42,009 nt of DNA. It comes from Actinomycetota bacterium (lineage in GTDB: Bacteria > Actinomycetota > Thermoleophilia > Solirubrobacterales > 70-9). This document shows positions 1-42,009 of the stretch, one piece after another. Each line of letters opens with the position of its first letter. Positions within the stretch are counted from its first letter, which is position 1. The position numbers and the translations under genes were made by a program. The notes beneath the pieces were generated by a model that had not been told where the DNA came from, did not search any database, and saw only the letters and a program-made list of their open reading frames with translations. Location of the stretch: positions 1 to 42,009 of the forward strand of contig VGBV01000008.1 in NCBI GenBank assembly GCA_016870325.1, written 5' to 3'.

Positions 1-186
1 GGCGGGCAGGGCGAGCGCCCGGCGCCGCCGGAGCCGCCCAGCGAGGCCGAGCGCGCCGAGATGGAGAAGGCGCTCGAGGCCTGCGAGGACAAGCTCCCCG
101 AGGGCGCCCGCGGCATCGGCCCGCATCCCTGCGGGCCCCCGCCCTGGGCCTCCGGCGAGGGGGCGGCGATCAACCGGGACGCCTGA
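1..186 (+). CDS. C-terminal end of an unknown protein (partial)
   Basis: An open frame enters from the left edge and stops at TGA 184-186, giving 61 residues. The visible part is rich in Pro, Glu and Gly, with an acidic stretch (AEMEKALEACEDKLPEG) and two cysteines, and ends INRDA. No domain can be recognised. It is called coding because it is open from the edge, has strong GC bias at third positions, and is followed directly by a hairpin that could end its transcript. The start lies outside the window, so function cannot be judged. Confidence 0.55.
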   Translation, partial: GGQGERPAPPEPPSEAERAEMEKALEACEDKLPEGARGIGPHPCGPPPWASGEGAAINRDA

Positions 187-204
187 GCGTCCCCCCACGA
201 CGAG

Positions 205-230
205 CGGGGCCCGCGTGCGTGCGGGCCCCG
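205..230. terminator. Intrinsic terminator-like hairpin between convergent genes
   Basis: A perfect 10-bp stem (CGGGGCCCGC / GCGGGCCCCG) with a 6-nt loop lies between the stop at 186 and the convergent stop at 238. There is only a weak T-tract, which is usual in such GC-rich genomes. It could serve both directions. Confidence 0.6.
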
Positions 231-237
231 TTCGCGC

Positions 238-702
238 TCAGGCGTAGAGCCCGACCGACTCCATCGCCTCGGAGATGTCCGAGTAGACGGTCAGCCGGGC
301 GACCTTCTTGTCGCGCTGCTCGAGCACGTGGGCGAGCGGCACGTCGAGCTCGACGCCACCCTCCTCCCCTTTGATGTGCAGGCGGCCCAGCACCACCCAG
401 CGGTCGCTGCCGGCCATGCGGATGCCGACGGGCAGGAAGCGCTCCTGCTCGAACAGCTTCTCCATCTCGCGGCGCCAGTTGATGAAGCCGCGCGCTCCCT
501 TGTAGCTCTTCCCGTCCAGGAAGATCGCCTTCACCTGTACCTGGAACTCGGGATGCAGGATGGCGGCCACGGCGTCGGCGTCGCCGCTGTCGAACTCGTC
601 GTAGACGCGGCGGATCGCCTCCAGCGAGGTCCCCGTGTCGGCCTCCTCCATGGCGGCGTTGAACTGGCGCTCCAGCGCCTCCACATCCTGCTTTTCGTAC
701 AT
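238..702 (-). CDS. SnoaL-like / NTF2-fold protein
   Basis: A 154-residue protein with the pattern of the SnoaL/NTF2-like superfamily: an N-terminal helix, then 'YDEFDSGDADAVAAILHPEF', an aromatic/basic mid-part and strand-rich C-terminal half (VVLGRLHIKGEE, VPLAHVLEQRDKKVARLTVY). These small alpha+beta barrels act as isomerases, hydrolases or ligand-binding domains, and the substrate cannot be read from sequence. The start ATG at 702 is preceded by AAAGGAGA, a good but closely spaced Shine-Dalgarno sequence. An open frame continues far upstream on this strand but is antisense to the GGDEF-EAL gene and is not real. The promoter region is shared with the divergent GGDEF-EAL gene. Confidence 0.85.
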   Translation of the reverse strand: MYEKQDVEALERQFNAAMEEADTGTSLEAIRRVYDEFDSGDADAVAAILHPEFQVQVKAIFLDGKSYKGARGFINWRREMEKLFEQERFLPVGIRMAGSDRWVVLGRLHIKGEEGGVELDVPLAHVLEQRDKKVARLTVYSDISEAMESVGLYA

Positions 703-710
703 CGTCTCCT

Positions 711-739
711 TTGCTCTCTTCCCCGGTTCCCCGTATCCT
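711..739 (+). promoter_or_regulatory. Promoter of the GGDEF-EAL gene (TTGCTC-N17-TATCCT)
   Basis: TTGCTC (711-716) and TATCCT (734-739) are separated by 17 bp. Transcription would start near 746. An ATG follows at 747, exactly 7 nt after the -10, but its frame closes after 24 codons (stop 819-821), so it is either a leaderless upstream ORF or coincidental. Confidence 0.45.
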
Positions 740-762
740 CTCGCTAATGCCCGGCGACCGCG

Positions 763-3216
763 GTGCCGATCATCCTCCAGAACGGCCGACGTCCGTGTTC
801 CGGCAAACGGGGAAGCTATAGCGGAGCCACCGAGGGACGAATCCTGAGCGACCAACGGGTACGCCTCGCCACGGTGCCGCTCGGCATCTGGCTGACCGCA
901 TTCGTGGCGATCGGAGCCGGCGTCTACGGCCTCGCCACCTGGGATCAGCCCAACAGGGGCTGGATCCTGGCCATCGCCGTCGCCGCCCTCGTCAGCGCCC
1001 CGATGATTCGGCTGCTGCCGTGGGAGCGGATCGTGGAGAGCCGGCGCCGCGAGCTGGTCTTCGTCTCCTGGTCGCTGGCCGACATCGCCTTCATCGGCGC
1101 CGCGGCGGCTCTCGACTGCGGCTCCAAGAGTCCATTCTCGCTCTTGCTGGTGCTGCCGCTGCTGTTCGCGGCCCTCTCCTTTCCTCTGCGCGAGACGGTC
1201 CTCGTCGCCGCCTCGACCCTGGTCGTGTTCGGCTGGCTTGCGTTCGGCGTCGGCGGCGGCATCCCTTACAGCGGCCTGGGGGCGTTCGCGATGCTCTGCA
1301 TCACGCTGATCAGCTTCTGGGGGTCGAAGACCCAGTCCGACCGCCGCCGCGAGCTGGCGCGGATCGCCGAAGCGCTGCGCGCGAGCGAGTCGACCAGCCG
1401 GGTCCAGGCCCAGCAACAGCGCGAGGTCGCGAGCTTCGGCCAGCTGGCCCTGGGCGGGGCTGACACCGACGCCCTCCAGGCCGAGGCCGTGCGCCTGGTC
1501 TCGCGCACCCTGTCCGTGGAGATCGCGGGGGTGCTGAAGCTGATGCCGGAGCGCGGGGGGCTGCTGATCTCGGCCGCGGTCGGGCTGCCGCCCGAGGCGG
1601 TCGGCAAAGCGACGCTGCCGGGCGACAGCGGCTCGCAATCCGGCTACACGCTGGCGACCGGCTCGCCCACGATCGTCGTCGACTGGGAAACGGAGGACCG
1701 CTTCGAGCGCACCCCGTTCCTGACCGAGCTGGGGCTGCCGACCCGCAGCGGGGCGATGATGCCGATCAAGGGGAAAGGGGGCCCGTACGGCGTCTTCGTG
1801 GTGCAGTCCCTGAATCTGCGCGAGTTCACCGCCGAGGACGTCAGCTTCCTGCAGGCGATCGCCAACATTCTCGCCAACGCGATCGAGCGGCGCGTCGTCG
1901 AGGAGCGCAACCGCCACGAGGCCCTGCAGGACCCGCTGACGGCGCTGCCCAACCGCAGCCTCTTCCTCGATCGTCTCGGGCACGCGCTGGCCCAGGCGCG
2001 CCGGCGCCGGGCCTCCGTCGCCGTCCTCTTCCTCGACCTCGACCAGTTCAAGCTCGTCAACGACAGCCTCGGACACGCCGCGGGCGACGAGCTGCTGGCG
2101 GCCGTGGCGCCGCGGATCGAGCAGGCCGTCCGCCCCAGCGACACCGTGGCGCGCTTCGGAGGCGACGAGTTCGCCGTGCTCGCCGAGGACATCGCCAGCG
2201 AGCACGACGCGATCCGCGTCGCCGAGCGCATCGCCGCCGGGCTTTGCCAGCCGTTCGTGCTGCGCCGGCGGCAGCACTTCGTCAGCGCCAGCATCGGCAT
2301 CTCGATCGGCGCCGGCGGCGAGACCCCCGGGGCGCTGATGCGCGACGCCGACGCCGCCCTCTACCAGGCCAAGGAGCGCGGGCGCGGAGGCTACGAGATC
2401 TTCGACGAGGCGATGCGCTCGCGCGTGATCGACCAGATGCAGACCGAGAACGACCTGCGCAAGGCGCTGCAGCGCGGCGAGCTGGAGCTCCACTACCAGC
2501 CGATCGTCTCGCTCGGCGACGGCTCGGTGACGATGCTGGAGGCGCTGCTGCGCTGGCGCCACCCGGTGCGCGGCCTGATAGGCCCCGCGGCGTTCATCTC
2601 CCTTGCCGAGGAGTCGAGCCTGATCCTGCCGATCGGGCGCTGGGTGCTGGAGCAGGCCTGCCGCGAGGCCGCGGCCTGGCAACAGGCCAACCCCGACAGC
2701 GCTCCGGTCGGGATCGCCGTCAACCTCTCGGCTCGTGAGCTTGCCGATCCCCAGCTGCTGCGCTCGATCGAGTCCGCGATCGAGCTCAGCGGCATCGACC
2801 CCTTCACCCTGCGCCTGGAGCTGACCGAGACGACGCTGTTCGAGGATTCCGACGACACGCTTCGAAGGCTGCCCGCGCTGCGGAACCTGGGCGTGCGCCT
2901 CGTCTTGGACGACTTCGGCACCGGCTTCTCCTCGCTCGGCTACCTGCGCAGGCTGCCGCTCTCGGGCTTCAAGCTCGACCGCGCCTTCGTCGAGGACCTT
3001 GCGCCCGGCTCCAGCGACGCCGCGATCGTGAGGGCCGTGACCGAGATGGCCGGCGCGCTGGGGCTCGACGTCTGCGCCGAGGGGATCGAGGCCCCCGACC
3101 AGCTCGAGGCGGTCCGGGAGCTCGGCTGCAGCCATGCCCAGGGCTTCCACTTCAGCCGACCGGTGCCCCCGGCCGGTATACCGGGCCTTCTGGGCGGGGT
3201 GATGACGGCCGATTGA
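763..3216 (+). CDS. Membrane GAF-GGDEF-EAL cyclic-di-GMP enzyme
   Basis: Bifunctional c-di-GMP signalling protein of up to 817 residues. Several membrane helices occupy about residues 38-190, a GAF sensor about 215-370, a GGDEF domain with intact RFGGDEF (466-470) and an RxxD inhibitory site (RPSD) five residues before GGDEF, and an EAL domain with E593-A-L, ELTE, DDFGTG, KLDR and QGFHFSRP. Both catalytic halves therefore look functional: synthesis of c-di-GMP from GTP and hydrolysis to pGpG. The first GTG is at 763, but residues 1-30 are polar and unlike a membrane protein start, so GTG 874 (MPLGIWLTAF) may be the true start. The gene stands alone. Confidence 0.95.
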   Translation: MPIILQNGRRPCSGKRGSYSGATEGRILSDQRVRLATVPLGIWLTAFVAIGAGVYGLATWDQPNRGWILAIAVAALVSAPMIRLLPWERIVESRRRELVFVSWSLADIAFIGAAAALDCGSKSPFSLLLVLPLLFAALSFPLRETVLVAASTLVVFGWLAFGVGGGIPYSGLGAFAMLCITLISFWGSKTQSDRRRELARIAEALRASESTSRVQAQQQREVASFGQLALGGADTDALQAEAVRLVSRTLSVEIAGVLKLMPERGGLLISAAVGLPPEAVGKATLPGDSGSQSGYTLATGSPTIVVDWETEDRFERTPFLTELGLPTRSGAMMPIKGKGGPYGVFVVQSLNLREFTAEDVSFLQAIANILANAIERRVVEERNRHEALQDPLTALPNRSLFLDRLGHALAQARRRRASVAVLFLDLDQFKLVNDSLGHAAGDELLAAVAPRIEQAVRPSDTVARFGGDEFAVLAEDIASEHDAIRVAERIAAGLCQPFVLRRRQHFVSASIGISIGAGGETPGALMRDADAALYQAKERGRGGYEIFDEAMRSRVIDQMQTENDLRKALQRGELELHYQPIVSLGDGSVTMLEALLRWRHPVRGLIGPAAFISLAEESSLILPIGRWVLEQACREAAAWQQANPDSAPVGIAVNLSARELADPQLLRSIESAIELSGIDPFTLRLELTETTLFEDSDDTLRRLPALRNLGVRLVLDDFGTGFSSLGYLRRLPLSGFKLDRAFVEDLAPGSSDAAIVRAVTEMAGALGLDVCAEGIEAPDQLEAVRELGCSHAQGFHFSRPVPPAGIPGLLGGVMTAD
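795..870 (+). promoter_or_regulatory. Possible c-di-GMP-I (GEMM)-like leader
   Basis: The leader before the cyclic-di-GMP enzyme holds, in order, GGCAAAC (802-808), AGCCACCG (825-832), a small AGG...CCT hairpin (833-845) and CGGGTA (856-861). These recall, in the same order, the GGCAAACC, AAAGCCaCgGG and AGCCGGGUUACC segments of GEMM riboswitches. The first hairpin is much shorter than usual and the GACGCAAAGC core is degenerate (TAGCGGAGCC), so this is a tentative resemblance. If correct, the protein starts downstream of it. Confidence 0.3.
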
Positions 3217-3317
3217 TGCTCTGACCGGCAGTCAACCGGGCGCAAGAGCCAGGCCGAGCGGGAGAGATGGGGGCGCGAGGATGAGCAAGCGGATGCGTTG
3301 CAACGGAGTGCGGGCCC

Positions 3318-3590
3318 TCGCCGGGCGCCACCCCCGTGAGCGAGCGCGTGGTCGTGGACGGGAAGATCGTCACCGCCGCGGGCGTCTCCTCCGGACTCGA
3401 CATGGCGCTGACGCTGGCGGCGCGGATCGCCGGCCCCGAGGTGGCGCAGGCGATCCAGCTCGGGATCGAATACGACCCCGATCCGCCGTTCGACGCCGGC
3501 AGCCCGGAGAAGGCCCCGGACCAGATCGTGGAGCTCGTGCGGGCGTTCGAGAAGCGATCGGCGGCCGAAATCGGATATGCTTCATCCGAT
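3318..3590 (+). pseudogene. Remnant of a DJ-1/PfpI-family protein (C-terminal third)
   Basis: The frame GATPVSERVVVDGKIVTAAG, followed by SGLDMALTLAARIAGPEVAQ and IQLGIEYDPDPPFDAGSPEK, is the C-terminal part of the DJ-1/PfpI (ThiJ, class I glutamine amidotransferase-like) fold. The N-terminal ~110 residues with the nucleophile-elbow cysteine are missing: nothing homologous is seen between 3217 and 3318 in any frame. A GTG at 3336 could start a short peptide, but the frame runs without its natural stop into the next gene. It is best read as a truncated remnant. Confidence 0.75.
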
Positions 3591-3606
3591 GGGGCGGAGA
3601 AGCGGC

Positions 3607-4638
3607 ATGCGGACGGTGGCCGTGCTTGCGGCGATCGCGGCGGTGCTCGTCGTTCCCACGGCCGCCGCGGCGAAGAATGGCAAAGTGCGGGCGCAGACCC
3701 TGAACCTGTACCTCGGCTCCGACCTGACCAAGGCCGTGCTGGCCCCCGACATCCCCACGCTCAGGGTCGAGGCGGGGAACATCTACGAGAACATCGTCGC
3801 GTCGGATCCGCGGGCCCGGCTGAAGATCCAGGCGAAGCTGATCAAGAAGCGGCGGCCGCAGATCATCGGCTTGCAGGAGGTGGAGACCCTGTATCGCGGC
3901 ACGCTCGACGATCCCGCCCCCGCCGACGAGGTCGTGTTCGACTTTGAGCAGATCCTGAAGAAGCAGCTGAAGAAGCGGAACCTGCCCTACCGGACCGTGG
4001 TGCGGGTGCAGAACACCGACGTCGAGGTGCCCACCGACCTCGGGTTCGACGTGCGGCTCGTCGACCACGACATCCTGCTGGTGCGCAAGCATCGCGGGAT
4101 CAATGCCGGCGGGGCCCAAGCCGTCAACTTCGCCGCGGCCCTGAACGTGCCGCTGGCGGGCGGCGCGCTCGGCAGCCTCAAGGTTCTGCGCGGCTACGTG
4201 GAGGCGAACGTGAAGGTGCACGGGACCAAGCTGCACGTCGTCAACACGCACCTGGAGGCGTTCCTGTCCACGCCGCGCGACGCGCAGGCGGACGAGCTGG
4301 TGGCGCCCGACGGGCCGCTGGACTCCAAGCAGCCGGTGCTGCTGCTCGGCGACCTCAACTCGGCGCCCGACGGAACCTCCCAGGGCGACTCCAAGTACGC
4401 CTACGACACGATCATCGCGAACGGGTTCCAGGACCTCGGGGGGACCGGTTTGACCTGCTGCTTCAGCCCCGATCTGCTCGGCGGACAGCTGACGACCCAG
4501 ATCGACCACGTGCTGGTGAAGCCCGGGGCGACCCTGAAGAGCGCCAAGCGCACCGGGGCGGTGAACTCGCCGCTGACGTCGGCCGGCCAGTACCCGTCCG
4601 ACCACACGGGCGTCGTCAGCCAGATGAACTTCCGCTAG
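3607..4638 (+). CDS. Secreted endonuclease/exonuclease/phosphatase-family protein
   Basis: A 343-residue protein with a signal peptide (MRTVAVLAAIAAVLVVPTAAAA) and an EEP fold. Visible family residues are N33 in TLNLYLG, metal-binding E91 in IIGLQEVE, D249 and N251 in LLGDLNSAPDG, a further D in TTQIDHVLV, and D332-H333 in the final PSDHTGVV. This set supports a Mg2+-dependent phosphodiesterase acting outside the membrane; the substrate (nucleic acid, phospholipid or inositol phosphate) is not determined. The ATG at 3607 is chosen because GGAGAAG lies 5-10 nt upstream and the signal peptide begins there; an ATG at 3577 would add ten polar residues. It overlaps the edge of the DJ-1 remnant. 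Confidence 0.88.
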   Translation: MRTVAVLAAIAAVLVVPTAAAAKNGKVRAQTLNLYLGSDLTKAVLAPDIPTLRVEAGNIYENIVASDPRARLKIQAKLIKKRRPQIIGLQEVETLYRGTLDDPAPADEVVFDFEQILKKQLKKRNLPYRTVVRVQNTDVEVPTDLGFDVRLVDHDILLVRKHRGINAGGAQAVNFAAALNVPLAGGALGSLKVLRGYVEANVKVHGTKLHVVNTHLEAFLSTPRDAQADELVAPDGPLDSKQPVLLLGDLNSAPDGTSQGDSKYAYDTIIANGFQDLGGTGLTCCFSPDLLGGQLTTQIDHVLVKPGATLKSAKRTGAVNSPLTSAGQYPSDHTGVVSQMNFR

Positions 4639-4716
4639 GCGGGGGCTCAGGCCGCGGGGACCGGGTCAGCCTGTTCGCGCCGGCATAGATCCCTTCCTCC
4701 ATCCGGGATCGTTCTC

Positions 4717-4744
4717 TATACCCCCCCTGGGTATATACTAGAGT
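4717..4744 (+). promoter_or_regulatory. CsoR operator overlapping the copA promoter
   Basis: TATACCCCCCCTGGGTATA (4717-4735) is a perfect 7-bp inverted repeat around a 5-bp C-rich centre, the form known for CsoR copper-sensor operators. Two overlapping -10 candidates follow: TATACT (4734-4739) and TAGAGT (4739-4744). The second lies 7 nt before the GTG start of copA, matching the leaderless pattern seen elsewhere here. CsoR bound at the operator would block RNA polymerase until Cu(I) binds. Confidence 0.85.
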
Positions 4745-4751
4745 CCGCGCC

Positions 4752-7016
<2,265 letters not shown>

Positions 7017-7029
7017 GAGAGGAGAGCGG

Positions 7030-7335
7030 ATGGCAACCGAGACGAGCGCGGAGCCGGCCGAGCGCGGCTACTCCGCCGACAAGGAGGCGGTGCTGAAGCG
7101 CCTGCGCCGGATCGAGGGGCAGGTGCGGGGCGTGCAGCGTATGGTCGAGGAGGACCGCTACTGCATCGACGTCGTCACCCAGATCACGGCGATCGACGCC
7201 GCCCTCGACAAGGTCGCGCTCGAGCTGCTCGCCGAGCACACCCAGCACTGCGTGATCGGCGGCGATGCGGCGAAGCAGGAGGAGCGCACCGAGGAGCTGA
7301 TGGGGGCGGTGCGCCGGCTTCTGCGGCACGGTTGA
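7030..7335 (+). CDS. csoR: Copper-sensing repressor CsoR
   Basis: A 101-residue all-helical DUF156/CsoR-family repressor: RLRRIEGQVRGVQRMVEEDR is the family core. The Cu(I) ligands are C45, H70 and C74, with exactly the Cys-x24-His-x3-Cys spacing of known CsoR proteins. Apo-CsoR binds the operator and copper binding releases it. The gene sits 13 nt after copA with GAGAGGAGAGC before the ATG, so it is co-transcribed and controlled by its own operator at 4717-4735. Confidence 0.96.
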   Translation: MATETSAEPAERGYSADKEAVLKRLRRIEGQVRGVQRMVEEDRYCIDVVTQITAIDAALDKVALELLAEHTQHCVIGGDAAKQEERTEELMGAVRRLLRHG

Positions 7336-7379
7336 CGGCTTCGCCATCAGTCGGGTCGTGGCGGCCGCCGGTATCAGTC

Positions 7380-7397
7380 GCGGCTGCAAGCAGCCGC
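7380..7397. terminator. Hairpin between convergent csoR and NlpC/P60 genes
   Basis: GCGGCTGCAAGCAGCCGC folds as a 7-bp stem with a 4-nt loop in the 92-bp gap between two convergent stops. It is a likely bidirectional terminator; no T-tract is visible. Confidence 0.45.
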
Positions 7398-7427
7398 TCC
7401 AGATAGGGCGGCTGACGACCCCCCGGG

Positions 7428-8573
7428 TTAGAAGCCCGAGGGATGCCGGGGCACGAACCCCGATGTCTCGCGCATCACGGTCGACCAGCGGGGTCCGTTG
7501 CCGCCGCCCGTGCCACCGGTGTCGAAGCGCAGGCCGGCGACGACCATGTAGGCGTGGCCGAAGTTGGCATAGACGCTGATCCAGTTGCCGGCGCCCGGTG
7601 AGCCCCAGGCGGTGAGGCCGCCCGAGTCGAGCGGGCTCGAGAGCAGGCCGCCGCCGTGCAGGGCGTAGCTGACGGCGCCCGAGCAGTCATAGCCCGAGTC
7701 CTCGAAGGACCCGTGCCCGCCGCCCCAGATGTAGGGCGTGTCGGAGATCTCGTTCGCGGCCTGGATCACGGCATTGACCACGAGCGGAGCGTTGGGCGGG
7801 GCGACCGCGGTCTGGCCGACCAGGCTGGCGCGCTCGCCGGGGCCGGGAATCGAGGTCCCGAGCTCCTCCTCGAGGTCGGACTCACGTGCCTGCAGCGCCT
7901 CCAGCGAGGCCTGGCGCTCGCTGCGGGCGGCGACCAGGCGGGAGTGCTCGGCCTCGAGCGAGGCCTCGGCCTCGGCCAGCTTCGAGCGCCGTGCGGCGAT
8001 CTCGTCGCGGGCCACCTTGATCCGCTCCTGCACCTGGCCGAGGCGCTCGACTGACGCCTGGATCTCGACCCGGAGTCCGCTGACTCGCTCGACCACGGCC
8101 TCGTCGTAGTCCTGCATCCGCTCCAGGTAGGTGGCCTCGGCGAGCAGGTCGTCGAAGCTGGCGGACTCGAGCACGATGCTGAGGGTGTCGATGCTGCCGT
8201 TCTTGTAGATGCCGACGAGCAGCTCCTCCAGAGCGGCGATCGCACGGTGCAGGCGCTCGCGGATCCTCGCCAGGTGTGCCTTCTCGGCGTTGAGCTCGCG
8301 ATTCGCCCGCTCCAGGTCGGCCTGGCGCTGGTCGAGCTCCGCCTGCACTGCGGAGACCTCGCGCCGCAGGGTCGACTCGCGCGCGATCAGGTCGTTGATC
8401 TCGGCGTTCTGAGCGTCGATCGAGGCCTGCAGGCCCCCCTGCTGGTCGATGTTCGACTCGAGCTCGTCGAGCTTGCCCTCGAGCTCGTCGGTCGCGTCCT
8501 GCGCGATCGCGCTCGCGGCGGCGAACGCGCTCAGGGCGAGCAGGACCAGGATGGGCAGGGCGAGCCGGCGCAC
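7428..8573 (-). CDS. Secreted coiled-coil NlpC/P60-type peptidoglycan hydrolase
   Basis: A 381-residue protein: signal peptide (residues 1-24), a long coiled coil (about 27-245, PcsB/RipA-like heptads such as LDELESNIDQQGGLQASIDA), a short linker and an NlpC/P60 domain. The catalytic Cys is C297 in YDCSGAV and the His is H340 in FGHAYMVV. The family cleaves D-gamma-glutamyl-diaminopimelate bonds in peptidoglycan; the coiled coil usually restrains activity until a partner such as FtsEX engages it, but no ftsEX is nearby. It starts with GTG 8573, 8 nt after a -10 hexamer. The gene is single and divergent from the alpha/beta hydrolase. Confidence 0.92.
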   Translation of the reverse strand: MRRLALPILVLLALSAFAAASAIAQDATDELEGKLDELESNIDQQGGLQASIDAQNAEINDLIARESTLRREVSAVQAELDQRQADLERANRELNAEKAHLARIRERLHRAIAALEELLVGIYKNGSIDTLSIVLESASFDDLLAEATYLERMQDYDEAVVERVSGLRVEIQASVERLGQVQERIKVARDEIAARRSKLAEAEASLEAEHSRLVAARSERQASLEALQARESDLEEELGTSIPGPGERASLVGQTAVAPPNAPLVVNAVIQAANEISDTPYIWGGGHGSFEDSGYDCSGAVSYALHGGGLLSSPLDSGGLTAWGSPGAGNWISVYANFGHAYMVVAGLRFDTGGTGGGNGPRWSTVMRETSGFVPRHPSGF

Positions 8574-8581
8574 GAGGGGCC

Positions 8582-8609
8582 AGGCTACACAGTCGTCCCT
8601 AAATGTCAG
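8582..8609 (-). promoter_or_regulatory. Promoter of the NlpC/P60 gene (CTGACA-N16-TAGCCT)
   Basis: On the minus strand CTGACA (8609-8604) and TAGCCT (8587-8582) are 16 bp apart. The GTG start lies 8 nt further, so the transcript should be leaderless or nearly so. Confidence 0.6.
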
Positions 8610-8706
8610 CGACCCTTAACACTTTCTGCAAGCCGTCTTGCGGAGGCAGGAGGCCGGGCGCCGATGGCGTGCGGAGGGCTCTCTCGTGCCCGCCCGGGGG
8701 CGGCGC

Positions 8707-8712
8707 TACGAT
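8707..8712 (+). promoter_or_regulatory. -10 hexamer TACGAT of a leaderless gene
   Basis: TACGAT ends 7 nt before the ATG at 8720. There is no Shine-Dalgarno sequence in between. Confidence 0.55.
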
Positions 8713-8719
8713 CGCCGTA

Positions 8720-9622
8720 ATGGAAGAGCGCTTCTGCGATGCGGGACGCGGGATCAGCCTCTGCTACGACGACTTCGGCGACCCCTCCGACCCGACGATG
8801 CTGCTGGTGATGGGCCTGGCGACCCAGATGATCGCCTGGCACGAGGACCTCTGCGAGCAATTGGCGGACCGCGGTTTCCACGTCGTCCGCTTCGACAACC
8901 GCGACATCGGGCGCTCCACCCACATGGGCTTCAGGCCTCCCTCGATGGTTCAGTTGCTGCGGCGCAAGGTCGTCCCCCAGCAGTACACGCTCTCTGACAT
9001 GGCCGAGGACGCGGCCGGGCTGCTGCGCGAGCTCGACCTCGCCCCCGCCCACGTGGTCGGCGCTTCGATGGGCGGCATGATCGGCCAGATGCTGGCGGCG
9101 GAGCACCCCGAGCTGGTGCGCTCGCTCGTCTCGATCATGTCCACGACAGGAAACCGCTGGAAGGGCCAGCCGGCGCCGAGCGTCTACCGCTACCTGCTGA
9201 AGCCGCCGCCCGTCGACCGGGCCGGCTTCGTCCGCCGCGCGACCGAGGTCTTCGGGGTGGTCGGCTCGACCGGCTTCGAGAACAACTCCGAGCACATTCG
9301 CGAGTACGCCGAGCGCAGCTTCGACCGCGGCCACAGCGTCGCCGGCGGCGCCCGTCAGCTCGGAGCGATCGTCGCCTCGGGGGACCGCACCGACAGTCTG
9401 CGCCAGATCGAGGCCCCGACGCTCGTGATCCACGGCACCGTGGACCGGCTCGTGCGCCCATCGGGAGGCAGGGCGACCGCCGAGGCGATCCCCGGCGCGC
9501 GCCTGCTGATGATCGAGGGCATGGGCCATGACCTCCCCCGCGGCGCCTGGCCGCAGCTGGTTGACGCGATCGCCGAGCACGCCCACGCGGCCGATTCCGC
9601 GCGAGCCGGCGTCGCCGCCTGA
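8720..9622 (+). CDS. Alpha/beta hydrolase
   Basis: A 300-residue cytoplasmic alpha/beta hydrolase. The nucleophile is S116 in the elbow GASMGG, the acid is the Asp of HGTVDRLVRP and the catalytic His is in EGMGHDLP; 'RFDNRDIGRSTHMG' after strand 4 is typical of the aclacinomycin methylesterase (RdmC)-like and other small-ester hydrolase branch. The exact ester is unknown. The ATG at 8720 is chosen over longer in-frame extensions because homology begins there and a TACGAT box sits 7 nt upstream. It converges on the crotonase gene with 18 nt between the stops. Confidence 0.9.
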   Translation: MEERFCDAGRGISLCYDDFGDPSDPTMLLVMGLATQMIAWHEDLCEQLADRGFHVVRFDNRDIGRSTHMGFRPPSMVQLLRRKVVPQQYTLSDMAEDAAGLLRELDLAPAHVVGASMGGMIGQMLAAEHPELVRSLVSIMSTTGNRWKGQPAPSVYRYLLKPPPVDRAGFVRRATEVFGVVGSTGFENNSEHIREYAERSFDRGHSVAGGARQLGAIVASGDRTDSLRQIEAPTLVIHGTVDRLVRPSGGRATAEAIPGARLLMIEGMGHDLPRGAWPQLVDAIAEHAHAADSARAGVAA

Positions 9623-9635
9623 GCGCCCCGCCGGT

Positions 9636-9653
9636 CCCGGCTAGGAAGCCGGG
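9636..9653. terminator. Hairpin between convergent hydrolase and crotonase genes
   Basis: CCCGGC / GCCGGG, a 6-bp stem with a 6-nt loop, spans the crotonase stop codon in a very short convergent gap. It is weak support for a shared terminator. Confidence 0.35.
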
Positions 9654-10429
9654 GCGCCGAACGCCTCGGCGACGGCGGCGAGCTGCGCGGGCGAGCCGAG
9701 CAGCGCCCTCTGCAGCTCCTCCTCCAGCGCCAGACCCGGGGCTGCGTCCGCGCGCGAGGCCTCGTTCAGCAGCCGCTTCGCCGAGCGGATCGCCTCCGGG
9801 GACCTGGCGGCGATCTGCGCCGCCAGCTCCATCGCCTCCGCTCGCGGGTCATCGCTGACCCTGGTGACCAGGCCCAGCGCCAGCGCCTCCTCGGCCTCGA
9901 GCACGCGGCCGGTGTAGGTGAGCTCGCGGGCGACGTCGTCGCGGACCAGGCCGGGAAGGGTCTGGCTCAGGCCCATGTCCGGAATCAGGCCGTAGCGGAC
10001 CTCCATCACCGACATCCGCGTCCCCGGCGCCGCGATGCGGACGTCGGCCGCGAGCGCCAGCTGCAGGCCGCCGCCGAGCGCGTTGCCGTGCAGGGCGGCG
10101 ATCACCGGCACCGGCAGCGAGCGCCAGCCGTGGGCGGAGCGCTGGGCGAAGTTCTCGGGCTCGCCGTCGCGGCGGGCGAAGCCGGCCTCGCCGTCACCGC
10201 CCTCGGTCATGAACGCCTTGAAGTCGAGCCCCGCGCAGAAGCTGGGGCCTTCCCCGGAGAGGACCGCGACGCGCGCCTCATCGTCGGCCCCGACCTCGTC
10301 GATCGCGGCGTTCAGCGCCCCGAACATCGCCCAGTCGAGCCCGTTGTGCTTGCCGGCGCGGGTCAGGCGGACGTCGGCGACGCCGTCGGAGACCTCGACG
10401 CTGACGCGCTCCGGGTCGGGCGAGGGCAC
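9641..10429 (-). CDS. Crotonase (enoyl-CoA hydratase/isomerase) family protein
   Basis: A 262-residue crotonase-fold protein. The first oxyanion-hole segment is FCAGLDFKAF and the second is HGNALGGGLQLALAADVRIA. In classical hydratases GGGCEL carries the first catalytic Glu; here that position is Gln (GGGLQL), while the second Glu appears kept in MEVRYGLIPD. Loss of one acid is common in crotonases with other chemistries (isomerases, hydrolases), so true hydratase activity is uncertain. The start GTG overlaps the TAG stop of the upstream secreted hydrolase by one base (TAGTG), so translation is coupled and the two are in one operon. Confidence 0.9.
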   Translation of the reverse strand: MPSPDPERVSVEVSDGVADVRLTRAGKHNGLDWAMFGALNAAIDEVGADDEARVAVLSGEGPSFCAGLDFKAFMTEGGDGEAGFARRDGEPENFAQRSAHGWRSLPVPVIAALHGNALGGGLQLALAADVRIAAPGTRMSVMEVRYGLIPDMGLSQTLPGLVRDDVARELTYTGRVLEAEEALALGLVTRVSDDPRAEAMELAAQIAARSPEAIRSAKRLLNEASRADAAPGLALEEELQRALLGSPAQLAAVAEAFGAPAS

Positions 10430-11832
10430 TACCTCTTCTTGCCCCGGCCCTTGCCCTTGCCGGCTGAGAACGCCTCGCGCAGGAAGTCGTCAACCGTCTT
10501 GTAGAAGCGGTTCGACTTCGGCGCCGCGATCAGCGGGTCGAAGTGGGAGTTGATCGGGTCGGCGTTGACGAGGGTGGACTCCTTGCGGGTGGTCCTCGAG
10601 CGCGCGATCAGGTTGCGCGCCCCCTGCAGCACGCGTCCGTCCGTCAGATCAGTCTGGATCGCGTACAGCGGGTCGTCGATCTTGTCGGTGTGCAGCAGGC
10701 GCAAGCCGAGGAAGTTGGCCGCGGAGGTCGGCTTCATCGCGCTCGCCGCGTTGGTGTCGATCGAGAGCCGTATGGGGAAGAACCACTCGACCCCGTTGGC
10801 GGGCTCCTGGCCGAACGTGCGAGCCACGCGAGCGATCGGCGTGACGCCGTCGTCAACCCACGACCTCGGGTCTCCGGAGGCAGCGAGCCAGCCACCGTTG
10901 ACCTGGATCAGAGCCAGGCTCGCCGGCGAGGTGTCGCGGTCGAAGGCGAAGCCGAGCAGGCCCTCGTTTGTGACCGAAAACTGCGGGTTGAACTGCGCCG
11001 GCAGCAGCGGGGACCCCTGCAGCGTGGTCGCCGGCGCGTCCGGCGCCAGCCGGGCGTAGATGCCGCCGACCTCCGCGAAGAGCCCGGTCGCTTCCGGCAC
11101 GCCGAGGTCGAGCAGATCGGCAAACGGGGTGGAGGCGTTCAGTTGGGTGATCTGGTCTTGCGCCTGCTGGAGCGTGTCGGTGGAGTCGAAGCTGCCGAGC
11201 AGGCCGCCGTCGATCGCGACGATGCCAGCGAGGTCCTTGTAGCCGGGGCGGCCGTTGAAGTCCCAGGCCGCGTAGGCGTAGGCGAGCGAGGCGCCCAGCG
11301 AGTGGCCGCCCAAGATCACCTTGCGCGCGCCCTTGCCGCGCGCCCTCTGCACCACGGCGCGGGTGTCGTTGAGCGCAGTGGCCATCCCCCACTGGCGGGC
11401 GTAGGGATGCGAGGCACCTTCGACGAGCTCATAGCCGCCGGGGGTCAGGATTTGGGTCAGGTAGTAGTCGAACATCTCCTGCAGGCTCTTCTCGCCGCGC
11501 AGGGTCTGGGCGAACACGGTCGTGTCCTCGAGCGCGTTGGAGCGGCGGTCGATCGCCCACACCTGCAGGCCTTTGACCTGCTTCACCAGGTACTTGGCCG
11601 CGAGCGTGAAGTCGCCGGAGCTGCCGATCGTGCCGGGGATCAGCACCAGCACGCGCTTGCCGTTCTTGGGGCCGTACTTGTCGACCCAGACCCGGTTGAA
11701 CTCGTCCGGGCCGGGGGCGGCTGGGGTCTGCACGGGGACCCTGGCCCCGCGCGCGGCGGCGGGCCCCGCGAGGCCGAGCGCCAGCGCTCCCACGAGCGCG
11801 AAGGCGATTGCGATCCGGCTGCTGCGTTCCAT
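10429..11832 (-). CDS. Secreted alpha/beta-fold lipase/esterase-like protein
   Basis: A 467-residue protein with a signal peptide (RIAIAFALVGALALGLAGPAAA) and an alpha/beta-hydrolase core: LVLIPGTIGSSGDF forms the oxyanion region and GGHSLGAS the nucleophile elbow. The tail is basic (SAGKGKGRGKKR). The size and the large insertion after the nucleophile recall extracellular lipases, but the substrate is unknown. AGGAGGA lies 7 nt before the ATG. It is first in a two-gene operon with the crotonase, an odd pairing of a secreted and a cytosolic enzyme. The 164 bp upstream to the thioesterase stop contain only an imperfect GC-rich repeat (TTGGCCAGCCGGCCAGCCAA). Confidence 0.85.
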   Translation of the reverse strand: MERSSRIAIAFALVGALALGLAGPAAARGARVPVQTPAAPGPDEFNRVWVDKYGPKNGKRVLVLIPGTIGSSGDFTLAAKYLVKQVKGLQVWAIDRRSNALEDTTVFAQTLRGEKSLQEMFDYYLTQILTPGGYELVEGASHPYARQWGMATALNDTRAVVQRARGKGARKVILGGHSLGASLAYAYAAWDFNGRPGYKDLAGIVAIDGGLLGSFDSTDTLQQAQDQITQLNASTPFADLLDLGVPEATGLFAEVGGIYARLAPDAPATTLQGSPLLPAQFNPQFSVTNEGLLGFAFDRDTSPASLALIQVNGGWLAASGDPRSWVDDGVTPIARVARTFGQEPANGVEWFFPIRLSIDTNAASAMKPTSAANFLGLRLLHTDKIDDPLYAIQTDLTDGRVLQGARNLIARSRTTRKESTLVNADPINSHFDPLIAAPKSNRFYKTVDDFLREAFSAGKGKGRGKKR

Positions 11833-11996
11833 CCCCGACTCCTCCTGGTCCTTTTGCCTGAAGCCTGTTCCCTGCCGAGCGGCAGACTAGCGCCTCGGCG
11901 CCGGTTTGGCCAGCCGGCCAGCCAAGCTCGCTCCATCCGCGCGCGGAGCCGATCCTCGCTCCGTCCGCCCCCGGGCCGCTCTTGCTCACTTCGCCC

Positions 11997-12728
11997 TCAG
12001 GCGCCGGAGAAGGCGGAGGCGTGCACCTCGCCCTTGGTGGAGGTGATCCAGGCCCACGGCCCGTCGCGCAGCAGCACGGCCTGCCCAGGCAGGGCCGGCT
12101 CGCGGTGCTCGACCTCGCCGTCGAAGCCGGCGGGCTCACCCCCGGCGAGGAAGGCCTGCTCGAGCGGCCCCCAGTAGTGCGAGTTGTTGACGTGGCCGGC
12201 GATGTCGAGGTCGGTGGCCCGGAACTCCCACGGCTCGGCGCTCGCCGCGGCGCCCTCGGGCGGGCCGGGATGACGCACCCGCACGTTCGCGTCGCGCCCC
12301 GCGGCGGTCTCGGCGTAGGCCCGCTTGAAGTCGTCGTCGAATCGCTGGGGGCGCCCGCCCTGCGGATCGAGGCAGATCCAGCGGCTGACGGTGTCCACCC
12401 GGGCCCCCTCGCCCTCGATCACGGTCCGGCGCTCGGCCGAGAAGCGGCCGATGCCGCTGCAGAAGGTGCGGAGGCTGAGCCGGTCGTCGTAGTGCGGGAA
12501 CGACTCGACCCTGATCCGCGTCCGCCTCACGATCCAGACCCCGCGGCCCTGGAAGCGGGCGTCCTCCAGGTCCTGACGGGCGATCTCCTGCAACCAGCGC
12601 GCGATCGCGTCGAGGCGCGCGCGGCCGCCGCCGGTGACGTCGGCGACGCCGGGCTGGATCGCCCCCTCGAACACCCGCCCCGACGCCGGCTCGGGCACCA
12701 GCTCCATCATCTCCAGCTCCGCGCTCAC
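11997..12728 (-). CDS. Acyl-ACP thioesterase-like double-hotdog protein
   Basis: A 243-residue protein of the FatA/FatB-like family, two hotdog folds in tandem. N-terminal half: 'DAIARWLQEIARQDLED' and 'GVWIVRRTRIRVESFPHYDD'. C-terminal half: 'ATDLDIAGHVNNSHYWGPLE', matching the D-x-N-x-HVNN-x-Y motif with the catalytic Asn/His. The family releases fatty acids from acyl carrier protein or hydrolyses acyl-CoA, setting chain length. Two desaturases and an acyltransferase occur in the window but none is adjacent. Start GTG 12728 lies 6 nt after CACGCT with no Shine-Dalgarno sequence. Confidence 0.88.
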   Translation of the reverse strand: MSAELEMMELVPEPASGRVFEGAIQPGVADVTGGGRARLDAIARWLQEIARQDLEDARFQGRGVWIVRRTRIRVESFPHYDDRLSLRTFCSGIGRFSAERRTVIEGEGARVDTVSRWICLDPQGGRPQRFDDDFKRAYAETAAGRDANVRVRHPGPPEGAAASAEPWEFRATDLDIAGHVNNSHYWGPLEQAFLAGGEPAGFDGEVEHREPALPGQAVLLRDGPWAWITSTKGEVHASAFSGA

Positions 12729-12962
12729 CGCACAAGCGTGTCACAAGCTCGCAATAACGCCCTGAGCAGGGAAAAATGCGTCCAGCCGCGCGGCCTGATA
12801 GGGTTATTAGCCGTAACCGCCGGGGTCCAGGGACGTCGGCAGAGCAGCAGTGTTTCGCGAGTCAACCGCTTGAACGGCACCTTCGCGAACGCTTCGTCAA
12901 TCGGCGGCGCCCACGAAACCGAAACAGGGGCCGCCTTTCAACCGCGGAGGTCAACCAACGCC
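12729..12962. other. Intergenic region between divergent thioesterase and zinc-ribbon genes
   Basis: These 234 bp hold the thioesterase -10 (CACGCT on the minus strand, 12740-12735) and, on the plus strand, TAGGGT (12798-12803) as a possible -10 for the zinc-ribbon gene. That would leave a 5' leader of about 150 nt containing two copies of TCAACCG. No ORF or strong hairpin is seen. A long leader contrasts with the leaderless genes around it. Confidence 0.4.
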
Positions 12963-13337
12963 ATGCCCGAGGCAATTGCAACCGCCAACGATGTCGCGCC
13001 GCTCGAGGCGCCCCGTTCGCGCAGCTGGCGCTGCTCGGACTGCAACGTCAGCGTCAGCTTCGCCGCCGACCGCGCCCCCCACCAGCCCGACGGCTGGATC
13101 AAGAAGAGCAAGCGGTGGGTCTGTCTGCGCTGCCAGCGCGAGCGCGTGATGGACATGGCCGCCTCCGGCCAGGGGGCCGACGGCTGGGCCTCCCGCCGCG
13201 AGGCGCTGATGGAGTTCGAGCTGCTCCGCACGCCGGACGAGTCGGACGTCGTCATCGCCAAGCGGGCGAACTGCTCGACCGGGCACGTGCGCAAGGCGCG
13301 CAAGTCGCTGGTCGACGCCGGCAAGCTGAAGAAGTAG
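12963..13337 (+). CDS. Small zinc-ribbon / helix-turn-helix protein, unknown role
   Basis: A 124-residue basic protein. C24-S-D-C27 and C54-L-R-C57 form a probable zinc ribbon; the C-terminal 35 residues (DVVIAKRANCSTGHVRKARKSLVDAGKL) read as a helix-turn-helix in which CSTGHVRKARKSL is the recognition helix. No named family is recognised. The most likely role is DNA-binding regulation or a chromatin-type function. The ATG at 12963 has GGAGG 12 nt upstream, a rather long spacing, behind a leader of about 150 nt. It converges on the MFS exporter with only two bases between the stops. Confidence 0.8.
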   Translation: MPEAIATANDVAPLEAPRSRSWRCSDCNVSVSFAADRAPHQPDGWIKKSKRWVCLRCQRERVMDMAASGQGADGWASRREALMEFELLRTPDESDVVIAKRANCSTGHVRKARKSLVDAGKLKK

Positions 13338-13339
13338 AG

Positions 13340-14881
13340 CTACTCGGTGCCGGGGGGCTGGACCAGCCCCCGCGGCATCGTCACCAGCGCGACCACGAAG
13401 GCGATCGCCATCGCGACCGCCATTCCGTAGAACACGATCTCCATCGCCTGGGCGAAGTCGAGCTGGATCGAATCGAAGATCTCCTTCGACTCCTTGCCGG
13501 TCTCGCTGGCGAAGTGGGTGGAGTCCCCCCCGCTCGACTCCGACATCGAGTCGGCGATCGAGTCCGCCTCTGCCTTTGGGATCCCGAACCCGTCCAGCGA
13601 GTCCTCGATGTGACGCTTGTTCTGGTGGATCAGGATCGTCCCCAGCACGGCCATGCCGAGGCTGGAGCCGAAGTTGCGCACCGTCTGGGTGATGCCCGTT
13701 GCCTCGCCGTAGGCGTTGGCCGGAGCCCGGTTGATCGCGTCGGTGTTGGCGGGACTGATGATCAGCCCCATCCCGGCGCCGACCATCACTATCCACTTCC
13801 ACTGGTCGCTCAGGTCGAGGTTGGGTAAGGCCTGCCCCCAAAGGTAGAAGCCGACGGCCGCGAGGATCGCCCCCGGCACGACCGCGAGTCTGGCGCCCCG
13901 CCTGTCGAGGATTCGGCCGCCGATCTGGGTCGCGACGGCGAAGCCGCCGAAGAAGATCATCAGGTATAACCCCGACTCGCTCGATCCATCCCCCAGCCCG
14001 ATCTGCGCGTACATGCTGGCGAAGAAGAACATCGGGATGAAGGGGATCATCGCTATGAACAGGACCGCGTTCTCCGCGCTGAAGCCTCGATCCCTGAAGA
14101 TGTCCAGGTTGATCAGCGGGCTCTCGACCCGGCGCTCGAAGCGCACGAAGGCGCCGAGGAAGGCGAGCCCGGCGACGATCGAGCCCCAGGTGGCCGGGCT
14201 GTCCCAGCCCCAGGTGCTCGCCTGCTGCAGACCCAGCACGGCGAGCGCCATGCCGCCTGTGATTAGCATCGCGCCCCGGTAGTCGATCGGCGCCGGGGCC
14301 TTGCTCTGCGCGGGCTTCGAGATGTAGATCAGGACCAGCGCGGTGATCGCGACGGGGATGTTGACCCAGAAGATCGCGCGCCAGGTCCACTCGCTCAGGT
14401 AGCCGCCGGCTATCGGCCCGACCGCGGTGAGGCCGCCGGCGATGCCGAAGAAGATCCCCATCGCCTGGCCGCGCTTGCGCAGCGGGAAGGCGGCGAGGAT
14501 GATCGCGAGAGCGGCCGGGAACATCAGCGCGGCGCCGGCGCCCTCGAGCACCCGGAAGGTGACGATCCAGGCCTCCGCGAACTGCCCCTCAGGGGTGGCG
14601 CCGCAGAGGGCGGAGCTGACGGCGAACACGACCACCCCGATCACGACCATCGTGCGGTGGCCCATCACGTCGGCGAGGCGGCCGCCGAGCGCGAACAGCG
14701 CCGAGAGCGCCAGCAGGTAGCCGTTGATCACCCACTGCAGCCCGGTCGAAGACAACTCCAGATCGTGCTGCAGCTCCGGCGCCGCGATCGCGACGATCGT
14801 CATGTCGATGAAAGTCATCGCGACCGCGAAGATCATCGCCGCGAGGACGAGTTTGCTAGACCGTTGCTCCCCCACGACCAC
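13340..14881 (-). CDS. MFS multidrug exporter, EmrB/QacA (DHA2) type
   Basis: A 513-residue major facilitator with 14 predicted membrane helices. DHA2 markers are helix 1 (FIDMTIVAIAAPELQHDL), the motif A-like loop GGRLADVMGHRTMVVIG and motif C-like 'GIAGGLTAVGPIAGGYL'. These are proton-driven drug or lipid-linked compound exporters. A non-membrane segment (KRHIEDSLDGFGIPKAEADS onward, rich in Ser/Asp) sits before the last helices, as in several actinobacterial members. Two GTG codons, 14881 and 14875, compete as start; TAGGTT just upstream could be the -10 of a leaderless message. It abuts the zinc-ribbon gene tail to tail. Confidence 0.92.
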   Translation of the reverse strand: MVVGEQRSSKLVLAAMIFAVAMTFIDMTIVAIAAPELQHDLELSSTGLQWVINGYLLALSALFALGGRLADVMGHRTMVVIGVVVFAVSSALCGATPEGQFAEAWIVTFRVLEGAGAALMFPAALAIILAAFPLRKRGQAMGIFFGIAGGLTAVGPIAGGYLSEWTWRAIFWVNIPVAITALVLIYISKPAQSKAPAPIDYRGAMLITGGMALAVLGLQQASTWGWDSPATWGSIVAGLAFLGAFVRFERRVESPLINLDIFRDRGFSAENAVLFIAMIPFIPMFFFASMYAQIGLGDGSSESGLYLMIFFGGFAVATQIGGRILDRRGARLAVVPGAILAAVGFYLWGQALPNLDLSDQWKWIVMVGAGMGLIISPANTDAINRAPANAYGEATGITQTVRNFGSSLGMAVLGTILIHQNKRHIEDSLDGFGIPKAEADSIADSMSESSGGDSTHFASETGKESKEIFDSIQLDFAQAMEIVFYGMAVAMAIAFVVALVTMPRGLVQPPGTE

Positions 14882-14944
14882 CAGAACCTATCAGATCATC
14901 CGGTCACCCCGATCCTCGCCGCTCGCGGTGCGCGAGATGCGGCT

Positions 14945-16216
14945 AGTCTCCCGCCGGTACGGGCCGGGATCCAGTCGCCATCTGCGTCGCCGCGATCGCG
15001 AGCGCCTTCTTCGCCGCCGGCGCGAGCGCAGTTCAGGTCTTTCCCAACCCTTGGCTCGGCGAGCGCTTTCTCAACAGCGCCCATCAGGGCGGCGAGGACG
15101 AGGCGCCCTCGAACACGCTCCACGCCTTCAAATCGGCCGTAAGCGAGGGCGGCGCCGACATGCTGGAGCTGGACGTGCACCTGACCAGCGACGGGCACCT
15201 GGTCGTGATCCACGACGACACCTTCCGCAGCACGGCCTGCACCGACACCCACTGCCCCGGGCCGGACTCGAGCACCGAGCCCACCCGCGCCGGCTCGCAG
15301 ATCCGCGACATGACCCTGGCCGAGGCGCAGGCGCTCGACGCCGCCTATTGGTTCCGCCCCGACACCTACTCCCACGACTACGGCCAGCCCGCCTCGGCCT
15401 ATCCCCTCCGCGGAATCGCCACCGGCCAGAAGCCGACGCCCGCCGGCTACTCCGCCGCCGACTTCCGCATCCCGACGCTGGCCGAGGTGCTCGCCGCCTT
15501 TCCCCCACACGCCGATCAACATCGAGATCAAGATGCCGAAGAGCCAGGACCCGGCGAACCCCTATCCCGACGACTGCGGCACCGCCGACGGCAGCGGCCC
15601 GCGCCAGCTCTGCGATGACCTCGACCTGACCGAGCCCACGACCGCGGCGCTGGCGGCGCTGCTGAACGGGACCGAGAAGCTGCCGACCGCGAAGCAGAAG
15701 CGCAAGCGCAAGCGCTGCGTGGCGAAGAACAAGCGGGCCCGCAGGCACGGCGGCAAGCGGCGCAGGTGCGCCTCGCTCGAGAACCTGGGCCTGCGCGAAG
15801 GAGACGACATCATCGTCGACTCCTTCGCGCAGGCGCCGATGGTCGGCTTCACCGCCCAGGCCCCGCAGGTCCACAGGGCGCCGAGCGTCGACGCGACGCT
15901 GTTCTTCGCGGCCGGGCAGCCGCTCCACCCCGACGGGGTCGCCTTCCAGGTGCCGCCGATCTACGGCGGCCTGCACGCGGCGAAGCTGCTGCTCTCGCCT
16001 TCCTTCGACGTGCAGAGCCAGGGCTACGCCGTCCACGTCTGGACCAACAGCGCCTACGACGAGACCTTCCCGGGCTACGAGGACATTCTCGAGCTGGGCG
16101 CCGACGGGATCATGACCACCAGCCCGCGCAACCTCGATGCCTACCTCTGCCAGGCCGGCGTCCCCCACCCCGACGGCTCCAGCCGCTGCGCGACCAAGAA
16201 GAAGAAGCGCAAGTAG
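14945..16216 (+). pseudogene. Secreted glycerophosphodiester phosphodiesterase, frameshifted
   Basis: Conceptual translation gives a signal-peptide-like stretch (VAICVAAIASAFFAAGASA), GDPD motif AHQGGEDEAPSNTLHAF, then ELDVHLTSDGHLVVIHDD and, in the next frame, TPINIEIKMPKSQDPANPYP and the rest of the barrel to 16216. The frame changes at a run of five C (15502-15506); four C would restore it. No ATG/GTG/TTG lies in frame before the signal peptide after the stop at 14944, so the start is also unclear. GDPD enzymes hydrolyse glycerophosphodiesters to glycerol-3-phosphate and alcohol. A Lys/Arg-rich insert (about 15685-15775) and a KKKKRK tail are unusual. A homopolymer sequencing error would make this one intact gene. 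Confidence 0.8.
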
Positions 16217-16237
16217 GGCCGAGCCGCCGGTGCGGGT

Positions 16238-16259
16238 CTCTCATCGGGCTCTCATCTGA
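16238..16259 (+). promoter_or_regulatory. Tandem 11-bp repeats, OmpR-type response regulator site
   Basis: CTCTCATCGGG (16238-16248) and CTCTCATCTGA (16249-16259) are head-to-tail with an 11-bp period, the arrangement bound by OmpR/PhoB-family dimers. They lie 18 bp before a stub that begins like a response regulator, suggesting a former autoregulated promoter. Confidence 0.5.
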
Positions 16260-16277
16260 TTCGGGAAGCTTCAGGGC

Positions 16278-16337
16278 ATGCGCGTCCTGGTGATCGAGCC
16301 TCGCTGGGTCGGAAGGTCGAGTGCAGGAGTACAATAG
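16278..16337 (+). pseudogene. Stub of a response-regulator gene
   Basis: ATG 16278 opens a 19-residue frame whose first residues, MRVLVIE, are the classic beta-1 strand of receiver domains, after which the sequence diverges (PRWVGRSSAGVQ) and stops at 16337. The acidic pocket and everything after it are gone. With the tandem repeats upstream, this looks like the 5' end of a two-component regulator gene left by a deletion whose right junction lies before the ArsR operator. Seven residues are short, so chance is possible. Confidence 0.4.
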
Positions 16338-16338
16338 C

Positions 16339-16367
16339 ACAACTGTACAGTTGTAGATCGGTACACT
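16339..16367 (+). promoter_or_regulatory. ArsR operator palindrome and -10 box
   Basis: ACAACTGTACAGTTGT (16339-16354) is a perfect 16-bp palindrome, AT-rich against its surroundings. It lies just upstream of TACACT (16362-16367), the likely -10, which is 6 nt before the arsR-family GTG. It covers the -35 region, so repression by its own product is expected. Confidence 0.75.
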
Positions 16368-16373
16368 GATGCC

Positions 16374-16703
16374 GTGACCATCGAGCTGAGCGAGGACAAC
16401 GCCGAGCTGATCGCCCGCCGCTTTCGCGCGCTCTCGGACCCGACTCGCCTGCGGATCATCAACCGCCTGCGCCGCGACGAGGAGGCCTCGGTCGGCGAGT
16501 TGGCGGAGGCGCTCGGGGGCTCACAGCAGAACATCTCCAAGCACCTCTCCGCGCTGCACGCGGAGGGCTTCGTCTCCCGGCGCCAGCAGGGCACGAGCGC
16601 GATCTACAGCATCTCCGACCCGGCGGTGCTGGAGCTGTGCGAGAAGGTCTGCACCGGGATCGAGGCCCAGCTCGAGCAGATCGGCGCCGCGCTCGGCCGC
16701 TGA
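16374..16703 (+). CDS. ArsR-family transcriptional regulator
   Basis: A 109-residue winged-helix regulator. 'RFRALSDPTRLRIINRLRRD' is the family's opening helix pair, 'SVGELAEALGGSQQNISKHL' the helix-turn-helix, and 'AEGFVSRRQQGTSAIYSISD' the wing. The ELCVCDL metal-box cysteines of ArsR/SmtB sensors are absent: the corresponding helix reads ASVGELAEAL. Two cysteines occur only near the C-terminus (LCEKVC), so the signal is uncertain and could be metal, redox or none. GTG 16374 is 6 nt after the -10, so the message is probably leaderless. No target gene is adjacent on the same strand; the palindrome upstream indicates autoregulation. Confidence 0.92.
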   Translation: MTIELSEDNAELIARRFRALSDPTRLRIINRLRRDEEASVGELAEALGGSQQNISKHLSALHAEGFVSRRQQGTSAIYSISDPAVLELCEKVCTGIEAQLEQIGAALGR

Positions 16704-16724
16704 AGCCCGCGCGCGGGCCGGCGC

Positions 16725-17936
16725 TCAGCCGGCTTCCAGCACCTGGGCGGCGGCCCTCTGGCCGCTCCGCAGCGCACCCTCCATCAGCCCGTGCCACTCG
16801 CGCGCGGTGTGCTCTCCCGCGAAGAACAGCGGACCGATCGGGCGCTCCATCTCGTCCTCGCGCAGCGGCTCGGAGAGGCTGCCCGCCGAGTAGGCGCCTC
16901 GGACCCAGGGGTCGTCGTGCCAGGTCGAGAGCAGGGCGTGTGCCGGGTCGGGATCCAGCTCCAGGTCCGAGCGCAGCTCGACCAGCGCCTCGACCCAGCG
17001 CTCGTGCCCGCCGCCGCCCGTCAGGGACTCGATCACCGGCAGCGTCCCCGCGTAGCCGACCGCGAACGGGCTCGGCTCGCCGTCGGCGCCGAGCTGCGTG
17101 TAGCTCCAGAAGTGCCCCGCGACCGAGAGGATCGCGCTCGGCGGCGCCGGCGCGAGCATCTCGACGAACAGCTTCGCGTTGTGGCCGTAGCGGACCGCGG
17201 CGAGCGCCTCGGCGGTCGGCCCGCTCAGGGCCGGCTCGAAGTCGATCTCGCCGAGCACGGATGCCGGGGCCGCGATCACCGCCGTCTCCGCCTCGACCTC
17301 GCCGGCGTCGGTGACGACCGTGACCGCGTCGTCTGACCAGCGCACCGCGCGCACCGGCGAGGACAGGTGCAGCGCGCCGCCGAGATCGGCGGCGAGCGCG
17401 TCGGCGAGCCGCATGTTGCCGCCCTCGAGCGTGTAGTTGTCGAAGTCGCCGAAGGCGGAGGCGCCGCGCTCCAGCACCTGCAGCTCGAGGTCCTCGGCCG
17501 GGTGGCCGGTCGAGATCTGCACACGCGTGCGGATCACCGCCGAGAGCTCCGGGCCCAGCTCCAGGGCGTCGATCGCCTCGGCGACGCTGCCGGGATCGCC
17601 CGGGACCTCGCCGTTGATCAGCTCGAAGGCGCGCTGGAGCTCCTCCGGCGCCACCGCCTCCTCCCCGATCGGGATGCGCCGCCCGTAGGGGGTCCCCTTC
17701 AGCACCAGCGGGATCCCGAAGCGCTCGGCCATGCCCTCCATCACCTCGTAGCCCGGCAGGATGAACTCGGCGCCGCGCTCGACGATCGCGCCGCGGTCGC
17801 CGAAGGGGACCGACCAGACCCGGCCCCCTACCCGGTCGCGGGCCTCGAGCACCGTCACCTCGGCGCCGCCGGCCCGCAGCGCGTCGGCCGCGGCCAACCC
17901 GGCGTAGCCCGCGCCTATGACGACGACCCGCTTCAC
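16725..17936 (-). CDS. Flavin-containing amine oxidase-like protein
   Basis: A 403-residue FAD enzyme of the monoamine oxidase/protoporphyrinogen oxidase class. The dinucleotide-binding motif is VVVIGAGYAGLAAADAL at residues 4-20, followed by VTVLEARDRVGGR; the C-terminal FAD motif is PLFFAGEHTAREWHGLMEGA. It oxidises an amine or related substrate that cannot be identified. The GTG start is 10 nt after the stop of the secreted protein gene at 17947-18681, so the two are probably one transcript. There is no clear Shine-Dalgarno sequence (AGAACTCCCGGC precedes the start), so coupling to the upstream gene is plausible. Confidence 0.9.
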   Translation of the reverse strand: MKRVVVIGAGYAGLAAADALRAGGAEVTVLEARDRVGGRVWSVPFGDRGAIVERGAEFILPGYEVMEGMAERFGIPLVLKGTPYGRRIPIGEEAVAPEELQRAFELINGEVPGDPGSVAEAIDALELGPELSAVIRTRVQISTGHPAEDLELQVLERGASAFGDFDNYTLEGGNMRLADALAADLGGALHLSSPVRAVRWSDDAVTVVTDAGEVEAETAVIAAPASVLGEIDFEPALSGPTAEALAAVRYGHNAKLFVEMLAPAPPSAILSVAGHFWSYTQLGADGEPSPFAVGYAGTLPVIESLTGGGGHERWVEALVELRSDLELDPDPAHALLSTWHDDPWVRGAYSAGSLSEPLREDEMERPIGPLFFAGEHTAREWHGLMEGALRSGQRAAAQVLEAG

Positions 17937-17946
17937 GCCGGGAGTT

Positions 17947-18681
17947 CTACTTCTTCTTGCGCTTCTTGCCGCAGGCGCTCTTCTTGCGCTTCTTGCCCTT
18001 CCTCTTGGCGGCGGCGGCGGAGCGCGCGCCGCTGCACCGCTGCCAGTCCGCGCTCAACGTCACGATCGCGCCCAGCCCGCCGTAGGGGCAACAGCGCTCA
18101 TCGCCCGGAATCCAGTGCGGGAAGAAGATCGAGTAGCCGGCGTTGGGATTGCTCGCGGCCGGGATCGGAACGTTCGGAGCCAGCACGGAGAGGGCGAGGT
18201 GCTGGTCGACGTAGAACCCCGTCTGGGAATCGGGGGCGATGTCCTGTCGCACGGGCAGGTTCACCCGGACCGCCGTCGTCGAGTTCGCCTGCGGAGTGAA
18301 GACCTGGCTGACCCGGATCGCCTGGCAGCAGGCGTAGGTGGGGTTGCCGGGGTCCGACGGGTTGTCCGCGCGCAGCGCCTGCTCGACTACGACCTGCATC
18401 GGGCCGGTCACGGGCCCGACGCGGACCCTGACCCTGGTGATCACCCCGCGGCCGGCCGGAGGGTGCATCCCCTCTCCGGTGGTGATGTCGCTGGAGCTGA
18501 TCGAGCACGTGTCCACCTGCTGGAAGAGCAGGATCTGGTTGCAGGCGGTGGTGTTGTCGGGGGCGCGATTCAGGTTCGCGCCGAAGGTGACCGCAAGGCT
18601 CGACGCCGGTGCGGCCAGGCAGATTCCCAGCACGACCGCCAGGCTCGCTGCGACCAGTCCACTGCGCCTCCCCGCGCTCAC
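17947..18681 (-). CDS. Secreted protein with polycationic C-terminal tail, unknown function
   Basis: A 244-residue exported protein. GTG 18681 starts a signal peptide (RSGLVAASLAVVLGICLAAPASSLA). The mature part is beta-rich with six cysteines, including YACCQ and ERCCPYGG, and no known domain is recognised. It ends in a Lys/Arg tail (KRKGKKRKKSACGKKRKKK), which may bind anionic wall polymers. The start is chosen because TACGCT lies 6 nt upstream; a longer frame from 18732 adds an Arg-rich segment that would spoil the signal peptide. It is first of a likely two-gene operon with the amine oxidase. Confidence 0.8.
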   Translation of the reverse strand: MSAGRRSGLVAASLAVVLGICLAAPASSLAVTFGANLNRAPDNTTACNQILLFQQVDTCSISSSDITTGEGMHPPAGRGVITRVRVRVGPVTGPMQVVVEQALRADNPSDPGNPTYACCQAIRVSQVFTPQANSTTAVRVNLPVRQDIAPDSQTGFYVDQHLALSVLAPNVPIPAASNPNAGYSIFFPHWIPGDERCCPYGGLGAIVTLSADWQRCSGARSAAAAKRKGKKRKKSACGKKRKKK

Positions 18682-18687
18682 CCCCAG

Positions 18688-18693
18688 AGCGTA
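18688..18693 (-). promoter_or_regulatory. -10 hexamer TACGCT of a leaderless gene
   Basis: TACGCT on the minus strand ends 6 nt before GTG 18681 (spacer CTGGGG). Confidence 0.55.
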
Positions 18694-18728
18694 CCACCGC
18701 CGGCGGCAGAGCTGCGTCGGCCCCCGCC

Positions 18729-19127
18729 TCAACCCTGCAGGATCGAGGCGACCGCGTCGGCCGGCGGCTCGCTGCCGTCCGGCGAGGCCTGGTCCACCGC
18801 GAGCGGCAGCGCCTTGGCGAGCACCTCGGCGGTCTGCGCCTCGGGCAGCCCGATCTGGGAGGCGATCCTGCCGAGGTCCTCGCTCCCGACGATCTCCGCG
18901 GCCTGGTCGGCGCTGATCGACTTGTTCTCGCCGGTGTCGACCCAGGACTTCGCCTCGTCGCCCAGGCCCATGCCCTTCATCTTCTCCAGGACCTTCTCGA
19001 GCCCGCCGTCGGCGAGCAGCGCGATCACGACCGGGACCAGCGCCGCGATGATCTTCTCCTTGTCGCTGTCTCCGCCGCCGAGCACGCTGCCCGCGGCCTT
19101 GGTCAGGATGTCTTCGATCAGCGACAT
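18729..19127 (-). CDS. YidB-like (DUF937) protein
   Basis: A 132-residue, mostly helical, cytosolic protein. 'LVPVVIALLADGGLEKVLEK' followed by 'GLGDEAKSWVDTGENKSIS' and 'IASQIGLPEAQTAEVLAKAL' match the YidB/DUF937 family (Gly-rich amphipathic helix, then the SWV-G-N-I turn and a helical C-terminus). The family's biochemical role is unknown. A single ATG at 19127 fits the family start; no good Shine-Dalgarno sequence is visible. It sits between two exported-protein genes on the same strand with short gaps (37 and 47 bp). Confidence 0.85.
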   Translation of the reverse strand: MSLIEDILTKAAGSVLGGGDSDKEKIIAALVPVVIALLADGGLEKVLEKMKGMGLGDEAKSWVDTGENKSISADQAAEIVGSEDLGRIASQIGLPEAQTAEVLAKALPLAVDQASPDGSEPPADAVASILQG

Positions 19128-19164
19128 CAGGGAAGGACGGTCCCGATCCTACCGCCCAGGGGGG

Positions 19165-19683
19165 TCACGGGCAGCCGGAGGCGCCGCGGGGCCCGCAGGG
19201 GAAGTCGATTCCGTCGAGCGAGAACCAGTCCCCGGACTCGTAGGGCTGATCCAACTCGACCGCGCCGTCGGGGCCGATGTCGAGGCGGACCGGCTCGGCG
19301 CCGGCGCCGTCGTGGCTGCCGAAGTGGCTGTCGCAGACGACACCGTCGCTGCCGAAGCGGGTGAAGCGCCCCGGAGGGTTCGAGCTCTGATGGGCCTCCT
19401 GCACGAGGATCCACTCGAGGCCGCGGCGCGCCAGCTCCGAGGAGTCCACCCCGTCCAGGAGCGCGGCGTCAGCCGCCGAGTCCGCCGTCGCGGCGGAGGG
19501 AACCTGTCCCAGCTTGCCCTCCTTGATGTCGCGCCCGCCGAGGCTGTCGTCGCGGACCTGCTTGGAGCCGACGCTGTTCGCCTCCAGCTTGACCGCGGCG
19601 TAGGCGCCGCCGCCCAGCGCAGCGAAGAGGGCAAGCGCCGAGACGACATTGGCGAAGCTGAGGCGATCCCGCGTTGGCACCAC
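19165..19683 (-). CDS. Exported protein with Thermoleophilia-type N-terminal module
   Basis: A 172-residue protein. After a few polar residues comes a signal/anchor helix (SFANVVSALALFAALGGGAYA), then 'KLEANSVGSKQVRDDSLGGR' and 'DIKEGKLGQVPSA', a module I know from many exported proteins of Solirubrobacterales and relatives. The C-terminal half (from 'LEWILVQEAHQ') is a strand-rich domain with two cysteines and no known name. GTG 19683 is 6 nt after TAGCGT; a second GTG follows directly at 19680. The role is likely at the cell surface. It lies directly downstream of the broken GGDEF/HD-GYP gene but has its own promoter. Confidence 0.8.
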   Translation of the reverse strand: MVPTRDRLSFANVVSALALFAALGGGAYAAVKLEANSVGSKQVRDDSLGGRDIKEGKLGQVPSAATADSAADAALLDGVDSSELARRGLEWILVQEAHQSSNPPGRFTRFGSDGVVCDSHFGSHDGAGAEPVRLDIGPDGAVELDQPYESGDWFSLDGIDFPCGPRGASGCP

Positions 19684-19689
19684 GGGTTG

Positions 19690-19695
19690 ACGCTA
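19690..19695 (-). promoter_or_regulatory. -10 hexamer TAGCGT of a leaderless gene
   Basis: TAGCGT on the minus strand ends 6 nt before GTG 19683 (spacer CAACCC). Confidence 0.55.
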
Positions 19696-19769
19696 GTGAC
19701 AGGGTGCTCCGCCGCTCCTCGGTGCGGGCTCGGCCGCCGGGGCGAGCCGTATCCGATCGGTCTCGCTCG

Positions 19770-21749
19770 ACGACCTCGCAGAAGATCTCGACGATCTCCG
19801 CGTCGAACTGGGACCCGGCGCAGCGCCGCAGCTCGGCGAGCGCGGCCGCGTGCTCGAGCACGCGGTCATAGGGCCGCTCGCTGGTCATCGCGTGGTACGC
19901 GTCGCTGACCGCGATCACCCAGGCGCTGAGGGGAATCCGATCCCCCCCTCAAGCCATCCGGATATCCGCTGCCGTCCACGCGCTCGTGGGTCGAGCGCAC
20001 GACCGTGGCCACGGGCCGCAGCGCGGAGACCGAGTTGAGGATGCGCTCCCCCACCACCGTGTGGCGCCGCATGATCTCCCACTCTCGGTCGTCGAGCGGG
20101 CCCGGCTTGTGCAGGATCGCGTCGGGCGTCGCCATCTTGCCGATGTCGTGCAGCTCCGCGGCGCGGGCGAGTACGTCCAGCTCCTCGTTCTGCATGCCCA
20201 GCTCGTCGCCAACGATGCAGGCGAGGCGGGCCACCTCGTGTTGATGGAGGTCGAGGCCCGGCTCGGTTTCGCGCAGCACCCCGAGCAGCAGCGCGCGCCT
20301 CGAACTCGGCCGATCCCCGGCGACCGGACTTCTGGCCATACATGCGCTGATCGGCGAGCTGCAGGGCCTGGCCGACCGTTGTGGCCTCGCTTCCCAACGC
20401 GGCGGCGCCGCACGACGGGCGCACCGAGAAGCCGCGTCCGCTGTCCGAAAGCGCCTCGCAGGCGCCGGCCACGATCGCCTCCAGCTTCAGGCCATCGGTC
20501 GCGATGATGGCGCAGAACTCGTCCCGCCGATGCGGTAGGCGCGACCGTGGGGCGCCACGGCGGCGTCAAGGTTCGCTCCCAGCCGCGAGAGCAGCGAGTC
20601 GCCGGCGGGGTGCCCGAAGGCGTCGTTGTATCCCTTGAAGCCGTCGAGGTCGAACAGGAGCAGCGTCCGTGCCCCGCCCGCGCGCGCCTCCTCCATCGCC
20701 GCCTCCAGACCGCTCATCAAGTGACGGCGGTTGCCCAATCCGGTGAGGCCGTCGGTCAGGGAGTCGCGTTGCCTGGCCTCCAGCAGCGTGCGGTTGTCGC
20801 GAAAGGCGAGCGCGGTCCTGGCCACGATCAGGGCGAGCGCCCCTGCCGCCAGCAGGATCGCGGCCGCGCTCACCGCCTCGAAGGCGGCGAAGAGAAGCAG
20901 GCCCAGCGCCAGCGACCCCAGCAACAGCGGTGCGACGACGCTGCGGACGTCGTCGGCGCTGCGGCTGACGGTGGGCCGGATCGGGAACCAGGTCGCGAGT
21001 CCGAGCATCAGGGCCGAGTCCAGGTAGAAGGTGTCAACCGGGCTCCCCCTCCGGAACGCGTCCTGCTCGCTGGCCTGCACGAGGGCGATGTTGCCGGCTG
21101 GGTTGAAGACGATCCCGGCGCAGATCAGGCCCCAGCAGACGCCCGGCCGCCAGCCGGTGAGCGCGATCGTGACCACGACGAAGGCGACGATCGCGAGGTC
21201 GAACAGCAGGAAGAACGCCGGGGGCGCGTGGTCGCGGCCCCCGGGCGCGTCCGGCCCGCCGAGCGGGAAGAGCAGGCTCGCCGCGATCGCCGCGATCGCG
21301 AGCCCGCCGATCAGGCCGTCGAGGACCAGGCCGCGGTTGAAGCCGTCAATGCGATCCCGGCTGAGCAGGACCAGTGTGATGGTCGCGAGCTAGAACGCGA
21401 CCAGCAGCATGCCCTGGGTGGCGAGCGGGTAGGGGGCGGTCGGGTCGGGCTCCAGCAGCCTGTAGGAGATCTCGGCGGCGCACCAGACGGCGACGCCCAC
21501 CGCGGCGATCGCCCAGGCCAGAGCGTTTCCCCCTGCGCGCCGCTCCCGGATCGCCCGGTAGGCGCAGCTCGAGGCGGCCGCCGCGAACAATCCGCAGTAG
21601 AGCCAATCAACCACAGCCGGGTCGATCCCGCCGCCTCCCAGGCCGGCCGCGCGAAGGCCGTGCAGGACGATGCCCCCGAGCGCAACCGCGAGAAATGCGC
21701 GGGCCGCAATCCGCATGGCACTTTCATCGGCGCGCGGGGGAGCGGCCAT
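19770..21749 (-). pseudogene. Membrane GGDEF/HD-GYP c-di-GMP gene, disrupted at four sites
   Basis: Read across frames, this encodes about seven or more membrane helices, a GGDEF domain and an HD-GYP domain. From 5' to 3' the lesions are: an in-frame TAG at 21392-21390 (VAF*LATITL); a missing G at about 20523, where YRIGG-DEFCAI needs one more base; an extra base at CCCC 20315-20318, between the end of GGDEF (QRMYGQKSGR) and SSRRALLLGVL; and an extra C in the C7 run 19942-19948, inside HD-GYP. Motifs HDIGK and VDGSGYPDG survive. The natural stop is not clear. Three lesions are in homopolymers but the nonsense codon is not. It follows the lactonase gene by 11 nt, so it was the last gene of that operon. 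Confidence 0.85.
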
Positions 21750-21760
21750 AGGTTCGCGCT

Positions 21761-22723
21761 TCAGCCCGTGAGCCAGCGCTTCGGGTTCTCGACCATCATC
21801 GTCTCGAGCTGCTCGTCGCTCATCCCAGCCTCCTTCAGCGCCGGGATCACCGACTCGAAGAGGAAGGTCATGCTCCAGTCCTTGGCCAGGGGCTCCATCT
21901 GCTCTACGAACTCGGGCGGGAACCAGTCGAGGCCGTTCGCGATCGGGATGTCGAAGTCCTGGGAGAGGATCATGCGCCCGGCGTGGCCCTTCTCCAGCAG
22001 CGCCAGCACGGTCGCGTTGCGCTTGTCGGTCGGCAGGAAGATGTCGAGCCCGTAGCGGTCCATGCCGATCCAGACGCCCTTCTCCAGCAGGCCCTCGATG
22101 TAGCCGAGGTCGTCGGTGTCGCCCGTGTGCGCGATCTGGATCTTCTCGGGCCCGACGCCCTCCTCGAGAAGGATCTCAACCTGGCGGGGGCCGGTGTCCG
22201 AGGCCGGGCGGGAGTGGGCCATGATCGGGGCGCCGGTCTGCAGCGAAGCGCGGGCGGCGGCGCGGTGGACCTTCTCGATGCGCTCGTTCACGCCCGGCTC
22301 GTCGGCGGCGCACTTGACGAAGGCCGCTTTCACGTCGGTGCCCTGGATCCCATTCTCGATGTCATGCACGAACAGACCCGCCATGAAGTCCTCGTCGCGG
22401 TTGACCAGGAACGGCGGCAGGTGGTCATAGGTGTAGATACCGGTGCAGGTGACGATCTGCAGCCCGGTCTCCTCGGCCAGCCCGCGCAGCTTCGAGACGT
22501 CGCGCCCGAGCAGCATCGCGGTCGGCTCGATCACCGTCTTGACCCCGTGCTCCATAACCGCCTTCGCGGCCTCGACGGCAAGCTCGTGCTCGCGCTCGTG
22601 GTCGCGAACGTGCGGCCAGTTCGCGGCCACCGCCTCGTCACCGGAGTAGAAGTGCTCGTGGGCGAGCGTCAGCCCCAGCTCCTCGGCCTCGATCGGTCCC
22701 TGCACACCCTCAACGCTCGCCAT
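21761..22723 (-). CDS. Phosphotriesterase-family (PTE/lactonase-like) hydrolase
   Basis: A 320-residue binuclear metal hydrolase of the amidohydrolase superfamily. Ligands visible are H22 and H24 (LAHEHF), the bridging carbamylated Lys K137 in AAFVKCAADEPG, H170 (IMAHSRP), H199 (QIAHTGD) and the Asp in LSQDFDIP. Bacterial relatives are mostly lactonases (including acyl-homoserine lactonases) with side activity on organophosphates. AAGGAGAGGAG lies before the ATG. It overlaps the 3' end of the DUF1461 gene by 14 bp, so the two are translationally linked. A role in degrading lactone signals is possible but not shown. Confidence 0.93.
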   Translation of the reverse strand: MASVEGVQGPIEAEELGLTLAHEHFYSGDEAVAANWPHVRDHEREHELAVEAAKAVMEHGVKTVIEPTAMLLGRDVSKLRGLAEETGLQIVTCTGIYTYDHLPPFLVNRDEDFMAGLFVHDIENGIQGTDVKAAFVKCAADEPGVNERIEKVHRAAARASLQTGAPIMAHSRPASDTGPRQVEILLEEGVGPEKIQIAHTGDTDDLGYIEGLLEKGVWIGMDRYGLDIFLPTDKRNATVLALLEKGHAGRMILSQDFDIPIANGLDWFPPEFVEQMEPLAKDWSMTFLFESVIPALKEAGMSDEQLETMMVENPKRWLTG

Positions 22724-23462
22724 CGCCGCTCCTCTCCTTGTGGCCGGAGGCGATTCTATGCCGCTCAGCCGCGACGAGCCACGGCATCTCGGCGCCGGCG
22801 CGACGCGCCGCGAGCAGCAGCGCCGCCGCCTGCAGCACCACCAGGGCCGCCAGCATCCCGCCCGCGACCCCCCAGAAGAAGTACGGGTAGAGCGAGCGCA
22901 GCACGTAGGTCTCGTTGAACTCCCAGCTCTCCCCTTCGAAGAAGGGGCCGTGAAGGCTGTCGAAGAAGAACTCGAAGTCGATCAGCATCAGGATCCCGAC
23001 CAGACCCATCGCCGCCACGGTCAGCAGGGACCCCCGGACCAGGGCGCGCCAGACGGCCGCCGCGCCGGCGCCGCGGGCCAGCCAGGCGCAGGCGGCGAGC
23101 GCGAGCGCCAGGACGATGGCCCAGGCGCGCAGGATCGCGCCGATCAGATCGCGGACGTCCTGCATATGGGTGATCTCGCGCAAGCTGAAGGCAGGGCCGC
23201 CGTTCGCCAGATCGGCGTCCCGCAAGACCTCGACATCGTCGCCGAAGGGGCGAATCGACTCGATGCCCGCGTCGGCCAGTTCCTCGCGCAGCTCGTCGCT
23301 CAGCTCCGGGCCCTCGGCGTAGACGCCGGGAAAGCCCGGCAGCGCGTACTCGAGGTCCACCAGCCAGGGGTTGGCCAGCAGCCAGAGCGTGTTGCCGATC
23401 AGCACCAGCGGCAGCGCCAAGGCCGCGATCACCGCCAGCACGGAAGCCAGGCGCGGGCTCAT
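22710..23462 (-). CDS. DUF1461 / TIGR01906-type integral membrane protein
   Basis: A 250-residue membrane protein: one N-terminal helix, a long outside loop with acidic residues (LSDELREELADAGIES), then three or more helices. 'FFFDSLHGPFFEGESWEF' and 'LRSLYPYFFWGVAGG' match the DUF1461 family signature (a His-x-F...W segment before the last helix). Function is unknown for the family. The start at 23462 gives a sensible first helix. It is the first gene of the operon that continues into the PTE-like hydrolase and the broken GGDEF/HD-GYP gene. Confidence 0.82.
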   Translation of the reverse strand: MSPRLASVLAVIAALALPLVLIGNTLWLLANPWLVDLEYALPGFPGVYAEGPELSDELREELADAGIESIRPFGDDVEVLRDADLANGGPAFSLREITHMQDVRDLIGAILRAWAIVLALALAACAWLARGAGAAAVWRALVRGSLLTVAAMGLVGILMLIDFEFFFDSLHGPFFEGESWEFNETYVLRSLYPYFFWGVAGGMLAALVVLQAAALLLAARRAGAEMPWLVAAERHRIASGHKERSGDGER

Positions 23463-23503
23463 GCGGCCAGGCTACGAGGGCTTCGAGGACGCTGCGCCCC
23501 CGT

Positions 23504-24841
23504 TCAGCGGCCGGCGAGCGCGGCCGCGGCGGCGGCGCGGCCGGTTCGCACCGCGCCCTCCATGTAGCCGCAGACCCACTGGTCCGATCCGCAGACGTAG
23601 AAGGGCGGCTCGTGGCTGCCGTGCAGCGGCCCGACCGCCATCACGTCGCCGGGCCGCCAGGAGGTGATGTAGCCCTGGGTCCAGGGGTCCAGGCCCCAGC
23701 GACGCAGGAAGAACCCTTGCGTCAGGCGCGCGCCCTCGCCGAAGCCGCCGGCCATCTCCTCGGTCAGCTCCGCCTCCGTCAACTCCGCCGGCGTCGCCAG
23801 CAGCGGCGCCAGCCGCTCGGGGGGCACCAGGGTGGAGAGCACGCCGTCCACCTGCGGCCAGGTACCGCCGATCAGCCCGGTCTCCGAGTACAGCGTGCCG
23901 TTCTGGCCCTGCCCCTCCCAGAAGGACGCGGGGTAGACGAGCACGGCCTTGGCGGCGAGAGCGTGGCGCTGGCGCCGCAGCGAGGCCATGCGCTCCGCCG
24001 AGACGCCCTCGACGTGGACGTCGCGCAGCGGGCCCACGGGCAGCGCCGAGACGACCGCATCGCAGCGAAAGCACTCGCCGTTCCGGGCGACGACGTTGCA
24101 GTCCGATGAGCCGACGCTGATGCGCTCGACCGCGGTCGCGTAGCGCAGCCGCGCGGCACCGACCTCCTCGGCCAGCCGCAGCGGCACGGTCCCCGAGCCC
24201 TCGGCCACGCGGTCGCGCTCCCAGCGCTCGTAGTCATAGAACCCTTCGCCGCCTGCGGTTGCCTCCTTGCGCAGGTCCGAGAGCAGCGAGGTGCGCTCGA
24301 CCGACTCGCACGAGAGCGCGAGCGAAGCCAGCTCGCGCGCGCGCACCGCGTTCGGGGTGGCGCCGGCGTCGCGCATCCAGGCCCCGACCGAGAGGCGGTC
24401 AAGGCGCTCGGCCTCGGGGTGCGCCCAGGGATCGTCGGGGTCGACGGTGTCCGCGAGCTCGCGGAACGCCTTCTCGGCCCGGTCGTAGCTGGCCCGGTCC
24501 TCGTCGGTCATCCAGGGGAAGCCGTCGCCGACGAAGCGGCCTTCGGCGAGCACGTAGGTGTCCTCGCCTGGGACCGAGGGGAAGGCGGGCTCAAGCGTCA
24601 GCCCGAGCTCCTCGACCAGCCCGCGATAGGCCGTCTGGAAGCTGCCGGTGAGCTCGCCACCGAGCTGCACCAGCCGCCCGTCCTCGAGCTGCGTCTGGAC
24701 CACGCGGCCCCCGGGCCTATCGCGCGCCTCGAGCACGATCACGTCGGCGCCGCCCGCGACCAGGTCGCGGGCGCAGGAGAGCCCGGCCAAGCCGGCCCCG
24801 ATCACCACGACGCCATGCTTGGAAATCTGGCTCCTCCTCAT
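23504..24841 (-). CDS. Flavin-containing amine oxidase-like protein (second copy type)
   Basis: A 445-residue FAD enzyme. The Rossmann motif is VVVIGAGLAGLSCARDL followed by VIVLEARDRPGGR; the C-terminal motif is GSHEPPFYVCGSDQWVCGYM, close to the amine oxidase FAD-contact region, ending in VRTGRAAAAA. It is clearly related in plan to, but diverged from, the protein at 16725-17936. The substrate is unknown. ATG 24841 is chosen because the dinucleotide motif starts 11 residues later; an upstream TTG (24883) would add 14 residues. It is transcribed divergently from the EEP lipoprotein gene. Confidence 0.88.
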   Translation of the reverse strand: MRRSQISKHGVVVIGAGLAGLSCARDLVAGGADVIVLEARDRPGGRVVQTQLEDGRLVQLGGELTGSFQTAYRGLVEELGLTLEPAFPSVPGEDTYVLAEGRFVGDGFPWMTDEDRASYDRAEKAFRELADTVDPDDPWAHPEAERLDRLSVGAWMRDAGATPNAVRARELASLALSCESVERTSLLSDLRKEATAGGEGFYDYERWERDRVAEGSGTVPLRLAEEVGAARLRYATAVERISVGSSDCNVVARNGECFRCDAVVSALPVGPLRDVHVEGVSAERMASLRRQRHALAAKAVLVYPASFWEGQGQNGTLYSETGLIGGTWPQVDGVLSTLVPPERLAPLLATPAELTEAELTEEMAGGFGEGARLTQGFFLRRWGLDPWTQGYITSWRPGDVMAVGPLHGSHEPPFYVCGSDQWVCGYMEGAVRTGRAAAAAALAGR

Positions 24842-24918
24842 CTCGCCGCGACGGCCCGGGACGAAAGCTGAATCGCGGCTCAATCTATCGCCAAGTACGT
24901 GTAGGGTGGCTCCTGCTG

Positions 24919-25902
24919 ATGGGGAAGAAGGCGCGAATCACGATCGCAGCGGTGGTTTTGATCTGCGCGGCCGGCGTCGCCACCGCCTGCGGCTCGGACG
25001 ACGAGACCGAGCTGACCGCGATGAGCTTCAACGTCTGGGGCGGCGGCGCCAACGAGGGCAAGCCGATCGACCAGACGGTCGCCGCGATCGAGGCGGCCGA
25101 CGCCGACCTGATCGGCGTCCAGGAGACCCGCCTGGAGGGCGACGTCTGCACGGCCGACTTCTGCCCCGCCGCGGGGCCGAGCGTCGCCAAGGAGATCGCC
25201 GACGCGCTCGGCTACGAGGTCTACGAGCAGGAGGCGACCGAAGCGAACCGGCCGCTGCAGTGGGCGAACGCGATCATCAGCCGCTACCCGATCGAGGGCC
25301 ACACGGCGAACGACAGCGGCGTCGAGATCGACGTTGACGGCCGCTCGGTCTACGCCTTCAACATCCACCTCGACGACTCGCCCTACCAGCCCTACCAGCT
25401 GCTCGACATCAAGTACGGCAAGGCGCCCTTCCTGGACACCGAGGAGCAGGCGATCGCGTTCGCGCGGCAGACCCGCGGGCCTGCGATCGAGCTGCTGCGC
25501 CAGGAGATGGCCGAGGCGGATGACGCCGACGCAACCTTCGTCTTCGGCGACTTCAACGAGCCCTCGGGCCGCGACTGGACCGCCGAGGCGGTCGAGGCCG
25601 GCAACCAGCCGATCGAGGTCGAGTGGCCGACGACGAAGGCGATCGAGGACGAGGGCTTCGTCGACGCCTACCGCGAGGCCAACCCGGACCCGGTCGCCAA
25701 GCCCGCCTTCACCTGGACGCCGACGAGCAAGCCGACCGTGAAGTGGGACCACCACGACCGCATCGACTTCGTCTTCGCCCGCGCTGAGGACCTCACCGTC
25801 GAGGACTCCTCGATCGTGGGCGAATCCGAGGCGAATGCGGAGATCGTGGTCGACCCGTGGCCGAGCGATCACCGCGCGGTGGTCGCCACGGTCAAGTTCT
25901 AG
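24919..25902 (+). CDS. EEP-family lipoprotein (endonuclease/exonuclease/phosphatase)
   Basis: A 327-residue exported protein. The N-terminus (ITIAAVVLICAAGVATACGS) has a lipobox-like VATAC, so it is probably a lipoprotein anchored outside the membrane. EEP residues are N in AMSFNVWGGG, metal Glu in LIGVQETR, GDFNEP, and final SDHRAVVATV, with HHDRIDFVF before it. It differs in sequence from the EEP at 3607-4638 and probably acts on another phosphodiester. A TAGGGT box (24902-24907) ends 11 nt before the ATG and no Shine-Dalgarno sequence is seen, so the leader would be very short. Confidence 0.88.
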   Translation: MGKKARITIAAVVLICAAGVATACGSDDETELTAMSFNVWGGGANEGKPIDQTVAAIEAADADLIGVQETRLEGDVCTADFCPAAGPSVAKEIADALGYEVYEQEATEANRPLQWANAIISRYPIEGHTANDSGVEIDVDGRSVYAFNIHLDDSPYQPYQLLDIKYGKAPFLDTEEQAIAFARQTRGPAIELLRQEMAEADDADATFVFGDFNEPSGRDWTAEAVEAGNQPIEVEWPTTKAIEDEGFVDAYREANPDPVAKPAFTWTPTSKPTVKWDHHDRIDFVFARAEDLTVEDSSIVGESEANAEIVVDPWPSDHRAVVATVKF

Positions 25903-25926
25903 TCCCCCGCCGCAACGCCCGGGTGG

Positions 25927-25932
25927 GAGACT
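25927..25932 (+). promoter_or_regulatory. -10 hexamer GAGACT of a leaderless gene
   Basis: GAGACT (xAnnnT pattern) ends 6 nt before GTG 25939 (spacer GCGGGC). Confidence 0.4.
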
Positions 25933-25938
25933 GCGGGC

Positions 25939-26745
25939 GTGGGCACCGAGCCGAGCCGAAGCGCGATCGTGACCGGTGGTGCCAGCGGGATCGGCCTCGC
26001 CAGCGCGAGGCGCCTGGCGGCCGATGGGTACGCCGTCGTCATCTGCGGCCGGCGCGAGCAGGCCTGCCGGGACGCGGCCGCGGAGCTGAACGAAGCCGGC
26101 CACACGGCGCGCGCCGTCGCGGCGGACGTCGGCGACCCTGACGACGCCGCCCGGGTCGTCACCACCGCGGTCGAGGCCCACGGTGGCGTGGACGCACTGG
26201 TCGCCAACGCCGGGATCGGCGACGCCGCGCCCGTCCTGGAGGAGACGCTCGAGGGCTGGGAGCGCGTGCTGCGGACGAACCTGACCGGGACCTTCCTGAT
26301 GGCCCGTGCAGCGCTGCCCTCGCTGATCGAGCGCGGAGGCGCGATCGTCACGGTCTCCTCGGTCAACGGCACGCTCGCCGGCCCTGGCTGGGCCGCCTAC
26401 TCGACCTCGAAGGCCGGGGTGATCATGCTGACCAGGACCCTCGCCGCCGACTACGGGCCCCAGGGCGTCCGCGCCAACTGCGTCTGCCCCGGGTGGGTGC
26501 GCACGCCGATGGCCGACGCCGACATGGACGAGGTCGCCAGGGCGCGCGGCATCGACCGCGAGGGTGCCTACGAGCTGACCCACCGCGACAACCCGCTGCG
26601 GCGGCCGGCCGAGCCCGACGAGGTGGCCGCGGCCGTGGCCTTCCTCGCCGGCCCCGACGCCTCCTACGTCAACGGCGTCGCGCTGGCGGTGGACGGCGGC
26701 ACCAGCGTCGTCGACCCCACCGCCGCGGGCCAGTTCCGCGAGTAG
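25939..26745 (+). CDS. Short-chain dehydrogenase/reductase
   Basis: A 268-residue classical SDR. The cofactor motif is TGGASGIG (residues 12-19), NAG is at N90-G92, and the catalytic residues are S140/S141, Y154 and K158 in YSTSK. 'CGRREQ' after beta-2 (Arg rather than an acidic residue) suggests NADPH preference. The C-terminal 'FLAGPDASYVNGVALAVDGG' is typical. It reduces or oxidises an unidentified carbonyl/alcohol. GTG 25939 starts 6 nt after GAGACT with no Shine-Dalgarno sequence. It follows the EEP lipoprotein by 36 bp on the same strand and converges on the PNPOx-like gene. Confidence 0.93.
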   Translation: MGTEPSRSAIVTGGASGIGLASARRLAADGYAVVICGRREQACRDAAAELNEAGHTARAVAADVGDPDDAARVVTTAVEAHGGVDALVANAGIGDAAPVLEETLEGWERVLRTNLTGTFLMARAALPSLIERGGAIVTVSSVNGTLAGPGWAAYSTSKAGVIMLTRTLAADYGPQGVRANCVCPGWVRTPMADADMDEVARARGIDREGAYELTHRDNPLRRPAEPDEVAAAVAFLAGPDASYVNGVALAVDGGTSVVDPTAAGQFRE

Positions 26746-26769
26746 GCGAGCGCCGCGCCGCGGGTCGGC

Positions 26770-27171
26770 TCAGGCGAGATCGACGACGCGGGTCGCCTCA
26801 GGTTCGATCGCGACCCGGAAGCGCTCGACGTGCTCGGGCTTCGAGTAGGTGTAGGGCCCGCCCTCGTAGATCTCCGAGAGCGCGTTGATGTGGGCGTAGC
26901 CCTCGTCGGGCTCGATCGCGACGGCGGCGCCCTGGACGGCCAGGTAGCGCAGGATGTCGTCGGTGTGCACGACGACGAGCGACACGCGCGGGTCGCGCCG
27001 CAGGTTCCCGAGCCAGCGCCCGTGGGCGGCGTTGACGGTGACGCGCTCGCCGTCGCGCCCGCACCAGACGACGACGCTGTAGGGCGCTCCGTCGGCCCCC
27101 AGGGTGGTCAGGCAGCATGGGAAGGGGCCCTCGAGAAGCTCCCTGGCCAGATCGGAATCTAGGTCGCTCAC
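26770..27171 (-). CDS. PNPOx-like flavin/F420-binding protein
   Basis: A 133-residue split-barrel protein. 'FPCCLTTLGADGAPYSVVVW', 'ERVTVNAAHGRWLGNLRRDP' and 'RVSLVVVHTDDILRYLAVQG' follow the PPOX-class pattern. Actinobacterial members of this size are often F420-dependent reductases; others bind FMN or haem. The cofactor cannot be settled here. The GTG start at 27171 fits the family N-terminus. The promoter is unclear (GATACT lies 9 nt before the start). It is separated from DUF805 by a strong terminator hairpin. Confidence 0.85.
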   Translation of the reverse strand: MSDLDSDLARELLEGPFPCCLTTLGADGAPYSVVVWCGRDGERVTVNAAHGRWLGNLRRDPRVSLVVVHTDDILRYLAVQGAAVAIEPDEGYAHINALSEIYEGGPYTYSKPEHVERFRVAIEPEATRVVDLA

Positions 27172-27227
27172 GGCCGACGAAGTATCGCCGCAGCACGGGC
27201 TCCTCGACCTCTCCCCCGTTGGAACGA

Positions 27228-27253
27228 GAACGGCCGCCCGGGGGCGGCCGTTC
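27228..27253 (-). terminator. Terminator downstream of the DUF805 gene
   Basis: GAACGGCCGCC / GGCGGCCGTTC is a perfect 11-bp stem with a 4-nt loop, 24 bp after the DUF805 stop on the minus strand, followed by TCGTTCC. Confidence 0.75.
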
Positions 27254-27276
27254 CGTGCTCCGATGCTGCGCGAGCG

Positions 27277-27657
27277 CTAGGCGGCGGCGACCCCGCTGCC
27301 CGAGACCCCGCCCTGCGGGTCGGGCCCGTACTTGTTGTCGCCGGGGTTGCTCTTCTCCAAGTAGAAGATGAGCAGCACGATGAAGCCGATCAGCGGCACG
27401 AACCCGATCAGGATCCACCAGCCGGTGCGGTCGGTGTCGTGCAGCCTGCGGATCGCGACCGACAGCGTCGGGAGCAGCAGACCGATGACGGCGATGAAGT
27501 AGAAGAACCCCGTGTCCAGGATCGCGTCGACGATGTAGGCGCCGACCACGACGAGGATCTCGAACAGGTACCACCACCAGAAAGCCGGCCTGGCGGCGCG
27601 GCCGTCGAACTTGACGTAGTGGTCAAAGCCGGACTTGACAGCTTCGCTGAAGCTCAT
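27277..27657 (-). CDS. DUF805 membrane protein
   Basis: A 126-residue membrane protein with three to four helices. 'FDGRAARPAFWWWYLF' near the N-terminus, 'AIRRLHDTDRTGWWIL' in the middle and 'NKYGPDP' near the end are the DUF805 (YhaH-like) hallmarks. Function is unknown. AGGAGGGTGC precedes the ATG at 27657, a clear Shine-Dalgarno sequence, in contrast with the leaderless genes nearby. It is probably a single-gene unit ended by the hairpin at 27228-27253. Confidence 0.92.
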   Translation of the reverse strand: MSFSEAVKSGFDHYVKFDGRAARPAFWWWYLFEILVVVGAYIVDAILDTGFFYFIAVIGLLLPTLSVAIRRLHDTDRTGWWILIGFVPLIGFIVLLIFYLEKSNPGDNKYGPDPQGGVSGSGVAAA

Positions 27658-27756
27658 GCACCCTCCTGGGTCAGTGAGTGAGATTCCGTTAGGACCCTAT
27701 CTGCTCGCCGGGATGACCCCGGTGAACACTCGTCCGCTTACACCCCCCGGGCGCCG

Positions 27757-27975
27757 CTACCAGGTCAGCTCGATCTCGAGCTCGCGCTCCTCGCTCTCGA
27801 TCTCCAGCTCGACCTTGAGCTGAACCTCGTCGGGCACCGAGACCCTGATCTGCATGCCGCCGCGCTCGAACTCCAGGTCGTTGTGCCGCTCGAGCATGTC
27901 GGCGAGCCCGCGCAGCCGCTTCGCCACCTCCTCGCGCCGCAGCGTCTCCCGCTGCTCGATCTCCAGGATGTCCAT
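27757..27975 (-). CDS. Amphi-Trp domain protein
   Basis: A 72-residue acidic protein. The first half is helical (EIEQRETLRREEVAKRLRGL) and the second half alternates hydrophobic and charged residues in two strands (QLKVELEIESEERELEIELT) and ends in Trp, as in the amphi-Trp domain family. Its function is unknown. GGAGGAGGGG precedes the ATG at 27975. The desaturase gene lies downstream on the same strand, after a 42-bp gap that it faces end to start: the desaturase ends at 28018, upstream of this gene, so the two may be co-transcribed. Confidence 0.82.
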   Translation of the reverse strand: MDILEIEQRETLRREEVAKRLRGLADMLERHNDLEFERGGMQIRVSVPDEVQLKVELEIESEERELEIELTW

Positions 27976-28017
27976 TTCCCCTCCTCCGTAGCCTGCGATG
28001 AGCGGGGGATGATGCCG

Positions 28018-29088
28018 TCAGGCGCCGGCGCGCGCCTCGCCGGCCGCCCGCGAGCCCCGGGGGAAAGGCACCAGCGCGCCGCGCTCCTCGTCCCAGAGCT
28101 TCAGCCGCATCGCCGCGAAGCCGCTGCGGATCGTCACCACCGGCGCCCGCTCGAAGACCGGCATCCCCTCGTGCGCATCGCGCAGGCGGTAGTTGGGCAC
28201 GCGCGAGCTGAGATGGTGAACGTGGTGGTAGTTGATGCTCCCCAACGCCCACCCGAGCGGCCGCGGAAGCTGCAGGAAGGAGCTGCCCTGCAGCGCCGCC
28301 AGCTCGAAGCTCCACTCCTCCGGCGAGCGGAAGTAGGCGTCCTCGTACTGGTGCTGGACGAACAAGAGCCAGGCGCCGACAGCCCCGCCCGCGACCAGCG
28401 TCGTCCCCTGCAGCAGCAGGAAGGTCTGCCATCCGACCAGCGAGGCGAGCACGACCGCCCATGCGACCAGCGCCAGGTTGGTGAGCACGACGCTCAGCAG
28501 CACCCGCCGCGACATCCCTTTCTGCGGGAAGCGCCGATCGAAGAGGAAGACGAGGCTGGGGCCGACCAGGAGCAACAGCACCGGGTTGCGGTAGATGCGG
28601 TAGTACAGCCGCCGCGCCGGCGTGGCGGCCTCGTACTCGGCCAGGGTCATCGTGTAGATCTCGCCCGGCCCGCGCTCGGAGAGGTCGCCGGCGTGGGCAT
28701 GGTGGAGGTTGTGCTGGTGCTGCCACCAGCGGTAGGGGGTGAACAGCAGGAAGCCGAGCAGGTAGCCCCAGAGCGTGTTCGCCCGCCGCGAGCCGAACAG
28801 CGACTTGTGCGTGAGGTCGTGGAAGAGCGCGTACATCCGCATCAGGAAGACGGTCGCCACCAGGCCCAGGCCGACGGCCGGCAGCGGGCCCGGCTTGACC
28901 GCGATCGCGATCCCCCAGACCGCCAGGTAGGGCGGCAGGCAGCTCGCGATCTGGCCGAGGCTGCGGCGCGCGTCGGGGCGCGTGAAGGGCGTGATCTGGC
29001 GCCGCCAGCTCTCGCGGTCGGGGACTCCGTTGTCCCGCGGCGCCGCGCGGTCGGTCGTCTGGCCTGCGATCTCTGTCGTCTGCAGCAT
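28018..29088 (-). CDS. Membrane fatty acid desaturase-like protein
   Basis: A 356-residue di-iron membrane enzyme. The histidine boxes are HDLTHK, HQHNLHH(AH) and, near the C-terminus, HHVHHL, with four to six helices around them. This is the DesA/omega-6 or carotenoid-ketolase-like branch rather than the acyl-CoA delta-9 branch at 39338-40294. It introduces a double bond or hydroxyl into a lipid acyl chain using O2. ATG 29088 is chosen (TAGGAAT nearby upstream, sensible length); an 18-residue N-terminal extension is possible but basic and unlikely. The amphi-Trp gene follows by 42 bp and could share the transcript. Confidence 0.9.
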   Translation of the reverse strand: MLQTTEIAGQTTDRAAPRDNGVPDRESWRRQITPFTRPDARRSLGQIASCLPPYLAVWGIAIAVKPGPLPAVGLGLVATVFLMRMYALFHDLTHKSLFGSRRANTLWGYLLGFLLFTPYRWWQHQHNLHHAHAGDLSERGPGEIYTMTLAEYEAATPARRLYYRIYRNPVLLLLVGPSLVFLFDRRFPQKGMSRRVLLSVVLTNLALVAWAVVLASLVGWQTFLLLQGTTLVAGGAVGAWLLFVQHQYEDAYFRSPEEWSFELAALQGSSFLQLPRPLGWALGSINYHHVHHLSSRVPNYRLRDAHEGMPVFERAPVVTIRSGFAAMRLKLWDEERGALVPFPRGSRAAGEARAGA

Positions 29089-29163
29089 CAACGGATTCCT
29101 ACGTCCGCGCCCCCGAATCGGTTCAGCGCGGCAACCTAACAAGCGAGGGGACGGATGTGGCGC

Positions 29164-30771
29164 TCAGGCGAGCGGGCGCAGGCGGGTCTTCTCGACCTTG
29201 GTGAGCTTCTTGCGCAGGCGCTTGTAGTGCTTCTCCTGTAGCGGGCTTCGCTCGTAGCCCCTCTGGGCCAGGTTCGTCTTCTCGTTCGGGTCGTTGCGCA
29301 GGTCGTACATCTCCCACTGCGGCGGCTTCTGCCCATCGGCGTCGTAGTACTTGGCGAGCTTCCAGCGCCTCTCGCGAATGCTGACGATGTGGTTGGGCGG
29401 CTTCGGGTAGGGCCCGGTCGACTGGCCCGACTGGTAGTCGTCGTAGGTGAAGACGATGTAGTCCTGGCTCGGCTTCGCCTTCTTCGGGCGCAGGACCAGC
29501 GGCGAGTAGTCGATCCCCTCCCAGTCCGCCTGGGCCGCCGGCGGCGTCCCCGCCAGGCTCGCCAGCGTCGGCAGGAAGTCGACGTGCGAGACCAGGTCCT
29601 TGCTCGTAAGCGGCTTCGGGTAGAGCCTCGGGTTCGAGTAGATCAGCGGGACCCGGATCGCCTCCTCGTAGAAGTTGAAGTTCTTCTGCCGCAGCCCCCC
29701 GTGGGCGAGGCCCATCTCGCCGTGGTCGGCGGTGCGGATGATCAGGGTGTCGTCGAGCAGCCCCGTGTCCTCGAGCTTGTCGAGCACGGTGCTGAAGTAG
29801 GCGTCGGTGGAGCGCATCAGGTTGCCGTAGAAGTTCAGGTAGGCGCGCTTCTGCTTGTCGTTCTTGGGCTTGCCGGTGAGGTTGAAGATCTTCAGGAACT
29901 GCTCCTGGACGCTCGGCTTCTCGGAGAGGTCCTCGTCGTTGGTCTCCGGGATCTCGATGTCGCCCTTGTTCCAGGAGCTGTCGTAGCCGCCCTGCTGGAA
30001 GGTCGTGCCGGGGTAGAAGAGGACGTCGTGGGGGTTGACCAGCGAGATCACCATGAAGAAGGGCTGCTGCTGGGCTGCGGTGGTCTCCAGGTACTGCAGC
30101 ACCCCCTCCTCCCCCGCCGGCGCCGGGCCGACGGAGTCCATGAAGCGCCCGTCGTTGTTGGTGAAGCCGCCGCCCGCCTCGGGGATGCTCTGGTCCGCGC
30201 CGGCGTCGGGCGGGTTCCAGCGGTGGAAGCCGTACTCGAGCAGGTCCGCGGGCGTCGCCTCCGAGCCCGCCGGCTTCGAGCAGTGCCACTTGCCCTTGTA
30301 GACGACGTTGTAGCCCGCCGCCGCCATCACCGTGGCGAGGTTCGGCAGCGTCGGCGGGGTCGGCAACTCGACCTGCGGGTACTGGTCGGCCGGCATGTCG
30401 GACTCGAGCGTGTACTTGACCCCGTGCTGGGCGGGAAAGTAGCCGCTCATCAGGGTCGAGCGCGCCGGCGAGCACATGCATGCGTTGGTGAAGGCGCGCT
30501 CGAAGCTGATCCCGTTGCGAAGCAGCCGCCGCATCCCCGGCAGGTTGCGGCGCAGCCAATCGGGCGGGAAGTGCTGGATCGCGCGCTCCTGGTCGCTCAG
30601 CAGCAGGATGATGTTCATCCCCGAGACGTCGCGGCTCGCGCGCGCCGAGGCCCCCAGCGCCCGCTCGAGCCCGCCGCCTCCGCCCAGCAGCGCCGCCGCG
30701 GCTGCGCCCGCGCCCGATTGGATCAGCTGCTTGCGCGTCAGCCCGCGGCCGTCACCCTGCGATTCGCTCAT
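29164..30771 (-). CDS. Secreted sulfatase (formylglycine type)
   Basis: A 535-residue type I sulfatase. The N-terminus has a Tat-like segment (GLTRKQLIQSGAGAAAAALLGG), fitting export of a folded protein. The formylglycine motif is C100-S-P-A-R104, modified by formylglycine-generating enzyme; metal ligands include the LLSDQE segment (usual D-D/D-Q) and TADHGEMG. The substrate sulfate ester is not known. An anaerobic-type maturase is not in the window. GGAGGAGGAG lies directly before the ATG. It follows the beta-propeller gene by 23 bp and is probably co-transcribed with it. Confidence 0.93.
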   Translation of the reverse strand: MSESQGDGRGLTRKQLIQSGAGAAAAALLGGGGGLERALGASARASRDVSGMNIILLLSDQERAIQHFPPDWLRRNLPGMRRLLRNGISFERAFTNACMCSPARSTLMSGYFPAQHGVKYTLESDMPADQYPQVELPTPPTLPNLATVMAAAGYNVVYKGKWHCSKPAGSEATPADLLEYGFHRWNPPDAGADQSIPEAGGGFTNNDGRFMDSVGPAPAGEEGVLQYLETTAAQQQPFFMVISLVNPHDVLFYPGTTFQQGGYDSSWNKGDIEIPETNDEDLSEKPSVQEQFLKIFNLTGKPKNDKQKRAYLNFYGNLMRSTDAYFSTVLDKLEDTGLLDDTLIIRTADHGEMGLAHGGLRQKNFNFYEEAIRVPLIYSNPRLYPKPLTSKDLVSHVDFLPTLASLAGTPPAAQADWEGIDYSPLVLRPKKAKPSQDYIVFTYDDYQSGQSTGPYPKPPNHIVSIRERRWKLAKYYDADGQKPPQWEMYDLRNDPNEKTNLAQRGYERSPLQEKHYKRLRKKLTKVEKTRLRPLA

Positions 30772-30794
30772 ACTCCTCCTCCGCTCGGCCGCGC

Positions 30795-32225
30795 TCACTT
30801 GGTCCTCCTGAAGACGCCGACCGCGTTGCTGGTCGCGGCCGTCGAGTAGACGAAGCGCCCGTCGGCGCTGACCGCGAGCGAGCTGACGCCCTTCAGCGCC
30901 CGCGCCCGCGCGCAGCCCGGCAGCTTGCGCGCCAGGCAGCCGGGCCGGCCCGGCTTCTGGGACACGCGCCCGGTCTCGGTGCTGCGGTTGAGCACGTCGA
31001 TGGCGCCGGTCGAGAAGGCTGCGGCGTAGACGTTGCGGCCCCCCGGGGCGACGACGATCCCCTCCGGCGCCTTCATCGCGCGGCCGAAGGAGCAGCCGAC
31101 GGCCTCCAGGTAGACCAGGCACCCGGGCGTCCCTGACTTCTGCGTCAGGTCCCCGGTCGAGGCCGAGCGGTCGAAGCTGGTGACGCTGTTGCTGAGCAGC
31201 GAGGTGACGTAGGCCTGCCCGTCGCCGGGGGCGAGAGCGACGGCGTTGGCGCCGCCGAGCTGGACCCCGGTCGTGCAGCCGGCGAGCGCGGCCTGAACGA
31301 TGCAGCCCGTGCCGTCGCCGGCCTGGCTGAGGTCGCCCGTGCCGGGATCGCGATCGAGGATCGCGACCGCGTTGGAAAGCGAGCTGCCGACATAGACGCT
31401 GGTGCCGTCGGAGCTGATCGCGAGCCCCTCCGGCGCGCCGAGCGCGATCCCGACCGAGCAGTTCGCGTTCGCCTCGGCGATGCATGCAGCGGGGCTCGCG
31501 GGCTGCGAGAGCCCGCCGCTGCTCGCGTCGCGGTCGAGCACCGCCACCGCGTTGCCGAAGAAGGAGCCGACGTAGACGTTGGCGCCATCGGGGCTGACGA
31601 CCAGCACGTCCGGTCCCTCCAGCGCGACGCCGCCGAGGCAACCCGGCAGCGCCAGTCCCGAGATGCAGCCCCCGCTCAGCAGCTGGCGCAGGCCGCCGGT
31701 CTTCGGGTTGCGCGCGAAGGCGACGATCGAACCGCTGTCGCGCGCGCTCGCGTAGACGTTGCGCCCGTCGGGGCTGATCGCCACCGAGTTCGGCCTCGCT
31801 AGCCCGACGACGACCGCGCAACCCTGGGCGCCGCCCGCAGCGATGCAGCCGTTCCTGCCGCTCGGCTGCGAGAGCCTTCCCGTTCGCTTGTCGCGCGCGA
31901 AGACCGCGATCGCGTTGCTGGCCGAGGAGGCGACGTAGACGTGCCTTCCGTCCGGGCTGATCCCGATCGCGCGGGAGCCCATGAACGGTCCCGGCTCCTG
32001 CAGCGCCCGCGCCTCGGCGCAGCTCGTCGCCTTCTTGGTGCGGTGAGTGACGCAGCCGTGGGATCCCTTCAGCTGCGTCAGCGCGCCGCGTGGCTTGGCC
32101 GAGACCTGCGCCGTCTGGGCCTGCCCCGCCGGGGGCGCCAGCGCCGCCGCGGCGAGCAGGGCCATCGCCACCAGCAGCGCCGCAACCGGCGTGAAGCGAA
32201 GGTGGGCTTGAGCCGAGGCTGGCAC
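30795..32225 (-). CDS. Secreted seven-bladed beta-propeller with paired cysteines
   Basis: A 476-residue exported protein with a signal peptide up to about residue 36. Seven repeats of the type 'ISPDGRHVYVASSASNAIAV' follow, a YVTN/lactonase-type beta-propeller. Six carry paired GC motifs such as NGCIAAGGAQGCA between blades, giving one probable disulfide per blade. The first residues (GALTQLKGSHGC) close the last blade. It may be a binding scaffold or a lactonase-like enzyme; no catalytic set is obvious. GTG 32225 has TACGAT (32242-32237) 11 nt upstream, so the leader is very short. It is transcribed with the sulfatase. Confidence 0.88.
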   Translation of the reverse strand: MPASAQAHLRFTPVAALLVAMALLAAAALAPPAGQAQTAQVSAKPRGALTQLKGSHGCVTHRTKKATSCAEARALQEPGPFMGSRAIGISPDGRHVYVASSASNAIAVFARDKRTGRLSQPSGRNGCIAAGGAQGCAVVVGLARPNSVAISPDGRNVYASARDSGSIVAFARNPKTGGLRQLLSGGCISGLALPGCLGGVALEGPDVLVVSPDGANVYVGSFFGNAVAVLDRDASSGGLSQPASPAACIAEANANCSVGIALGAPEGLAISSDGTSVYVGSSLSNAVAILDRDPGTGDLSQAGDGTGCIVQAALAGCTTGVQLGGANAVALAPGDGQAYVTSLLSNSVTSFDRSASTGDLTQKSGTPGCLVYLEAVGCSFGRAMKAPEGIVVAPGGRNVYAAAFSTGAIDVLNRSTETGRVSQKPGRPGCLARKLPGCARARALKGVSSLAVSADGRFVYSTAATSNAVGVFRRTK

Positions 32226-32302
32226 CTGTTCAGGTTATCGTAGCTCGGACCCCCGACCGGACCGACCGCAACGACCGTAGACGGATGGCCGGACGCCCCG
32301 GG

Positions 32303-32308
32303 TACGCT
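32303..32308 (+). promoter_or_regulatory. -10 hexamer TACGCT of a leaderless gene
   Basis: TACGCT ends 6 nt before GTG 32315 (spacer GCGCGC). It is divergent from the propeller promoter (TACGAT, minus strand 32242-32237). Confidence 0.6.
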
Positions 32309-32314
32309 GCGCGC

Positions 32315-32692
32315 GTGTCCGACTCCGAGATCATCCCCCCGGCCTCGATCCGGATAGCCGAGACGCCGGTCGGCCGGGGAGTGTTTGCGACCGTGGACAT
32401 CGCCAAGGGCGAGACGATCGAGGTCGCCCCGATCGTCGGCCTCGACGCCGACGACGCCGGCGGCACGCTGATGGACTACGTCGTCGACGACGGCGAGGGC
32501 GGGCAGGCGCTGATGCTCGGCTACGGAAGCCTCTACAACCACTCCGACGATCCGAACGCCGAGTACGTGGTCTGGTCCGAGGACGCCTATGAGTTCAAGG
32601 CCACTCGCGACATCGCCGCCGCCGAGGAGATCACGATCACCTACGGCGGCGACTGGTGGGAGACGCGCGAGATCGAGCCGCTGCGGGGCTGA
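32315..32692 (+). CDS. Small SET-domain protein
   Basis: A 125-residue protein that is essentially a bare SET domain. GRGVFATVDIAKGETIE is the N-terminal SET strand, N75-H76-S-D-D-P80-N81 the NH-x3-PN motif of the pseudo-knot, and EEITITYGGDWW (Y110) the C-terminal part that holds the catalytic Tyr in methyltransferases. SET domains methylate protein lysines with S-adenosylmethionine. Bacterial free-standing forms exist but targets are mostly unknown. The GTG at 32315, 6 nt after TACGCT, fits a leaderless message. It stands alone and ends before a large hairpin. Confidence 0.88.
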   Translation: MSDSEIIPPASIRIAETPVGRGVFATVDIAKGETIEVAPIVGLDADDAGGTLMDYVVDDGEGGQALMLGYGSLYNHSDDPNAEYVVWSEDAYEFKATRDIAAAEEITITYGGDWWETREIEPLRG

Positions 32693-32697
32693 GCCCG

Positions 32698-32757
32698 CGC
32701 CCAGGCAAGGCACGGGGCACCGCGCCCGGGCCTTGCTCGGTGGACCCGGCCTGGGCG
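32698..32757. terminator. Large branched hairpin between convergent genes
   Basis: An outer 9-bp stem (CGCCCAGGC / GCCTGGGCG) encloses a second one (AAGGC...GCCTT with CGGG/CCCG). It fills the 92-bp gap between the convergent SET and DUF1295 stops, so it is likely a bidirectional terminator. Confidence 0.55.
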
Positions 32758-32784
32758 AAGGCGGTCGGCGCTCCCCACTAGCGC

Positions 32785-33570
32785 CTATCGCCGCCGCGGG
32801 GGCATCGGGATGAAGCCGCTTGTGCGCGCCACGTAGTCGGCGTAGCCGGGGCGGCTATCGCTCAGCGAGCGCTCGAGCAGGGCGGCGCCGCTAACCCTGA
32901 TCAGCAGCAGCGACATCACCACCGGACCGACCACCGTCCACCAGGCGCCGCCGGAGGCGAGCGCCACCAGCCAGATCCCCCACCAGACGCAGAAGTCGCC
33001 GAAGTAGTTGGGGTGGCGGGTATAGCGCCACAAACCCCTGTCCATCACCTCGCCGCGATTCGCCGGGTCGGCCTTGAAGCGGGCCAGCTGCCGGTCGCCG
33101 ATGCTCTCGAACGCGAACCCGACGAGCCAGAGCGCGGCGCCGGCGTAGTCGAGCGCCCCCAGCCCGGCGGGGGTGGGGTCGCTCATCGCCACTTGAACCG
33201 GGAGCGAGACGACCCACATCAGCGCCCCCTGCAGCCAGAAGACCACGAACAGGCTGCGCAGGGGCCAGCGGTCCCCGTGGCGGCGGCGCATCCGGGTGTA
33301 GCGGGGATCCTCGCCCTTGCCGAGGTTGCGCACCGCGAGGTGGATGCTGAGGCGCAGGCCCCAGACCGTCACCAGCGCCGCCAGCAGCAGGCTGCGGTCG
33401 TGGCTGCCCTCTCCGAGGGCGAATCCGACCCAGGCGATGACGACGAAGCCGCTGCCCCAGAAGATGTCCACGATCGAGCTGTCCCGCAGCGCGACGCTCG
33501 GCGCCCACAGCGCCGTCATCAGCGCCAGCACGACGCCTGCCTCGAGCGCGAGCAGGCCAGCGGTGCTCAT
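32785..33570 (-). CDS. DUF1295 membrane protein (steroid 5-alpha-reductase-like)
   Basis: A 261-residue protein with six or seven helices. 'DIFWGSGFVVIAW', 'RNLGKGEDPRYTRMRRRHGD' and 'GLWRYTRHPNYFGDFCVWWG' are diagnostic: the last is shared with isoprenylcysteine methyltransferase and steroid 5-alpha-reductase C-terminal domains, which bind NADPH or SAM. It probably reduces or methylates a lipid. The ATG overlaps the TGA of the acyltransferase (ATGA), so the pair is translationally coupled; a lipid substrate made or carried by the acyltransferase is plausible. Confidence 0.92.
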   Translation of the reverse strand: MSTAGLLALEAGVVLALMTALWAPSVALRDSSIVDIFWGSGFVVIAWVGFALGEGSHDRSLLLAALVTVWGLRLSIHLAVRNLGKGEDPRYTRMRRRHGDRWPLRSLFVVFWLQGALMWVVSLPVQVAMSDPTPAGLGALDYAGAALWLVGFAFESIGDRQLARFKADPANRGEVMDRGLWRYTRHPNYFGDFCVWWGIWLVALASGGAWWTVVGPVVMSLLLIRVSGAALLERSLSDSRPGYADYVARTSGFIPMPPRRR

Positions 33571-34595
33571 GGCGCCACCGCCGCGTTCTGCTCGATCCAG
33601 TCGTCGAGCTCCTGCCAGACCCCGTAGAGCCAGTCCACGCGCCCGGCGCCGTCGCTCGGGATCTGCGCGCGCGGCACGCGCGTGACCCGCACCTTGATCG
33701 TCAGCCGCACGAGGCCGCCGCGCCAGATGTCGGAGATCAGGCGCAGCCCCTCGAAGCCGCGGTGGCCGACCACGAGCACGTCCGATGCGGGGGAGCCGTC
33801 GAGCAGCGCCCCGACCCCGCCGGGCTTGGGCGCCAGCAGGTTCCCGAGTCGCGCGGCGCGATCGGCAAGGGCCGCATCCCGCTCGGCGAGCCGGGCGATC
33901 TCCCGCTCGCGGCGCTCGAGCGTGAACCGGGTCCCCTCCGGATAGATCAGCACGCCGTCCTCCGCGCCCAGGCCCCGCGCCAGCTCCCGAATCCGCTCGA
34001 GCTCCTCGGCGCTGCCGGTCCCGCGGCGGACGAAGTAGTTGGGCAGGCGCATTCCGGCGACATCGAGGCACGGATCCGAGAGCAGCTCCCGCTTCAGCAC
34101 GTAGCGGAGCCTGATCCCGTGCGGACGCGAGACCACGATCGCGGGCAACAGGTTGTCCACGATGCTGGCGTGGCGGATGAGCACGATCACGGGCCCGGGG
34201 GCGACCGCGTCGTCGCCCGTCAGCTCGAGGCGCAGGTCGAAGAGCCTCCGCACCGCGCCGAACAGCAGCCCCGCCCAGAGCTGCTGGATGCGCCAGGTCG
34301 CCTCACGCAACCGCTCGGGCCACCTGCCCCCCGCGCTCGCGACCCAGACCGCACCCAGGGCCAGGAGCCCGAGCACCTCGGCCGCGAGGTAGACCCACAT
34401 GAAGACCACCAGCCGCAGCGCGGTCGGCGGCACACCCCAGGCGATACGGCGGACGAGATCGGTCGCCAGGGCGACGACGATCAGCAGCGGCAGCAGGGCC
34501 GTTGCGAGCAGCAGGCCGAGAGCGAGCGGGGGGATGGTGCGCAGGCGCCTGCGCACCGTCTCGCCCCGCGTCTCGTCAACACCGCCCCTGAGCAC
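33567..34595 (-). CDS. Membrane acyltransferase (PlsC/LPLAT-like)
   Basis: A 342-residue protein with two N-terminal helices and a PlsC-type domain. The HX4D motif is R-H-A-S-I-V-D-N, and 'LIYPEGTRFTLERRE' is the second conserved block. Members transfer acyl groups from acyl-CoA/ACP to lysophosphatidic acid or related lipids. GTG 34595 is preferred: GAGAAT lies 6 nt before it (spacer GTGACG), while the frame continues upstream to 34703 through a Cys/Arg-rich stretch unlikely to be translated. The roughly 250 bp between this start and the tRNA terminator shows nothing clear. DUF1295 is coupled downstream. Confidence 0.87.
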   Translation of the reverse strand: MLRGGVDETRGETVRRRLRTIPPLALGLLLATALLPLLIVVALATDLVRRIAWGVPPTALRLVVFMWVYLAAEVLGLLALGAVWVASAGGRWPERLREATWRIQQLWAGLLFGAVRRLFDLRLELTGDDAVAPGPVIVLIRHASIVDNLLPAIVVSRPHGIRLRYVLKRELLSDPCLDVAGMRLPNYFVRRGTGSAEELERIRELARGLGAEDGVLIYPEGTRFTLERREREIARLAERDAALADRAARLGNLLAPKPGGVGALLDGSPASDVLVVGHRGFEGLRLISDIWRGGLVRLTIKVRVTRVPRAQIPSDGAGRVDWLYGVWQELDDWIEQNAAVAP

Positions 34596-34601
34596 CGTCA
34601 C

Positions 34602-34607
34602 ATTCTC
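34602..34607 (-). promoter_or_regulatory. -10 hexamer GAGAAT of a leaderless gene
   Basis: GAGAAT on the minus strand ends 6 nt before GTG 34595 of the acyltransferase gene. Confidence 0.45.
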
Positions 34608-34851
34608 GCAAGCGCGGTTCCGGCACCCGGCTTCGGCGGCTGCGCAGGGCTTCGATCGGCCTGCGAGCCGGTCCGCCTCGAGGGCGCGTGCCATGCGGGA
34701 CATTCAAGGCCGGGTTGGATGCCTCACCCCGGTGGAAGGGCCCGAGGGCGTCGGGCAACCCGCCGGGGGCGGAGAGCTGCAGAACCCGGCGCATGGAGAT
34801 TCCCCGAACGCGCTACCTCGACCACGAACGCCGAAATCAGCTTCGGGCAAG

Positions 34852-34879
34852 CGAAAGGCCCGGAGATCCGGGCCTTTCG
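34852..34879 (-). terminator. Terminator of the tRNA-fMet gene
   Basis: CGAAAGGCCCGG / CCGGGCCTTTCG is a perfect 12-bp stem with a 4-nt loop, beginning 6 nt past the tRNA 3' end on the minus strand. Confidence 0.75.
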
Positions 34880-34884
34880 TGAGG

Positions 34885-34958
<74 letters not shown>

Positions 34959-34969
34959 TCGGTGTGGCA

Positions 34970-34975
34970 ATTCTA
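34970..34975 (-). promoter_or_regulatory. -10 hexamer TAGAAT of tRNA-fMet
   Basis: TAGAAT on the minus strand lies 11 bp before the tRNA. TTCCAC, 16 bp further upstream, may be a weak -35. Confidence 0.6.
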
Positions 34976-35101
34976 GCGCGGCACCGGCGGCGTGGAAAGG
35001 AGGATTCGTTGCGGCCTCGGCCCCCGGATAGGGGTTTCGTGGCGGGACCGAAGGGTTCGGCTAAGTGGCGGCGGGTGGGTTGCGCGCTGCTCGCACGGCG
35101 C

Positions 35102-35107
35102 TAGAGT
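35102..35107 (+). promoter_or_regulatory. -10 hexamer TAGAGT of a leaderless gene
   Basis: TAGAGT ends 7 nt before GTG 35115 of the Ppx/GppA gene (spacer GCCCCCG). The same hexamer and spacing precede copA. Confidence 0.6.
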
Positions 35108-35114
35108 GCCCCCG

Positions 35115-36074
35115 GTGCAAGGGGTGTTCGCCGACAGCGCAGCCGGCGGCGGGGTCCGCGTGGCCGTGATCGATATCGGCACCAACTCGACGCGGCTGCT
35201 GGTCGCCGACGTCGTCGACGGGCGCGTCCACGAGGTCGAGCGGCAGACGACCGTGACCAACCTCGGGCGCGGGGTCGAGCACACCGCGGCGCTCTGCACC
35301 GACGCCGTGGACGGAGTCTGCGACGTGATCGCGGCCTACAAGGCGCGCTACGAGGAGCTCGGCGCCCAGCGCGTGCTCGCGATCGCGACCAGCGCCGTGC
35401 GCGACGCCTCCAACGGAGACGCCTTCATCGCCGAGCTGCGCGAGCGCTTCGACCTCGACGCGCGCGTGCTGACGGGCGAGGAGGAGGCCCACCTGACCTA
35501 CCTCGGCGCAACCGTGCAGCGCCCCGACGAGGGGCCGACGCTGGTCTTCGACATCGGCGGCGGCTCGACCGAGCTGATAGTCGGCTCGGGCAGCGAGGTC
35601 GACTTCCACGTCTCGCTGCAGGCGGGGACGATCCGCCACTCCGAGCGCCACCTCTCCTCGGACCCCCCCGACCCGCACCAGCTCGAGGACCTGGCCTCGG
35701 ACGTGCGCCGGCTGGTCGAGGCCGCGATCGCCTCGCAGCGCGACTCCGGCGGCGTGCGTGCGATCGCCGTCGCCGGCACGCCGACCTCGCTCGCCGCGAT
35801 CGACCAGCAGCTCGAGCCCTATGACCCCTCGCGGGTGCACGGCCACCGGCTCGCCCTGCGCCCGATCCAGCACATGCTCTCGCGGCTCGCCTCGCTGCCG
35901 CTCGCCGAGCGCCTGCGCGTCCCCGGCCTGCATCCCGGACGCGCCCCGACGATCGTCGCCGGCGCCGTGATCATGATCCAGGTGATGCGCGCCTTCGGCC
36001 TCGATGAGGTCGAGGTCTCCGAGCACGACATCCTGCACGGCTCGGCGCTGTCGGCGGCGCTCGCGCCCGCCTGA
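35115..36074 (+). CDS. Exopolyphosphatase / pppGpp phosphohydrolase family
   Basis: A 319-residue Ppx/GppA protein of the ASKHA fold. 'VAVIDIGTNSTRLLVADV' is phosphate-1, 'LVFDIGGGSTELIVG' the phosphate-2 loop, 'TSAVRDASNG' and 'LTGEEEAHLTYLG' the intervening conserved blocks. It removes terminal phosphate from polyphosphate or (p)ppGpp. The short form without the C-terminal HD-like domain is typical of actinobacterial Ppx1. GTG 35115 is chosen because of the TAGAGT box 7 nt upstream and because residues encoded before it show no similarity to the family. It is alone on its strand. Confidence 0.95.
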   Translation: MQGVFADSAAGGGVRVAVIDIGTNSTRLLVADVVDGRVHEVERQTTVTNLGRGVEHTAALCTDAVDGVCDVIAAYKARYEELGAQRVLAIATSAVRDASNGDAFIAELRERFDLDARVLTGEEEAHLTYLGATVQRPDEGPTLVFDIGGGSTELIVGSGSEVDFHVSLQAGTIRHSERHLSSDPPDPHQLEDLASDVRRLVEAAIASQRDSGGVRAIAVAGTPTSLAAIDQQLEPYDPSRVHGHRLALRPIQHMLSRLASLPLAERLRVPGLHPGRAPTIVAGAVIMIQVMRAFGLDEVEVSEHDILHGSALSAALAPA

Positions 36075-36137
36075 GAGGGAGCCGGCAGGCCGGCGGGACG
36101 CCGGAGGGCGATTCGGCTGATTACTGCTTTTTGGGTA

Positions 36138-36171
36138 TTGCGTTTCCGAAGTCGATCACCAATATTTGGTG
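36138..36171 (+). promoter_or_regulatory. Promoter and palindromic operator of a candidate RNA gene
   Basis: TTGCGT (36138-36143), a 17-bp spacer and AATATT (36161-36166) form a consensus-like promoter. The -10 lies inside the inverted repeat CACCAA-TAT-TTGGTG (36157-36171), a likely regulator site. This patch is markedly more AT-rich than its surroundings. No ORF on the plus strand follows. Confidence 0.6.
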
Positions 36172-36172
36172 G

Positions 36173-36358
36173 GTCGGGAGATCGCCATCGGGCCGGACGC
36201 TCGGGACGGCTCCCAACGCATAGGTCCCGGGCGCTATCGCCGAAAGGCGCCTTCCGTCGCCCGAGGCCGCGGCCCCCGAGACGAGACGACCCCTGCCCGT
36301 CCTGACGGGGCCATTTGAAGGGACCGGCCGCCACTCAACTGGCGGCCGGTCTCGTTTT
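36173..36358 (+). ncRNA. Candidate structured small RNA, unknown family
   Basis: Between the promoter and a strong terminator lie about 185 nt without a usable ORF. They fold into a rod: GGGCCG (36190-36195), CTCGGG (36200-36205) and ACGG (36206-36209) pair with CGGCCC (36270-36275), CCCGAG (36260-36265) and CCGT (36254-36257), leaving a symmetric 4x4 internal loop and a 2-nt bulge. Inside is CGCC-GAAA-GGCG (36238-36249), capped by a GNRA tetraloop. A further hairpin CCCGT/ACGGG precedes the terminator. The length is like 6S RNA, but I could not match its closing stem or bubble to 6S; it matches neither tmRNA, SRP RNA nor RNase P RNA. Confidence 0.5.
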
Positions 36359-36360
36359 CG
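36322..36360 (+). terminator. Intrinsic terminator with T-tract
   Basis: GACCGGCCGCCA / TGGCGGCCGGTC is a perfect 12-bp stem with loop CTCAAC, followed by TCGTTTTCG. It is the best classical terminator in the window and points to transcription on the plus strand. On the other strand it lies after the MFS stop at 36388 and may serve that gene too. Confidence 0.85.
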
Positions 36361-36387
36361 GCCGTCGGCCGCCGGGAGCCGCTTCGG

Positions 36388-37626
36388 CTAGACGGGGACC
36401 GGATCGGCCCGGCCGGGGCCCGGCGCTGCCCGAGCGAAGGCGGTGCGGGCCGCGAGCCCGGCGACGATTCCCGACACCCCCGCCAGCACCAGCGCCGCGC
36501 GCGGGTCCAGCAGCTCGGAGAGCAGGCCCGCGAGCGGGGCGCCGATCGGCGTCGAGCCGAGGAAGACGATCGAGTACAGCGCCATCACCCGGCCGCGCAT
36601 CTCACCGTCGGCGGCGAGCTGCAGCGCCGAGTTGACGCTGGCGGCGAGCATCACGCTGGCCGCGCCCAGCGGCGCCAGCGCAAGCGCCTCGAGCGCAAGG
36701 GTCGGGGCGGTCGCCGCGAGCAGGGCGATGCCGCCGAAGGCGACCGCGGCGCCGGCCAGCAGGCCGTGGCTGATGCGCTCGCGCGCCCCCGTGACGAGAG
36801 CGCCGGCGATCGCGCCGACCGCCATCGCGCAGACGAGGGCTGCGTAGGCGGCCGGGCCGCCGTCGAAGGTGAAGCGCGCCAGCAGCGGCAGGATCGCGTG
36901 GAAGTTGAAGCCGAGCGTGCCGACCGCCCCCATCAGCGCCAGCGGTATCCAGAGCTCGGGGGTTGCGCGCACGTAGCGCATCCCCGCGCGCACGGCACCG
37001 GGCTCGCGTGGCGTGATCGCCGCCGGCCGCAACGCCTCGGTGTCCATCGTCGCCAGCGCGGCGATCATGACCACGTAGGTGGCGGCGTTGAGCGCGAAGC
37101 AGGGCTCGGGGCCGACGGTGGCGATCAGCACGCCGGCGATCGCCGGGCCGACGACGCGGGATGCGTGCACGAGCACGCTGTTGAGGCTGACGGCGCTGAG
37201 CACGCGCTCGCCGCCGACCATCTCCATCACGAATGCCTGGCGGGTCGGGTAATCGACCGCGTTGACGCAGCCGCGCAGGAAGACCAGCGCGAACACCATC
37301 CACGCCGCCAGCCCGGCGCTCAGCGCCAGCGCCAGCATCGCCAGCGGCGCCAGCATGTGCAGGCCCTGGGTCGCGAGCAGCAGCCGGCGCTTCGGCAGCC
37401 GGTCTGCGAGGAGGCCGCCGAACGCCCCCAGCAGCAGCATCGGCAGGAACTGCAGCGCGGTCGTCACCCCGACGGCGAAGCCGCTGCCGGTGAGCGCGAG
37501 GATCACCCAGATCTCGGCGACCATCTGCATCCAGTTGCCCGAGACCGAGACCAGCTGCCCGGCGAAGAAGCGCCGGTAGTTGGGGATCTGGAGGCTGACG
37601 AAGGAGCGGCTCAGTGCCTCGGTCAA
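36388..37626 (-). CDS. MFS transporter (EntS/MFS_3-like exporter)
   Basis: A 412-residue major facilitator with 12 predicted helices. 'PNYRRFFAGQLVSVSGNWMQ' at the N-terminus, 'GAFGGLLADRLPKRRLLLAT' (motif A) and 'DYPTRQAFVMEMVG' are typical of the EntS-like/MFS_3 exporters. Substrate is unknown. The start is a TTG at 37626 that overlaps the TGA of the MarR gene by two bases, with AGGAGGGGGG 8 nt upstream. Coupling to a MarR regulator suggests drug- or phenolic-inducible efflux. Confidence 0.9.
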   Translation of the reverse strand: MTEALSRSFVSLQIPNYRRFFAGQLVSVSGNWMQMVAEIWVILALTGSGFAVGVTTALQFLPMLLLGAFGGLLADRLPKRRLLLATQGLHMLAPLAMLALALSAGLAAWMVFALVFLRGCVNAVDYPTRQAFVMEMVGGERVLSAVSLNSVLVHASRVVGPAIAGVLIATVGPEPCFALNAATYVVMIAALATMDTEALRPAAITPREPGAVRAGMRYVRATPELWIPLALMGAVGTLGFNFHAILPLLARFTFDGGPAAYAALVCAMAVGAIAGALVTGARERISHGLLAGAAVAFGGIALLAATAPTLALEALALAPLGAASVMLAASVNSALQLAADGEMRGRVMALYSIVFLGSTPIGAPLAGLLSELLDPRAALVLAGVSGIVAGLAARTAFARAAPGPGRADPVPV

Positions 37627-38099
37627 GCCCGGCCCCCCCTCCTCGCGCTCTGCTCCGCGGTGGGGTCCTGCTCGAGCATGCGCTCGAGCACCTCGGCCGC
37701 GCGCTCGAGCGCGGCGAGGTCGTCGGGGTCGAGGTCGCGAAGTCGCTGGGCCAGGTAGGCGGTCTTGCGCGCGCGCAGGCGCCGCAGCAGCGCCCGGCCC
37801 TCGGCGCTGGCGCTGAGGATCGAGCAGCGCCCGTCGCTGGGATCGGCGACGCGCTCGATCAGCCCGAGCCTCTCGAGCGAGCCGACGATCCGGGTCGCGG
37901 TCGGGCGCTTGATGCGCTCGCGGTGCGCCAGCTCGGAGGGGGCCAGCGGGCCGTGGGTCTCGATCGTGGCCAGGGCCGATGCCTGGGCGGGCCCGAGGTC
38001 GCTTCCCGCCTCCTGGCGCAGGCGGCGGGCGGTGCGGGCGACCGTCAGTCGCAGCCGGGCCGCGAGCTCGGTTGTGATGTCTCCGGGAGCGGCATTCAT
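37623..38099 (-). CDS. MarR-family transcriptional regulator
   Basis: A 158-residue winged-helix dimer. 'LGPAQASALATIETHGPLAP' leads to the helix-turn-helix (SELAHRERIKRPTATRIVGS) and the wing with its family signature DPSDGRCSILSASAEGR. It probably represses itself and the overlapping exporter gene until a small aromatic or amphipathic ligand binds. The ATG at 38099 lies inside an inverted repeat that fits a MarR operator. The last bases overlap the TTG start of the exporter. Confidence 0.94.
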   Translation of the reverse strand: MNAAPGDITTELAARLRLTVARTARRLRQEAGSDLGPAQASALATIETHGPLAPSELAHRERIKRPTATRIVGSLERLGLIERVADPSDGRCSILSASAEGRALLRRLRARKTAYLAQRLRDLDPDDLAALERAAEVLERMLEQDPTAEQSARRGGRA

Positions 38100-38119
38100 T
38101 AGCTTGGCTAATTAGTCTA
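38098..38119 (-). promoter_or_regulatory. MarR operator and -10 box
   Basis: ATTAGC-TTG-GCTAAT (38098-38112) is a perfect 6-bp inverted repeat that reaches the MarR start codon; TAGACT on the minus strand (38119-38114) is the likely -10. Transcription would start within the repeat, ideal for repression. Confidence 0.7.
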
Positions 38120-38161
38120 GCAAACCACTTTGCGGTCTCCGGGCCGGCGCGGCCGCCGCCC

Positions 38162-38272
38162 GGTGCCGCTGATGGAATCCGCGCCTTCACCGACGAGACG
38201 CTGCGGCGCCTGCGTGAGGTCCGCTCGCGTCTCGACCCCGGGGGCCTGCTGCAACCCAACCTCGCGATCTGA
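38162..38272 (+). pseudogene. C-terminal remnant of an FAD-linked (BBE-type) oxidase
   Basis: The frame DGIRAFTDETLRRLREVRSR then LDPGGLLQPNLAI ends at TGA 38270-38272. This is the closing segment of FAD-binding PCMH/berberine-bridge oxidases, which end in 'LRxVKxxxDPxxxFxxNxxI'. Everything before it is absent: the plus-strand sequence upstream is the MarR promoter. No start codon fits. It is read as debris of a gene replaced by, or lost beside, the MarR/MFS operon. Confidence 0.65.
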
Positions 38273-38320
38273 CGGCCGCGTTGCCCTCCACGATTGTCGG
38301 TAGCTAGCATCGGCCCCCTG

Positions 38321-39334
38321 ATGCGGGGCCGATCGACGAAGCTGACGGCGCTCGCGCTCGTCGCCGTGGCCGCGCTCGGCACGAGCGCGATCGGAGCGAA
38401 GAAGAGGTCGAAGAAGCTGCCGCGCGGGCCCTACCCCAGCCTCGGGTCCTGCGCGGTCTTCCCGCAGCCGGAGCTGGCGCCGACGGCGCCCTCGGCGGCC
38501 GACCAGACGGCCTGGAACCAGGACGTCTCCCAGGCCCCGCTGCACCCCGACTCGGCGGCGATCATCGATCGCATCAACGCCGGCGGCGGCGACGAGCTGC
38601 ACCCCGACTTCGGCTCGCCCCGCGAGTACGGCTTCCCCTACGCCGTCGTCGGCGCCAAGCAGAAGCGCGTCCGCGTCAGGTTCACCGCCTACGGAGACGA
38701 GTCCGACCGCGGCCGCTACCGCGTGCCCCCGAAGGCGCTGGTCGAGGGGGGCCGGCGCTCCGACGGCGACCGCCACGTGCTCGCGATCGACCGCTCGCGC
38801 TGCCTGCTCTACGAGCTCTACAGGGCCTTCTTCCGCAAGCGGCCGAAGCCGCCGCGCTGGAACGCGGACTCGGGGGTGATCTGGAACCTGCGCTCGCCCG
38901 GGCTTCGCACCGACGGCTTCACCTCGGCCGACGCCGCCGGGCTGCCCGTCTTCCCCGGGCTGGCCCGATTCGACGAGGCGCAGGCGGGCGAGATCAGGCA
39001 CGCCCTGCGCGTCACCTTCTCATCGACCCGCGACGCCTGGGTCCACCCCGCCTCGCATTGCGCGGGCGACACCTCGGATCCCCACGCGCCGCCGATGGGG
39101 ATGCGGCTGCGGCTGCGCGGCGACTACTCCCTGGCCGGCTTCAGCGGCCACGCGCGCGTGATCGCCGTGGCGCTGAAGCGCTACGGCCTGATCGTCGCCG
39201 ACAACGGCTCCAACTGGTTCTTCAGCGGCGCCTCGGACCGCCGCTGGGACGACGAGAACCTGAACCAGCTGAAGCAGATCCCGGGCGGCGCCTTCGAGGT
39301 CGTGCGCAGCGCGGCGCCGGTCCACCTGTGCTGA
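38321..39334 (+). CDS. Conserved secreted protein of unknown function
   Basis: A 337-residue exported protein with signal peptide (KLTALALVAVAALGTSAIGA) and a basic patch after it (KKRSKKLPRG). The mature part is a distinctive fold I have seen in hypothetical proteins from actinobacteria, without a name: 'FTAYGDESDRGRYRVP', 'RHVLAIDRSRCLLYELY', 'WVHPASHCAGDTSDPHAPPM', 'KRYGLIVADNGSNWFFSGAS' and 'DRRWDDENLNQLKQIPGGAF'. The conserved His, Asp and Trp residues suggest an enzyme or sugar-binding protein. TAGCAT (38305-38310) lies 10 nt before ATG 38321, so the leader is very short. It converges on the desaturase. Confidence 0.8.
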   Translation: MRGRSTKLTALALVAVAALGTSAIGAKKRSKKLPRGPYPSLGSCAVFPQPELAPTAPSAADQTAWNQDVSQAPLHPDSAAIIDRINAGGGDELHPDFGSPREYGFPYAVVGAKQKRVRVRFTAYGDESDRGRYRVPPKALVEGGRRSDGDRHVLAIDRSRCLLYELYRAFFRKRPKPPRWNADSGVIWNLRSPGLRTDGFTSADAAGLPVFPGLARFDEAQAGEIRHALRVTFSSTRDAWVHPASHCAGDTSDPHAPPMGMRLRLRGDYSLAGFSGHARVIAVALKRYGLIVADNGSNWFFSGASDRRWDDENLNQLKQIPGGAFEVVRSAAPVHLC

Positions 39335-39337
39335 GAG

Positions 39338-40294
39338 TCAGGCCGTCGCCTTCTTCGCCCGTTTCTCCGGCGGGATCCTGACCACGTCCCAGGCCAGGCC
39401 GAGCTTCTCGAGCGTCCAGATCAGCGCCGCCGAGGGGTCGGGCTGGGTGCGGCGCATCCCGTGCACGGCCGAGGTCGGGAAGGCGTGGTGGCTGTTGTGC
39501 CAGGCCTCGCCCATGCTCGGCAGCGCCAGCCAGGCGAGGTTGCGGGACTCGTCGCTGGTCTCGAAGTCGCGCTTGCCGAACATGTGGCAGAGCGAGTTGA
39601 TCGAGTAGGTGACGTGGTGCAGGACGAAGATGCGCACGGCGCCGCCCCAGAGCAGGCCGGTCAGCGCGGCGACCACGGTGCCGCCGATCAGCCAGCCGAG
39701 CGCGAACGGCACCGCCAGGCTGGCCAGCGCCCAGTAGATGAAGGTGCGGTCGAAGAAGCTGACCACCGGATCCTCGATCAGGTCGGGGGCGAAGCGCTGC
39801 TTGTTGCCGCGCTGGGTGTGGATGAAGAGCCAGCCCACGTGCGCGTGGAAGAAGCCCCTGAGCGCTCCGCGGAAGCCCTCGCCGTGGCCGACGTGGGGGC
39901 TGTGGGGGTCGCCCTCGGCGTCTGAGAAGGCGTGGTGCTTGCGGTGGTCGGCTACCCACGAGATCACCGGCCCCTCGATCGCCGCCGAGCCGAGGCCGGC
40001 GAAGACGCCGCGCAGGGCGGGGCTGGTCTTGAAGGCGCGGTGGGTGAAGAGGCGGTGGAAGCCGACCGTGATCCCCAGCGTGCAGGGGACGTAGACGATC
40101 GCGAACACGACCAGGTCGTGCCAGTGCAGCAGCCGGTTCCAGACCTGCCAGGCGGCCACGCCGAGCAGCAGGATGGGCGCGACCGTGAGGAAGCCGGTGA
40201 CGATGCGGTCGCGGGTCTCGTTGGCGACCGGCTGGATGTCGTCGGCGCGCGGCCCCGGACTCGGTGCGGCCGCCACGGCCTCGCTGCTCCCCAT
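39338..40294 (-). CDS. Acyl-CoA delta-9-type fatty acid desaturase
   Basis: A 318-residue di-iron membrane desaturase of the stearoyl-CoA/OLE1-like class. The histidine boxes are H80-RLFTH85, H117-RKHH121 and HNSHH, with four transmembrane helices in the usual pattern. It uses O2 and reduced ferredoxin or cytochrome to place a cis double bond in a saturated acyl chain and so adjusts membrane fluidity. AGGAGGGGGAGGG lies before the ATG at 40294. A cold-shock gene lies immediately divergent, about 200 bp away, which fits a temperature response but is only a neighbourhood hint. Confidence 0.94.
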   Translation of the reverse strand: MGSSEAVAAAPSPGPRADDIQPVANETRDRIVTGFLTVAPILLLGVAAWQVWNRLLHWHDLVVFAIVYVPCTLGITVGFHRLFTHRAFKTSPALRGVFAGLGSAAIEGPVISWVADHRKHHAFSDAEGDPHSPHVGHGEGFRGALRGFFHAHVGWLFIHTQRGNKQRFAPDLIEDPVVSFFDRTFIYWALASLAVPFALGWLIGGTVVAALTGLLWGGAVRIFVLHHVTYSINSLCHMFGKRDFETSDESRNLAWLALPSMGEAWHNSHHAFPTSAVHGMRRTQPDPSAALIWTLEKLGLAWDVVRIPPEKRAKKATA

Positions 40295-40501
40295 CCCTCC
40301 CCCTCCTTCTCGTTGCGCCGGGCGTCAGCCCCAGCCGGGCGATCGACCCTACCAGGCACGGCGACCGGCCCCAAAGTCCCGCCAGGTTGCTACCGTCACG
40401 GTCGTTCGGCCGGGTTTGAGACCCGGCAAGTTGTGCCTAGCGCTCGCAGTCGTTGTTAACCGACCTCCGCGTGTCGCAGCACATACATACGGAGGTACCA
40501 A
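40295..40501. promoter_or_regulatory. Divergent promoter region and leader of the cold-shock gene
   Basis: These 207 bp separate the desaturase and cold-shock starts. CCGGGT / ACCCGG (40412-40428) forms a 6-bp hairpin, and TTGAGA within its loop could be a -35 with TAGCGC 16 bp later. That would leave a leader of about 60 nt ending in the AT-rich stretch ACATACATACGGAGGT. Cold-shock mRNAs often have such structured leaders. Confidence 0.35.
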
Positions 40502-40705
40502 GTGCCCACTGGCACAGTGAAGTGGTTCAGCGACGACAAGGGCTATGGCTTCATCACGCCCGACGACGGCTCCGCCGACGTGTTCGTCCATCACAGCTCG
40601 ATCGAGGGTGAGGGCTTCAAGACCCTCGCCGAGAACGCCAAGGTCGAGTACGAGACCGAGGACGGCCCCAAGGGCCCCGCGGCGAAGGGCGTCAAGACCG
40701 TCTAG
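40502..40705 (+). CDS. Cold-shock protein (CspA family)
   Basis: A 67-residue single cold-shock domain. [12 protein letters not shown] holds RNP1 (K13-GYGFI) and VFVHHS is RNP2; '[13 protein letters not shown]' closes the barrel. These proteins bind single-stranded RNA/DNA and melt RNA structures at low temperature or during growth. GTG 40502 follows a perfect GGAGGT Shine-Dalgarno sequence with a 5-nt spacer. It is a single-gene unit with a strong terminator just downstream. Confidence 0.97.
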
Positions 40706-40727
40706 CGACGAGTCTGATCGATGCTTC

Positions 40728-40755
40728 AGAGGGCCCTCCGCAAGGAGGGCCCTCT
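40728..40755 (+). terminator. Terminator of the cold-shock gene
   Basis: AGAGGGCCCTCC / GGAGGGCCCTCT is a perfect 12-bp stem with a GCAA tetraloop, 23 bp after the stop, followed by CTCGTTC. Confidence 0.85.
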
Positions 40756-40811
40756 CTCGTTCAGGGCCCTTCCGGGTGGGGGCCCTCTCCGCTTCCGGCC
40801 GGACCCTGCGG

Positions 40812-40817
40812 CAGACT
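40812..40817 (+). promoter_or_regulatory. -10 hexamer CAGACT of a leaderless gene
   Basis: CAGACT (xAnnnT) ends 6 nt before GTG 40824 of the RecQ gene. Confidence 0.4.
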
Positions 40818-40823
40818 GCGCCG

Positions 40824-42009
<1,186 letters not shown>

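What the first reader, a model, noticed from the sequence alone, without database searches (positions are those of the whole stretch)
36138..36360. Orphan transcription unit that looks like a structured small RNA
A near-consensus promoter (TTGCGT-N17-AATATT) whose -10 is embedded in the palindrome CACCAATATTTGGTG is followed, about 150 nt on, by the strongest T-tailed terminator in the window. The sequence between has no ORF but folds into a long rod with a symmetric internal loop and a GAAA tetraloop. It sits between two convergent genes and is separate from both. It fits none of the universal RNAs I can recognise and could be a new regulatory RNA or a diverged 6S-type RNA.
Basis: partly seen in the sequence, partly recalled or inferred. 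Interest (0 to 1): 0.72.

Follow-up and report, generated by a model that had tools for sequence, protein, structure and literature searches.

The report
New conserved small RNA beside ppx
A roughly 186-nucleotide non-coding RNA gene next to the polyphosphatase gene ppx belongs to a previously uncatalogued small-RNA family, widespread in one order of soil actinobacteria, which probably regulates other genes through exposed cytosine-rich loops.

Summary
In detail: 36138-36360 carries a promoter, a structured non-coding RNA and an intrinsic terminator between convergent ppx and MFS genes. Comparison shows it is a real, conserved small-RNA gene. Covariance models find it in 91 of 183 Solirubrobacterales genomes, nearly always once, and in no genome outside that order among those sampled in class and phylum. 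Every one of 62 loci examined lies beside ppx or, where ppx is not directly upstream, beside a convergent thiamine-pyrophosphate enzyme gene. Pairs in the core hairpins covary (17 of 28 with double changes over 79 sequences). The model is 5' hairpin, CAUAG, hairpin P1 with a C-rich strand, hairpin P2 with an almost invariant ACCCCUGCC loop, terminator. No Rfam 15 family matches. It is not 6S: the same genome has a separate 6S candidate whose relatives pass Rfam's cut-off. It looks most like C-rich-loop riboregulators (6C/B11) but fails the 6C model. Trans-acting antisense regulation is my favoured mechanism but unproven; two crude target tests were negative. Many relatives' promoters carry a SOS-box-like GGAC-N4-GTTC element, absent from the window copy. 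New sRNA family, known kind.

The parts
35160..36074 (+). ppx/GppA phosphatase gene: conserved upstream neighbour of the RNA
   Evidence: Pfam PF02541, E 6.7e-55; ppx lies <300 nt upstream on the same strand in 51 of 62 loci
36138..36143 (+). -35 hexamer TTGCGT
   Evidence: TTG conserved in L002 and many members
36157..36171 (+). Palindrome CACCAATATTTGGTG containing the -10 AATATT (36161-36166); the palindrome was seen only in the window copy
   Evidence: -10 aligned to TATACT/AATACT/GATACT in relatives
36173..36358 (+). Small RNA, predicted start about 36173 at GUCGGGAG, end in the U tract
   Evidence: GTCGGG follows the -10 in many members; terminator at 3' end; CM hit to the core 36216-36315
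36173..36217 (+). P0: 5' hairpin starting at +1 (GUCGGGAG/CUCCCAAC)
   Evidence: 42 of 62 members fold the 5' end onto the stretch before CAUAG against 10-19 of 62 in shuffles; sequence not alignable
36219..36224 (+). Conserved CAUAGG; its GG begins P1
36223..36268 (+). P1 hairpin with inner stem CGCC-GAAA-GGCG and a C-rich 3' internal strand (family consensus GGCGCCUCCCGCC; here GGCGCCUUCCGUC)
   Evidence: covariation (family); window pairing
36271..36312 (+). P2 hairpin GGCCCC/GGGGCC
   Evidence: covariation and near-invariant apical stem
36289..36297 (+). P2 apical loop ACCCCUGCC inside the near-invariant ACG(U)ACCCCUGCCCGUCCUG block; proposed seed or contact site
   Evidence: alignments; used as the search pattern
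36322..36358 (+). Intrinsic terminator: 14-bp stem, then CUCGUUUU
   Evidence: equivalent hairpins in other members
36388..37617 (-). MFS transporter gene converging on the RNA (not a conserved neighbour)
   Evidence: Pfam MFS_3, E 1.9e-58

Best explanation
36173-36358 is an independently transcribed, intrinsically terminated non-coding RNA of about 186 nt: the copy, in this genome, of a small-RNA family that was found only in Solirubrobacterales and is kept beside ppx. Shown by sequence: conservation, promoter, terminator, helices, location. Inferred: it acts in trans as a riboregulator that shows C-rich unpaired segments (the ACCCCUGCC loop of P2 and the C-rich strand of P1) and pairs with G-rich ribosome-binding sites of mRNAs, blocking translation, as reported for the mycobacterial C-rich-loop RNA B11/6C. 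The 5' hairpin P0 and the terminator would protect the ends, with no need for Hfq.
For: Blast and CM homologues in relatives; 91 of 183 order genomes, nearly all single-copy; named hits include Solirubrobacter, Conexibacter, Paraconexibacter and Svornostia. Core helices: 97.4% of cells paired and 11 of 28 pairs with double changes on a MAFFT alignment not fitted to the structure; 96.8% and 17 of 28 over 79 sequences, both beyond all 500 shuffles and all slid controls. Sequence conservation sits in the unpaired C-rich segments and the P2 apical stem, while P1 varies with compensation. Promoter and terminator conserved. Single gene at a stable site: 51 of 62 have ppx directly upstream, and the other 11 have the TPP-enzyme gene adjacent. 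B11 represses targets through its C-rich terminator loop at G tracts near ribosome-binding sites (PMC12395582).
Against: No target shown. The loop complement GGCAGGGGU before start codons is not enriched (fewer matches than for the reversed control pattern in 10 genomes, and some of the matches are the RNA's own complement). The ppx 5' region shows no extra complementarity (mean z +0.65 and +0.49 over 51 loci). The P2 apical stem is invariant as well as the loop, which a pure antisense seed does not need. P1's CCUCCC is CCUUCC in the window copy. No transcript data.
Confidence: 0.5

Rival explanations
1. A protein-binding RNA: the near-invariant P2 hairpin is a binding site for a protein (RNA polymerase as with Ms1, or a ribosomal or RNA-binding protein), and the RNA sequesters or tunes that protein.
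For: Stem and loop of the P2 apex are both nearly invariant across the order; no enrichment of loop complements at start codons; Actinobacteria have an RNAP-core-binding RNA, Ms1, at a conserved locus (PMC9130861).
Against: No resemblance to the 6S/Ms1 rod; Ms1 synteny (HAD hydrolase/oxidoreductase) is not found here; C-rich loops are typical of antisense sRNAs.
Confidence: 0.25
2. A 3'-end product of the ppx mRNA rather than an independent gene: read-through from ppx ends at the shared terminator and a stable 3' fragment remains.
For: RNA downstream of ppx on the same strand in 51 of 62 loci.
Against: Own promoter with conserved -10 and start region, plus an upstream element in many members; the RNA is inverted relative to ppx in L156, L170 and L166 and distant from it in L191 and L182.
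Confidence: 0.1
3. A diverged 6S RNA.
For: Length about 186 nt, stable fold, own transcription unit.
Against: No Rfam 6S match at E up to 10; separate hairpins instead of one rod with a central bubble; separate 6S candidate in the same genome at G000:C182:187-345 (35 bits) with homologues above the cut-off in G185, G058 and G011, which also carry this RNA.
Confidence: 0.02
4. Only a terminator/attenuator region or chance GC-rich hairpins, with no RNA gene function.
For: GC-rich genome; z-score of the fold only -2.15.
Against: Order-wide conservation, covariation, independent promoter, absence at tight ppx/TPP junctions in other genomes.
Confidence: 0.02

Closest known systems
6C RNA (RF01066) / mycobacterial B11
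   Same: Actinobacterial sRNA with hairpins bearing C-rich unpaired segments plus a terminator; likely chaperone-independent pairing to G tracts. By a citation in PMC6789036, C. [quoted passage not shown]
   Different: About 186 nt against 75 model positions; no RF01066 match in the window or above cut-off in 28 order genomes; extra P0 hairpin; C-rich strand of P1 is an internal-loop strand; different conserved sequence (UACCCCUGCC, GGCGCCUCCCGCC); different locus.
Ms1 RNA (mycobacteria, Streptomyces)
   Same: Actinobacterial stand-alone RNA gene at a conserved locus.
   Different: Ms1 is 6S-like and binds the RNAP core; its synteny is HAD hydrolase/oxidoreductase, not ppx (PMC9130861).
6S RNA (RF00013)
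   Same: Size; stand-alone transcription unit.
   Different: No rod with central bubble; no CM match; a 6S candidate lies elsewhere in the genome.
CcsR1 (RF02791) and sX13 (RF02232) type C-rich sRNAs
   Same: Exposed CCUCC/UCCCC motifs in hairpins.
   Different: Proteobacterial families; neither was listed for the window RNA at E up to 10.

Membership tests
6S RNA (RF00013) | Covariance-model score above gathering threshold | tested here: not met
   No 6S hit at gathering or at E up to 10; homologues also none
6S RNA (RF00013) | Rod with closing stem, large central bubble and terminal stem | tested here: not met
   Covariation supports separate hairpins P1 and P2
6S RNA (RF00013) | Binding to sigma-70 holoenzyme | not testable with these tools
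   Needs biochemistry
6C RNA (RF01066) | Covariance-model score above gathering threshold | tested here: not met
   one sub-threshold hit in G104 lies at another place
6C RNA (RF01066) | Two hairpins with loops holding six or more C | tested here: inconclusive
   P2 loop UACCCCUGCC has six C, but the C-rich strand of P1 is an internal loop
6C/B11-like C-rich riboregulator (mode of action) | C-rich loop pairs with G-rich ribosome-binding sites | tested here: inconclusive
   Loop conserved, but no enrichment of its complement before start codons
Ms1 RNA | Conserved synteny with HAD-IB hydrolase / oxidoreductase | tested here: not met
   Neighbours are ppx and/or the TPP enzyme in all 62 loci; Ms1 synteny from PMC9130861
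Ms1 RNA | Binds RNAP core | not testable with these tools
   Needs RNAP immunoprecipitation
Trans-encoded bacterial sRNA (general) | Own promoter, intrinsic terminator, conserved structure, no conserved ORF | tested here: met

The most novel reading that the evidence does not exclude
The family is a stress-response (DNA-damage or desiccation) riboregulator of Solirubrobacterales, transcribed under a SOS-box-like GGAC-N4-GTTC control element that in Conexibacter also stands before a LigD-like end-joining gene, and it works with a sister C-rich RNA encoded beyond the neighbouring TPP-enzyme gene.
Probability: 0.2. Interest if true: 0.7.

Novelty: new member of a known kind. Interest (0 to 1): 0.52.

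Why it matters
Searches of the held literature found no paper on small or structured RNAs of Thermoleophilia. This is an order-wide, covariation-supported RNA family present in cultivable genera (Solirubrobacter, Conexibacter) and absent from Rfam 15, with a defined start, end, structure and candidate contact site, so it can be tested directly. It may show how soil actinobacteria without Hfq use C-rich riboregulators.

Tried and rejected
6S and Ms1. 6C membership. Weak P37, mir-1538 and CC1840 matches: far below the gathering scores and driven by the terminator hairpin. Control of ppx itself by pairing: no excess complementarity. Loop-complement sites at start codons: not enriched. Viral carriage: pattern hits in viral contigs show no CM match beyond 15.6 bits; no plasmid match. 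Phycisphaerae and Micromonospora pattern hits (L147, L153): short chance matches. Strict LexA control: lexA promoters in these genomes carry CGAACACATGTTCG-type boxes (28 of 30), whereas the sRNA element keeps one half and has GGAC instead of GAAC in the other, so LexA is possible but not shown. P0 covariation: the 10 sequences tried could not be aligned.

Full report
What is there. The window is contig C8 of a 2.5-Mb draft genome. Relatives with names place it in Solirubrobacterales, class Thermoleophilia; its family is that of 'Solirubrobacterales bacterium 70-9' (an inference from matching contig lengths). Between ppx (35160-36074, +) and an MFS transporter gene (stop at 36388, -) lie a -35/-10 pair (36138-36143, 36161-36166), a structured non-coding stretch and an intrinsic terminator (stem 36322-36351, U tract to 36358).

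It is conserved. A blastn search of 41 relatives gave a 73%-identical locus in G003 and shorter matches in other genera. The matches that are real homologues share promoter, core and terminator although flanking genes can differ. A covariance model of ten of them (R1) finds the RNA in 91 of 183 genomes of the order, usually once per genome. A model with both core hairpins (R2) finds no member outside the order among 300 class and 396 phylum genomes. A pattern scan of one genome for each of 84,980 species gives 80 stretches, nearly all in Solirubrobacterales or Thermoleophilaceae, including Solirubrobacter soli, Conexibacter arvalis, Paraconexibacter antarcticus and Svornostia abyssi. The window copy is divergent (45.9 bits with R1; 37.5 with R2).

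Structure. Individual folds and alignment agree on P0 (5' hairpin from +1), CAUAG, P1 (about 10 bp, inner 4-bp stem, C-rich 3' strand GGCGCCUCCCGCC), P2 (GGCCCC/GGGGCC, then a near-invariant apex around loop UACCCCUGCC) and the terminator. On a MAFFT alignment of 32 sequences, 97.4% of cells pair and 11 pairs show double changes; on 79 sequences 17 of 28 do; no shuffle reaches this and sliding the strands destroys it (the second alignment is fitted to the model and leans towards it). P0 varies too much to align, but 42 of 62 members fold their first bases onto the stretch before CAUAG, against 10-19 in shuffles.

Genomic setting. In 51 of 62 loci ppx lies directly upstream on the same strand; in the other 11 the gene for a TPP-dependent enzyme is adjacent, and in three of those the RNA is inverted between the two genes. 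In several order genomes without the RNA, ppx runs straight into the convergent TPP gene or into other genes, so the RNA is a discrete gene that is gained or lost. G034 keeps a decayed inverted copy (16 bits).

What it is not. No Rfam 15 family matches the window RNA or ten homologues at a meaningful score. A separate 6S candidate lies at G000:C182:187-345 (35 bits, below the cut-off), and homologues in G185, G058 and G011 exceed the 6S cut-off and fold as 6S-like rods. 6C is not detected above cut-off in 28 order genomes. Ms1 has a different neighbourhood (PMC9130861).

How it probably works. The most conserved segments are unpaired and C-rich. In Mycobacterium marinum the C-rich loop of B11 binds G tracts next to ribosome-binding sites, impedes translation and promotes mRNA decay (PMC12395582). 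I favour the same kind of action here (about 0.5). This is inference: the one pattern test for loop complements at start codons was negative, and ppx is not a pairing target. The equally invariant P2 apical stem leaves room for a protein ligand.

Regulation. In most members of family f2 (Conexibacter, Solirubrobacter, Paraconexibacter) and a few of f3, the promoter carries TGGACGNATGTTCGATTG overlapping the -35. The core pattern is several-fold commoner in 8 genomes than its reversed control. It resembles the lexA-promoter box of the same genomes, CGAACACATGTTCG, with one half altered to GGAC. In two Conexibacter genomes it also stands just upstream of a gene that reads like the phosphoesterase part of LigD (identification from the sequence motif, not tested against a family library). 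The window copy lacks the element and instead has the palindrome around the -10.

Verdict. A real new small-RNA family of a known general kind; mechanism plausible but untested.

Noticed in passing
L172:2356-2579 (-), L138:4216-4391 (-), L179:6920-7100 (+), also L209, L160, L190: A sister C-rich small RNA about 2 kb downstream of the family RNA: it shares GGCGCCUCCC and has a conserved GGACCCCCGACC loop and a terminator hairpin.
   Followed up: partly
Upstream of the RNA in f2 and some f3 members (e.g. L211, L139, L190); also before a LigD-like gene in L283 and L292: SOS-box-like element TGGACGNATGTTCGATTG (GGAC-N4-GTTC), different from the lexA box of the same genomes; regulator unknown.
   Followed up: partly
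L115 / G000:C182:187-345 (-): Candidate 6S RNA of this genome, 35 bits, below the Rfam cut-off; homologues in G185, G058 and G011 are above it. No 6S was detected in the f2 genomes tested.
   Followed up: partly
L300:1501-1573 (+): Sub-threshold 6C RNA candidate (40.1 bits, cut-off 47) in G104, at a place separate from the ppx RNA.
   Followed up: no
L344:2472-2584 (-): Decayed, inverted copy of the RNA just after ppx in G034 (16 bits).
   Followed up: no
L103 and L104 (G069): One genome carries two copies of the family RNA on different contigs (53 and 50 bits).
   Followed up: no
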